Below the pieces are notes generated by a model, which ran no database searches, had not been told where the DNA came from, and saw nothing but the letters and a program-made list of their open reading frames with translations. A stretch of DNA of 40,870 nt from Actinomycetota bacterium (GTDB lineage Bacteria; Actinomycetota; Actinomycetes; Streptosporangiales; Streptosporangiaceae): positions 1 through 40,870 of the forward strand of contig JAFAYQ010000003.1 of NCBI GenBank assembly GCA_019240215.1, in the 5' to 3' direction. The translations under genes and the position numbers were made by a program. Shown in pieces: positions 1 through 40,870 of this stretch (positions are counted from its first letter, which is position 1; each line of letters begins with the position of its first letter).

Positions 1-332
1 ATGTTGAAGCCCCTGGCGACGGCGCCGTAGGCGCGCTTGGTGGGGTATACCAGGCCGGGGAAGGACAGGCAGCCCTCGTCGTCGGTCTCTTCCTCCTCGG
101 ACAAGTCGAGGTCCGGGTTGATCAGGTGCCCGAGCTCGTCGTCCACGAAGTAGGTGAAGACCCGCAGCCCCACGCCGACCTGCGGTGCGGCCAGGCCCGC
201 CCCGGGGGCGTCCATCATCGTGTCGGTGAGGTCCTTGACCAGCTTGCGCAGCTCGGCATCGAAATCACGGACCGGCTCGGCCGGGGTGCGCAGCACCGGG
301 TCACCGAACAGCCGGATCGGCTTGACGCTCAC
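1..332 (-). CDS. def: Peptide deformylase (3' end cut by window edge)
   Basis: Removes the formyl group from the N-terminal methionine of nascent proteins; a cytoplasmic metallohydrolase. The first 110 residues are visible. They contain motif 1, GAGLAAPQVG, at about residues 44-53 and motif 2, EGCLSFPG, at about 87-94, whose Cys is a metal ligand. The HEXXD motif lies beyond the window. The start is a GTG at 332 behind a strong GGGAGGATC ribosome binding site; the encoded start MSVKPIRLFGDPVLR is typical of the family. It is the downstream gene of a leftward run with the unknown gene at 432-1748 and priA, an arrangement common in actinobacteria, where fmt usually follows. The family call is secure; only the C-terminus is unseen. 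Confidence 0.95.
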   Translation of the reverse strand, partial: MSVKPIRLFGDPVLRTPAEPVRDFDAELRKLVKDLTDTMMDAPGAGLAAPQVGVGLRVFTYFVDDELGHLINPDLDLSEEEETDDEGCLSFPGLVYPTKRAYGAVARGFN

Positions 333-431
333 GAAGATCCTCCCGGCCCAGACGGGCGTCGTTCACACCAGCCGCTCACCCAAGGCGAGGGCGTTGTTAC
401 CTTCTTGTCAGTCTAGGCGGCCGGAGCCAGG

Positions 432-1748
432 TCAAAGCCGCGATCGGGCCTTGAACGCGGCCTTGCGGGCCGCCTTGGCCACGTCCGGCTCCGGGTGGTG
501 GTCGCTGAGCGTGGTCAGCAGCTCGGTGACGGCCGGGTGCTCCACCCGCCACAGCCCCGCCACCAGCTCGGCCTGCGCGTGCGGCGGCAGGTCGGGCAGC
601 AGCTCGGCCACCACGTCATCGGGCGCGGCCTCCTCCAGCAGCCCGGCCCCCAGGTCGACCAGCAGCCAGGCGCTGTCCTCGCGGGACAGGGCGGCCTCCT
701 CGCCGTGCTCACGCAGCCAGACGGCGGCGTGCGGGCGCAGCACCGGGTTGGCCAGCGCCCGGCGGACGGTGGGCACGGCGGCGGTGCCGACCCGGTCCAT
801 CACCGCGAACGCGGCCCCCCGCAGGCCCGGTGAGCCCTGGCTGGCCGCCGCGGTCAGCTCCTCGGCCGCCTGCTCGGGGCTGCGCCGGGCCAGCCAGGCG
901 GCGATCTCGGCCTCGCCGTCCTCGGCGTCGTAGTCGGCCAGCACCGCCAGCACGGCGGCGGCGCCACCGTCGGCGCTGCCGCCCAGCACCGGCACCCGCC
1001 AGCCGCGCTGCTGCAGCCGGTCGCGGACCGCCCACAGCCCGATCGGTGACAGCGTGACCGTCAGCCCGCCCTCGTCATCGTCCTCGGAGTCGGCGCCCAG
1101 CTCGACCACGCCCAGGTCGGCCAGCAGCTCCAGACCCGGTTCGAGGCCGGGCGAAGGCGGCGGCCCGTCCGGATCGCCGGCCGACAGGCCCGGCCCGTCG
1201 GGCCCGGACGCGCTGGCCGGCTGATTGGGCTGGTCGGCCTGGTCGGTCATCGCGCCGACGGCGGCCGCGTAGGCCTCGAACAGCGCGTCCAGCCGGACCG
1301 GGCGGCCGGCCGTGTACAGCGCGGTGGTCAGGCCGTCCAGGTTTTCCAGCCCGAGCACGGTCTCCAGGGCCGCCGACCACAGGTCGAGGGCGTCGTCCGG
1401 GCGGCCCGCACCCAGCACCCCGAACCGCTCCCCCGGGCTGGCCTGGTCATCCTCGACCGCCATGATGTCGGTGCCGATGGCGATCGCCCAGGCGGCGTGG
1501 ATCTCGTCCAGCGACAGGTCCAGCGTGCCCGCTGCCTCGGCCGCGTCGGTGGTGGTGAGGTCGCCGCTCCCGGTGACCGGGCGGTCCTTGCCCGCCCAGG
1601 CGGCCAGGTCCTGCGCCACCCGCAGCAGGGGCGCCACCCGGGCGGCGGCGGTCAGCTCTTCACGGGACGCCAGCCGGACCGGCGGCATCCGGGTGAGGCT
1701 GGCGGCGCCCCGCGGCCGGGACGACACGCTCTCATGCGAGGTTGCCAC
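432..1748 (-). CDS. Hypothetical protein with C-terminal HEAT-like helical repeats
   Basis: I do not recognise a named family. The 438-residue acidic, Ala/Leu-rich protein has an N-terminal helical half (about 20-170), a Gly/Pro/Asp-rich linker (about 170-200), and a C-terminal half (about 255-430) of paired helices of the kind seen in HEAT/Armadillo repeats, for example the stretch with AAVPTVRRALANPVLRPHA. The tail is basic (FKARSRL). The start chosen is a GTG at 1748 preceded by AAGGTG; the Met 20 residues further in (MPPVRL) is an alternative. It lies between priA and def on the same strand, about 93 and 99 nt from its neighbours, so probable co-transcription links it to a replication/translation housekeeping group. 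HEAT-like character is inference from the helical periodicity. Confidence 0.8.
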   Translation of the reverse strand: MATSHESVSSRPRGAASLTRMPPVRLASREELTAAARVAPLLRVAQDLAAWAGKDRPVTGSGDLTTTDAAEAAGTLDLSLDEIHAAWAIAIGTDIMAVEDDQASPGERFGVLGAGRPDDALDLWSAALETVLGLENLDGLTTALYTAGRPVRLDALFEAYAAAVGAMTDQADQPNQPASASGPDGPGLSAGDPDGPPPSPGLEPGLELLADLGVVELGADSEDDDEGGLTVTLSPIGLWAVRDRLQQRGWRVPVLGGSADGGAAAVLAVLADYDAEDGEAEIAAWLARRSPEQAAEELTAAASQGSPGLRGAAFAVMDRVGTAAVPTVRRALANPVLRPHAAVWLREHGEEAALSREDSAWLLVDLGAGLLEEAAPDDVVAELLPDLPPHAQAELVAGLWRVEHPAVTELLTTLSDHHPEPDVAKAARKAAFKARSRL

Positions 1749-1841
1749 ACAGGCACCTTACGGCCTCGTTGCAAATGGTTGGGCGAACCCGGCCGGGCGG
1801 CTGCCGGGCCGGAGGGTGGTGCCCGGGCCCGGGTGTGCTGG

Positions 1842-4025
1842 TCAGATCAGCTCGGCCGGGTCGAGCTGGACCCGGGCGATGCCGGCGTCCTTGCGGGGGC
1901 TGCGGGCCGCCTGGGCCGCCTGTAGCGCCCGCGCCAGGGCCGAACCCTCCGGCCGGGGCACCCGGACCAGCGCCCGCACCGGGGCGTCGGCGCTGAGGGC
2001 ATCGGCGCTGAGGGCATCGGCGCTGAGGGCATCGTCGGCGGCGGGCAGCTCGTCCTCGGCGGCCGGCCCGTGCTCGGCGGTGCCGTGCCCGGCGGCGGCG
2101 TGCTCGTCCGGCACCGGGCCGAGCACCTCGGCCCCGGCGGGCAGGCCGGCCCGGCCCAGCAGCTCCTCGACGGCAGCGGCGGGGCCGGTCAGGGCGGCCA
2201 TCCGGACCGCGGGCGGGAACGCCAGCTGCTCGCGTTCGGCCAGTTCGCGCTCGGCGTGACCGATCGGGTCCCAGCGGATCAGCGCCTGCACGGCGGGCAG
2301 GCCGGCGTCGGCGTTGATCAGCACGGTCGAATCGGGCCGGGCCAGGGCGGCCGCGTTCAGCCACTTGCGCAGGGCCTCTTCGGCTGCCCGCAGGCTGGGC
2401 CGCCCGAGCAGCGCCCAGCCGTCCATCAGCAGCGCGCCCGCGTAGCCGCCGGCCGCCACCGGCTCGGCCCCGGGGGTGGCCACCACCACGGCCGGGTCGC
2501 CCGGCACCTGGGCGATGACCGACTGGCCGCCGGAGAACCGGACCGGCACCGAGGGGAACGCGCGGCCGAGTTCCTCGGCCGTCCGGGCGGCCCCGGTGAC
2601 GATGGCCCGCACGCGGGTGAAGCCGCAGCGCGGGCAGCTCCAGTTGGCGGCGACCGCGCCGCACCAGCGGCAGTGCGGAATCTGGCGGGCGGCGGCGATC
2701 TCCAGCTGGCCCGAGCAGACCGTGCAGCGGGCCTGGGTGCGGCAGCGGCCGCAGGCGATCGCGGCCAGGTAGCCCCGCCGCGGCACCTGGACCAGCACCG
2801 GGCCGTGGGCCAGGGCGGCCCTGGCGGTGCGCAGGGCCAGGCTCGGCAGCCGGGCGCTGAGCGCGGCCCCGTCCCGGGCCAGCTCGTCCTCGTCGGCCGC
2901 GGCCCGGACCCGGGGGGCGGTGGCCCGCAGCACCCCCCGGTCGCCGGCCAGCGTCCGGGCCCAGCCCGACGCGACCAGCTGGGTCACCTCGACGGTGCGG
3001 GAGAAGCCGCCGATGAGCGCGGCCGCCCCCTGCCGGTGGGCGCGCAGCGCCAGCACCTCGCGGGCGTGCGGGTAGGGGGCCCGCCGTTCGGCGTGCAGGT
3101 CGTCGCCGTCGTCCCACAGCACGACCAGCCCCAGGTCACGGACGGGCGCGAACATGGCGGCGCGGGTCCCGGCCGAGATCCGGACCGAGCCGCGCAGCAC
3201 CGCCAGCCAGCGCCGGTAGCGTTCGGCCGGGCCCAGCTCGGCGGTCAGGCACACGTGCTGACCGGGGCCGAGCCGGGCGGTCAGGGCCGCGTCCACCCGG
3301 GCCAGGTCCTTGACGTCGGGCACCACGATCACGGTGCCCCGGCCGGCCGCGGCCGCGGTCGCGGCGGCCAGCGCGATCTCGTCCGGCCACTCCGGGCCGG
3401 GCAGCGCCGACCAGGCCGCCCGCAGGTCGCGGCGGCCGGCGATGCCGGCCAGGAACGCTTCCCCGGCCGGGTAGCGGGACCAGGGTCCGGGTGCGGGCCG
3501 GTCCGGGGGCCCGGCCGGGGGCGGGGACGGCTTGGCCTCGGTGGCCGCGTGCCGGGGCGGTATCGCCAGCCGCAGCACGTCGGCCAGGGTGCCCGCGTAG
3601 CGGTCGGCCACCGCCCGGGCCAGCCCGGCGACCTCCGGGGTCAGCACCGGCTCGGCCGACACCACCCGGTCCAGGTAGGACAGCCGCCCCGGGTGTTCGC
3701 TGGTGGCCACCCGGGCCAGCACGTAGCCGTCCACCAGCTTGCCGGAGAACCGGACCCGGACCCGGCAGCCGGGTACCACGTCGGCCGCCAGCCGTTCCGG
3801 GATCAGGTAGTCGAACGGGCGGTCCAGGTGGGCGAGCGGGATGTCGACCGCGACCTTGGCGACCGGCAGCTCGGCGGCCGGGGTGGTGTCCTTGACCCGG
3901 CCTCCGGCCCGCTTACCGGACCGGCCCTTACCAGGCTGGCCCTTACCGGACTGGCCCTTACCGGACTGGCCCTTACCGGACTGGCGCTGCCCGGTCGCGG
4001 GGGGCGAGTCGCTGGTCTGGGTCAC
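1842..4025 (-). CDS. priA: Primosomal protein N' PriA (degenerate, helicase motifs lost)
   Basis: Replication-restart protein. About 727 residues from a GTG at 4025 (MTQTSDSPP). The N-terminal 3'-DNA-end-binding domain begins near residue 50 (AKVAVDIPLAHLDRPFDYL). The zinc module has four paired-cysteine motifs (CGRC, CTVC, CRWC, CPRC), eight Cys in all. The Walker A loop GxxGSGKT is absent: the matching stretch is an Ala/Gly-rich helix followed by GTVIVVPD, and the DEEH box reads WDDGDD. This is the known state of actinobacterial PriA, which is thought to lack helicase activity, so it is not a decay artefact here. Two 5-residue tandem repeats sit in linkers, a Gly/Ser/Lys one near the N-terminus and an Ala/Leu/Ser/Asp one near the C-terminus. 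Further upstream in-frame starts would run into the divergent gene at 4107 and are unlikely. Confidence 0.92.
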   Translation of the reverse strand: MTQTSDSPPATGQRQSGKGQSGKGQSGKGQPGKGRSGKRAGGRVKDTTPAAELPVAKVAVDIPLAHLDRPFDYLIPERLAADVVPGCRVRVRFSGKLVDGYVLARVATSEHPGRLSYLDRVVSAEPVLTPEVAGLARAVADRYAGTLADVLRLAIPPRHAATEAKPSPPPAGPPDRPAPGPWSRYPAGEAFLAGIAGRRDLRAAWSALPGPEWPDEIALAAATAAAAGRGTVIVVPDVKDLARVDAALTARLGPGQHVCLTAELGPAERYRRWLAVLRGSVRISAGTRAAMFAPVRDLGLVVLWDDGDDLHAERRAPYPHAREVLALRAHRQGAAALIGGFSRTVEVTQLVASGWARTLAGDRGVLRATAPRVRAAADEDELARDGAALSARLPSLALRTARAALAHGPVLVQVPRRGYLAAIACGRCRTQARCTVCSGQLEIAAARQIPHCRWCGAVAANWSCPRCGFTRVRAIVTGAARTAEELGRAFPSVPVRFSGGQSVIAQVPGDPAVVVATPGAEPVAAGGYAGALLMDGWALLGRPSLRAAEEALRKWLNAAALARPDSTVLINADAGLPAVQALIRWDPIGHAERELAEREQLAFPPAVRMAALTGPAAAVEELLGRAGLPAGAEVLGPVPDEHAAAGHGTAEHGPAAEDELPAADDALSADALSADALSADAPVRALVRVPRPEGSALARALQAAQAARSPRKDAGIARVQLDPAELI
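1989..2033. repeat. 15-bp tandem repeat, 3 copies, inside priA
   Basis: Three perfect copies of GGCGCTGAGGGCATC. On the coding (minus) strand it adds an Ala-Asp-Ala-Leu-Ser pentad repeat to a linker in the C-terminal part of PriA. The period is a multiple of three, so copy-number change would keep the frame. Confidence 0.95.
3913..3987. repeat. 15-bp tandem repeat, 5 copies, near the 5' end of priA
   Basis: Five near-identical copies of TTACCGGACTGGCCC (copies 3 and 4 identical, the others with 1-2 changes). They encode a basic Gly-Gln-Ser-Gly-Lys pentad repeat in the N-terminal extension of PriA, ahead of the conserved domain. It uses different codons from the surrounding gene and looks like recent slippage expansion. 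Confidence 0.93.
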
Positions 4026-4106
4026 GATCCCGTTCCTACCAGAACCGAACCAGTGCTGGACGCAGGCCGGACGCCATAGCCTGAGGCCCCCCTTCCCAGG
4101 AGCGTG

Positions 4107-4730
4107 ATGAACCAGACGCTGGCGCGCGCGGCGGTGGCCCGGGTCCAGGCGGCGGGCACCGTGCTGGTGGTCGCGGTTGCCCTCGGGCTGGGGGCGCTGA
4201 CTGACCTCGGGCAGGAGTGGCTGCCGCAGTCGAGCGCGTCGCTGGCCAACTCGGGCGCGTCGTGGGCGGCGGTCGCGTTCGTGCTGGCGCTGCTGGCCTC
4301 CAGCACGATCCGGGCGATGGTGTGGGGACTGCTGGGCCTGGCCGGCCTGGTCGGCGGCTACTACCTGACCGCGATCAGCCGTCACGTGCCCGAGTCACCG
4401 CGCAGCATCCAGTTCTGGATGCTGGCCGCCGTGATCGTCGGCCCGCTGCTGGGCATAGCCGCGTCCTGGGTCCGCCGCGGCTCACCGGTCACGGCCGCGC
4501 TGGGCGCGGGCGCCGCGGCCGGCCTGCTGGGCGGCGAGAGCGTCTACGGGCTGACGGCGATCGCCAGCAGCACGTCGTCGCTCTACTGGACCATCCAGCT
4601 GGCGGTCGCGATCGCCCTGCTGATCGGCCTGGACGCCTGGCGGGTCCGCGAACCGGCCCCGATCGTCCTCAGCGTGGTCACCGCCGGGGTCGTCGGTGCC
4701 CTGACCGTCCTGGTCTACCTGAAGGGGTAG
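4107..4730 (+). CDS. Multi-pass membrane protein (DUF6518-like)
   Basis: A 207-residue, strongly hydrophobic protein with about seven membrane segments (for example VLVVAVALGLGALTDLG, WAAVAFVLALLA, MVWGLLGLAGLVGGYYLTAI, IQFWMLAAVIVGPLLGIAA, and a last one ending VLVYLKG). It resembles small actinobacterial membrane proteins of the DUF6518 type; this is from memory of the pattern, not a search. No function is known to me. The start ATG at 4107 has AGGAG at 4098-4102; the in-frame GTG at 4104 is too close to it. A TAGCCT hexamer at 4077-4082 could be the -10. It is divergent from priA and convergent with the Rv2175c-like gene. Confidence 0.85.
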   Translation: MNQTLARAAVARVQAAGTVLVVAVALGLGALTDLGQEWLPQSSASLANSGASWAAVAFVLALLASSTIRAMVWGLLGLAGLVGGYYLTAISRHVPESPRSIQFWMLAAVIVGPLLGIAASWVRRGSPVTAALGAGAAAGLLGGESVYGLTAIASSTSSLYWTIQLAVAIALLIGLDAWRVREPAPIVLSVVTAGVVGALTVLVYLKG

Positions 4731-4757
4731 CTCAGAACGCTCAGAACGCTCAGATCG
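4731..4757. repeat. 9-bp tandem repeat (3 copies) between convergent genes
   Basis: CTCAGAACG, CTCAGAACG, CTCAGATCG lie directly after the TAG of the membrane-protein gene and run into the last codons of the convergent Rv2175c-like gene, whose stop is at 4750-4752. I see no hairpin, so this is not an obvious terminator. Confidence 0.9.
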
Positions 4758-5112
4758 CGAGGGCCTGAGCGCGCCGGTTGACCTCGGTGCCGCGGTGCTT
4801 GGCGATCGCCTGGATCGGCGTGCCGGGCAGCGTGTCGTCCTCGGTGAACAGCCACCGCAGCGCCTCGGCGTCGCCGAACCCGCAGTCCAGCAGCAGGGTC
4901 AGCGTGCCGTGCAGCCCCTTGACGACCTGGTCGCCGTCGAGGAACGCGGCCGGCACCCCGACCGCGCCGTCCGGGCGGGTCACGGCGAGCAGTTTGCGGT
5001 CGCGCAGGAGTTGCTTGACACGGCCGGGGGGAATGCTGAGACGGGCGGCGACGTCTGGCAACGGAAGCCAGTCACTGACAAGAGCGTCGTCCGCGGCGTT
5101 GATCTGTGCCAC
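4750..5112 (-). CDS. Rv2175c-family winged-helix DNA-binding protein
   Basis: A 120-residue protein. Residues about 12-60 form the N-terminal HTH (DWLPLPDVAARLSIPPGRVKQLL), and the C-terminal domain follows (GLHGTLTLLLDCGFGDAEALRWLF, then RGTEVNRRAQALAI). This is the layout of mycobacterial Rv2175c, a substrate of the kinase PknL that loses DNA binding on phosphorylation. The Thr-containing N-terminal tail phosphorylated there is not evident here. The start is taken as GTG at 5112 (MAQINAADD); the reading frame stays open 17 codons upstream but that part is Cys-rich and unlike the family. Regulatory targets cannot be inferred from the neighbours. Confidence 0.85.
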   Translation of the reverse strand: MAQINAADDALVSDWLPLPDVAARLSIPPGRVKQLLRDRKLLAVTRPDGAVGVPAAFLDGDQVVKGLHGTLTLLLDCGFGDAEALRWLFTEDDTLPGTPIQAIAKHRGTEVNRRAQALAI

Positions 5113-5181
5113 GCATCCAATTTGCCACGCGCTGGCCCCTGCGAAACACCCCGTGCGCCTCATTTCGCGACACGGATACCG

Positions 5182-6378
5182 TCAGACCTGCCGGAACCGC
5201 TCCTGGAAACGGGGGTCGCTTTCCCACCACGGGCGCTCGGGGTCGTCGCGGTCCGGGTCGTCAGTGGCTGGCGGGGCTGGTGAGGCGTTCGCGGCTGGCT
5301 GGGCCTCTAGGGCTGATGGGGTGCTGGAGCCTGGCGGGGCTCCTGTGGATGACGGGGCTGGTGGGGTGCCTAGGGCTGATGGGGTGCCTGGGGCTGGTGG
5401 GGCGTCGGTACTCCGGGCGGTCGCCGGGCGGGATTTGGCGGGCTGGCCTTCGGCGGCGATGGCGGCCGCCTTGCGGGCGGCGCGGGCCGCGTCCCGGGCG
5501 GCCTCGCGGGCGTCCAGCTCGGCGTCGATCTCGGCCGCTTCCTGCTCGTCCTCGCGGATGAACTGGATCAGCTGGGCGACCAGGAACGGCAGGCCGACCA
5601 GGTCACCGAAGATCCACAGGGTGCCGCCGCCGAGGATCTGGTCGGTACCGAGGCTGGGACCCCACGGCCGGGCCAGCGCGTGGTAGTAGCCGGCCCCGAT
5701 GAGGTTGGTGTCGGCGATCACGGCCAGGCCGAGGAAGGCGTCGCCGATCACCTCGGCCCCGGTGATCCACAGCGAGACGCCGTAGGAATAGGCCTTGGGC
5801 ACCGGATCCACCCGCAGCAGCGTCCAGAAGAACACGAACCCGGGGGCCAGCAGCGCCAGGTGGGTCAGCTCGCGCACCGTGACACTGTGGAAGCAGGCCG
5901 TGTACCAGTTGGTGAAGTACATGACGAACGGCACCGCGACCAGCGTCAGCGTGGTGATGGCGGGGAACGTCAGGCAGCGCGCCAGCGGGCTGTGGATGGC
6001 GCGGTCGAGCCGCTGGCCCGCGCGCGGGAACACCGCGATGAACATGCTCAGCGGGCGGCCGAGGGCCAGGAACATCGGCGCCAGCAGGAGCAGCAGGATC
6101 GTCTGGAACGACCGCATGAAGAACACGACGCCGAAGTAGGTGCCGAACGACCCCAGGGTGGCGATGGCGATGACGGCCAGGCCCAGCCCGAAGTTGACGG
6201 TCCGGGCCCAGGACCACGGCTGGCCGGCCCGGCGCAGCCGGTAGTACCCGGCCAGGTAGGCCGCGGCCAGCACCAGGATCAGGCCCAGCATCCACGGATC
6301 GAGTGTCCACTCGGTGAAGCCGCGGGCCACCGTCAGCTGCGGCGGCCCGTGGTATCCCCCGGCCAGCGCGTGTGCCAT
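5182..6378 (-). CDS. Cytochrome c oxidase assembly protein, CtaG (caa3) family
   Basis: Integral membrane protein involved in cytochrome oxidase assembly/copper delivery in Gram-positive bacteria. About 398 residues from the ATG at 6378 (MAHALAGGYHGPP). The conserved core (about 30-280) has seven or so membrane helices and family landmarks: FFMRSFQTILLLLLAPMFLALGRPLS, a His/Trp-rich segment (FTNWYTACFHSVTVRELTHL) and ALARPWGPSLGTDQILGG. After residue about 285 there is an unusual tail of about 110 residues, first an Ala/Glu/Arg helix, then Pro/Ala/Ser/Thr repeats (APGTPSALGTPPAP), ending in a charged segment DPRFQERFRQV. The tail DNA is a degenerate G-rich tandem repeat (5316-5410). The GTG three codons upstream is an alternative start. 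Confidence 0.9.
   Translation of the reverse strand: MAHALAGGYHGPPQLTVARGFTEWTLDPWMLGLILVLAAAYLAGYYRLRRAGQPWSWARTVNFGLGLAVIAIATLGSFGTYFGVVFFMRSFQTILLLLLAPMFLALGRPLSMFIAVFPRAGQRLDRAIHSPLARCLTFPAITTLTLVAVPFVMYFTNWYTACFHSVTVRELTHLALLAPGFVFFWTLLRVDPVPKAYSYGVSLWITGAEVIGDAFLGLAVIADTNLIGAGYYHALARPWGPSLGTDQILGGGTLWIFGDLVGLPFLVAQLIQFIREDEQEAAEIDAELDAREAARDAARAARKAAAIAAEGQPAKSRPATARSTDAPPAPGTPSALGTPPAPSSTGAPPGSSTPSALEAQPAANASPAPPATDDPDRDDPERPWWESDPRFQERFRQV
5354..5402 (+). repeat. G-rich tandem repeat with quadruplex pattern in the ctaG-like tail
   Basis: Six runs of three or four G (5354-5357, 5363-5366, 5373-5375, 5381-5384, 5390-5393, 5399-5402) are separated by loops of 5 or 6 nt on the plus strand, which is the template strand of the overlapping gene. 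This meets the usual G3+N1-7 quadruplex rule more than once over. It encodes the Pro/Ala-rich tail of the CtaG-like protein. Confidence 0.85.
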
Positions 6379-6613
6379 GCCTGCCACGCTATCGCCGCCC
6401 CCGGGTACCGGGGCACGGACCCCGCGCCAGCGGCCGGGCGCGTAGCCAGGACGGTAGGCTCGCCGGCGCCCGCAGCGGCGGCAAAGTAACGGAAGTACAT
6501 CCAGTCCAACAAAACTGCTGGCTGTTACTTGCGCGGCGGTGGCGGGTGGCACCAAGGTGACCGGTAGCACCGAGGCTGCCTGGCCCCTCGGCCCGGACAC
6601 GAGAGGTTCGCCC

Positions 6614-8614
6614 ATGCCACTGGTCACCACCCGGCTCCGAGCGGTCGCGACCGCGGGCACGGCGGCGCTGCTGTGCGCGGGAGCGATCGCGGCCGCGTCA
6701 CCGAGCCAGGGGACGTCCCGGTCGGCGATCCCCAACACCCATCCGGACTGGGCCAGGTCCGCCCAGCAGGTGTCGTCCCAGGCGGTGACCACCGGCACCG
6801 TCAACGCCCGGGTCTACCTGGCGGGCCAGGACCCGGCCGGGCTGGCCGCCTACGCCACCGCCGTCAGCACCCCCGGCGACGCCAGCTACGGCCAGTACCT
6901 GACCCCGGCCGAGGTCCAGCAGCGGTTCGGTCCGACCAGCGACCAGATCAGCGCGATCAAGTCCTGGCTGAGCGGGGCCGGCCTGACCGTGACCGGGGTG
7001 GTCGACAAGGCCGACGGGTACATCTCGGTGACCGGCTCGGTGGCCGACGCGGCCAAGGCGTTCAGCGTGACGTTCCGCAACTACCACGGGCCCGACCAGC
7101 GGACCGACCGGGCACCGGAGCAGGCCGCCACCGCACCCGACACCGTGAGCCGGGCGATCGTGGCGGTGACCGGCCTGGACACCGCCACCCACCAGATGCG
7201 CCCGTCCGACACGCTGCCGCCGCCGCCCTCGAACTACTGGACGGCCGGCCCCTGCTCGCAGTACTACGCGCAGAAGATCGCTACCACCGAGCCGCCCGCC
7301 TACGGCCGCCACCAGCCGTGGACCAACTGCGGGTACACCCCGGCCCAGGTCCGCAGCGCCTACGGGGTGACCGCCTCGGGCATGACCGGCAAGGGCCAGA
7401 CAGTGGCGATCGTGGACGCCTACGCCTCGCCGTCGATCCTGTCCGACGCCAACCAGTTCTCGACCACGGTCGGCGACCAGCCGTTCGCCTCGGGCCAGTT
7501 CCACCAGTACCTGCCGAACAGCTTCAACAGCACCGCCGCCTGCGGCGCGGCCGGCTGGTACCCCGAAGAGACGCTGGACGTCGAGTCGGTGCACGGCCAG
7601 GCCCCGGCCGCCAACGTAGACTTCGTGGCCGGTGCCAGCTGCAACGACGACGACCTGCTGGCGGCCGAGGCGTTCATCGTCAACGACCACATCGCCAGCA
7701 TCGTCAGCAACTCCTACGGTGAGCCGTCCGACACCGAATCCCTGGCCGGCGCCTACGACCAGGTGTTCGAGATCGGCGCGACCGAGGGCATCGGGTTCTT
7801 CTTCTCCTCGGGCGACTCCGGCTACGAGTCACCGGACGAGGACCCGGGCGTGTCCGACAAGATCCAGACCGACTACCCGGCCGAGAGCCCGTGGGTGACC
7901 TCGGTCGGCGGCACCAGCCTGGCCATCGGCCCGGCCAGGAACTACGAGTTCGAGACCTCCTGGGGCACGATGATCGACCAGCTGGCCGCCAACGGGAAGT
8001 CCTGGTCGACCACGCCGCCCGGTACCTACCCGGCCGACTACGACGGCTCCAGCGGCGGCGGGGTCAGCACCGTGTACAGCCAGCCCTTCTACCAGAAAAA
8101 GGTAGTACCGACCGGCCTGGCCACCGCGCTGCCCAACGGCACCGTCAGCGCCACCCCGATGCGGGTCGAGCCGGACGTGTCCGCGCTGGCCGACCCGAGC
8201 ACCGGGATCCTGGTCGGCGAGACCACCCTGCAGCCGGACGGCAAGACCTATGCGTTCTCGCTGAGCCGGACCGGCGGCACCAGCGTCGCCACCCCGGTGT
8301 TCGCGGGCATCGAGGCCGACGCCCAGCAGGCGGCCGGGCGCGACCTCGGCTTCGCCGACCCCGCCATCTACCAGCGGTACCGGACGGCGGCGTTCCACGA
8401 CGTGACCGACCACCCGCTCGGGCCGGGCCACCTGGCCGAGGTGCGGCAGAACTACACGGACCCGGCCACCAAAACCGGCCCGCTGCTGACCTACCTGCGG
8501 ACGCTGGGCATCGATGGCGAGGGCGCGGCCGCGCTGCACGCGGTCAGCGGCTACGACGACGCCACCGGGCTGGGGTCGCCGCGGCTGTACATCCAGTCGT
8601 TCGGCGGCCGCTGA
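6614..8614 (+). CDS. Secreted S53-family serine-carboxyl protease (sedolisin/kumamolisin type)
   Basis: An exported acid-type endopeptidase, 666 residues. A signal peptide at about 1-32 (basic start, then AVATAGTAALLCAGAIAAA) is followed by the pro-kumamolisin activation domain (about 45-195, with TPGDASYGQYLTPAEVQQRF) and the catalytic domain. The Glu/Asp pair of the triad is the ExxxD motif at E318 and D322 in YPEETLDVES; the Ser is S557 in GGTSVATPVFAG, equivalent to the SGTSxxxP motif. The C-terminal calcium site is present (FHDVT, then GYDDATGLGSP). All catalytic parts are present, so it is likely an active zymogen. The start ATG at 6614 has GAGAGG 7 nt upstream; upstream in-frame codons would delay the signal peptide. 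It ends 8 nt before the convergent TetR gene. Confidence 0.95.
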   Translation: MPLVTTRLRAVATAGTAALLCAGAIAAASPSQGTSRSAIPNTHPDWARSAQQVSSQAVTTGTVNARVYLAGQDPAGLAAYATAVSTPGDASYGQYLTPAEVQQRFGPTSDQISAIKSWLSGAGLTVTGVVDKADGYISVTGSVADAAKAFSVTFRNYHGPDQRTDRAPEQAATAPDTVSRAIVAVTGLDTATHQMRPSDTLPPPPSNYWTAGPCSQYYAQKIATTEPPAYGRHQPWTNCGYTPAQVRSAYGVTASGMTGKGQTVAIVDAYASPSILSDANQFSTTVGDQPFASGQFHQYLPNSFNSTAACGAAGWYPEETLDVESVHGQAPAANVDFVAGASCNDDDLLAAEAFIVNDHIASIVSNSYGEPSDTESLAGAYDQVFEIGATEGIGFFFSSGDSGYESPDEDPGVSDKIQTDYPAESPWVTSVGGTSLAIGPARNYEFETSWGTMIDQLAANGKSWSTTPPGTYPADYDGSSGGGVSTVYSQPFYQKKVVPTGLATALPNGTVSATPMRVEPDVSALADPSTGILVGETTLQPDGKTYAFSLSRTGGTSVATPVFAGIEADAQQAAGRDLGFADPAIYQRYRTAAFHDVTDHPLGPGHLAEVRQNYTDPATKTGPLLTYLRTLGIDGEGAAALHAVSGYDDATGLGSPRLYIQSFGGR

Positions 8615-8622
8615 GTCACCGG

Positions 8623-9288
8623 TCACGGGGCCAGCAAGCGCAGCACCGCGTCTGCGAACCACACCCGGAACCGGGCCGCCGGCCAGCCGCGCGGCCCGGT
8701 CAGCCGGGTGAACACGGCCGGGTCCATCAGCAGCCAGACGGTGTCGACGGCCGCGGCCCGGCCGAGGCCGTCCCGTACTGACCCGCGGGCGGCCAGCCCG
8801 TCCACCAGCCAGGCGGCCATCGCCTCGCGCTGAGCCGTCATCTGGGCGGCCACCGCGCCGACGTCGGCGTCGAGCGGGGCGGCGTCCAGCGCGGCCAGCA
8901 CCAGCCCGGCCGCGCGCTCAGCCGACGCGGTGAGGACGGCCGCGAACTCGGCCACCAGACCGCGCGGGTCGGGCGCCACCCGGGCCCGGGCCGCCCACTC
9001 CCGCTCGAGCATCGGCACCGGCGCGTCGTCGCCCGCGGTGGCCACGTCGATGGCCGCCTTGAGCAGCCGCGCCTTGGTGCCGAAGGCGGCCTCCACCGTC
9101 GGCACCGACACCCCGGCCGCCGCCGCCACCGCCTTGACGGTGGTGCCGGCGTACCCGGCCGCCAGAAACTGGCCGGTGGCGGCGGCCAGGATCCGGGCCC
9201 GGGTCTGGCGCGCCTGCTGCTGGCGCCGGGCGGACTGATATCGGCGATGGCTTTCGGGGGACTCCACAATTCGATATGGTACGACCAT
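8623..9288 (-). CDS. TetR-family transcriptional regulator
   Basis: About 221 residues. The N-terminal HTH (about 25-75) reads QTRARILAAATGQFLAAGYAGTTVKAVAAAAGVS followed by the recognition helix PTVEAAFGTKARLL; the ligand-binding part is helical and Ala-rich. It is divergent from the VOC gene at 9316, and the shared region holds a palindrome (9275-9289), so autoregulation and control of the VOC gene are likely. The start is uncertain. The ATG at 9288 lies inside the palindrome and lacks a clear ribosome binding site; a TTG at 9294 is possible; a GTG at 9267 would put the whole palindrome upstream, which is mechanistically attractive. Confidence 0.88.
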   Translation of the reverse strand: MVVPYRIVESPESHRRYQSARRQQQARQTRARILAAATGQFLAAGYAGTTVKAVAAAAGVSVPTVEAAFGTKARLLKAAIDVATAGDDAPVPMLEREWAARARVAPDPRGLVAEFAAVLTASAERAAGLVLAALDAAPLDADVGAVAAQMTAQREAMAAWLVDGLAARGSVRDGLGRAAAVDTVWLLMDPAVFTRLTGPRGWPAARFRVWFADAVLRLLAP

Positions 9289-9289
9289 A
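9275..9289. promoter_or_regulatory. Palindromic operator candidate between tetR and VOC genes
   Basis: TATGGT-ACG-ACCATA is a perfect inverted repeat with 6-bp arms. Because of the symmetry, the hexamer TATGGT, which fits the actinobacterial -10 pattern TANNNT, occurs on both strands, so one bound regulator could block both divergent promoters. Confidence 0.65.
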
Positions 9290-9315
9290 GCCAACTATCT
9301 TGCCCTGGAGGGGTC

Positions 9316-9708
9316 ATGACCGACGATCCGGGTGTCGAGGCGACGGTGGCGCGGCCGGGCGGGGTGTCGTACCTGGCCATCCCGGCGCGGGACGTGGCCG
9401 CGTCGGGGCGGTTCTACCAGGCGGTGTTCGGCTGGGAGCTGCGCGGCGACCCGGATCAGCCCAGCTTCAGCGACGGGACCGGGCACGTCATCGGGCACTG
9501 GCGCACCGACCTCGAGGCGGCCGGTGAGGCCGGGGTCCGGCCGTACGTGTACGTCGAGGACCTCGGGGCCACACTGGAGCGCGCGGCGGCGCAGGGCGCC
9601 GAGGTGGTGCATGCTCCGTACCCGGAGGGCGGCCTGACCATCGCGGTCATCCGCGACCCGGGCGGCAACGCGGTCGGCGTCTGGACCGGGCTGGCCCAGC
9701 CCGCCTGA
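9316..9708 (+). CDS. VOC (glyoxalase/bleomycin-resistance) superfamily protein
   Basis: A 130-residue single VOC module, beta-alpha-beta-beta-beta twice: VSYLAIPARDVAASGRFYQAVFGWEL, GTGHVIGHW, then VRPYVYVEDLGATLERAAAQGAEVV and the terminal TIAVIRDPGGNAVGVW. The family covers metal-dependent dioxygenases, isomerases and binding proteins, so substrate cannot be told. The start ATG at 9316 has GGAGGGG at 9307-9313. Divergent from a TetR gene with a shared palindrome, so it is probably that regulator's target, perhaps a detoxification or binding function. Confidence 0.9.
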   Translation: MTDDPGVEATVARPGGVSYLAIPARDVAASGRFYQAVFGWELRGDPDQPSFSDGTGHVIGHWRTDLEAAGEAGVRPYVYVEDLGATLERAAAQGAEVVHAPYPEGGLTIAVIRDPGGNAVGVWTGLAQPA

Positions 9709-9736
9709 GCGACCGGAGCGTGGGCGGCCGCGGAGG

Positions 9737-10184
9737 TCAGGCGTCCAGGCCGGGCAAGCTGCGGCCGCGCTGCTCCTGCCCGGCCTCACCGGCCTCGTCG
9801 TGGTCGGCGGACCGGCTCGGGGCCTCCCACTGCTCGTCGCTCTCGAGGCGGTGCCGCCAGGCCTCACGGCCGTACTCATAGGAGTCGCTGCCGACCAGCA
9901 GCCGCAGCGGCGGATCGTCGAGCCCGGCCACGGCGAGCACGATCCTGGCGACCTTTTCCGGATCACTGTTGGCGACCAATTCGAACCCGGCCATCGCGCG
10001 GGCGGACGCCCCGACCGTAGCCTCGTACGGAGCGCTGATCGGCGGCGTGGTCATCGATGCGCCCGCCCACTCGGTGCGCATCCCCCCCGGCTCGATCACC
10101 GTGACCTTGATGCCGAGCGGGGCGACCTCGGCCGCCAGCGCGCTCGGCGGCGGCCGGGTCGGTCACGAAGAACACTGTGCTCAT
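9737..10184 (-). pseudogene. Internally deleted short-chain dehydrogenase remnant
   Basis: Two pieces of one SDR gene are fused out of frame. The N-terminal start is at 10184 (MSTVFFVTDPAAAER, matching the first beta strand of SDRs, which normally continues into the Gly-rich NAD(P) loop). About 14 codons later the sequence jumps to the family's beta-6 region in another frame: LAAEVAPLGIKVTVIEPGGMRTEWAG, continuing to a C-terminal end at 9737. The Gly-rich loop is broken and the whole YxxxK catalytic segment is missing, so roughly half of a normal 270-280-residue protein has gone. I infer a deletion within GC-rich short repeats. A truncated product of the C-terminal piece could in theory be made, but it could not be an SDR enzyme. 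Confidence 0.8.
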
Positions 10185-10301
10185 CGGAACATCCTCACCG
10201 GCCGGGATTCGCCGGCGGCGCCGGCGAGCTGGTCACCGGCCATCGTGACAGACGCGGCCCGGTTTCCGGATCGGTCAAGACACCCAGTCACGCTGGACGG
10301 C

Positions 10302-10955
10302 CTACCGAGCCCGTTTTTGCGGGCTCAACCGGGGCATCTGTTTCTGGTGTCCAGCCGCCGACCACCGCGTTCCAACCGGTACTGGGCTCGGCTGTTCTCC
10401 TCGATCAGTGCGTTGTTCGCGCTGGCGGGCCTGGCCTGGATCGTCTATGTCGCTGTTTCCGGTGCGAGCTGGGCCTATCTCGGGCTGGGCTGTCTGTGGC
10501 TGGTGCTGGCCGCGTGCCTGATTCCGCAAGCGCGTCAGTTCAGCCGCCGCGAACGACTTGGCTATGACCGGGCGTGGCCGGCGGCCGAGCAGGATGTGCT
10601 GACCCTGGTGAGGCAGGGCCGTAACATCGAGGCGATCAAACGCTACCGGGAGCTGAATCCCGGCGTGGGGCTCAAGGACGCTAAGCAGGTCGTCGACGGG
10701 CTGAAGCCGAGCCCGGGCGGCTAAGTCCTTGTCAACCCTCGTGCTCCACAGGGCGCCCATGAAGATGGCCATGATGCCGCCGAGGATCAGTCCGCCCAGC
10801 GGCTTCCCGAAAAGGCACCAGTAGCCGATGAACCAGACCAGGAACAGCGGCAAGGCGCACAGCACCCACACCTGCCAGTAGTGGTCAGGGTTCCAGCGGA
10901 GAAATCGCTGGACTGCTGCCAGGCAACGACGGACCGGATGATCCAGGCTGGCCAT
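10302..10955 (-). CDS. Small membrane protein, 3' end probably run-on
   Basis: The first about 75 residues look real: MASLDHPVRRCLAAVQRFLRW, then two membrane segments (VWVLCALPLFLVWFIGYWCLF and GGLILGGIMAIFMGALW) ending in a charged TRVDKDL. From there (about 10728 downward) the frame continues for 140 more codons as the antisense of the convergent gene at 10347-10724, with a composition unlike a folded protein. I suspect the original stop was lost and the true domain ends near 10728. There is no ribosome binding site; TACAGT (10962-10967 on the minus strand) ends 6 nt before the ATG, so the mRNA may be leaderless. Confidence 0.55.
   Translation of the reverse strand: MASLDHPVRRCLAAVQRFLRWNPDHYWQVWVLCALPLFLVWFIGYWCLFGKPLGGLILGGIMAIFMGALWSTRVDKDLAARARLQPVDDLLSVLEPHAGIQLPVAFDRLDVTALPHQGQHILLGRRPRPVIAKSFAAAELTRLRNQARGQHQPQTAQPEIGPARTGNSDIDDPGQARQREQRTDRGEQPSPVPVGTRWSAAGHQKQMPRLSPQKRAR
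10347..10724 (+). CDS. Small membrane protein with L7/L12-like C-terminal segment
   Basis: About 125 residues. Two membrane segments (LFSSISALFALAGLAWIVYVAV and WAYLGLGCLWLVLAACLI) are followed by a basic linker and a C-terminal stretch, DVLTLVRQGRNIEAIKRYRELNPGVGLKDAKQVVDGLK. The latter resembles the ribosomal L7/L12 C-terminal fold reused in several actinobacterial small membrane proteins. Function unknown. The start is uncertain: GTG at 10347 is used, with only a distant GGGG upstream. The 3' part overlaps the leftward reading frame ending at 10302. Confidence 0.65.
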   Translation: MSSRRPPRSNRYWARLFSSISALFALAGLAWIVYVAVSGASWAYLGLGCLWLVLAACLIPQARQFSRRERLGYDRAWPAAEQDVLTLVRQGRNIEAIKRYRELNPGVGLKDAKQVVDGLKPSPGG

Positions 10956-11189
10956 GAGGGCACTGTACAGCGAGCAGTTCCCGTGCTGATTTTGATCTCA
11001 GATCGCATTGTGCGGCGGGGGCAGGCGCGGGGCGCTGCTCTTTGCGCCCGCGGGTACGGCGGCAGGTGTCCCGGATGGGTAGAAAATCGGCGGGCCGGTG
11101 CCGGGCGGCTGGGGTGGCGTAGGCCGGAATGCCGACGGCCGCCCGGGGCTCAGGCGGAGCGGCGGGCGGCCGACGGCTTCTTGCTGTTA
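10956..11189. other. Non-coding gap of 234 bp left of adoK
   Basis: It holds the promoter side of the small membrane gene (a CTGTACAG palindrome at 10963-10970 and the TACAGT hexamer), a short hairpin GGGCGC/GCGCCC at 11030-11049, and the stronger terminator-like hairpin listed separately. I see no convincing gene. Confidence 0.6.
11136..11172 (-). terminator. Terminator-like hairpin downstream of adoK
   Basis: CGGCCGCCCG at 11136-11145 pairs perfectly with CGGGCGGCCG at 11163-11172 (10-bp stem, 17-nt loop). It starts 18 nt past the adoK stop codon. There is no U tract, as is common for actinobacterial terminators. Confidence 0.6.
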
Positions 11190-12164
11190 TCAGCTCAGGT
11201 GCTGCGCGACTTCCTTGGCGGCGTCGGCGCCGTAGGCGCTCTCGAAGCGGGTGACCAGGGCGTCCGGCGTCAGCTGGTATTCCTGGGTGCCGACGGTCTC
11301 CAGGACGGAGGCCGCGACCAGGCAGCCGAGCTGCGCCGCCCGCTCGAGCGGGAGCTGCCAGGCCACCGCGGCCAGGAAGCCCGCCCGGAAGGCGTCGCCG
11401 CCGCCGGTCGGGTCGACCGCGTGCACGTCGGGCACCGACGGTACCGTGACCGGCGGCTGGCCGGCCCGGGTGACCCGGGCGCCGTCGGCGCCGAGCGTGG
11501 TGACCTGAGTCTGGACCCGGCCGAGGATCTCCTCGGCGCTCCAGCCGGTCTTCTGCTCGATGAGAGCCAGCTCGTACTCGTTGGAGAACAGGTAGGCGGC
11601 CCCGTCGATCAGCGACCGGGTCTGCTCACTGTTCATCCGCGGCAGCTGCTGGGACGGGTCGGCCGCGAACGGGATACCCGCGCTGCGGCTGCCGGCCGTG
11701 TGCCGGAACATCGCCTCGGGGTCGTCCGCGCCGATCAGCACCAGGTCGACGCCACCCGCCCGGGTGGCGACGTCCTCGATGGAGATGTCCCGCGCCTCCG
11801 CCATCGCGCCCGGGTAGAACGACGCGATCTGGTTACCGTCGGTGTCGGTGGTGCATACGAACCGGGCGGTGTGGTTCTTCTTCGATTCCAGCACGGCGCT
11901 GGTGTCGACGCCGTGGGCGTCGAGCCACCGGCGGTAATCGGTGAAGTCCTGCCCGACGGCGCCGACCAGCAGGGGCTGCAGGCCAAGGCAGCCCATCCCG
12001 AACGCGATGTTCGCGGCCACGCCGCCCTGCCGGATCTCCAGGCCGTCCACCAGGAACGACAAGGAGACCCGGTCGAGCTTGTCCGCGATCAGGTGCTCGG
12101 TGAATTTACCGGGGAAGGTCATCAGGTGGTCGGTGGCCACCGACCCCGTGACCGCTATACGCAC
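11190..12164 (-). CDS. adoK: PfkB-family kinase, AdoK (adenosine kinase)-like
   Basis: ATP-dependent sugar/nucleoside kinase of the ribokinase fold, 324 residues. Residue patterns match mycobacterial Rv2202c (AdoK), which phosphorylates adenosine: IAVTGSVATDHLM at the start, RQGGVAANIAFGMGCLG, CTTDTDGNQIASFYPGAM, IPFAADPSQQLPRM, and the catalytic DPTGGGDAFRAGF, where the Asp is the general base. The usual GAGD anion hole reads GGGD here and GVGD in the mycobacterial protein as I remember it. It sits 3 nt after erpA on the same strand, the same pairing as Rv2202c/Rv2204c, so co-transcription is likely. The start is the GTG at 12164. Substrate is inferred from this similarity; other nucleosides or sugars remain possible. 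Confidence 0.88.
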   Translation of the reverse strand: MRIAVTGSVATDHLMTFPGKFTEHLIADKLDRVSLSFLVDGLEIRQGGVAANIAFGMGCLGLQPLLVGAVGQDFTDYRRWLDAHGVDTSAVLESKKNHTARFVCTTDTDGNQIASFYPGAMAEARDISIEDVATRAGGVDLVLIGADDPEAMFRHTAGSRSAGIPFAADPSQQLPRMNSEQTRSLIDGAAYLFSNEYELALIEQKTGWSAEEILGRVQTQVTTLGADGARVTRAGQPPVTVPSVPDVHAVDPTGGGDAFRAGFLAAVAWQLPLERAAQLGCLVAASVLETVGTQEYQLTPDALVTRFESAYGADAAKEVAQHLS

Positions 12165-12167
12165 CGG

Positions 12168-12515
12168 TCAGTGGAAGGAGTCGCCGCAGGCGCAGGAGCC
12201 CGTCGCGTTCGGGTTGTCGATCGTGAAGCCCTGCTTCTCGATCGTGTCCACGAAGTCGATGGTGGCGCCCATCAGGTACGGCGCGCTCATCTTGTCGGTG
12301 ACCACCGAGACGTCGCTGAACGTGGCGACGATGTCGCCGTCGATGTCGCGGTCGTCGAAGTAGAGCTGGTAACGGAGACCGGAGCAACCGCCCGGCTGCA
12401 CGGCGATACGCAGCTTGAGATCGTCACGGCCCTCCTGCGCGAGCAGGTTGCCGACCTTCGCGGCCGCACCCTCGGTGAGGAGGATGCCCTGAGTGGTCTC
12501 TTGCTGAACGGTCAT
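12168..12515 (-). CDS. erpA: Iron-sulfur cluster carrier, HesB/IscA/ErpA family
   Basis: A-type Fe-S carrier that delivers clusters to target apoproteins. The 115-residue protein has the three conserved cysteines, one in QPGGCSGLRY and two in the C-terminal GSCACGDSF, and the family core (ILLTEGAAAKVGNLLAQEG, then FVDTIEKQGFTIDNPNA). It lies directly upstream of adoK. Start ATG at 12515 with GGGAG about 11 nt away. A 120-bp AT-richer gap separates it from pspAB and likely carries its promoter. Confidence 0.95.
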   Translation of the reverse strand: MTVQQETTQGILLTEGAAAKVGNLLAQEGRDDLKLRIAVQPGGCSGLRYQLYFDDRDIDGDIVATFSDVSVVTDKMSAPYLMGATIDFVDTIEKQGFTIDNPNATGSCACGDSFH

Positions 12516-12635
12516 CGGTATGTAGCTCCCGCCTCGGTTAAGTCCGGAGTGCGCTTACGTACTTGGCTCTCACGCACAACGATAAGCCCAGCGGTCGCAT
12601 TCCGCGCCGCCGGCGTGATTCTTACAGTGCTGGCT

Positions 12636-13217
12636 TCATAGGCCCGGCGCGCCCCAGACCGGGAACCACCGGGACAGGTCCTGCTCGAGCTTGAGGTCGT
12701 TCTCCAGGACGCCCCTGATCTGCAGCTCCAGCGCGCTGTCGCGGCGCTCGCCGGTCAGCGGCGCGAACGGGTAGAACGTGCCCCGTTTGTACAGGTAGAC
12801 CAGGCCCAGCCGCCGCTGCGCGTCGTCGGTGAAGGCGACCAGGGTGCACAGCAGCTGGGGCCCGAAGCCGTTGTCGACCAGGGCCGAGTTGACCGCGTGC
12901 AGGTCGGTCACCAGGTCCTCGACCTCGCTGGACATGTGCGAGCTGACCAGCCAGGTGAACCCGAATGAGTCCTTGGTCACCTCGACCGGCAGCGTGCCGG
13001 TCTTGGCCCCCGACATGTCGAGCAGCTCGCGGACGTCGTTCTCGACGTCCGCGAACGCCCTCCCCTCGACCGGCCGGAAGCAGACCGAGCCGGAGCCGGT
13101 CGGCTTGAACCCGGTCGCCGCCTCCAGCGTCACCGCCGCCGACGGCAGCTGGAACAGCACGTCCAGGTTGGGCTGGACCGGCTTGGTCCGGCCGAGGATC
13201 GTGTCCAGGAAGCCCAC
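12636..13217 (-). CDS. pspAB: PspA-associated protein PspAB
   Basis: A 193-residue soluble protein beginning MGFLDTILGRTKPVQPNLD, with conserved stretches VEVTKDSFGFTWLVSS, DLVTDLHAVNSALVDNGFGPQLLCTLVAF and the C-terminal LEQDLSRWFPVWGAPGL. These match the protein that accompanies pspA, pspAA and htpX in actinobacteria. No molecular activity is established to my knowledge; it is presumed to act with PspA in membrane-stress responses. The GTG start at 13217 is 2 nt past the htpX stop, so the two are translationally coupled. Confidence 0.9.
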   Translation of the reverse strand: MGFLDTILGRTKPVQPNLDVLFQLPSAAVTLEAATGFKPTGSGSVCFRPVEGRAFADVENDVRELLDMSGAKTGTLPVEVTKDSFGFTWLVSSHMSSEVEDLVTDLHAVNSALVDNGFGPQLLCTLVAFTDDAQRRLGLVYLYKRGTFYPFAPLTGERRDSALELQIRGVLENDLKLEQDLSRWFPVWGAPGL

Positions 13218-13219
13218 GG

Positions 13220-14170
13220 CTAGTGCTGCCCCAGCTGGGCCGAGATCTTGTTCAGCTGCTCGATCCGCTTGTCCAGCGACGGGTGCGTGGAGAACAGGGT
13301 CGCGAACTTCGACTGCAGCTGCTCCCGGCTGAGGGCGGGGGCGAAGTAGAAGGCGCTCAGGGGGGCGGCCTCGCGCAGGTCCTTGGTCGGGATCCGCGCG
13401 ATGTTGTCGCTCACCTTGACCAGCGCGCTCGCCAGGGCGGACGGCTGCCCGGTGAGCAGGGCACCGGACCGGTCGGCGGCCAGCTCACGGTAGCGCGACA
13501 GCAGACGGATGAGCAGGAAGCTGATCGCGTACACGACGATGCTGACGACCATGATGATCAGCAGGATCGGCAGCGCGTTCTGGTTGTTGTTGTTGTTCCG
13601 GCGGCCACCGCCGCCGAACAGCTCGCCGTAGAACGAGAACCTGATCAGCAGGCCGGCGATGACACCCAGAAACGAGGCGACCGTCATCACCATGACGTCC
13701 TTGTGGGCCACGTGCGACAGCTCGTGGGCGATGACGCCCTCGAGCTCCTCCGGCGTCAGCCGCCGCATCAGGCCCTCGGTCACGCAGAGCACCGCGTGCT
13801 CGCTGTTGCGGCCGGTCGCGAACGCGTTCGGCAACTGAGTCGGGGAAATCGCGATCCGCGGCTTGGGCATGTCGGCCAGCGCGCAGACCCGGTCCACGAT
13901 GCCGTGCAACTCGGGTGCCTGCTGGGGAGTGACCAGCTGCGCCTGGGCCGAGGAAAGAGCGATCTTGTCCGAGTAGAACAGCGACCCGATCGCGAGCCCG
14001 CCGCCCAGCACCACCGCGAAGAAGATAATGGCACCGTCGGACGCGTGGAACGCGGCCGAAATGCCGATGATCGCGGCGACAAACGCCACGAACACGATCC
14101 CGAGCAGGAACATCGTCAGGCCCATGCGGGCCGTAAGTCCCCGGTCGGGCGCATACCTGGTGCGCGCCAC
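13220..14170 (-). CDS. htpX: Membrane zinc metalloprotease HtpX
   Basis: Membrane-bound M48 endopeptidase that degrades damaged membrane proteins. 316 residues: two N-terminal membrane segments (about 16-40 and 46-66), the zinc site HELSH at 149-153 with the third ligand Glu in SRYRELAADRSGA, and two further hydrophobic segments flanking an Asn-rich loop (RRNNNNNQN, about 190-198). The GTG start at 14170 sits behind a near-perfect GGAGGTGA, stronger than its neighbours', and a 143-bp gap precedes it, so it may have its own promoter besides read-through from pspA-pspAA. It overlaps no gene and is 2 nt from pspAB. Confidence 0.96.
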   Translation of the reverse strand: MARTRYAPDRGLTARMGLTMFLLGIVFVAFVAAIIGISAAFHASDGAIIFFAVVLGGGLAIGSLFYSDKIALSSAQAQLVTPQQAPELHGIVDRVCALADMPKPRIAISPTQLPNAFATGRNSEHAVLCVTEGLMRRLTPEELEGVIAHELSHVAHKDVMVMTVASFLGVIAGLLIRFSFYGELFGGGGRRNNNNNQNALPILLIIMVVSIVVYAISFLLIRLLSRYRELAADRSGALLTGQPSALASALVKVSDNIARIPTKDLREAAPLSAFYFAPALSREQLQSKFATLFSTHPSLDKRIEQLNKISAQLGQH

Positions 14171-14313
14171 CCCGTCACCTCCAGTTCAAGGGCCAGAACC
14201 GGGTCCGCCAGCTCTGGCGTTCATACATTCAATCTATCCAGGTGACGCTGGAAACTGTGTGAACGTTCCCTCTCCATACGCTGAAGGCGCGAGTGGCGAT
14301 GGGCGGCCCCGCG

Positions 14314-14592
14314 TCAGCCGGGGATGAGCCCCTCGTCGGTCATCATCTGGCGAACCTCGGCCAGGCTCGCGTCCTCGTGCGGCAGGATCAGTTCCGACGG
14401 CTCCAGGCTATCCGCCGGGTAGGGCTTACCGACCGCCCGGACCTGCGCCAGCAGCTCATTCAGCGCACGGCGGAATGCGGCCTCGTCCCCCGCGTCGACC
14501 GCGCTCGCCAGCTTGGCGTCCAGCTCGTTGAGGGCGGCCGTCTCGGCGTCGTCCACGCTGAGCTGGCCCTCGCCGAGAATGCGGACGATCAT
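14314..14592 (-). CDS. pspAA: PspA-associated protein PspAA
   Basis: A 92-residue acidic protein (MIVRILGEGQLSVDD, then LNELDAKLASAVDAGDEAAFRRALNELLAQVR and the terminal MMTDEGLIPG), the standard partner encoded after pspA in actinobacteria. Presumed to modulate PspA; the mechanism is unknown. Its ATG overlaps the pspA stop by 4 nt, giving tight translational coupling. Confidence 0.92.
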   Translation of the reverse strand: MIVRILGEGQLSVDDAETAALNELDAKLASAVDAGDEAAFRRALNELLAQVRAVGKPYPADSLEPSELILPHEDASLAEVRQMMTDEGLIPG

Positions 14593-15455
14593 GTCCCGTC
14601 ACCGGCCCGCTGCGGGTCGGCCGACGGGATCGCCGACTCACCGACGTCGGCGGCCGGCAGCGCCTGCTCGCCGTTGCTGCTGCTGGCCGGGCGGGCCTGC
14701 TGAGCGGAGCCGGCGGGCGCCTCGCCCGCACCGGCCTCCAGCTCACCGGCGGAACCGCTGCCGAGCTCACCCTTGAGCTTCTGCAGCTCGAACTCGACGT
14801 CGTTGCTGGCGCCCATCCGGTCCAGCTCGACCTGGATGTCGTCCCGCTGGGTGCCGGACATGTCCTCGAGGGCACCAGAGGCGAGCAGCTCGTCGATGGC
14901 ACCGGCCCGGGCCTGCATCTGCGCGGTCTTGTCCTCGGCCCGCTGGATGGCCATGCCGACGTCGCCCATCTCCTCGGAGATGCCGGAGAAGGCCTCGTTG
15001 ATGCGGGTCTGGGCCTCGGCCGCGGTGTAGGTGGCCTTGATCGTCTCCTTGCGGGTGCGGAAGGCGTCCACCTTCGACTGCAGCCGCTGGGAGGCAACGG
15101 TGAGCTTCTCCTCTTCGGCCTGCAGCGACGCGTACTGGGCCTGCAGGTCGTTGAGCTGATTCTGGGCCGACGACCGGCGGGTCAGCGCCTCGCGGGCCAG
15201 ATCCTCGCGGCCGGCCCCCAGAGCGTCGCGGGCCTGCTTCTCCAGCTTGTTGGACTGCTGCTGGATCTGGTTCATCTGCAGTTCGACGCGCTTGCGAGAC
15301 GTCGCGACGTCCGCCACCCCGCGGCGGACCTTCTGCAGCATCTCCAGCTGTCGCTGATATGAGTAGTCCAGGGTCTCACGAGGGTCTTCCATCCGGTCCA
15401 AGGCCTTGTTGGCCTTGGAGCGGAAGATCAGTGTGACCCGCTTCATCACGCTCAT
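14589..15455 (-). CDS. pspA: Phage shock protein A / Vipp1 (IM30) family
   Basis: Peripheral membrane coiled-coil protein that assembles on stressed membranes to limit proton leak. 288 residues: MSVMKRVTLIFRSKANKALDRMEDPRE at the N-terminus (amphipathic membrane-binding helix), then long heptad-rich helices (about 35-220). A low-complexity Gly/Ala/Ser tail (about 225-288) makes it longer than the 220-residue enterobacterial protein. The ATG at 15455 follows AAGGGGACGG; a Met three codons in is an alternative. First gene of pspA-pspAA-htpX-pspAB and divergent from the DUF3043 gene, with a 155-bp shared promoter region. Confidence 0.95.
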   Translation of the reverse strand: MSVMKRVTLIFRSKANKALDRMEDPRETLDYSYQRQLEMLQKVRRGVADVATSRKRVELQMNQIQQQSNKLEKQARDALGAGREDLAREALTRRSSAQNQLNDLQAQYASLQAEEEKLTVASQRLQSKVDAFRTRKETIKATYTAAEAQTRINEAFSGISEEMGDVGMAIQRAEDKTAQMQARAGAIDELLASGALEDMSGTQRDDIQVELDRMGASNDVEFELQKLKGELGSGSAGELEAGAGEAPAGSAQQARPASSSNGEQALPAADVGESAIPSADPQRAGDGT

Positions 15456-15598
15456 AGACGCGGCCGTCCCCTTCGTGCCTGTGCCAATTGGCATCCACCC
15501 TACGCGGTGCCCGTCGTACGGGCGACCATGAAGCGCGCATGATGACCGGCGCGCCGGATTCGCCCGCACTGACATCCGCATCGGCGGGTCCATTCCAT

Positions 15599-15604
15599 TA
15601 GGCT
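15599..15604 (+). promoter_or_regulatory. -10 hexamer, probable leaderless start of the DUF3043 gene
   Basis: TAGGCT fits TANNNT and is followed by exactly 6 nt before the GTG at 15611, the usual distance to a transcription start. No -35 of good quality is visible. Confidence 0.55.
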
Positions 15605-15610
15605 GAGGGC

Positions 15611-16258
15611 GTGTTCCGACGAGGATTCGGCGGGGCGCGCGGCAATTCCGCCCAGGACGACGCGGGCGAGCAGAGCCCGGGCGCCACGCAGACGACAAAA
15701 ACGGCCGAGAAGGCCCGGCCCGCGGCCGAGACGGCCAAGGGCCGCCCCACGCCCAAGCGCAGCGAGGCCGAACGCGGCCGCCGCCAGGGCATCACCGGCA
15801 CCCCGTCGCGCAGCGCGACCTCCGGGCGGGCCGGCGCCAAGGCCAGCGCGGCCGACCAGCGGGCCGACCGGGCCCACCGCAACGAGGCCATGCGCCGCGG
15901 TGAGCAGTGGGCGCTGCCGGCCCGTGACCGGGGCCCGGTCAAGGCGCTGGCCCGCGACTACATCGACTCCCGGCGGCGGCTGAGCGAGTACTACATGTAC
16001 TTGATGATCGTGCTCGTCGTGGTGCTGTTCATCCGGTCCAAGAGCCTGCAGGCCTACACCGAGCCGATCGCGCTGGTGCTGATCCTGCTGGTCGTGGTGG
16101 ACGCGATCTACCTGCGGTTCCGGCTGAACAAGCTGGTGCGGGAGCGGCTGCCCGGGGAGAACACCCGCGGGCTGACCATGTACGCGGTGTTCCGGGCGCT
16201 GCAGATCCGCCGGTTCCGGGTGCCGCCGCCCCGGGTGCAGGTCGGCGACAAGGTCTGA
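15611..16258 (+). CDS. DUF3043 membrane protein
   Basis: A 215-residue protein of the actinobacterial DUF3043 family: a basic, disordered N-terminal 100 residues rich in Lys/Arg/Ala, the family motif (HRNEAMRRGEQWALPARDRGPVKALARDYIDSRR), two membrane segments (YYMYLMIVLVVVLFI and PIALVLILLVVVDAIYL) and a short basic C-terminal tail (LQIRRFRVPPPRVQVGDKV). Usually found beside pspA, as here (divergent). Function unknown. The start is a GTG at 15611 with no ribosome binding site. Confidence 0.92.
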   Translation: MFRRGFGGARGNSAQDDAGEQSPGATQTTKTAEKARPAAETAKGRPTPKRSEAERGRRQGITGTPSRSATSGRAGAKASAADQRADRAHRNEAMRRGEQWALPARDRGPVKALARDYIDSRRRLSEYYMYLMIVLVVVLFIRSKSLQAYTEPIALVLILLVVVDAIYLRFRLNKLVRERLPGENTRGLTMYAVFRALQIRRFRVPPPRVQVGDKV

Positions 16259-16272
16259 CCGGCCCGGCCCGA

Positions 16273-16278
16273 TAGGGT
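16273..16278 (+). promoter_or_regulatory. -10 hexamer, probable leaderless start of the aldo/keto reductase
   Basis: TAGGGT (TANNNT) is followed by 6 nt and the ATG at 16285. It lies only 15 nt after the DUF3043 stop codon, and no ribosome binding site is present. Confidence 0.6.
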
Positions 16279-16284
16279 CGAAGC

Positions 16285-17286
16285 ATGGAGCATCGTCACC
16301 TCGGCAAGAGCGGTCTGAAGATAAGCGAGCTCACCTACGGGAACTGGATCACCCACGGCTCGCAGGTAGAAGAAGACGCCGCCAAGGCGTGTGTCAAGGC
16401 TGCGCTGGATGAAGGCATCACCAGCTTCGACACGGCCGACACGTACGCGGGTACCCGGGCCGAGGAGGTCCTGGGCCGGGCGCTGGCGGGCGTGCGGCGC
16501 GAGTCGGTCGAGATCTTCACCAAGGTGTTCTGGCCGACCGGTCCCGGTCAGAACGACCGCGGCCTGTCCCGCAAGCACATCGTCGAAGGCATCAACGGCT
16601 CCCTGCGGCGGCTCGGCACCGACTACGTCGACCTGTACCAGGCGCACCGGTACGACCACGAGACGCCGCTGGAGGAGACCCTGCGGGCGTTCGAGGACGT
16701 CGTGCGGCAGGGCAAGGCCCTGTACATCGGGGTGTCGGAGTGGCGGGCGGAGGAGATCGCGGCCGCGCTGCGGATCGCCGACGAGATGCACTTCGACCGG
16801 ATCGTGTCCAACCAGCCGCAGTACAACATGCTCTGGCGGGTCATCGAGGCCGAGGTCGTGCCGCTGTGCGAGAAGGAGGGCATCGGCCAGATCGTGTTCT
16901 CGCCGATCGCCCAGGGGGTGCTGACCGGCAAGTACCGGCCCGGCCAGGCACCGCCGGCCAACTCGCGGGCGACCGATGAGAAGAGCGGCAAGGACTTCAT
17001 CAGCCGCTGGATGCGGGACGACCTGCTGGCCAAGATCCAGGAGCTGCAGCCGCTGGCCGACGAGGCCGGGCTGTCGCTGGCCCAGCTGGCGGTGGCCTGG
17101 ACCCTGCAGAACCCGAACGTGTCGGCCGCCATCATCGGCGCCACCCGGCCCGAGCAGGTCAAGGAAAACGTCAAGGCGGCCGGGGTCAAGCTGGACTCGG
17201 GCCTGCTGCGCCGGATCGACGACGTGCTCGGCAGCTACGTCGAGCGCGACCCGGCCCGGACGGCCAGCCCGCCCAGCCGCCCGTGA
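16285..17286 (+). CDS. Aldo/keto reductase (potassium-channel beta-subunit-like)
   Basis: NADPH-dependent carbonyl reductase, TIM-barrel, 333 residues. The catalytic tetrad is visible: D49 and Y54 in FDTADTYAG, K80 in FTKVFW, and H121 in LYQAHR. The cofactor-binding C-terminal part has SPIAQGVLTGKY and AIIGATRPEQVKENVKA. The pattern (HLGKSGLKISELTYGNW) is that of the AKR12/14 or KvBeta-like group, acting on small aldehydes; the exact substrate is not inferable. The start ATG at 16285 has no ribosome binding site but a well-placed -10, so the mRNA is probably leaderless. Confidence 0.95.
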   Translation: MEHRHLGKSGLKISELTYGNWITHGSQVEEDAAKACVKAALDEGITSFDTADTYAGTRAEEVLGRALAGVRRESVEIFTKVFWPTGPGQNDRGLSRKHIVEGINGSLRRLGTDYVDLYQAHRYDHETPLEETLRAFEDVVRQGKALYIGVSEWRAEEIAAALRIADEMHFDRIVSNQPQYNMLWRVIEAEVVPLCEKEGIGQIVFSPIAQGVLTGKYRPGQAPPANSRATDEKSGKDFISRWMRDDLLAKIQELQPLADEAGLSLAQLAVAWTLQNPNVSAAIIGATRPEQVKENVKAAGVKLDSGLLRRIDDVLGSYVERDPARTASPPSRP

Positions 17287-17340
17287 TGCGCTGAGAGGTG
17301 TGCGGCGCCGGTGCCCGATGGGGCGCCGGCGCCGTCGTCG

Positions 17341-17550
17341 TCAGCTGGCCGGGCGGAGGCTCATCGGGCCGTACTCGGTGCGGTCGTCTTCCAGCAGGAA
17401 CACCTGGTCGACGCCGGCTTCGACCAGGCCGCGCCAGTTCTCGCCCAGCCAGCTCTCGGCGTCGCCCTGGCTGGCGAAGATCGCCTCCGGGAGGTCGGCG
17501 GACGACACCGGGGCGCCGTCGGTCTTTTCGTATCGCCAGGTCCACGCCAT
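17341..17550 (-). CDS. Small conserved actinobacterial protein of unknown function
   Basis: A 69-residue acidic protein (MAWTWRYEKTDG, then FASQGDAESWLGENWRGL, ending EDDRTEYGPMSLRPAS). I have seen this pattern among small Streptomyces proteins without a function. The Trp-rich start and the phrase VDQVFLLEDD suggest a compact alpha-beta fold. The start ATG at 17550 has GAGGGGGCG upstream, and codon bias is typical, so I take it as real. Convergent with the aldo/keto reductase. Confidence 0.82.
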   Translation of the reverse strand: MAWTWRYEKTDGAPVSSADLPEAIFASQGDAESWLGENWRGLVEAGVDQVFLLEDDRTEYGPMSLRPAS

Positions 17551-17642
17551 GATCTGTCGCCCCCTCGAGCTTGCGGCGGGTTGGTAGCTGCCGCTAGGAC
17601 ACTACCGAACCCGTCGTGGTGGTCGCGCCGCGCAGGAGCGTG

Positions 17643-18242
17643 TCACGCGCAGAACAGAATGGCCCAGACGGCCTTGCCCCGCCCAACCACCGGACTCCAG
17701 CCCCACACGTCGCTGAGCGCGTCGACCAGCTGCAGGCCACGGCCGCACTCGGCGTCCTGGCGGGGGGCCTTGAGCACCGGGGCGGCGTCGCTGGGGTCGA
17801 GGACCGCGCACATGACCTCGCCCGCCCGCCGGAACAGCCGCAGGCCGATCCGGGTGTCGGACCGGGCCGGGCCGCGCTCGCCGTCGTCGGGCTCCTGGCC
17901 GCCGTGGCACAGGGCGTTGGCCACGAACTCGGCCACGATGACCTCGGCGTCCTCGATCAGCGGGTCCAGGTGCCAGCGGGTCAGCGTGGACCGGGTGAAG
18001 CGGCGGGCGCTGCGGGCCGGCTGCGGGCCGGGGGTCAGCGCCAGCGCCATCACCGAGGGGGCGTCCCACCAGTCCGACGGCATCCGCACCACCCGCGGGC
18101 GGTCGGGCACGATCTGGCGGGGGGTGCTGCTCAGCGCGTCGTGCGGCAGCGGGCGGACTCTGGTACGCGTCGGCAGCGGTAGCTTGCGCTGCTCCCGGTT
18201 GTGAACGCTAACACCGACCGGGTTAAAGCTGTCGGACCTCAT
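17643..18242 (-). CDS. ATP-binding protein, anti-sigma (RsbW/SpoIIAB-like) HATPase
   Basis: A 199-residue protein with a GHKL ATPase fold. After an N-terminal extension of about 60 residues comes ARSARRFTRSTLTRW, the N box EFVANALCHG (about 105-114) and the G box CGRGLQLVDALSDVWGW. This is the group of small serine kinases/anti-sigma factors abundant in Streptomyces-like bacteria, which phosphorylate STAS proteins or hold sigma factors. No sigma gene is adjacent; a STAS protein lies 10 kb away at 27945. The ATG start at 18242 follows GGGG. Its upstream region holds nested repeats (18317-18362). Confidence 0.9.
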   Translation of the reverse strand: MRSDSFNPVGVSVHNREQRKLPLPTRTRVRPLPHDALSSTPRQIVPDRPRVVRMPSDWWDAPSVMALALTPGPQPARSARRFTRSTLTRWHLDPLIEDAEVIVAEFVANALCHGGQEPDDGERGPARSDTRIGLRLFRRAGEVMCAVLDPSDAAPVLKAPRQDAECGRGLQLVDALSDVWGWSPVVGRGKAVWAILFCA

Positions 18243-18316
18243 CGCGACCCCGGGACGCTGGCTGAGCCGCCAATCCTCGTTGCTGGCGCGCAGCCCTTAT
18301 CTTGCCGGACATCCAA

Positions 18317-18362
18317 TGCAGATGCAAGGCCAAATGCACGTTCATTTGATGCGTGCAGATGC
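18317..18362. promoter_or_regulatory. Nested repeat cluster upstream of the anti-sigma-like ATPase gene
   Basis: A perfect inverted repeat CAAATG-N6-CATTTG (18331-18348) overlaps a second, TGCACG/CGTGCA (18335-18340 and 18352-18357), and both lie between two perfect direct repeats of TGCAGATGC (18317-18325 and 18354-18362). The block is AT-richer than its surroundings and 75-120 bp upstream of the leftward start codon. It probably binds a regulator I cannot name. Confidence 0.6.
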
Positions 18363-18411
18363 GCCGGTCGCTGGGCATCAACCAGCCTGAATATGGCCTG
18401 CACCCAGCGGT

Positions 18412-18425
18412 TGTAACCGCTTACA
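18412..18425. promoter_or_regulatory. LacI-type operator candidate
   Basis: TGTAA-CCGC-TTACA is an inverted repeat with perfect 5-bp arms and a CG near the centre, the form typical of LacI-family sites. It is 180 bp upstream of xylB. The LacI-type repressor at 21313 is the obvious candidate; it could instead act on the divergent ATPase gene. Confidence 0.55.
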
Positions 18426-18571
18426 CCAACCTGTTCCACGGTCCGCCCGACGGGAGTTCTACCGGGGCACGGCGAAGCGGCCGGCCGACGGCGGCGGGGC
18501 CGCGCGGGTGGGCCGGCTAGCGCGCGCCCGGAGGGACGGCTTACGGTGTGGTGGAACTGGTGCCGCACTAT

Positions 18572-18588
18572 TTTCGCGAAACTTTTCG
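18572..18588. promoter_or_regulatory. Overlapping palindromes at the xylB promoter
   Basis: TTTCGCGAAA (18572-18581, perfect) overlaps CGAAA-CT-TTTCG (18577-18588, perfect 5-bp arms). The second is one base longer than the CGAAA(n)TTTCG sites I recall for LacI-type xylan/xylose repressors of Streptomyces. It lies just after a TATTTT -10 candidate and just before the GGAG of xylB, a position suited to repression. Confidence 0.6.
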
Positions 18589-18604
18589 GGGAGTGGAGTC
18601 GTTC

Positions 18605-20056
18605 ATGCTGGTGGCCGGAGTGGACAGTTCGACCCAGTCCACGAAGGTGGTGCTGTGCCAGGCCGAGGACGGTGCCATCGTAGCCAGCGCCTCGGCCCCG
18701 CACCCGGACGGCACCGAATGCGACCCCGAGTTCTGGTGGCAGGCGCTCGCCCAGGCGGGCGACGGCCTGCTCGATCAGGCGGCCGCGGTCGGGGTGGCGG
18801 CCCAGCAGCACGGGATGGTCGCCCTCGACGAGGCGGGCCAGGTGATCAGGCCCGCGATCTTGTGGAACGACATGCGGGCGGCCCCTCAGACCCGCGAGCT
18901 GATCGCCGAGCTGGGCGGCCCGGCCGAGTGGGCCCGCCGCACCGGCAGCGTCCCGGCCGTGTCGTTCACCGTGACCAAGCTGCGCTGGCTGGCCGAGGCC
19001 GAGCCAGACAACGCGCAGCGGCTGCACCGGGTGGTGCTGCCGCACGACTGGCTGACCTGGCGGCTGGGGTTCGGGCGGCCGGGCACGGCCGCGCTGCCCG
19101 ACGCCGAGCCGGTCACCGACCGCGGCGACGCCTCCGGCACCGGCTACTTCTCCCCCGCCGACGGCCAGTGGCTGCCTGACATCGCCACCGCGGCGCTGGG
19201 CCGCCCGGTCGCCACCCCCCGGCTGGCCGGGCCGGCCGAGGTGGTCGGCCGCACCCCGGACGGGGCGGTGCTGTCCTGCGGGACCGGCGACAACATGGGC
19301 GCCGCGCTCGGGCTCGGCATCACCGAGGGCGACGTGGTGGTGTCGATCGGCACGTCCGGCACCGCCTACGCGATGACCAGCGAACCAGCCGCCGACGTGA
19401 CCGGCGCGGTGGCCGGATTCGCCGACGCCACCGGGCGCTTCCTGCCGCTGGTGGCCACCGTCAACGCGGCCCGGGTGCTGACGCTGACCGCCCGGCTGCT
19501 CGGCACCGACGCGGCCGGCCTGTCCGATCTGGCGCTGGCGGCCGGACCGGGCGCGGGCGGGCTGACCCTGCTGCCCTACCTGGACGGCGAGCGGTCACCC
19601 AACCGGCCGGACGCGACCGGGGTGCTGAACGGCATCACCAGCGCCAACCTGACCCCCGGGAACCTGGCCCGGGCGGCGGTCGAGGCGGTGCTCTGCTCGC
19701 TGGCCGACGGCATCGGCAACCTGGCCGACTGCGGCATCACCCCCGAGCGGGTGGTGCTGATCGGCGGGGCGGCCCGGTCCCCGGCCGTGCGGTCGATCGC
19801 GCCCGCCGTCTTCGGCGTGCCGGTGACCGTCCCCGATCCCGCTGAGTACGTAGCCCTCGGCGCGGCCCGCCAGGCCGCCTGGGCCCTGTCCCAATCGGCA
19901 GAGTCCCAATCGGCCGGGTCGGGCGGGGACCGCCCGCCGGACTGGCCCGGGCCGCCGGCCCGGACGTTCACGGCCGAGCCGCGCCCCGACATCCGCGATC
20001 GATACGCCACGCTGCGGGACGACACCGCCGCCTGGCACGAAAGGAAGCGTCAGTGA
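18605..20056 (+). CDS. xylB: Xylulokinase
   Basis: Phosphorylates D-xylulose to xylulose 5-phosphate for the pentose phosphate pathway; FGGY family, 483 residues. The phosphate-1 motif [13 protein letters not shown] is at the N-terminus, then [14 protein letters not shown], the FGGY signature region [10 protein letters not shown] and, at the C-terminus, [14 protein letters not shown]. Catalytic Asp is in the AILWNDMRA region. The ATG at 18605 is used because GGAG lies 6 nt upstream; the 19 codons before it contain the operator palindrome. A perfect TCCCAATCGGC repeat near 19890-19915 gives an extra Gln-Ser-Ala-rich loop before the C-terminus. It overlaps xylA by 4 nt. Confidence 0.96.
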
Positions 20057-21255
20057 CTTCTCCCGACAGTATTGGCTCCACCCTCAAGGACCCGTACGTG
20101 CCGGTGCCCGAGGACAAGTTCTCGTTCGGGATCTGGACCGTCGGCTGGCAGGGGGTCGACGTGTTCGGCGGGGCGGTGCGCCCGCCGATGCCGGCCGACC
20201 GGGCCGTCCGCAAGCTGGCCGAGCTGGGCGCCTACGGGGTCAACTTCCACGACAACGACGTGTTCCCGTTCGAGGCCTCCAACGCCGAGCGCGACCAGCT
20301 GATCGGCGCGTTCCGCAAGGCCCTGGACGAGACCGGCACCAAGGTCACCACCGCCACCACCAACTTGTTCGGGCACCCGATCTTCAAGGACGGCGCGTTC
20401 ACCGCCAACGAACGCGACATCCGCCGGTTCGCGCTGGCCAAGGTGATGCGCAACCTCGACCTGGCGGCCGAGCTGGGCGCGAAGACCTACATCTTCTGGG
20501 GCGGCCGCGAGGGGGCCGAGTCGGGCGGGGCCAAGGACATCCAGGCCGCCCTGGCCCGCTACGCCGAGGGCCTCGACCTGCTCTGCGACTACGTGACCGA
20601 GCAGGGCTACGACATCAAGTTCGCGATCGAGCCCAAGCCCAACGAGCCGCGCGGTGACATCCTGCTGCCGACGCTGGGGCACGCGATCGCGTTCATCAAC
20701 GGGCTCGAGCACCCGGAGATGGTCGGCATCAACCCGGAGATCGGGCACGAGGAGATGGCCGGGCTGAACTACGCGGCCGGCATCAACCAGGCGCTGTGGC
20801 ACGGCAAGCTGTTCCACATCGACCTCAACGGCCAGCACGGGCCCCGCTTCGACCAGGACCTGCGGTTCGGGGCGGGCAACGTGGGCGGCGCGTTCTGGGT
20901 GGTGGACGCCGTGGTGCAGGCGATCGACGCCGGCCAGTACGACGGGCCGGTCCACTTCGACTACAAGCCGCCGCGCACCGAGAACGACGAGGGCGTGTGG
21001 GTGTCGGCCGCCGCCTGCATGCGCAACTACCTGATCCTGCGGGACAAGGTGCGCAAGTTCCGGGCCGACCCGGAGGTCCAGTCGGCGCTGGCCGCGTCCA
21101 AGGTGGCCGAGCTCAGCCAGCCGACGCTGGCGGCCGGGGAGAGCTGGCGCGACGTCCGCGAGGTGAGCATCGACATCGACGCCTACGCCGAGCGCGGGCT
21201 GGGCTACGAGCGGCTCGACCAGCTGGCGCTGGAGCACCTGTACGGCGTGCGCTGA
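20053..21255 (+). CDS. xylA: Xylose isomerase (class I)
   Basis: Interconverts D-xylose and D-xylulose (also glucose/fructose); cytoplasmic, metal-dependent tetramer. 400 residues, close to the 387-388 of Streptomyces enzymes. Active-site His66 and Asp69 are in NFHDND; metal ligands are in [42 protein letters not shown] and [10 protein letters not shown]. All expected residues are present. The GTG start overlaps the xylB stop (GTGA) with AAGGAAG upstream, so xylBA is one coupled operon. No xylose transporter gene lies in the window. Confidence 0.97.
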
Positions 21256-21300
21256 CCGCTTTACCTGGTTTTACGGGGGTCCGGCACGGCCCGGGCCCCC

Positions 21301-21306
21301 TAAGCT
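21301..21306 (+). promoter_or_regulatory. -10 hexamer, probable leaderless start of the LacI-type regulator
   Basis: TAAGCT (TANNNT) is followed by 6 nt and the ATG at 21313. It suggests the repressor gene has its own promoter in the 57-bp gap after xylA rather than only read-through. Confidence 0.55.
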
Positions 21307-21312
21307 CGGTAC

Positions 21313-22365
21313 ATGAAACGGGCGACGATCAGGGACGTGGCGGCCGACGCCGGGGTGTCCATCGGCACGGCCTCCAAGGCCCTGAACGGCCAGGGGCGGC
21401 TGCGTCCGGAGACCCGGGAGCGGGTGGCCGAGGCGGCCCGGCGGCTCGGCTTCGCGCCCAACCCGCTGGCCCAGGCGCTGCTGGCGGGCCGGACCTACAC
21501 GGTCGGGATGATCACCACCGACAGCTTCGGGCGGTTCAGCATCCCGGTCATGCTCGGGGCCGAGGACGCGCTCGGGGCCGGGCAGATGTCGGTGTTCATG
21601 TGCGACACCCGGGACGACCCCGAGCGTGAGCGCCGGTACGTGGAGATGCTGACCGCGCGCCGGGTGGACGGGCTGATCGTGACCGGCCGCCGGATCGAGC
21701 CGCGGCCGGCCATCGGGCCGCGGATGGGCATCCCGGTCGTGTACGCGATGACCCAGGCGGCCGACTCCGACGAGCCCGCGGTGCTGCCGGACGACGTCGG
21801 CGGCGGGCAGGCGGCCGCCCAGCACCTGCTGGCGACCGGGCGCCGCCGCATCGCCCACATCACCGGGCCGGAACGGTTCCTGGCCGCTCGCAAGCGGGCC
21901 ACCGGGCTGACCGAGGTGCTGGGGGCGGCCGGGGTGCCGGTCGCCGACGGCGGGGTCCTGTACGGGGAGTGGAGCGAGCGCTGGGGCCGGGAGGCGACCG
22001 CGCGGCTGCTGGAGCAGGCGCCGGACACCGACGCGATCTTCTGCGGCAGCGATCAGATCGCCCGCGGGGCCGGCGACGCGCTGCGGCTGACCGGGCGGCG
22101 GGTGCCGGACGACATCGCGCTGATCGGGTTCGACAACTGGGACCCGATGGTGCGCGGCTCCGACCCGCCGCTGACGAGCGTGGACATGTGCCTGGAGGAC
22201 GTGGGCCGGGCCGCCGCCGAGGACCTGCTGGCCGCGATCGGCGGCGAGGCCGCGCACGGCGTCCGCACCGTCCCCTGCCGCCTGGTGGTGCGCGAGTCCA
22301 GCGCGGCCGCGGGTCAGCCGGAGGTGGCGCCGGTTGTTTCAGCCGGAGGCGGCGCCGACTGTTAA
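21313..22365 (+). CDS. LacI-family transcriptional regulator
   Basis: A 350-residue sugar-responsive repressor. The HTH (about 1-55) reads MKRATIRDVAADAGVSIGTASKALNG with hinge helix PNPLAQALLAGRT; the periplasmic-binding-like sensor domain has VDGLIVTGR, RRIAHITGPE, FCGSDQIARGAGDAL and ALIGFDNWDPM. Position after xylBA and before the pentitol-type dehydrogenase suggests control of this cluster, ligand probably a pentose. The C-terminal 17 residues are altered by a 25-bp tandem duplication that also supplies the stop codon. No ribosome binding site; leaderless start likely. Confidence 0.95.
   Translation: MKRATIRDVAADAGVSIGTASKALNGQGRLRPETRERVAEAARRLGFAPNPLAQALLAGRTYTVGMITTDSFGRFSIPVMLGAEDALGAGQMSVFMCDTRDDPERERRYVEMLTARRVDGLIVTGRRIEPRPAIGPRMGIPVVYAMTQAADSDEPAVLPDDVGGGQAAAQHLLATGRRRIAHITGPERFLAARKRATGLTEVLGAAGVPVADGGVLYGEWSERWGREATARLLEQAPDTDAIFCGSDQIARGAGDALRLTGRRVPDDIALIGFDNWDPMVRGSDPPLTSVDMCLEDVGRAAAEDLLAAIGGEAAHGVRTVPCRLVVRESSAAAGQPEVAPVVSAGGGADC
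22314..22363. repeat. 25-bp tandem duplication at the end of the lacI-type gene
   Basis: Two copies (22314-22338 and 22339-22363) differ at three positions. The unit is not a multiple of three, so the second copy is read in a different frame (QPEVAPVV, then SAGGGADC and stop). Without it the frame would read on to about 22422. Confidence 0.9.
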
Positions 22366-22422
22366 GGCGGCCGATCTTGGGCAGACCAGCCCGGTAGGAA
22401 GCCGAGAAGGAAGGGGTACGTG

Positions 22423-22644
22423 ATGGTCGCGATGGCGACGCCGCCCGTAGAGCCGTCCCCACTCCCACCGCAGCCGGGGCCGATGCCGGAGCCGACCCCG
22501 CCGCTGCCGACCCCCGATCCGGGCCCGATGCCGCCGCGGCCGGCCCCCAGCCCGGCGCCGCCCGGGCCACCCCCCACGCCGGAGCCGATCCCCGATCCGG
22601 GCATCCCGGTCCCGCCGCCGGAACCCGGGCCGCTGCCGGCCTGA
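22423..22644 (+). CDS. Proline-rich microprotein of unknown function
   Basis: A 73-residue protein that is close to half proline. It begins MVAMATPPVEPSPLPP and runs in PxP, PxPxP and PGPMP-type units to a C-terminal PEPGPLPA. There is no signal peptide, membrane segment or Cys. A long purine-rich site, AGAAGGAAGGGG (22405-22416), lies 6-7 nt upstream of the ATG, the best evidence that it is translated; a GTG directly before the ATG is an alternative. The reverse strand is also open (Gly-rich) but has no such site. It would adopt a polyproline-II conformation. It lies inside the pentose cluster between the repressor and the dehydrogenase. Function cannot be stated. Confidence 0.65.
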   Translation: MVAMATPPVEPSPLPPQPGPMPEPTPPLPTPDPGPMPPRPAPSPAPPGPPPTPEPIPDPGIPVPPPEPGPLPA

Positions 22645-22659
22645 GCCAGCGGCCGCGCG

Positions 22660-22665
22660 TAGGTT
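22660..22665 (+). promoter_or_regulatory. -10 hexamer, probable leaderless start of the polyol dehydrogenase gene
   Basis: TAGGTT (TANNNT) ends 7 nt before the ATG at 22673; no ribosome binding site is present. Confidence 0.5.
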
Positions 22666-22672
22666 GGCTGCT

Positions 22673-23680
22673 ATGCGCGCAGCGAGGCTGTACGGGGTCG
22701 GGGACATCCGGGTCGACGAGGAGCCGCGGCCCGAGCCGGCTCCCGAGGAGACGCTGGTCGAGGTCCGGGCGGTCGGCCTGTGCGGGTCGGACCTGCACTG
22801 GTTCAGCGAGGGTGCGATCGGCGACGCCCAGCTGGCCCACCCGCTGGTGCTCGGGCACGAGGCGGCCGGGGTGATCGCGTCCGGTCCCCGCCGCGGCCAG
22901 CGGGTGGCGATCGACCCGGCCATCCCCGACGGGACCTGCCGGGCCTGCCGGGACGGTTACCGGAACCTGTGCCCGCAGGTGCGGTTCTCCGGGCACGGTA
23001 AGACCGACGGGGCGCTGCGCGAGTTCATGGCCTGGCCCGCCGAACTGCTGTACCCGCTGCCAGACGAGCTGTCCGACCGCGACGGCGCGATCCTGGAGCC
23101 GCTCGGGGTAGCGATCCACTCGGTCGACCTGGGCCATCTGCCGTTCGCGGGCACCGCGGCGGTGATCGGCTGCGGGCCGATCGGGCTGCTCACCATCCAG
23201 CTGCTGCGGCGCTCGGGCGCCGCCTCGATCCTGGCGTTCGACCCGCGCGCCCACCGCCGCGAGGCGGCCGCCCAGCTCGGCGCCGACCAGGTGGTGGACC
23301 CGGCCGGGATGACCACCGGGCAGGTCCGCGACCTGGTGGGGTACGGGGTGGACGTGGCGTTCGAGATCGCCGGCGGCGACCCGGCGGTCGCGCTGGCGCT
23401 GGACGCGGTCCGGCCCGGCGGCCGGATCACGCTGGGCGGCATCCCCGACGACGACCACATCGGGTTCAGCGCCGCCACCGCCCGCCGTAAGGGGGTGACG
23501 ATCGCGCTGGTGCGGCGGATGAACGAGGTCTACCCGCGGGCCATCAGCCTGGTCGCGCGCGGCCAGGTCGACACCGCCCCGCTGGTCACCGACCGGTTCG
23601 GGCTAGATGATACGGCGGCCGCGTTCGATACCGCGGTCAGCCGGGCCGGGCTCAAGGTCGTCGTCGAGCCGTATCGCTGA
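22673..23680 (+). CDS. Zinc-type alcohol/polyol dehydrogenase (sorbitol/xylitol dehydrogenase-like)
   Basis: Medium-chain dehydrogenase, 335 residues, NAD(P)-dependent oxidation of a sugar alcohol. Catalytic-zinc residues: Cys in LCGSDLHWFSEG, HE in LVLGHEAAG and Glu in ILEPLGVAIHSVDLG. Rossmann motif AAVIGCGPIGLLTIQLL. The structural-zinc lobe is incomplete: CRACRDGYRNLC supplies three cysteines, and the expected first one reads Asp (PDGTC). Beside xylB and xylA a role in oxidising xylitol or arabitol to xylulose is plausible. The start is the ATG at 22673; a TTG nine bases earlier is less likely. The stop codon lies in a 13-bp repeat. Confidence 0.92.
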   Translation: MRAARLYGVGDIRVDEEPRPEPAPEETLVEVRAVGLCGSDLHWFSEGAIGDAQLAHPLVLGHEAAGVIASGPRRGQRVAIDPAIPDGTCRACRDGYRNLCPQVRFSGHGKTDGALREFMAWPAELLYPLPDELSDRDGAILEPLGVAIHSVDLGHLPFAGTAAVIGCGPIGLLTIQLLRRSGAASILAFDPRAHRREAAAQLGADQVVDPAGMTTGQVRDLVGYGVDVAFEIAGGDPAVALALDAVRPGGRITLGGIPDDDHIGFSAATARRKGVTIALVRRMNEVYPRAISLVARGQVDTAPLVTDRFGLDDTAAAFDTAVSRAGLKVVVEPYR

Positions 23681-23730
23681 GCCGTATCGCGGGGCCGTGT
23701 CGCGGGGCCCTGTCGCGAGGCCGGCCGCTG
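23666..23730. repeat. 13-bp degenerate tandem repeat across the dehydrogenase stop codon
   Basis: Copies: GAGCCGTATCGCT, GAGCCGTATCGCG, GGGCCGTGTCGCG, GGGCCCTGTCGCG and a decayed fifth. The first copy encodes the last residues of the dehydrogenase and its TGA; the rest fill the gap before the next gene. Divergence rises with distance from the gene. Confidence 0.88.
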
Positions 23731-23796
23731 AGCTGGTGGGCGGGCTCGCCTGGCATGCTGGAGCGGACGGCAGACGGGCGAGCGGAGGGTGAACGC

Positions 23797-24714
23797 ATGA
23801 CGGTGACGGTCCTGGTACCCAACGACGAGGGCCACGCGGCGGTGGCCGCGGTGGATGGGGCCGACCCGATCCGCTACGACCCGGAGCGCGACGGCTGGCC
23901 CGAGGAGGGACTGTCGGCCGAGGTGCTGGTGATCCCGCCCTGGTCGCGGACCGCCGACCGGCTGCTGGCGGCCATGCGCGAGCTGCCCAAGCTGCGGATG
24001 GTGCAGACGCTGAGCGCCGGCACCGACCTGTGGGACGGCCGCCTGCCGGACGGGGTGCTGCTGGTCAACGCCCGCGGCGCGCACGGCGGGGCGACCGCCG
24101 AGCTGGCCATCACCGGCCTGCTGGCCGTGTACCGGCAGGTGCCCGGGTTCGTGGCCGACCAGGCCGCGCACCGGTGGGACCAGCACCCGACCGAGACGCT
24201 GGACGGCAAGCGGGTGCTCATCCTCGGCGCCGGTGACCTCGGCCAGAGCCTGCGCGCCCGGCTGGAGCCGTTCGGCGCCACCGCGACCCTGGTCGGGCGG
24301 ACGGCCCGGGCCGGGGTGCACGGCTTCGACGAGGTGCCCGGCCTGCTGGCCGGCCACGACGCGGTGGTGCTGATGGTGCCGTCCAATGAGCAGACCCACC
24401 ACCTGGCCGACGCGGCCTTCCTGGCCCGCCTGCCCGACCAGGCGGTGGTCGTCAACGTGGCCCGCGGTCCGGTGGTGGACACCGAGGCGCTGCTGGCCGA
24501 GCTGACGGCTGGGCGGCTGCGGGCGGTGCTGGACGTGACCGACCCGGAGCCGCTGCCACCCGATCACCCGCTGTGGGACGCGCCCGGGCTGGTGATCTTC
24601 CCGCACGTCGGCGGCAACACCGAGGGCATGACCGACCGGGCCTGGCAGGTGGCGGCCGGCCAGATCGAGGCGTTCGCGGCCGGCCAGGACCCGCCCAACC
24701 TGGTGTCGCAGTAG
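23797..24714 (+). CDS. D-isomer-specific 2-hydroxyacid dehydrogenase
   Basis: NAD(P)H-dependent 2-oxoacid/2-hydroxyacid oxidoreductase, 305 residues. The catalytic Arg is in VNVARGPVVDTEALL, Glu in VTDPEPLPPDHPLW and His in FPHVGGN; the nucleotide-binding loop is ILGAGDLGQSL. The GR-type Arg after beta-2 (VGRTAR) favours NADPH. Members act on glyoxylate, hydroxypyruvate, phosphoglycerate and others; substrate is not inferable. The ATG at 23797 has GGAGGGTGA upstream, better than the one 14 codons earlier. It overlaps the next gene by one base. Confidence 0.93.
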   Translation: MTVTVLVPNDEGHAAVAAVDGADPIRYDPERDGWPEEGLSAEVLVIPPWSRTADRLLAAMRELPKLRMVQTLSAGTDLWDGRLPDGVLLVNARGAHGGATAELAITGLLAVYRQVPGFVADQAAHRWDQHPTETLDGKRVLILGAGDLGQSLRARLEPFGATATLVGRTARAGVHGFDEVPGLLAGHDAVVLMVPSNEQTHHLADAAFLARLPDQAVVVNVARGPVVDTEALLAELTAGRLRAVLDVTDPEPLPPDHPLWDAPGLVIFPHVGGNTEGMTDRAWQVAAGQIEAFAAGQDPPNLVSQ

Positions 24715-25193
24715 TGGGCTGGCGCAGGCCGGCCCGGGCGGCGGTGCTCGACGTCGCCTCGGTGCTGGTGTTCGTGGTCATCGGCCGGGCCAGCCACCAC
24801 GACGGGGAAACCATCCCCGGGGTGGCCAGCACCGCCTGGCCGTTCCTGGCCGGGCTGGCGGCCGGCTGGCTGGTGGCCCGGGCCTGGCGGCGCCCGGCCG
24901 CCCTGGTCCCGGCCGGGCTGGCGGCCTGGCTGGGCACGGTGGCGGTCGGCATGGTGCTGCGGGTGGTGGCGGGCCAGGGCACCGCGGTCGCGTTCATCAT
25001 CGTCGCGCTTTGTTTCCTGGGCCTGTTCCTGCTGGGCTGGCGGCTGCTGGCCCGCTGGCTGGCCGGCCCGGCCGCCCGAGCCCGCCCGGCCGCCCCTGGC
25101 CATGCCCCTGACCACCCGAGGAGCTCCGATGAGCCGCCCGCCGCTGCCGCCGTTCACGGCCGAGACCGCCCGGCAGAAGGTCCAGGCCGCTGA
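24714..25193 (+). CDS. DUF3054 membrane protein
   Basis: About 159 residues with four membrane segments: [21 protein letters not shown] (a family hallmark), [36 protein letters not shown] and [21 protein letters not shown], then an Ala/Pro/Arg-rich tail. DUF3054 is common in actinobacteria and without known function. The start is a GTG that shares its first base with the stop of the dehydrogenase, so translation is coupled. The 3' end overlaps the next gene by 65 nt in another frame, so the tail may be unimportant. Confidence 0.85.
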
Positions 25194-25581
25194 GAACGCC
25201 TGGAACACCCGCGACCCGCAACGGGTGTCGCTGGCCTACACCGAAGACTCGGTGTGGCGGAACCGGGACAGCTTCGTGGTCGGCCGGGCCGAGATCGTCC
25301 GGTTCCTGACCGCCAAGTGGGAACGCGAGCTGGACTACGCGCTGCGCAAGGAGCTGTGGGCGTTCGAGGCCAACCGCATCGCCGTCCGGTTCCAGTACGA
25401 ATGCCACGACCAGGCGGGCCAGTGGTGGCGCAGCTACGGCAACGAGCTGTGGGAATTCGACGAGGCCGGGCTGATGGCGCGGCGCGAGGCCAGCATCAAC
25501 GACCTGCGCATCAGCGAGTCGCAGCGGCGCATCGTCGGCCCCCGGCCGGAGGGCGACCAGACCCTCGTCCCGATCCAGTGA
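25129..25581 (+). CDS. NTF2-like (SnoaL-fold, DUF1348) protein
   Basis: 150 residues: [36 protein letters not shown], then [23 protein letters not shown] and a C-terminal [25 protein letters not shown]. This matches the DUF1348 nuclear-transport-factor-2-like family, cone-shaped small-molecule-binding or isomerase-like proteins of unknown substrate. ATG at 25129 with GAGGAG 5 nt upstream. Part of the run beginning at 23797. Confidence 0.9.
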
Positions 25582-25616
25582 GGGAGTTGGCGGTCAGCGG
25601 TTAGGAGCGCGCGCTG

Positions 25617-26204
25617 ATGGGCAGCCGGAACAGCATGGCTAACGAACTGAGCGGTCTGCGGATCGCGTTCCTGACCGCCAACGAGGGTGTCGAGCAGGTC
25701 GAGCTGACCACGCCGTGGCAGGCCGTGGCCGACGCCGGCGGCACCCCTGAGCTGCTGGCCCCCCAGGACGGTCAGGTGCAGGCGTTCAACCACCTGGACA
25801 AGGCCGACACGTTCCCGGTCCAGCACGCGGTCGAGCAGGCCAGCCCGGGCGACTACGCCGGGGTGGTGCTGCCGGGCGGGGTGGCCAACCCGGACCAGCT
25901 GCGGACGGTGCCGGCCGCCGTCAAGTTCCTGCAGTCGCTGGCCGCGGCGGGCACGCCGATCGCGGTGATCTGCCACGGGCCGTGGACGCTGATCGAGGCC
26001 GACCTGGTGCGCGGGCGCACGCTGACCTCGTGGCCGAGCCTGCAGACCGACATCCGCAACGCGGGCGGCAATTGGGTCGACCAGGAGGTGCAGTCCGACA
26101 CCAACGGGCCGAACGTGCTGGTGTCCAGCCGCAAGCCGGACGACCTGCCGGCCTTCTGCCGGGAGTTCGTGTCGGTGTTCGCCCGCCCAGCTAAGAAGGC
26201 CTAA
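25617..26204 (+). CDS. DJ-1/PfpI family protein (type 1 glutamine amidotransferase-like)
   Basis: 195 residues, alpha-beta fold: RIAFLTANEGVEQVEL with the conserved acidic residue, VVLPGGVANPDQLR, and the nucleophile elbow AVICHGPWTL, where C119 is followed by His120. Members include intracellular proteases, glyoxalase III-type deglycases and stress proteins. The closest pattern is the PfpI/YhbO group. ATG at 25617 with GGAG 9 nt upstream; a Met six residues later (MANELSG) is an alternative. Confidence 0.93.
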   Translation: MGSRNSMANELSGLRIAFLTANEGVEQVELTTPWQAVADAGGTPELLAPQDGQVQAFNHLDKADTFPVQHAVEQASPGDYAGVVLPGGVANPDQLRTVPAAVKFLQSLAAAGTPIAVICHGPWTLIEADLVRGRTLTSWPSLQTDIRNAGGNWVDQEVQSDTNGPNVLVSSRKPDDLPAFCREFVSVFARPAKKA

Positions 26205-26277
26205 CCGCGGGGCTCCCCCGGCCCGGCCTGCCCATGTCCTACGCTTGAGGCAGGCTGAGCGGGAGGATGCACCGGCG

Positions 26278-27234
26278 GTGGACGGGACGTTGCTGGAGGC
26301 CACGGCCGGGCAGCTCGAGCCGCGCAAGCCGGAGCCGCCCGGGCCGGAGACCAGCCCGACCGTCGCGTTCATCATCAACCGCACCCGGGTGCGCAACCCG
26401 GACCGGTTCGCCCGCGCCTGCCGGGCCAGCGCGGTGGCCCGCGGCTGGGCGCCCCTGTTCCTGCCCACCACCCGCGAAGACCACGGTGAAGGGCTGGCCC
26501 GGCACGCGGTCAACGCCGGCGCCGAGCTGGTGTTCGCGGTCGGCGGCGACGGGACCGTGCGGGCCTGCGCCAGCGTGCTGGCCGGGACCGGGGTCCGGCT
26601 CGCGATCGTGCCCCGCGGCACCGCCAACCTGGCCGCCAGGGCGCTGCGGGTGCCGCGGCGGCTGCGGGCGGCGCTGGCCACCGGCTTCGGCAGCCACGAG
26701 ACCGTGCTCGACCTGGGGGTCGCGGACGGCACCCCGTTCACCGCGATGGCCGGCATCGGCCTCGACGCGGCGGTCGTGGAGGCGACCCGGCGGCTGCTCA
26801 AGCTGCACCTGGGCTGGGTCGCCTACGCCGAGGCGGCCCTGTCCCGGCTGCTCGGCCAGCCCACCGAGTTCACGATCCGGCTGGACGGCGGCCCGCCGCT
26901 GCACCGGACCGCCCGCTGCGTGGTGGTCGGCAACGCCGGCCTGCTGCCGGGCGGGTTCCCGTTGCTGCCCGACGCCCGCCCCGACGACGGCCTGCTCGAC
27001 GTGGGCGTCCTGACCCCGTCCAGCCTGACCGGCTGGGTCCGGGTCGGCCTCCGGGTGCTGACCCGCAGCCGCTACGACGACCACCGCCTGGAGCGTTTCC
27101 GTGCCCGGCACGTGCAGATCACCTCACCCACTCCCCTCCCCCGCGAAACCGACGGCGAGATCATCGCGCCGGCCCCGTCGCTGGAGGTCTCGCTGCGGCC
27201 GGCGTCGCTGATCGTCCGCACGCCCAAGTCCTGA
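26278..27234 (+). CDS. Diacylglycerol kinase family lipid/sphingosine-type kinase
   Basis: About 318 residues. The catalytic domain has VAFIINRTR, the ATP loop VGGDGTVRAC (GGDGT at about 89-93) and IVPRGTANLAARAL in place of the commoner GTGNDFAR; the C-terminal beta domain shows ARCVVVGNAGLLPGGFPLLPDARPDDGLLDV and EIIAPAPSLEV. It probably phosphorylates a lipid such as diacylglycerol or undecaprenol-type substrates. The start used is the GTG at 26278 with GGGAGG 11 nt upstream; a TTG at 26245 lacks a site. TACGCT at 26240-26245 may be its -10. Confidence 0.9.
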   Translation: MDGTLLEATAGQLEPRKPEPPGPETSPTVAFIINRTRVRNPDRFARACRASAVARGWAPLFLPTTREDHGEGLARHAVNAGAELVFAVGGDGTVRACASVLAGTGVRLAIVPRGTANLAARALRVPRRLRAALATGFGSHETVLDLGVADGTPFTAMAGIGLDAAVVEATRRLLKLHLGWVAYAEAALSRLLGQPTEFTIRLDGGPPLHRTARCVVVGNAGLLPGGFPLLPDARPDDGLLDVGVLTPSSLTGWVRVGLRVLTRSRYDDHRLERFRARHVQITSPTPLPRETDGEIIAPAPSLEVSLRPASLIVRTPKS

Positions 27235-27348
27235 CGGCGGCGGCCTGACCCGCCGGGAAGCCCGCCGGGAAGTCACCATGTTCAAAGGCGGCGTTCAGGA
27301 ACGGTTCAGGGCGGGGGGCGATCGTAAGGGTCAAGGAGGTGGATCGCG

Positions 27349-27681
27349 ATGGAGTTTTACTGGGGGGCCGGGGTCCACTGGTGGACCTGGTGCCTGGGGA
27401 TCGCGCTCATGCTCGTGTTCTGGGCGCTGGTCATCTGGGCCATTGTGGCGCTGGTGCGGTGGGCGCACGGCGGGCACCGCGGCCCCGGTGGGCCCGGGGG
27501 CCCCGGTGGCCCGGGCCGTCCGCCGGGACCGTGGCCGCCCGCGGGGCCGCAGCAGGCGGCTTCACCAGAGGAGACGCTGGCCCAGCGGTACGCCACCGGC
27601 CAGATCGACGCGGACGAATACCACCGGCGCCGTCAATCGCTGCGGTCCGGGGCGTTCGCAAACAGTGGCAGCCGCTCATGA
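27349..27681 (+). CDS. SHOCT-domain small membrane protein
   Basis: 110 residues. A Trp/Tyr-rich start (MEFYWGAGVHWWTW) leads into one membrane helix (ALMLVFWALVIWAIVALVRW), then a Gly/Pro linker of GGP repeats (about 45-60) and a C-terminal SHOCT motif (EETLAQRYATGQIDADEYHRRRQSL). SHOCT domains promote oligomerisation at the C-terminus of many membrane proteins. ATG at 27349 with AAGGAGGTGG upstream. No specific function known. Confidence 0.9.
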   Translation: MEFYWGAGVHWWTWCLGIALMLVFWALVIWAIVALVRWAHGGHRGPGGPGGPGGPGRPPGPWPPAGPQQAASPEETLAQRYATGQIDADEYHRRRQSLRSGAFANSGSRS

Positions 27682-27944
27682 CCGGTAACGGACCGGATAC
27701 GTTCCGGGTCCGGTTGCGGTCCGTAGCTGGACAAACAAGCCGATGCTCATCGATTATTCAGGAAAATCGGGACAGCTACCCAGCGTGGCCTGTATCTACT
27801 GTTATGGCCGCGAAAAGCTACGGCACGTAGATCAGGACCATGGTCGCGCCGTAATGGGGGCATCGGCCACTGGCTCCGGTTCCGGAGCCACCGGGAGGGT
27901 GTGACCTGTAGCTGGCGGTAGCCAGACCTGGGAGGGGATTGACG
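27682..27944. other. 263-bp gap upstream of the STAS gene
   Basis: No gene seen. It is AT-richer than average around 27740-27790 and holds the perfect palindrome at 27871-27890 that is listed separately. Confidence 0.6.
27871..27890. promoter_or_regulatory. 20-bp palindrome upstream of the STAS gene
   Basis: TGGCTCCGG-TT-CCGGAGCCA has perfect 9-bp arms and a 2-base centre. The loop is too small for a good hairpin at full pairing, so a protein-binding site is likelier than a terminator, although a slightly opened hairpin is possible. It is 55 bp before the start codon. Confidence 0.6.
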
Positions 27945-28334
27945 GTGTTGAAGCGGACGATAGCGGTCGGCCGGGGGCCGTCCGACGACGAGGGCCCGGC
28001 GGCGCTCGGGCTCACTCACCGGATCTACCCGGACGGCCACGCGACGGCCGTGATCCGCGGCGAGCTGGACGCGGCCACCGCCGACGCCGCCCGCGAGTAC
28101 GTGGCCAAGGTCATCAGCCGCAGCCGTGGCCCGGTCGAAGTCGACCTCACCGGGCTGTCGTTCTGCGACGCCCGGGGGCTGCGGGCGCTGGTCTCGATGG
28201 CCGGCTGCGCGCGGTCGGACGGGCGCAAGCTGCGGCTGACCGGTACCCGGCCTGGCATCGTCAAGATCATGCGGATCACCGGGGTGGACGCCAGCTTCCC
28301 GGAGCTGCTCGGGCAGCGGCTGGCCAGCGCCTGA
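27945..28334 (+). CDS. STAS-domain protein (anti-sigma factor antagonist-like)
   Basis: 129 residues. The STAS core spans about 25-125: ATAVIRGELDAATADAAREYV, then VEVDLTGLSFCDARGLRALV and LRLTGTRPGIVKIMRITGV. Family members bind anti-sigma kinases and are switched by Ser phosphorylation in a D-S-S/T-G motif; here that site reads DARG, with no Ser or Thr, so it may be constitutively active or regulated otherwise. The start is taken as GTG at 27945 with GGAGGGG 7 nt upstream. Possible partner: the HATPase at 17643. Confidence 0.9.
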   Translation: MLKRTIAVGRGPSDDEGPAALGLTHRIYPDGHATAVIRGELDAATADAAREYVAKVISRSRGPVEVDLTGLSFCDARGLRALVSMAGCARSDGRKLRLTGTRPGIVKIMRITGVDASFPELLGQRLASA

Positions 28335-28474
28335 CCCTGATTCGCCCGATTCATCCCGCCCGAACACACCCTGAGCAGGTCGGTGACCACGGTCATCGGT
28401 GATTCTGGTCCCAGGTGGTGCCCGCCACCGCTTAGAGTCCTCCTACGAGCGCTGGATGCGCACGGGAGGAAGCC

Positions 28475-29098
28475 GTGACGAGCTATCGTTCGCTGGGCAG
28501 GCTGACCAGCCGCCTGATCCACGGTCGGCGCTGGCTGGGCCTGGACCGTAATCCGCTGCGCCGGACCGTCGACCGGGCCGAGACCGCGGTCCGGCTGGGG
28601 GTGGCGGTGCTGATCCTCACCGTCGTGCCGGCCATGACCGTGCTGGCCGGCCGGTGGGCCTACCACACCGCCCTGTCCCAGGTCCGAGCCCAGGACGCGG
28701 CCACCCACGCGGTGTCGGCGGTGCTGCTGGATGCGGCCCCGGGGGTCGGCACCCCCGATCCCTACGAGGGCACCGCGGTGGCCTGGGTCCCGGCCCGCTG
28801 GGTCGCCCCCGACGGCCCGGTCCGCACCGGTGACGTGCTGGCGCCGGCCGGTGCCAAGCGCGGCAGCCTGGTCCGCACCTGGGTGGACGAAGCCGGCAAC
28901 TTCGTCGATCCGCCGCCCGGCCGCAACCAGGTCGTCGGCAACGTGTTCATGGCGGTGCTGCTGTCCGGGCTGTGCGGCCTCGCCCTGGTCTTCGGGGGTG
29001 AGGCGGTCAGCCACCAGGTACTGGAACGGCGGCGGATGAAGGCCTGGGACGCCGACTGGCGAACGGTCGCGCCCCGGTGGACCGGCCACACCACCTGA
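28475..29098 (+). CDS. Rv1733c-family transmembrane protein
   Basis: 207 residues. An N-terminal LGLDRNPLRRTVDRAETAV motif, a first membrane helix (VRLGVAVLILTVVPAMTVLAG), an extracytoplasmic region of about 100 residues (TAVAWVPARWVAPDGP, RTWVDEAGNFVDPPP) and a second helix (NVFMAVLLSGLCGLALVFGG) followed by a basic tail. This is the layout of mycobacterial Rv1733c, a DosR-regulon protein. GTG start with GGAGGAAG upstream; TAGAGT at 28433-28438 may be the -10. Convergent with a universal stress protein gene, as often in hypoxia-type stress islands. Confidence 0.9.
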   Translation: MTSYRSLGRLTSRLIHGRRWLGLDRNPLRRTVDRAETAVRLGVAVLILTVVPAMTVLAGRWAYHTALSQVRAQDAATHAVSAVLLDAAPGVGTPDPYEGTAVAWVPARWVAPDGPVRTGDVLAPAGAKRGSLVRTWVDEAGNFVDPPPGRNQVVGNVFMAVLLSGLCGLALVFGGEAVSHQVLERRRMKAWDADWRTVAPRWTGHTT

Positions 29099-29101
29099 GG
29101 C

Positions 29102-29638
29102 TCAGACGTGGACGGGCTCACCCCGGGCCGGCTGGACCGGCTCCGGCCCGGCGGCCGCGTCACCGGTCCGGACCACCACCACCGGGCAGGGGGCGGCGTG
29201 CAGGCAGTCCCGCGCCACCGGCCCCAGCGGGGTCCGGCGCTGAGCGGGTGGGGTGGCGGGCCCGGCCACCGAGTCCCGGCTGGCGCTGCCGAGGACGAGC
29301 ATCTCGGCCCCGACCGATCGGTCGATGAGCACCCGGGCGGGCAACCCGTCGGCCACTTCGAGCTGGACCCCGGCGGGCGGCGGGGCGCCGAGCGCCTCCC
29401 GCACGACCGCCTGCATGGTCTCCCCGGTGGGCGGCCCCGCCTCGCTGGGCTCGGCGGCCCGCGGCTGGGGCGCGTAGTACGGGGTGGGCAGCTGCTGGTC
29501 GCGGACGTGAACCACATGCACCCGCATGCCGCGCAGCTGCGCCTCACGGCCGGCCCAGCGCACCGCGGCGACCGAAGCAGGCGAACCGTCGATGCCCACC
29601 AGGATTCGCCCGGTGGTGGGGTGGAGTCGGGTTGGCAT
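29102..29638 (-). CDS. Universal stress protein (UspA family)
   Basis: 178 residues, single Usp domain: GRILVGIDGSPASVAAVRWAGREA at the start, VHVVHVRD, and C-terminal AEMLVLGSASRDSVAG, then APCPVVVVR. The ATP-binding signature Gx2Gx9G(S/T) is not intact: the loop reads GSASRDSVAG followed by an inserted Pro/Arg-rich stretch and GPVARDC. Nucleotide binding may be lost. Start ATG at 29638 with AAAGGTGGG upstream; the frame is open further but lacks family similarity. Near-adjacent to an Rv1733c homologue. Confidence 0.9.
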   Translation of the reverse strand: MPTRLHPTTGRILVGIDGSPASVAAVRWAGREAQLRGMRVHVVHVRDQQLPTPYYAPQPRAAEPSEAGPPTGETMQAVVREALGAPPPAGVQLEVADGLPARVLIDRSVGAEMLVLGSASRDSVAGPATPPAQRRTPLGPVARDCLHAAPCPVVVVRTGDAAAGPEPVQPARGEPVHV

Positions 29639-29762
29639 GTTCCCACCTTTCTCGCGCTGTCCGCTGATGGCCGCGGTCCCGGCTGGGAGCCGCGCACGTA
29701 CAGGAGAACACGCCTGCACGACATAGTCCATCATGCACTTAGAGTAATGAACTTGACTACAG

Positions 29763-29773
29763 GTGGTTACCAC
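29763..29773. promoter_or_regulatory. Short palindrome upstream of the universal stress gene
   Basis: GTGGT-T-ACCAC is a perfect 11-bp palindrome in the AT-rich 226-bp region between the USP and VOC genes. A GGGACT element follows at 29778-29783; it recalls half of a DosR box, but the other half is missing. Confidence 0.4.
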
Positions 29774-29864
29774 AATAGGGACTCACCTGGGATAACGCCA
29801 GCCCGGCCCGTAACGCGATGCCGCTGAATTCGGGCTGCGCTGCGGGCCGGGAACGGTTCCGTAA

Positions 29865-30287
29865 CTAGTGGTTAGCCGAGTCTTTACGGGGCTCGCCCCG
29901 GTAGGTGCCGAACGACCACCGGTTGCCCTCGGGATCGCGGACGGCGAAATCGCGGGAACCGTAGTCGGTGTCGTGCAGGTCCATCAGGACCTCGGCGCCG
30001 GCCGCGGTGGCCCGGGTGAACAGCTCGTCGGGGTGGCTGGTGACCACGTAAGCGCCGAAGCTGCCCGGCAGCGGCTCTACCCCTTTACCGTCGCTGGGGG
30101 GGGCCGAGCCGAGCATGATCCCGCCGCCTTCCGGCCAGGACAGCTGGGCGTGCTGGACCTGGTCGCCGTCGGCGTAGACGACGGTCTCCTCGAAGCCGAA
30201 CGCCTCGACCAGGAAGCTGATCAGCCCGAGAGCGTCACTGGCGCGGAGGGTGGGCCATACCTGGGGTGCTGGGTTCACATCAGTCAT
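29865..30287 (-). CDS. VOC (glyoxalase-like) protein
   Basis: 140 residues: VWPTLRASDALGLISFLVEAFGFEE, YADGDQVQHAQLSWPEGGGIMLGS, AYVVTSHPDELFTRATAAGAEVL and the ending FAVRDPEGNRWSFGTYRGEP. This resembles the PhnB/bleomycin-resistance group. Its ATG overlaps the stop of the upstream AraC gene by 4 nt, so the regulator and this protein are one coupled unit, and the AraC protein probably senses the compound this protein binds or converts. Confidence 0.93.
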   Translation of the reverse strand: MTDVNPAPQVWPTLRASDALGLISFLVEAFGFEETVVYADGDQVQHAQLSWPEGGGIMLGSAPPSDGKGVEPLPGSFGAYVVTSHPDELFTRATAAGAEVLMDLHDTDYGSRDFAVRDPEGNRWSFGTYRGEPRKDSANH

Positions 30288-31201
30288 GACGGTGATCCTT
30301 CCGGGCCCGCCGGGTGGCTGCCTTGTACGTTTCGGAACTCTTCGGCCAGCCAGTGGCTGGGCGGGCAGCCCGCCAGCGCGCGGAATTCCCGGGCCAGGTG
30401 GGCCTGGTCGTAGTAGCCGCCCGCCACCGCCAGGTCGGCCAGCGCGGGCGGGCCGCCCGCGCGGACCCGGCCCATCAGCATCCGCCGGGCCCGGTCGAAG
30501 CGGATCACCCGGGCGGCCGCCTTGGGGGTCAGCCCAATTTCGGACCGGAACCGGTTGTCCAGGTGCCGGGCCGACCAGCCGGTCTCGGTGGCCAGGCCGG
30601 CCACCGTCACCGTGCCCCGGCTGGCCAGCAGGGTCCGCCAGGCGTGAGCGACCTCGGGCGCGATCAGCGGCCGGTCGTCCATCGGGCCGGTCCGCCGGGC
30701 CAGCGGCCCGGCCAGGCCGGCCGCCCCGGGCAGGACCAGGCCGGCCCGGGCGGCCAGCAGCGCGTCGACCACCGCGAACCGGCCGGCCCAGGTGGCGGCC
30801 GTCCGTACCCGGTCCTGCAGCTCGGCCGCGAACCGGCCCAGCACCTCGTCACCCTCCAGGTCGAGAGTGGCCAGGGCCCCGGCCGGCGGCCCGAGCAGGA
30901 CCCGGGCGCCCAGTGGGGTCAGGCCGAGCTGGATCCCGGACTGACGGCCGTCGTGGGTGACCAGCGCGGGCGCGGTGTGCAAGCCCCCGACCAGCACCTG
31001 GTGCTGGCTGGCGGGCTGCCGCGGGTCGGGGTGGGCGCTGATCGTGAGCGGGTCGTCGAGGGTGACGATCAGCGTCAGCCAGGGCGACGGCAGGCCGCGG
31101 TGCCGGGCGGGCGGCTCACCCGCCTCCCGGTAGCCGGAATACCAGGCCACCAGCGGCCGCAGTGCCGCCGGCGGCCGGTGCCGGGCTGCCTCGGAAACCA
31201 T
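30284..31201 (-). CDS. AraC-family transcriptional regulator
   Basis: 305 residues. The N-terminal sensor part (LRPLVAWYSGYREAGEPPARHRGLPSPWLTLIVTLDDPL) is of the type found in DUF6597-like AraC proteins. The C-terminal double HTH (about 190-285) has VTVAGLATETGWSARHLDNRFRSEIGLTPKAAARVIRFDRARRML and LADLAVAGGYYDQAHLAREFRALAG. ATG at 31201 behind a GGGGGG run. An AT-rich promoter with TAAAAT (31238-31243, minus) precedes it. Coupled to the VOC gene. Confidence 0.94.
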   Translation of the reverse strand: MVSEAARHRPPAALRPLVAWYSGYREAGEPPARHRGLPSPWLTLIVTLDDPLTISAHPDPRQPASQHQVLVGGLHTAPALVTHDGRQSGIQLGLTPLGARVLLGPPAGALATLDLEGDEVLGRFAAELQDRVRTAATWAGRFAVVDALLAARAGLVLPGAAGLAGPLARRTGPMDDRPLIAPEVAHAWRTLLASRGTVTVAGLATETGWSARHLDNRFRSEIGLTPKAAARVIRFDRARRMLMGRVRAGGPPALADLAVAGGYYDQAHLAREFRALAGCPPSHWLAEEFRNVQGSHPAGPEGSPS

Positions 31202-31565
31202 TGCACCCCCCGGCCTTCGAACCTTTTTATTACGTTTATTTTACCACTGCGTGATTGCAGGTCACATTCGGTTAAAAAGGGAAACCGGACGGCGGCTCCC
31301 AGGAATTTGCGGGAGCTGTGACCGCGCTGACCTGGCTACGACGGCCCATTGGGCGGCCCAGCGGGGGTTCGGGCGCCGCGACCGGGCCGTCCTTGCGTAT
31401 TTCCGGGGACGTTAGCTTCCGGTAATCGCATTCACATATCTGAGCGGCAGAAACCACCGGCCGGGGCAAGAAATATTACCAATTTGGTTTTGCCGATTTC
31501 CGCGCCACCGGCCGGTCTAGCGTGATCGCACGGGAGCCTAACCAATCATCATGGAGGTGGATTGA
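31202..31565. other. 364-bp divergent regulatory region (AraC / secreted protein)
   Basis: No gene seen. On the left is the AT-rich AraC promoter (TAAAAT on the minus strand at 31238-31243). On the right, an 11-bp palindrome ACCAATTTGGT (31478-31488) is enclosed by GGCAA/TTGCC (31465-31469, 31490-31494) and by two direct copies of CCACCGGCCGG (31454-31464, 31505-31515). The leader ends in GGAGGTGG before the ATG at 31566. Confidence 0.65.
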
Positions 31566-33113
31566 ATGCGCACCGGGCATAGGCCTGCATGGCGCCGCCG
31601 CCCACAGAGCCGGGCGGCGCGGATTGCGGTACCTCTCGCCATCCCGATGGCGCTGGGCCTGACCCTGGGCGCCGTGCTGGCGTTCACCGGCGGCCCGTCG
31701 AACACTACGATTCAGCAGTCGGCGGCGGGTGCGACCGCCAGCCCGACCGCCAGCGGCGCGGCCGCGGCCCCGACCACGGCGGGCGCGGCGCCGTCGGCGT
31801 CGGCCACCGCCACCGCGCCGGCTGCGGCCGCCAACGTGAGCTGCCGCATCGTGGTGCCCGCGAACCCGCTGAGTGCGACCGGCCTGTCCACCCCGTACCA
31901 GCTCGAGGGACCGGCCGGGATGACCCCGCAGGCGTCGGGCTGCACGATGACGAACTTCGCCAACCTCGGCGCGTTCGTCCAGGCGACGATCCTCAACCCG
32001 GCCACCGGCGCCCTGTCGGTCTACGAGCCGCTGGTCATCACCCAGGGCACCCAGGCGGCGGTCAAGCCGGTCGTACCCACGCTGCCCGCGGGTGCGGTGG
32101 TCACGGTCGACTTCGGCTTCAACGGCACCAACCTGACCCAGGTCGGGGCGACCGGCAACGCGCTGCGCCAGGGCAACTGCGTGAACGGCCTGGGCGGGTC
32201 GATCTTCGGCCAGGTCTCGTTCTGCAACGGCACCCAGTTCTTCCAGGCCGTGAACCGGGCCGAGGCAGCGGGCAAGATCACGGTCCCGGCCCTGGGCACC
32301 TCACCCAAGACCGGCACCACCTGTCTGGACACCCGGTCGTTCGCGATGATCGACCAGGACCAGAGCGACAACGTGACCTCGACCTACCTGCTCAACACCG
32401 CGACCGGGCAGACCGCGCAGGACAACGCGGGCAACGAGGCCGCGCTGGCCGGGGCGACGAAGATCAACAACGGCAGTGACAACCTGCTGCTGGACGCCTT
32501 CCTCGACCCGATCATGGGCTGCACGCCGATGGAGGCGCCGGACCTGACCAACTCCGGCACGATGGGTACCTCGCAGGCCCTGGACGAGATCTCAGCGGCC
32601 AAGAACGCCACCGCGCCGATCGCCCTGGTGCCCGAGAACGACGAGATGGTGCTGGTCAACAACGCGGCCAGCACGGCCAAGACCAACCTGTACCGCAGCA
32701 ATGTGGGCCAGGCGCCGATCAGCGCGGCCAACAACGCGGCCGACAGCCCGGCGAACTACTGCCAGAACATGGTCAACGTCCAGGCGCCGTTCCTGGCCAA
32801 GAACCAGACCTTGCTGGCGGGTGGCCCGACCCCGGTCGCGGGTACCGGCAACAACCTGTTCACGTTCATGGCCAACCGGCTGAACATGTCGTTCACCAAC
32901 CTCGGCTGCCAGAACTTCGGCCTCACCAACCCGGTCGCGGTCACCCTGGGCGGGAACGGGGCGGCCGTCGCGGCCACGATCAACACCACCGCGCAGAAGG
33001 CCACCGCTACCGGTGCCGCGGCCGGTGGCGGCAACGGTACCCGGCCTGCGCCGCCTGCGGGCGGACGCCGCGGGCGCCCGCATCACACCGTGATGGACCC
33101 GTCGGGAATGTGA
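31566..33113 (+). CDS. Large secreted or membrane-anchored protein, function unknown
   Basis: 515 residues. A basic twin-Arg-rich start (RPAWRRRPQSRAARI) leads into a hydrophobic helix (about 20-42, VPLAIPMALGLTLGAVLAF), then an Ala/Ser/Thr/Pro linker (to about 92) and a long Asn/Thr-rich ectodomain with eight evenly spread cysteines (in VSCRI, SGCTM, GNCVN, SFCNG, TTCLD, MGCTP, NYCQN, LGCQN), suited to four disulfides. The last 35 residues are Gly/Pro/Arg/His-rich. I do not recognise the fold. The RR region is not a clean Tat motif, so a signal anchor is as likely. GGAGGTGG precedes the ATG. A strong hairpin follows the gene. Confidence 0.85.
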   Translation: MRTGHRPAWRRRPQSRAARIAVPLAIPMALGLTLGAVLAFTGGPSNTTIQQSAAGATASPTASGAAAAPTTAGAAPSASATATAPAAAANVSCRIVVPANPLSATGLSTPYQLEGPAGMTPQASGCTMTNFANLGAFVQATILNPATGALSVYEPLVITQGTQAAVKPVVPTLPAGAVVTVDFGFNGTNLTQVGATGNALRQGNCVNGLGGSIFGQVSFCNGTQFFQAVNRAEAAGKITVPALGTSPKTGTTCLDTRSFAMIDQDQSDNVTSTYLLNTATGQTAQDNAGNEAALAGATKINNGSDNLLLDAFLDPIMGCTPMEAPDLTNSGTMGTSQALDEISAAKNATAPIALVPENDEMVLVNNAASTAKTNLYRSNVGQAPISAANNAADSPANYCQNMVNVQAPFLAKNQTLLAGGPTPVAGTGNNLFTFMANRLNMSFTNLGCQNFGLTNPVAVTLGGNGAAVAATINTTAQKATATGAAAGGGNGTRPAPPAGGRRGRPHHTVMDPSGM

Positions 33114-33132
33114 GTTAGCCAGATCATCTGGT

Positions 33133-33168
33133 CGTAGCCCGTTGCGGTACCCGCCGCAGCGGGCTACG
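33133..33168 (+). terminator. Strong 15-bp hairpin terminator after the secreted protein gene
   Basis: The arm at 33133-33147 (CGTAGCCCGTTGCGG) pairs with 33154-33168 along all 15 positions, one of them a G-U wobble, with a 6-nt loop. It begins 20 nt past the stop codon. There is no U tract. Confidence 0.85.
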
Positions 33169-33200
33169 GCTGTGTCCGGGGCGGCCGCCGGGCGGCGCGG

Positions 33201-33247
33201 CGGCCGCGGCCGAGCGGTACCTCGGGTGTACCGCTCGGCCGCGGCCG
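33201..33247. repeat. Perfect 20-bp inverted repeat with 7-nt loop
   Basis: The arms at 33201-33220 and 33228-33247 are exact reverse complements (CGGCCGCGGCCGAGCGGTAC on the left). The loop is CTCGGGT. It lies 33 bp after the first hairpin. It may be a second, bidirectional terminator or an insulator; symmetry also allows a protein site. Confidence 0.9.
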
Positions 33248-33625
33248 GCGCGCCCGGTCTCCTGCTGGCAGACAGGGGGCGCGCTAGGGGCGACACCGGG
33301 AAAGCCGGTCAGCACAGCAGGCCACGCCGGCCAGCGGCGCGACCCGGCCCTCGTGCTGGTGGGCAGACCCGGTGCCGCCCCTGTAGGCACCCGCCAAGCA
33401 TCCCCCCGGTGCATGACGGATACCGGGGATGAAATTACCGGCCGGGCCCGGGCCGGGCCGGGGAAACGGGTGTCCGGATTCGTCCGGGTATTTCGGCCGG
33501 AGCGGGCGGGAAGCCAGGACCGAAGCTTGAAGGAGCAACAAATTGCCCGGTCAGCTACGCGCTGGTTCGCGCCATTCTGTAGTGTCCTGGGCGAAATACG
33601 TGACTGCACGTCTTGAGGGGGACGC
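33248..33625. other. 378-bp region upstream of the HTH-NTPase-WD40 gene
   Basis: With the two hairpins this completes a 512-bp gap without a gene I can support. TAGTGT at 33580-33585 is a -10 candidate, followed by the palindrome at 33598-33611 and the GAGGGGG ribosome binding site at 33615-33621. A GC-rich CCGGGCC run lies at 33441-33465. Confidence 0.6.
33598..33611. promoter_or_regulatory. Operator candidate before the HTH-NTPase-WD40 gene
   Basis: ACGTG-ACTG-CACGT is a perfect inverted repeat with 5-bp arms, between the -10 candidate and the ribosome binding site. The protein encoded has an N-terminal HTH, so autoregulation is possible. Confidence 0.5.
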
Positions 33626-36600
33626 ATGCCGGACACGCCTGCCAGCGCGCCAGCATTAACGGACCTGGCGGCCTGCCAGACCCGCGGTGAGTTCGGGCAG
33701 CTGCTCGGCGACCTGCGCGCCACCTCCGGCCTGTCCATCCGCGACGTCAGCGCGGCGACCGGCATCCCGGTGGCGACGGTGGGCGACTACTTCAACGGCC
33801 GCCACCTGCCACCGGTCCGCGACCGCATCCTCGAACGCCTGGTCCGGGCCTGCGGGGTGACCGACGAGACGCTGATCGAGGCCTGGACGGCGGCCCGCAA
33901 CCGGGTCCGGCCGACGCCGGGCCGGCCGCCCGCCAACGTGCCCGCGCCCTACCGCGGGCTGGACTTCTTCCGCACCGAGGACGCGGCCTGGTTCTTCGGC
34001 CGGGCCGCGGTGACCGAGCGGCTGGCGGCCGAGGCCCGGCGGCTCAGGGCCCAGGGCCTGCCGCTGGTGGTGACCGGGCCGTCCGGGGCGGGCAAGTCGT
34101 CGCTGCTGCGGGCCGGGCTGATCCCGGCCCTGGCGCCCGGCACCGCGGTGGTGGTGTTCACCCCGGGCCCGCACCCGGCCCGGGCGCTGGCGGCCGCGCT
34201 GGCTTCTGGTGGGGCTGATGGGTCTGGTGGGGTTGATGAGTCTCACGGGTCCGGGCTGGCGGTGATCGTCGACCAGTTCGAGGAGGTGTTCGCGCCCGGG
34301 GTGGCCGAGGGCGAGCGGGACGAGCTGATCGAGAACCTGTACGCGCTGGCGCAGCCGGGACCGGATGGCCAAGCCGGGGCGCTGGTCGTGCTCGGGCTGC
34401 GGGCCGACTTCTACGGCCGGGCGCTGGCCGACCCGCGGCTGGCCCGGTCGCTGCAGGACGGCCAGGTGGTGGTCGGGCCGATGACGGCCGACGAGCTGCG
34501 GGCCGCCATCGTCGGCCCTGCCCAGGCCGCCCACCTCGACCTCGAGCCTGGCCTGGTCGACCTCATGCTCCGGGACCTGCGGCCGGTCAGCGCCCGCCGC
34601 GGCGCCCACGACCCGGGGGCGCTGCCGCTGCTGTCGCACGCGCTGCTGTCCACCTGGCGGGGACGCCGGTCCGGGCGGCTGACGATCGAGGCCTACCGGG
34701 CCAGCGGCGGCATCACCGACGCGGTCGCCCGGTCGGCCGACGACGCCTACAGCGAGCTGACCGCCAGCCAGCAGCGGGCCGCCCGGCGGCTGTTCCTGCG
34801 GCTGGTGTGGGTGGCCGACGACGGGGCCGACACCCGCCGCCGGGTGCCGCTCGACGACCTGGCGCCGGCCGCCGGGCCGGACCGGGGGGCCGACGATGAC
34901 CTGAGCACGGTGCTCGGCCTGTTCGTGGACCACCGGCTGATCACCAGCGACGAGCAGACGGCCGAGATCACCCACGAGGCGCTGCTGACCGCCTGGCCGC
35001 AGCTGCGCCGCTGGATCGACGAGAGCCGGGAGGAGCTGGTCATCGCCCGCCGGATCGCCGAGTCCGCCCAGCTCTGGCAGGAATCCGGCCGTGACGACGC
35101 CGACCTGCTGCGCGGTGGCCGGCTGGCCATGGCCCGGGGCTGGGCCGGGGAGCCGGAGACCGGCGGCCCGGCCGCGGCGGCCGCCAACGCCGAGCGGCGG
35201 GCCACCCTCAGCGGCACCGAGCGCGCGTTCGTGGACGCCTCGTTCGCCCGGGACCGGGCCGAGCAGGCCGAGCAGCGCCGGAACCGGCGGCTGTTCCGCC
35301 GCCTGACGGCCGCCCTGGCGGTGGTGCTGCTGGTGGTGGCGGCGCTGGCCGGTTACGCGATGCAGCAGCGGTCCGACATCGGCCAGCAGCGCAACCAGGC
35401 CGACTCCCGGCAGGACGCGGCCGAGGCGATGGACCTGCGCAACCAGGACCCGGCCCTGGCCGACCAGCTCAGCCTGGCCGCCTACCGGGCGGCGCCCACC
35501 ACCCAGGCCCGCGGCAGCCTGCTGACCAGCTCAGCCACTCCACTGGCGGCCCGGCTGCTGGGCCCGGCCGACGCGGTCCAGTCGGTGGCGCTCAGCCCCG
35601 ACCACCGGCTGCTGGCGGCGGCCGCCGCCGACGGCACCGTCCGGCTGTGGGACCTCAGCGATCCCGACCACCCGGTCAGCCTGGGCGCCCCGTTCGTCCG
35701 CCAGAGCCAGCCGGTTTACGCGGTCACGTTCAGCCCCGGTGGCCACACGCTGGCGGTGGCGGGCGCCAGCGGCCAGGTCGAGCTGTGGAACGTGGACCGC
35801 CCGGCCCGGCCGGTACAGCTGGGCCCGGCCCTGACCGGCCCGGCCGGCACGATCTACGGGCTGGCGTTCAGCCCGTCCGGGACCACGCTGGCGGCGGGCA
35901 GCGCCGACGGCACCGTCCGGCTGTGGACGATGGGGGCCGCCGGGGCCGCCCCGGCCGCCCCTGGCCACCCGGTCACCTTGCACGTGACCGGCGGCTTCGT
36001 GCAGACGGTGGCGTTCAGCCCGGCCGGCACCGAGCTGGCCGCGGGCACGGCCGGCGGCACGGTGGCGATGTGGGCGCTGCCCGGCCACAACGGGGTGCCG
36101 ACCGCGCTGCCCACGCTGACCGGGCCGCAGGACGTGGTGTTCTCGGTGGCGTTCAGCCCCGACGGCCACACGCTGGCGGCCGGCAGCAAGGACAAGACGG
36201 TGTGGCTGTGGGACGTCGGCAACCGGGCCCACCCGCGGCCGGTGGCCCAGTTCAAGGGGGCCACCAGCTGGATCAACGCGGTCGCGTTCAGCCCCGACGG
36301 GTCGCTGCTGGCCGACGGCAGCAGCGACGGCTCGGCCCAGGTGCTGGACGTCGCCACCGGCGACCCGGTCGCCACCCTGCCCGACCCCGACCCGGTCACC
36401 ACGCTGGCCTGGGACCGGGCCGGGCACCTGGTCACCGGGGCGGCCGACGGCAGCGTCCGGGTCTGGGCCCTGCCCCCGGCCGTGCTGGCGGCCGAAGGAG
36501 TGGTCAACGGGGTCGCGTTCAGCACCGCGCACCCCGACCAGCTGGCGGTGGCCAGCGGCGACCTGCAGCTGTGGGACGCGAGCAGGCACCAGCCGCTCGG

Positions 36601-37510
36601 ACCGGCCGTGACCGTACCCGGTACCAGCCCGGGGGCGGCCGCGTTCAGCCCGTCGGGTGCGGTGCTGGCGGCCGGCTTCCTGGACGGGACGCTGCGGCTG
36701 TACCAGGTGACCGCGGCCGGCCACCTGGTCCTGGCCAGCCCGGTGGAAAAGGCATCGACCGCCGGTTACGTGGAGGACGTGGCCTACTCCCCCAACGGGC
36801 AACTGCTGGCCACCGCCAACGACGACTACACGGTCGGGCTGTGGGACGTGGCCGACCCGGCCCGCCCGCGCAAACTGGCCACCCTGCACGGGTTCGGTTC
36901 CTACGTGTTCTCGGTCGCGTTCAACCGGGCGGGCACGCTGCTGGCCGCCGCCAGCGGCGACAAGACCGTGCGATTGTGGAACATCGCCGACCCGGCCCAC
37001 CCCGCGCCGGTCGGGCCGCCGCTGACCGGGCCGTCCGACACCGCCTACTCGGTGGCGTTCGACCCGGCCAAGCCGGTGCTGGCGGTGGGCAGCGCCGACA
37101 AGATGGTGTGGCTGTGGGACATCGCCGACCCGGCCCACCCCAGACGGCTGGCCGGGCCGCTCAGCGGGCCGGCCAGCTACGTGTACTCGGTCGCGTTCAA
37201 CCCGGCCGGGACGATGCTGGCCGCGGGCAGCACCGACGACACCGTGTGGCTGTGGGACCTGACCGACCCGTCCCAGCCAGAGCCGCTGGCCACGCTGACC
37301 GGGCCGACCGACCACGTGTACACGGTGGCGTTCAGCCCGTCCGGGTCGACGCTGGCGGCGGGCAGCGCCGACGGCAGCGTGCACCTGTGGGACACCACCG
37401 CGGCGGCGGCCGCCCGGGCGGTCTGCAGCATGGGCGGCGACCCCATCGACCGGTCCGAGTGGGCCCGCTACCTGCCCGGCACGCCCTATCAGCCGCCCTG
37501 CGCGGGCTAG
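33626..37510 (+). CDS. HTH - nSTAND1-type NTPase - TM - WD40 repeat protein
   Basis: 1294 residues. An XRE-like HTH at about 21-95 (EFGQLLGDLRATSGLSIRDVSAATG, VATVGDYFNGRHLPP); an nSTAND/NACHT-like P-loop module at about 108-480 with PYRGLDFFRTEDAAWFFGR, Walker A GPSGAGKSS (151-159) and Walker B VIVDQFEEVF (VDQFEE 215-220); a helical region ending in basic RRNRRLFRRL; one membrane helix (about 560-578); then 14 WD40 repeats from about 645 to 1265, enough for two seven-bladed propellers. A short Gly/Ser insert (about 193-210) uses T-ending codons unlike the rest. Such proteins are frequent in actinobacteria and thought to be signal-transduction or conflict ATPases. Start ATG at 33626 with GAGGGGG. 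Confidence 0.93.
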   Translation: MPDTPASAPALTDLAACQTRGEFGQLLGDLRATSGLSIRDVSAATGIPVATVGDYFNGRHLPPVRDRILERLVRACGVTDETLIEAWTAARNRVRPTPGRPPANVPAPYRGLDFFRTEDAAWFFGRAAVTERLAAEARRLRAQGLPLVVTGPSGAGKSSLLRAGLIPALAPGTAVVVFTPGPHPARALAAALASGGADGSGGVDESHGSGLAVIVDQFEEVFAPGVAEGERDELIENLYALAQPGPDGQAGALVVLGLRADFYGRALADPRLARSLQDGQVVVGPMTADELRAAIVGPAQAAHLDLEPGLVDLMLRDLRPVSARRGAHDPGALPLLSHALLSTWRGRRSGRLTIEAYRASGGITDAVARSADDAYSELTASQQRAARRLFLRLVWVADDGADTRRRVPLDDLAPAAGPDRGADDDLSTVLGLFVDHRLITSDEQTAEITHEALLTAWPQLRRWIDESREELVIARRIAESAQLWQESGRDDADLLRGGRLAMARGWAGEPETGGPAAAAANAERRATLSGTERAFVDASFARDRAEQAEQRRNRRLFRRLTAALAVVLLVVAALAGYAMQQRSDIGQQRNQADSRQDAAEAMDLRNQDPALADQLSLAAYRAAPTTQARGSLLTSSATPLAARLLGPADAVQSVALSPDHRLLAAAAADGTVRLWDLSDPDHPVSLGAPFVRQSQPVYAVTFSPGGHTLAVAGASGQVELWNVDRPARPVQLGPALTGPAGTIYGLAFSPSGTTLAAGSADGTVRLWTMGAAGAAPAAPGHPVTLHVTGGFVQTVAFSPAGTELAAGTAGGTVAMWALPGHNGVPTALPTLTGPQDVVFSVAFSPDGHTLAAGSKDKTVWLWDVGNRAHPRPVAQFKGATSWINAVAFSPDGSLLADGSSDGSAQVLDVATGDPVATLPDPDPVTTLAWDRAGHLVTGAADGSVRVWALPPAVLAAEGVVNGVAFSTAHPDQLAVASGDLQLWDASRHQPLGPAVTVPGTSPGAAAFSPSGAVLAAGFLDGTLRLYQVTAAGHLVLASPVEKASTAGYVEDVAYSPNGQLLATANDDYTVGLWDVADPARPRKLATLHGFGSYVFSVAFNRAGTLLAAASGDKTVRLWNIADPAHPAPVGPPLTGPSDTAYSVAFDPAKPVLAVGSADKMVWLWDIADPAHPRRLAGPLSGPASYVYSVAFNPAGTMLAAGSTDDTVWLWDLTDPSQPEPLATLTGPTDHVYTVAFSPSGSTLAAGSADGSVHLWDTTAAAAARAVCSMGGDPIDRSEWARYLPGTPYQPPCAG

Positions 37511-37514
37511 CGGG

Positions 37515-38123
37515 CTAGTTCAGGGCGGCGGGCTTGCGGGCGCTGAAGCGCATGACCGCGCCGCCCAGGGCGGTCCTGGTCTGCAGGTCGGTCAGACCCA
37601 GCTTGTTCAGCGCGGTCCGCAGCTGACCGGGGTGCAGCAGGGTGGTGCCGTTGCGCTCCCCCACCCGCATCAGCCGGGCCGGAGCGGTGTTGAGCACGTC
37701 GTAGCCGACCAGCTTGCCGCCCGGGCGGAGCACCCGGACCGCCTCGACCAGCGCCTTGTCCCACTCGATCACGTGGTGCAGCATCGCGGCCGACAGCACC
37801 AGGTCGAACCGGCTGTCGGGGAACGGCAGCGCCACCGCGTCGGCCCGCTGCACGCTGGCCCGCTTGCCGAAGCCGGACAGCACCTGCTCGGCCATGCCGA
37901 CCCGCTCGGTGTCGGTGTCGGTCGCCACCATCCGGAACCGCGGGTACAAGGTCAGCAGCTGGGCGGTCAGCCCGGCCACGCCCGCGCCGATCTCCAGCCC
38001 CTCCCCCGACGGCTCCACGCCCTGCAGGATCCAGGGCAGGATGAGCCGCCGGGCCGCCAGCCGGTAGGGCAGGCTGGTCAGGGTCGCCTTGGCGCTGGGC
38101 GGCATCTCGGGCTCGGGCACCAT
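37515..38123 (-). CDS. Class I SAM-dependent methyltransferase
   Basis: 202 residues, Methyltransf_11/25 type: motif I GLEIGAGVAGLTAQLL, the acidic motif II region MVATDTDTERVGMAEQVL, motif III-like ADAVALPFPDSRFDLVLSAAMLHHV, and LRPGGKLVGYDVL. Substrate unknown; the UbiE/small-molecule group is the nearest pattern. Start ATG at 38123 is chosen since the family N-terminus begins soon after (MPPSAKATLTSLPYRL); upstream codons would cross the palindrome at 38158. Convergent with the WD40 gene (4-nt gap) and divergent from the clpP pair. Confidence 0.88.
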   Translation of the reverse strand: MVPEPEMPPSAKATLTSLPYRLAARRLILPWILQGVEPSGEGLEIGAGVAGLTAQLLTLYPRFRMVATDTDTERVGMAEQVLSGFGKRASVQRADAVALPFPDSRFDLVLSAAMLHHVIEWDKALVEAVRVLRPGGKLVGYDVLNTAPARLMRVGERNGTTLLHPGQLRTALNKLGLTDLQTRTALGGAVMRFSARKPAALN

Positions 38124-38157
38124 CCCAGCTTGCCACGCGAATCTGGTGGCGGGAGCC

Positions 38158-38172
38158 TCTGCCCTCGGCAGA
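38158..38172. promoter_or_regulatory. PopR-box-like palindrome upstream of the clpP pair
   Basis: TCTGCC-CTC-GGCAGA is a perfect inverted repeat with 6-bp arms and 3-nt spacer. It fits the Streptomyces PopR site as I remember it (TTCTGCC-N3-GGCAGAA), lacking only the outermost pair. It lies 98 bp before clpP and 35 bp before the methyltransferase gene, so it could serve both. Confidence 0.75.
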
Positions 38173-38238
38173 TTTCTTTGGAGATGGGCGGGAGCCCGGC
38201 CCAAGCTGCTTTTTATTCAGCATCGAAATCCGCTTCCA

Positions 38239-38254
38239 TCCGTGCTCGCACGGA
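38239..38254. promoter_or_regulatory. 16-bp palindrome in the clpP leader
   Basis: TCCGTGC-TC-GCACGGA has perfect 7-bp arms and overlaps the upstream edge of the AAGAAAGGGG ribosome binding region. The 2-nt centre disfavours a tight RNA hairpin, so it may be a second operator, or a slightly opened hairpin that limits translation. Confidence 0.55.
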
Positions 38255-38269
38255 AGAAAGGGGCCAGCC

Positions 38270-38884
38270 ATGCCGGCTGCCACCGCCGATACCCCGCTGG
38301 CCGGGCCGCTCGACGATCAGCTGACCGCGCGGCTGCTGCAGCAGCGCATCATCGTGCTCGGCACCGAGGTCGATGACCGGATCGCCAACCGGCTGTGCGC
38401 CGAGTTGCTGCTGCTGTCGGCCGAGGACCCGCGCAGCGACATCAGCCTGTACATCAACTCGCCGGGCGGCTCGGTCAGCGCCGGGCTGGCCATCTACGAC
38501 ACCATGCGGCTGATCCCCAACGACGTCAGCACGCTGGCCATGGGGCTGGCGGCCAGCATGGGGCAGTTCTTGCTGTGCGCGGGCGCGGCCGGCAAGCGCT
38601 TCAGCCTGCCGCACGCCCAGGTGCTCATGCACCAGGGATCGGCCGGCTTCGGGGGGACCGCGGCCGACATCGAGATCTACGCCAGCCAGCTCGACCGGAC
38701 CGGCCGGACGGTGATGGGGCTGGTCGCCCAGCACACCGGCCAGCCGCTCGAGCGGGTCGAGCAGGACAGCCTGCGGGACCGCTGGTTCGACGCCGAGGAG
38801 GCCCGCGCCTACGGGTTCATCGACCACGTGGTGGAAAGCGTTTCGGACGTGCGGCCGTCGATGGCCGCGCCGGTGGGGGTGTAA
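38270..38884 (+). CDS. clpP: ATP-dependent Clp protease proteolytic subunit (ClpP3-type)
   Basis: Serine peptidase that forms the barrel of Clp proteases with an AAA+ unfoldase. 204 residues with triad S96 (GLAASMGQF), H121 (VLMHQGSAG) and D166 (VEQDSLRD), and the substrate-binding [17 protein letters not shown]. Divergent features are the N-terminus (MPAATADTPLAGPLDDQL) and HQGSAGFGGTAAD in place of the usual HQPxGG. First of two clpP genes 3 nt apart, next to a PopR-like gene, the arrangement of the accessory clpP3-clpP4 operon of Streptomyces. ATG at 38270 with AAGAAAGGGG upstream. Confidence 0.95.
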   Translation: MPAATADTPLAGPLDDQLTARLLQQRIIVLGTEVDDRIANRLCAELLLLSAEDPRSDISLYINSPGGSVSAGLAIYDTMRLIPNDVSTLAMGLAASMGQFLLCAGAAGKRFSLPHAQVLMHQGSAGFGGTAADIEIYASQLDRTGRTVMGLVAQHTGQPLERVEQDSLRDRWFDAEEARAYGFIDHVVESVSDVRPSMAAPVGV

Positions 38885-38887
38885 GGC

Positions 38888-39523
38888 ATGAACGAGAGGC
38901 ACAGCATGGGCCAGTACACGATTCCGACCGTGGTCGAGAAGGCGGCCGGCGTCGAGCGGGCCTACGACATCTACTCGCGGCTGCTGTCCGAGCGGATCAT
39001 CTTCCTCGGCACCGAGATCGACGACGGCGTGGCCAACGTGGTCATGGCCCAGCTGCTGCACCTGGAGTTCGCCAGCCCCGACGTCGACATCAACCTGTAC
39101 ATCAACTCCCCGGGCGGCTCCTACAGCGCGATGACCGCGATCTACGACACCATGCAGTTCATCCGCCCGGACGTGGCCACCACCTGCATGGGCCAGGCCT
39201 CGTCGGCGGCCGCGGTGCTGCTGGCGGCGGGCACCCCGGGCAAGCGCACCGTGCTCCGGCACGCCCGGGTGCTGCTGCACCAGCCGTCGGCCGAGGCCCG
39301 CGGGGCCCTGCCCGACCTGGCCGTGCAAGCCAAGGAGATCGCGCGGATCCGTGACGACATGGAGGAGATCCTGGCCAAGCACACCGGCCATCCGGTCAGC
39401 CAGATCCGGGCCGACACCGACCGGGACCATACGTTCACCGCCCAGGAAGCCGTGGACTACGGGCTGGCCGACGCGGTGATCACGTCACGCAAGCTGGACG
39501 TACCGGAGCTGCTGAGCGCTTAG
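38888..39523 (+). CDS. clpP: ATP-dependent Clp protease proteolytic subunit (ClpP4-type)
   Basis: 211 residues with triad S106 ([11 protein letters not shown]), H131 ([11 protein letters not shown]) and D176 ([10 protein letters not shown]), and canonical [21 protein letters not shown] and [12 protein letters not shown]. Likely forms a hetero-tetradecamer with the upstream ClpP, as paired actinobacterial ClpPs do. The start is ATG 38888 (3 nt after the first clpP); the Met at 38906 (MGQYTIP) has GAGAGG upstream and may be used instead. It overlaps the convergent popR-like gene by 4 nt at the stops. Confidence 0.95.
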
Positions 39524-39972
39524 GCGGCCAAGCGGGCGTTGAGGTCGCGGGGGCGGAGCTGGGGTCCGGGGCTGGTGGCGGCCCGGCGCACGGCGTCGAG
39601 CGGGATCACCACCGGGACCTCGGCTTCGGCCTGCGGCTCGAGGCCCTCGCGGCGGGCGCGTTCGCGGGCCACCCGGTCGGCCAGCAGGCGGCGGGCGCGC
39701 ATCACGGCCAGTTCGCGGCCGATCTCGGACAGCACGTCGGACAGCTCGATCTCAAGGGCGGTGCAGACCGCGGCCAGGACTTCGGAGGAGGCTTCCTTGC
39801 GGCCGCGCTCCAGCTCGGACAGGTACGGCATCGACACCCGGGCCGCCCGGGCCACGTCGGCCAGGGTCCGGCGCTGCTGGTGGCGGGCCCGCCGCAGCGC
39901 CGCGCCGAACAGGTGGCGCAGGAGGGGCTCGGGGCGCCGGTCAGCGGGGCGGATCGGGGTCAGCTTGCCCAT
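39520..39972 (-). CDS. popR: PopR/ClgR-like XRE-family regulator of clp genes
   Basis: 150 residues. HTH at about 17-82: [31 protein letters not shown] and [22 protein letters not shown], the exact flavour of ClgR/PopR. A basic helical region follows, and the protein ends LNARLAA. In Streptomyces, PopR represses or controls clpP3-clpP4 and is itself destroyed by ClpP1/P2 through two C-terminal alanines; the LAA end here fits. ATG at 39972 with GGAGGGA. A TTGACC (40014-40019) and TCGCAT (39990-39995) pair with 18-bp spacing on the minus strand is a promoter candidate. PopR versus ClgR is decided by the neighbouring clpP pair. Confidence 0.88.
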
Positions 39973-40105
39973 CGTGTCCCTCCGGCCTGATGCGAGGCTG
40001 TTTGTGCTGGTGAGGTCAACGTAGCCCGGGGACGGGGCGGGGCAGAAGGGCTTTCGCGACCGGCGTAAGCGAGGACGAGGGTCGCATCGCGTGTGGCTGC
40101 TACGG

Positions 40106-40125
40106 TTGTAGCAAGCTTGCTACAA
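40106..40125. promoter_or_regulatory. Perfect 20-bp palindromic operator at the toxin-antitoxin promoter
   Basis: TTGTAGCAAGCTTGCTACAA is a perfect palindrome. It overlaps the -10 candidate TACAAT at 40121-40126 and ends 7 nt before the antitoxin ATG. This is the classic position for autorepression by a Phd/VapB antitoxin complex. Confidence 0.88.
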
Positions 40126-40126
40126 T
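40121..40126 (+). promoter_or_regulatory. -10 hexamer of the toxin-antitoxin operon, leaderless start likely
   Basis: TACAAT lies 6 nt before the ATG at 40133, so transcription probably begins at or next to the start codon. No ribosome binding site is present. Confidence 0.7.
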
Positions 40127-40132
40127 GCCGCC

Positions 40133-40387
40133 ATGAGCGCAGTGCCTGCCCGCGATCTCCGTAACCACACCGCCGAGATTCTCCGCCGGGTCGAGGCCGG
40201 CGAGGAGATCGAGGTGTACAAGGACAACCGGCCGGTAGCCAAGATCATCCCGCTGTCCCGGCGGCCTCAGTGGCTGCCCGCGACGGAGATCGCCAGTGAA
40301 TTGGCCCAGCTCGGCCCCGACACCACGGGTCTGGCCGATGAACTGCGGGAAACCCTCACCGACACCACCGACGACCTGCCGTGGTGA
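40133..40387 (+). CDS. vapB: Phd/YefM-type (VapB) antitoxin
   Basis: 84 residues. The N-terminal DNA-binding/dimer domain is SAVPARDLRNHTAEILRRVEAGEEIEVYKDNRPVAKIIPL, followed by a toxin-neutralising tail rich in acidic residues (TTGLADELRETLTDTTDDLPW). It binds and inhibits the PIN toxin encoded directly downstream and, with it, represses the operon. Codon use is slightly less GC-biased than the neighbours. Confidence 0.94.
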   Translation: MSAVPARDLRNHTAEILRRVEAGEEIEVYKDNRPVAKIIPLSRRPQWLPATEIASELAQLGPDTTGLADELRETLTDTTDDLPW

Positions 40388-40776
40388 CCGCGCAGCGCGC
40401 GCTGGCCGACACCTCGATCTTCATCGGGCTGGAGTCCACCCGGTTCGATCCCGCGCGCATCGCGGACTTCGAGTGGGCGGTGTCCACCATCACGCTGGGC
40501 GAACTTCGGCTCGGGGTACTGCAGGCCCGGACGCCGGAGATTGCTTCGCGGCGGCTGACGACTTATCAGCTGGCCCAGCGTCTGGAACCGCTGCCCGTCG
40601 ACGAAACTGTGTCGGAAGCATGGGCCCTGCTCGTCTCCCAGATCCGCACCGCGGGGCGCAAGGCTCCGATCAATGACACCTGGATCGCGGCGACCGCGAT
40701 CGCTCACGATGTGCCGATCATGACCCAGGATGCTGATTACGACGCGATGCCAGGCGTGCAGGTCGTCAAAATCTGA
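40384..40776 (+). CDS. vapC: VapC-type PIN-domain ribonuclease toxin
   Basis: 130 residues. Magnesium-dependent RNase that cleaves specific RNAs (in known cases tRNA or rRNA loops). The four acidic PIN residues are present: D9 (ALADTSIF), E40 (TLGELRLG), D98 (PINDTWIAATA) and D116 (TQDADYD), so it should be active. The GTG start at 40384 overlaps the antitoxin stop in a GTGA; a GTG one codon upstream is also possible. Confidence 0.94.
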   Translation: MTAQRALADTSIFIGLESTRFDPARIADFEWAVSTITLGELRLGVLQARTPEIASRRLTTYQLAQRLEPLPVDETVSEAWALLVSQIRTAGRKAPINDTWIAATAIAHDVPIMTQDADYDAMPGVQVVKI

Positions 40777-40792
40777 AGGTGTACGGGCGCCC

Positions 40793-40870
40793 TCAGGTGA
40801 GCACCACGAGTTTGCCGGTGGCTTGGCTGGATTCCATGGCGGCGTGAGCCTCGGCGATCTCGGTGAACGG
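40793..40870 (-). CDS. C-terminus of a quinone oxidoreductase-like (MDR family) protein
   Basis: Only the last 25 codons are in the window: PFTEIAEAHAAMESSQATGKLVVLT and stop reads as the typical C-terminal end of NADPH:quinone reductase / zeta-crystallin type medium-chain dehydrogenases (AAxAHxxMESxxxxGKLVL). Convergent with vapC, 16 nt away. Nothing more can be said. Confidence 0.75.
   Translation of the reverse strand, partial: PFTEIAEAHAAMESSQATGKLVVLT

What the first reader, a model, noticed from the sequence alone, without database searches (positions are those of the whole stretch)
38158..38172. PopR-box-like palindrome in front of a clpP3-clpP4-type operon
The sequence shows a perfect TCTGCC-N3-GGCAGA between a methyltransferase gene and a clpP pair, with a PopR/ClgR-like regulator convergent to that pair. 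The Streptomyces lividans PopR site I recall is TTCTGCC-N3-GGCAGAA. Finding the right box, the right regulator and the right targets in one place predicts a conserved accessory-protease circuit, here also able to reach the divergent methyltransferase gene.
Basis: partly seen in the sequence, partly recalled or inferred. Interest (0 to 1): 0.72.

Follow-up and report, generated by a model that had tools for sequence, protein, structure and literature searches.

The report
PopR switch for a backup protease
A short DNA palindrome in front of two spare protease genes in an actinomycete is conserved in front of the same gene pair in dozens of related genomes, and is predicted to be where a regulator called PopR, likely short-lived, would switch that backup protease on when the main one fails.

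Summary
TCTGCC-CTC-GGCAGA lies at 38158-38172, 97 bp before a clpP3-type gene, with a PopR-type gene convergent to the clpP pair. It is far beyond chance: all 89 loci with a regulator near the pair carry the box upstream of the first clpP (<=3 mismatches; 62 at <=1, shuffles expect 0.12). The regulator ends in Ala-Ala, as do 84 of 89. This matches the Streptomyces PopR-clpP3P4 circuit in print, so the window is a new member, with a one-box promoter variant: box, TTGG, weak -10-like hexamer at fixed spacing in its clade.

Methyltransferase control is not supported: the gene is present in 2 of 104 loci, at different spacing.

Unexpected: elsewhere the same box sits about 51 bp before an NAD-epimerase-fold gene, in 26 of 28 popR genomes of the main table (27 of 34 with remoter homologues) and 0 of 19 with only a ClgR-like regulator, where a ClgR-like dyad often stands instead. 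PopR and ClgR boxes fit one 15-bp frame and differ by a TC/CT swap per half. That gene was not found in the window's own (incomplete) genome. Binding and activation are inferred, untested.

The parts
38158..38172 (.). PopR-type box TCTGCC-CTC-GGCAGA (operator)
   Evidence: exact palindrome; upstream of the first clpP in 89 of 89 regulator-linked loci at <=3 mismatches
38178..38181 (+). TTGG, -35-like element
   Evidence: TTGG exactly at +20 from the box in 18 of 20 aligned loci; its role as -35 is inferred
38202..38207 (+). CAAGCT, weak -10-like hexamer, 18 bp after the -35-like hexamer
   Evidence: A at +45 in 18 of 20 and T at +49 in 18 of 20 aligned loci; inferred, not seen by the consensus scan
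38270..38884 (+). clpP3-type gene (204 aa)
   Evidence: Pfam CLP_protease 231.8 bits
38888..39523 (+). clpP4-type gene (211 aa)
   Evidence: Pfam CLP_protease 247.6 bits; orthologues
39520..39972 (-). popR-type regulator (150 aa), convergent; its stop overlaps the clpP4 stop
   Evidence: HTH_31; ClgR model 96.3 bits, below its cut-off of 170; groups outside the ClgR-like branch
39523..39528 (-). codons of the C-terminal Ala-Ala, predicted Clp degradation signal
   Evidence: AA end in 84 of 89 linked regulators
37515..38123 (-). divergent methyltransferase, likely from ATG at 38123; neighbour, not shown to be a target
   Evidence: Methyltransf_11; present in 2 of 104 loci

Best explanation
The palindrome at 38158-38172 is a conserved sequence upstream of a clpP3-clpP4-type operon and most likely its operator, where the convergent PopR-type regulator is predicted to bind and would recruit RNA polymerase when the housekeeping ClpP1P2 protease stops degrading it. 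Shown by sequence: the box, its conservation, the gene order, the Ala-Ala end of the regulator, and in the same genome a second clpP pair lying between trigger factor and clpX. Inferred from Streptomyces work: that PopR is a ClpXP1P2 substrate and an activator of clpP3P4. In this clade one dyad plus a neighbouring TTGG element appears to replace the two abutting dyads of Streptomyces.
For: Box in 89 of 89 linked loci: 35 exact, 62 at <=1, 83 at <=2 mismatches, against shuffle expectations of 0.01, 0.12 and 2.21. Four box positions are invariant in 89 of 89. Of 15 clpP pairs without a regulator hit in range, 8 have no box, the own housekeeping pair among them. C-terminal AA in 84 of 89. TTGG and a -10-like hexamer at fixed spacing behind the box in 20 aligned loci. 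The Streptomyces site printed in PMC9775585 is found in G093 and in named Streptomyces loci. Own genome holds the second clpP pair and clpX. PopR is degraded by ClpX with ClpP1P2, and clpP3P4 is silent while that works, in PMC9765437 (passages).
Against: No binding, transcript or degradation data for this organism. The ClgR model scores the regulator below its cut-off (96.3 against 170 bits) and the scan returned no PopR model. 7 of the 15 loci without a regulator hit in range still carry the box; two of these end at a contig edge and in one (L216) a regulator lies about 2.6 kb off, just outside my cut. The -35 and -10 elements are weak and the consensus scan finds no promoter, while it lists the box itself as a terminator-like hairpin. 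The assembly is 67% complete, and no second regulator of ClgR grade was found in it.
Confidence: 0.86

Rival explanations
1. The box is read by ClgR, or by ClgR and PopR together, rather than by PopR alone.
For: PopR and ClgR boxes can be written in one 15-bp frame; of 58 second boxes in tandem promoters 13 end in GGCGAA, a ClgR-like half. The proteins are paralogues.
Against: The window box has no ClgR-like half. At the epimerase promoter the PopR-type box is absent in all 19 ClgR-only genomes. The residue before YLSE in the HTH is G in 14 of 14 ClgR-like proteins and P or Q in 87 of 89 PopR-type ones.
Confidence: 0.08
2. The hairpin is an intrinsic transcription terminator.
For: The scan lists 38158-38172 followed by TTTCTTT as terminator-like.
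Against: No + strand gene ends just before it: the neighbour upstream is transcribed the other way. Base identity, not only pairing, is conserved, and the T-rich tail is not kept in orthologous loci such as the Streptomyces ones. Boxes repeat at exactly 15 bp in 54 of 89 loci.
Confidence: 0.02
3. PopR works here as a repressor, or the box serves the divergent methyltransferase as well.
For: The box lies 34 bp from the likely methyltransferase start.
Against: In the 20 aligned loci the box stands upstream of the -35-like element, not on it or on the -10. The methyltransferase is in 2 of 104 loci with different spacing. S. lividans PopR is described as an activator (PMC9765437).
Confidence: 0.06

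Closest known systems
PopR-clpP3clpP4 circuit of Streptomyces lividans (original papers not held; known through passages of PMC9765437, PMC12607617, PMC9775585)
   Same: Box core, clpP3-clpP4 target, ClgR-paralogue regulator; C-terminal Ala-Ala as in Streptomyces orthologues
   Different: One dyad with a TTGTCTTGG-like element (TTTCTTTGG in the window) instead of two abutting dyads; clpP4-type subunit keeps His131, which is Gly in L046 and L047, 2 of 15 aligned rows
ClgR regulator of clpP1P2 in actinobacteria (solved: 5woq, 3f51)
   Same: HTH fold and sequence relationship, dyad operator of the same frame
   Different: Different half-site (GTTCGC-5N-GCG printed in PMC9775585), different helix residue before YLSE, separate branch of the tree

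Membership tests
PopR-clpP3P4 circuit | Box TCTGCC-N3-GGCAGA upstream of clpP3 | tested here: met
PopR-clpP3P4 circuit | Two abutting boxes as in the S. lividans site | tested here: not met
   single box in the window; next best match 51 bp off with 4 mismatches. Architecture varies among linked loci (54 of 89 have a second box at 15 bp), so I treat it as a variant feature, not a defining one
PopR-clpP3P4 circuit | Second, non-housekeeping clpP pair in a genome that also has a housekeeping pair with clpX | tested here: met
PopR-clpP3P4 circuit | ClgR-paralogue regulator distinct from ClgR | tested here: met
   outside the ClgR-like branch (100/97) and with P before YLSE
PopR-clpP3P4 circuit | C-terminal Ala-Ala on the regulator | tested here: met
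   ends NARLAA; 84 of 89 linked regulators end AA
PopR-clpP3P4 circuit | Regulator binds the box and activates clpP3P4 | not testable with these tools
   needs gel shift and expression assays
PopR-clpP3P4 circuit | Regulator degraded by ClpP1P2 | not testable with these tools
   needs a degradation assay
ClgR | Score over the NCBIfam ClgR cut-off | tested here: inconclusive
   96.3 bits against 170, but pgsA-linked ClgR-like proteins also score 118.6 and 124.5 and no control genome passes
ClgR | Place in the pgsA-cinA-clgR neighbourhood (recalled as typical; seen in L264) | tested here: not met
   the gene lies beside the clpP pair

The most novel reading that the evidence does not exclude
PopR is a Clp-failure alarm with a small regulon captured from ClgR. 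Its operator is the ClgR operator with TC and CT swapped in each half, matched by a G to P/Q change in the HTH. In Streptomyces-like and other actinomycete genomes it commands a second gene, an NAD-epimerase-fold enzyme, from a box about 51 bp before the start; where popR is missing, that promoter often carries a ClgR-like dyad instead. Some genomes keep popR with its Ala-Ala end without clpP3P4, so the alarm outlives the backup protease.
Probability: 0.55. Interest if true: 0.68.

Novelty: new member of a known kind. Interest (0 to 1): 0.5.

Why it matters
The backup-Clp switch described in print for Streptomyces is spread over many actinomycete genomes with box, regulator and Ala-Ala end kept together. 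That bears on ADEP antibiotics, which target ClpP1 and not ClpP3P4 (PMC12607617, passages). The epimerase promoter offers a second, testable PopR target and a case of two paralogous regulators apparently exchanging a promoter by two base changes per half-site.

Tried and rejected
Regulon scan with TCTGCYNNNRGCAGAT in 42 genomes with a clpP3P4-type locus (regulator hit adjacent in 39): 30 places (32 hits) away from the clpP3 promoter against 38 hits of the reversed control pattern, so no general excess. All 30 were fetched. Recurrent groups that looked like targets were coding coincidences: ICPWQT (5 of 6 rows read; the sixth, L238, was displayed on one strand only), HICPRQN (5 of 5) and CRVCLRQM (2 of 2). 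The own genome's second exact site is one of them. Only the pair L242 and L245 (epimerase) held up.

Against a tiny regulon: without the T flank, six genomes of the window's family give 19 sites against 7 control hits. Six are clpP3 promoters, one the epimerase, three the coding coincidences above; nine I did not explain.

popR autoregulation: 12 of 88 popR genes examined have a box (<=1 mismatch) upstream; the window's is not among them.

A ClgR box before the own housekeeping clpP1: best 3 mismatches, not convincing.

Tree row other_L038 lost its HTH by my trimming and is ignored.

Epimerase rows outside the 51-locus table: G132 and G115 (7 mismatches) and G013 (2), all popR-bearing, not counted as boxed; G060's second copy (no box); G469 (locus near a contig end); G283 (fragment, popR status unknown). 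Fetched later and scanned over a wider range, 30-200 bp: G036 boxed (1 mismatch), G017 and G160 not (popR-bearing), G347 not (popR not searched), second copies in G004 and G069 not, G283 not. Sorting by popR rather than clpP3P4 was done after seeing exceptions, but the popR search covered all 26 genomes lacking clpP3P4.

Full report
1. Observation. The perfect dyad TCTGCC-CTC-GGCAGA is at 38158-38172. The form TCTGCYNNNRGCAGA occurs once in the window and in none of 100 dinucleotide shuffles. The exact form occurs twice in the 4.37-Mb assembly; the other copy is coding (peptide ICPWQT). Around the box are a divergent methyltransferase (likely ATG at 38123), a clpP3-type gene (38270-38884), a clpP4-type gene (38888-39523) and a convergent XRE regulator (39520-39972) whose stop overlaps the clpP4 stop.

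2. Conservation. Loci came from relatives that have the regulator near a clpP pair, from best matches of the clpP4 alignment in 394 genomes of the class (about 80 of its places were fetched) and from named records (the 8 best and three others were used of 80). The box was not used to choose them. Of 104 usable loci, 89 have a regulator hit near the pair. All 89 have the box within 300 bp upstream of the first clpP at <=3 mismatches: 35 exact, 62 at <=1, 83 at <=2. Shuffles of the same stretches give 0.01, 0.12, 2.21, and 19.34 for <=3, so the six loci at 3 mismatches are weak taken singly. Of the 15 loci without such a hit, 8 have no box (4-5 mismatches), the own housekeeping pair among them. 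Seven have one; two of these end at a contig edge and in one (L216) a regulator lies about 2.6 kb off. Named loci with a box include six Streptomyces, a Sphaerisporangium and a Nocardiopsis.

3. Operator architecture. In 54 of 89 loci a second box (<=3 mismatches) lies exactly 15 bp from the first; no other offset has more than 2. In most of the named Streptomyces loci the pair follows TCTGCC-N3-GGCGAA-TCTGCC-N3-GGCAGA, the site printed in the review PMC9775585 (passages). The window belongs to a group with mostly one box. In 20 loci chosen by first-clpP identity of 76% or more and aligned on the box, TTGG stands exactly at +20 in 18 of 20, and at +44 to +49 there is a hexamer with A second (18 of 20) and T last (18 of 20). 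In the window these are TTGG at 38178-38181 and CAAGCT at 38202-38207. I read this as box, weak -35, 18-bp spacer and weak -10, as expected of an activator-dependent promoter. That is inference: the consensus scan finds no promoter here and lists the box as terminator-like.

4. Regulator. The nearest solved structures are ClgR 5woq and 3f51. In a tree of 104 rows 14 ClgR-like proteins form one branch (100/97) and all 89 linked regulators lie outside it; one row was spoilt by my trimming. Two of the 14 lie next to pgsA, one of them also next to a cinA-type gene. Ala-Ala ends 84 of 89 linked regulators. In Streptomyces, PopR is degraded by ClpX or, more slowly, ClpC2 with ClpP1P2, and ClpP3P4 appears when that fails (PMC9765437, PMC12607617, passages). 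PMC9775585 (passages) names two C-terminal alanines as the likely signal of ClpP1P2 substrates, with ClgR and Lon as the mutated examples; that this was shown for PopR itself is recalled. The own genome has its second clpP pair between trigger factor and clpX.

5. Specificity. TCTGCY-N3-RGCAGA and a ClgR box written in the same frame, TTCGCY-N3-RGCGAA, differ by TC against CT in each half. The residue before YLSE in the HTH is G in 14 of 14 ClgR-like proteins and P (67) or Q (20) in 87 of 89 PopR-type ones. That this residue reads those bases is my inference.

6. Other targets. In 42 genomes, places off the clpP3 promoter (30 places, 32 hits) do not exceed the reversed-pattern control (38 hits), and three recurrent groups are coding coincidences. 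One is not: a gene for an NAD-epimerase-fold protein (Pfam PF01370). Twelve of the 20 are the clpP3 and epimerase promoters, and G130, G362 and G184 have no other site. Six genomes of the window's family gave 19 sites against 7 control hits, nine of them unexplained.

In a table of 51 epimerase loci, the PopR-type box (<=1 mismatch, 45-75 bp upstream) is in 24 of 25 genomes with a clpP3P4 orthologue and 4 of 26 without. A popR search of all 26 found clear popR genes without clpP3P4 in three (G377, G243, G113) and weak second hits in four (G479, G454, G485, G004). Sorted by popR: 26 of 28 with popR, 0 of 19 with only a ClgR-like hit, 2 of 4 ambiguous. Fisher p for 26/28 against 0/19 is 3e-11, or 9e-11 without the two genomes that drew attention to the gene. 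Six remoter homologues in popR genomes bring it to 27 of 34 (G036 boxed; G017, G160, G132, G115, G013 not). The background rate is about 0.00016 per 31-position stretch. A ClgR-type dyad (<=2 mismatches) lies in the same stretch in 11 of the 19 and in 0 of the 28 (counted), against about 1% of other stretches in these loci (21 of 1989). No count is corrected for relatedness. The three popR genes without clpP3P4 end in Ala-Ala, and two of those genomes keep the epimerase box. Neither the window's genome nor G001 has this epimerase at E <= 1e-80, so for the window clpP3P4 is the only supported target.

7. Methyltransferase. It is in 2 of 104 loci, the window and G001; two 33% hits (L170, L171) lie beyond the regulator and are other genes. 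Spacing from box to start differs (34 against about 110 bp).

8. Print. Listings for PopR with clpP3 and Streptomyces (11 papers), PopR with ClgR (8), ClgR with regulon and epimerase (4), PopR with epimerase and Streptomyces (0) and clpP3 with Nocardiopsis (0) showed no account of the epimerase gene as a PopR target; I read passages of six papers only. The original PopR paper and the ClgR paper were not held, so this is a limited negative.

9. Verdict. It belongs to a known circuit; the window adds a one-box promoter variant. The larger gain lies outside the window: a second likely PopR gene, and a promoter that seems to have changed hands between ClgR and PopR.

Noticed in passing
L269, L279, L293 and other epimerase loci: PopR-type box about 51 bp upstream of an NAD-epimerase-fold gene in 26 of 28 popR genomes and 0 of 19 ClgR-only genomes of the table.
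   Followed up: yes
L326, L327, L328 (G377, G113, G243): popR-type genes with Ala-Ala end in genomes without a clpP4 orthologue at the thresholds used.
   Followed up: partly
alignment A1, columns of window clpP4 residues 106 and 131: The His column is Gly in 2 of 15 rows (L046, L047) and the Ser column is Glu in 1 (L027), so some ClpP4-type subunits look inactive; the window's keeps both.
   Followed up: partly
L169, L184, L192, L194 and eight others: A box (<=1 mismatch) upstream of popR itself in 12 of 88 loci, suggesting autoregulation in some genera; the window is not among them.
   Followed up: partly
G441, G022, G060, G054: Nine sites of TCTGCYNNNRGCAGA in the window's family that are neither clpP3, epimerase nor known coding coincidences.
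   Followed up: no
window 40133-40387 and 40381-40776: Phd/YefM-type antitoxin and PIN-domain toxin pair behind popR.
   Followed up: no
window 33626-37510: 1294-aa protein with an nSTAND1 NTPase domain and WD40 repeats.
   Followed up: no
L034, L039, L040, L042, L050, L264: ClgR-like proteins of these genomes end in MVPV, MVGV or MAGV instead of AA, while the PopR type keeps AA.
   Followed up: no
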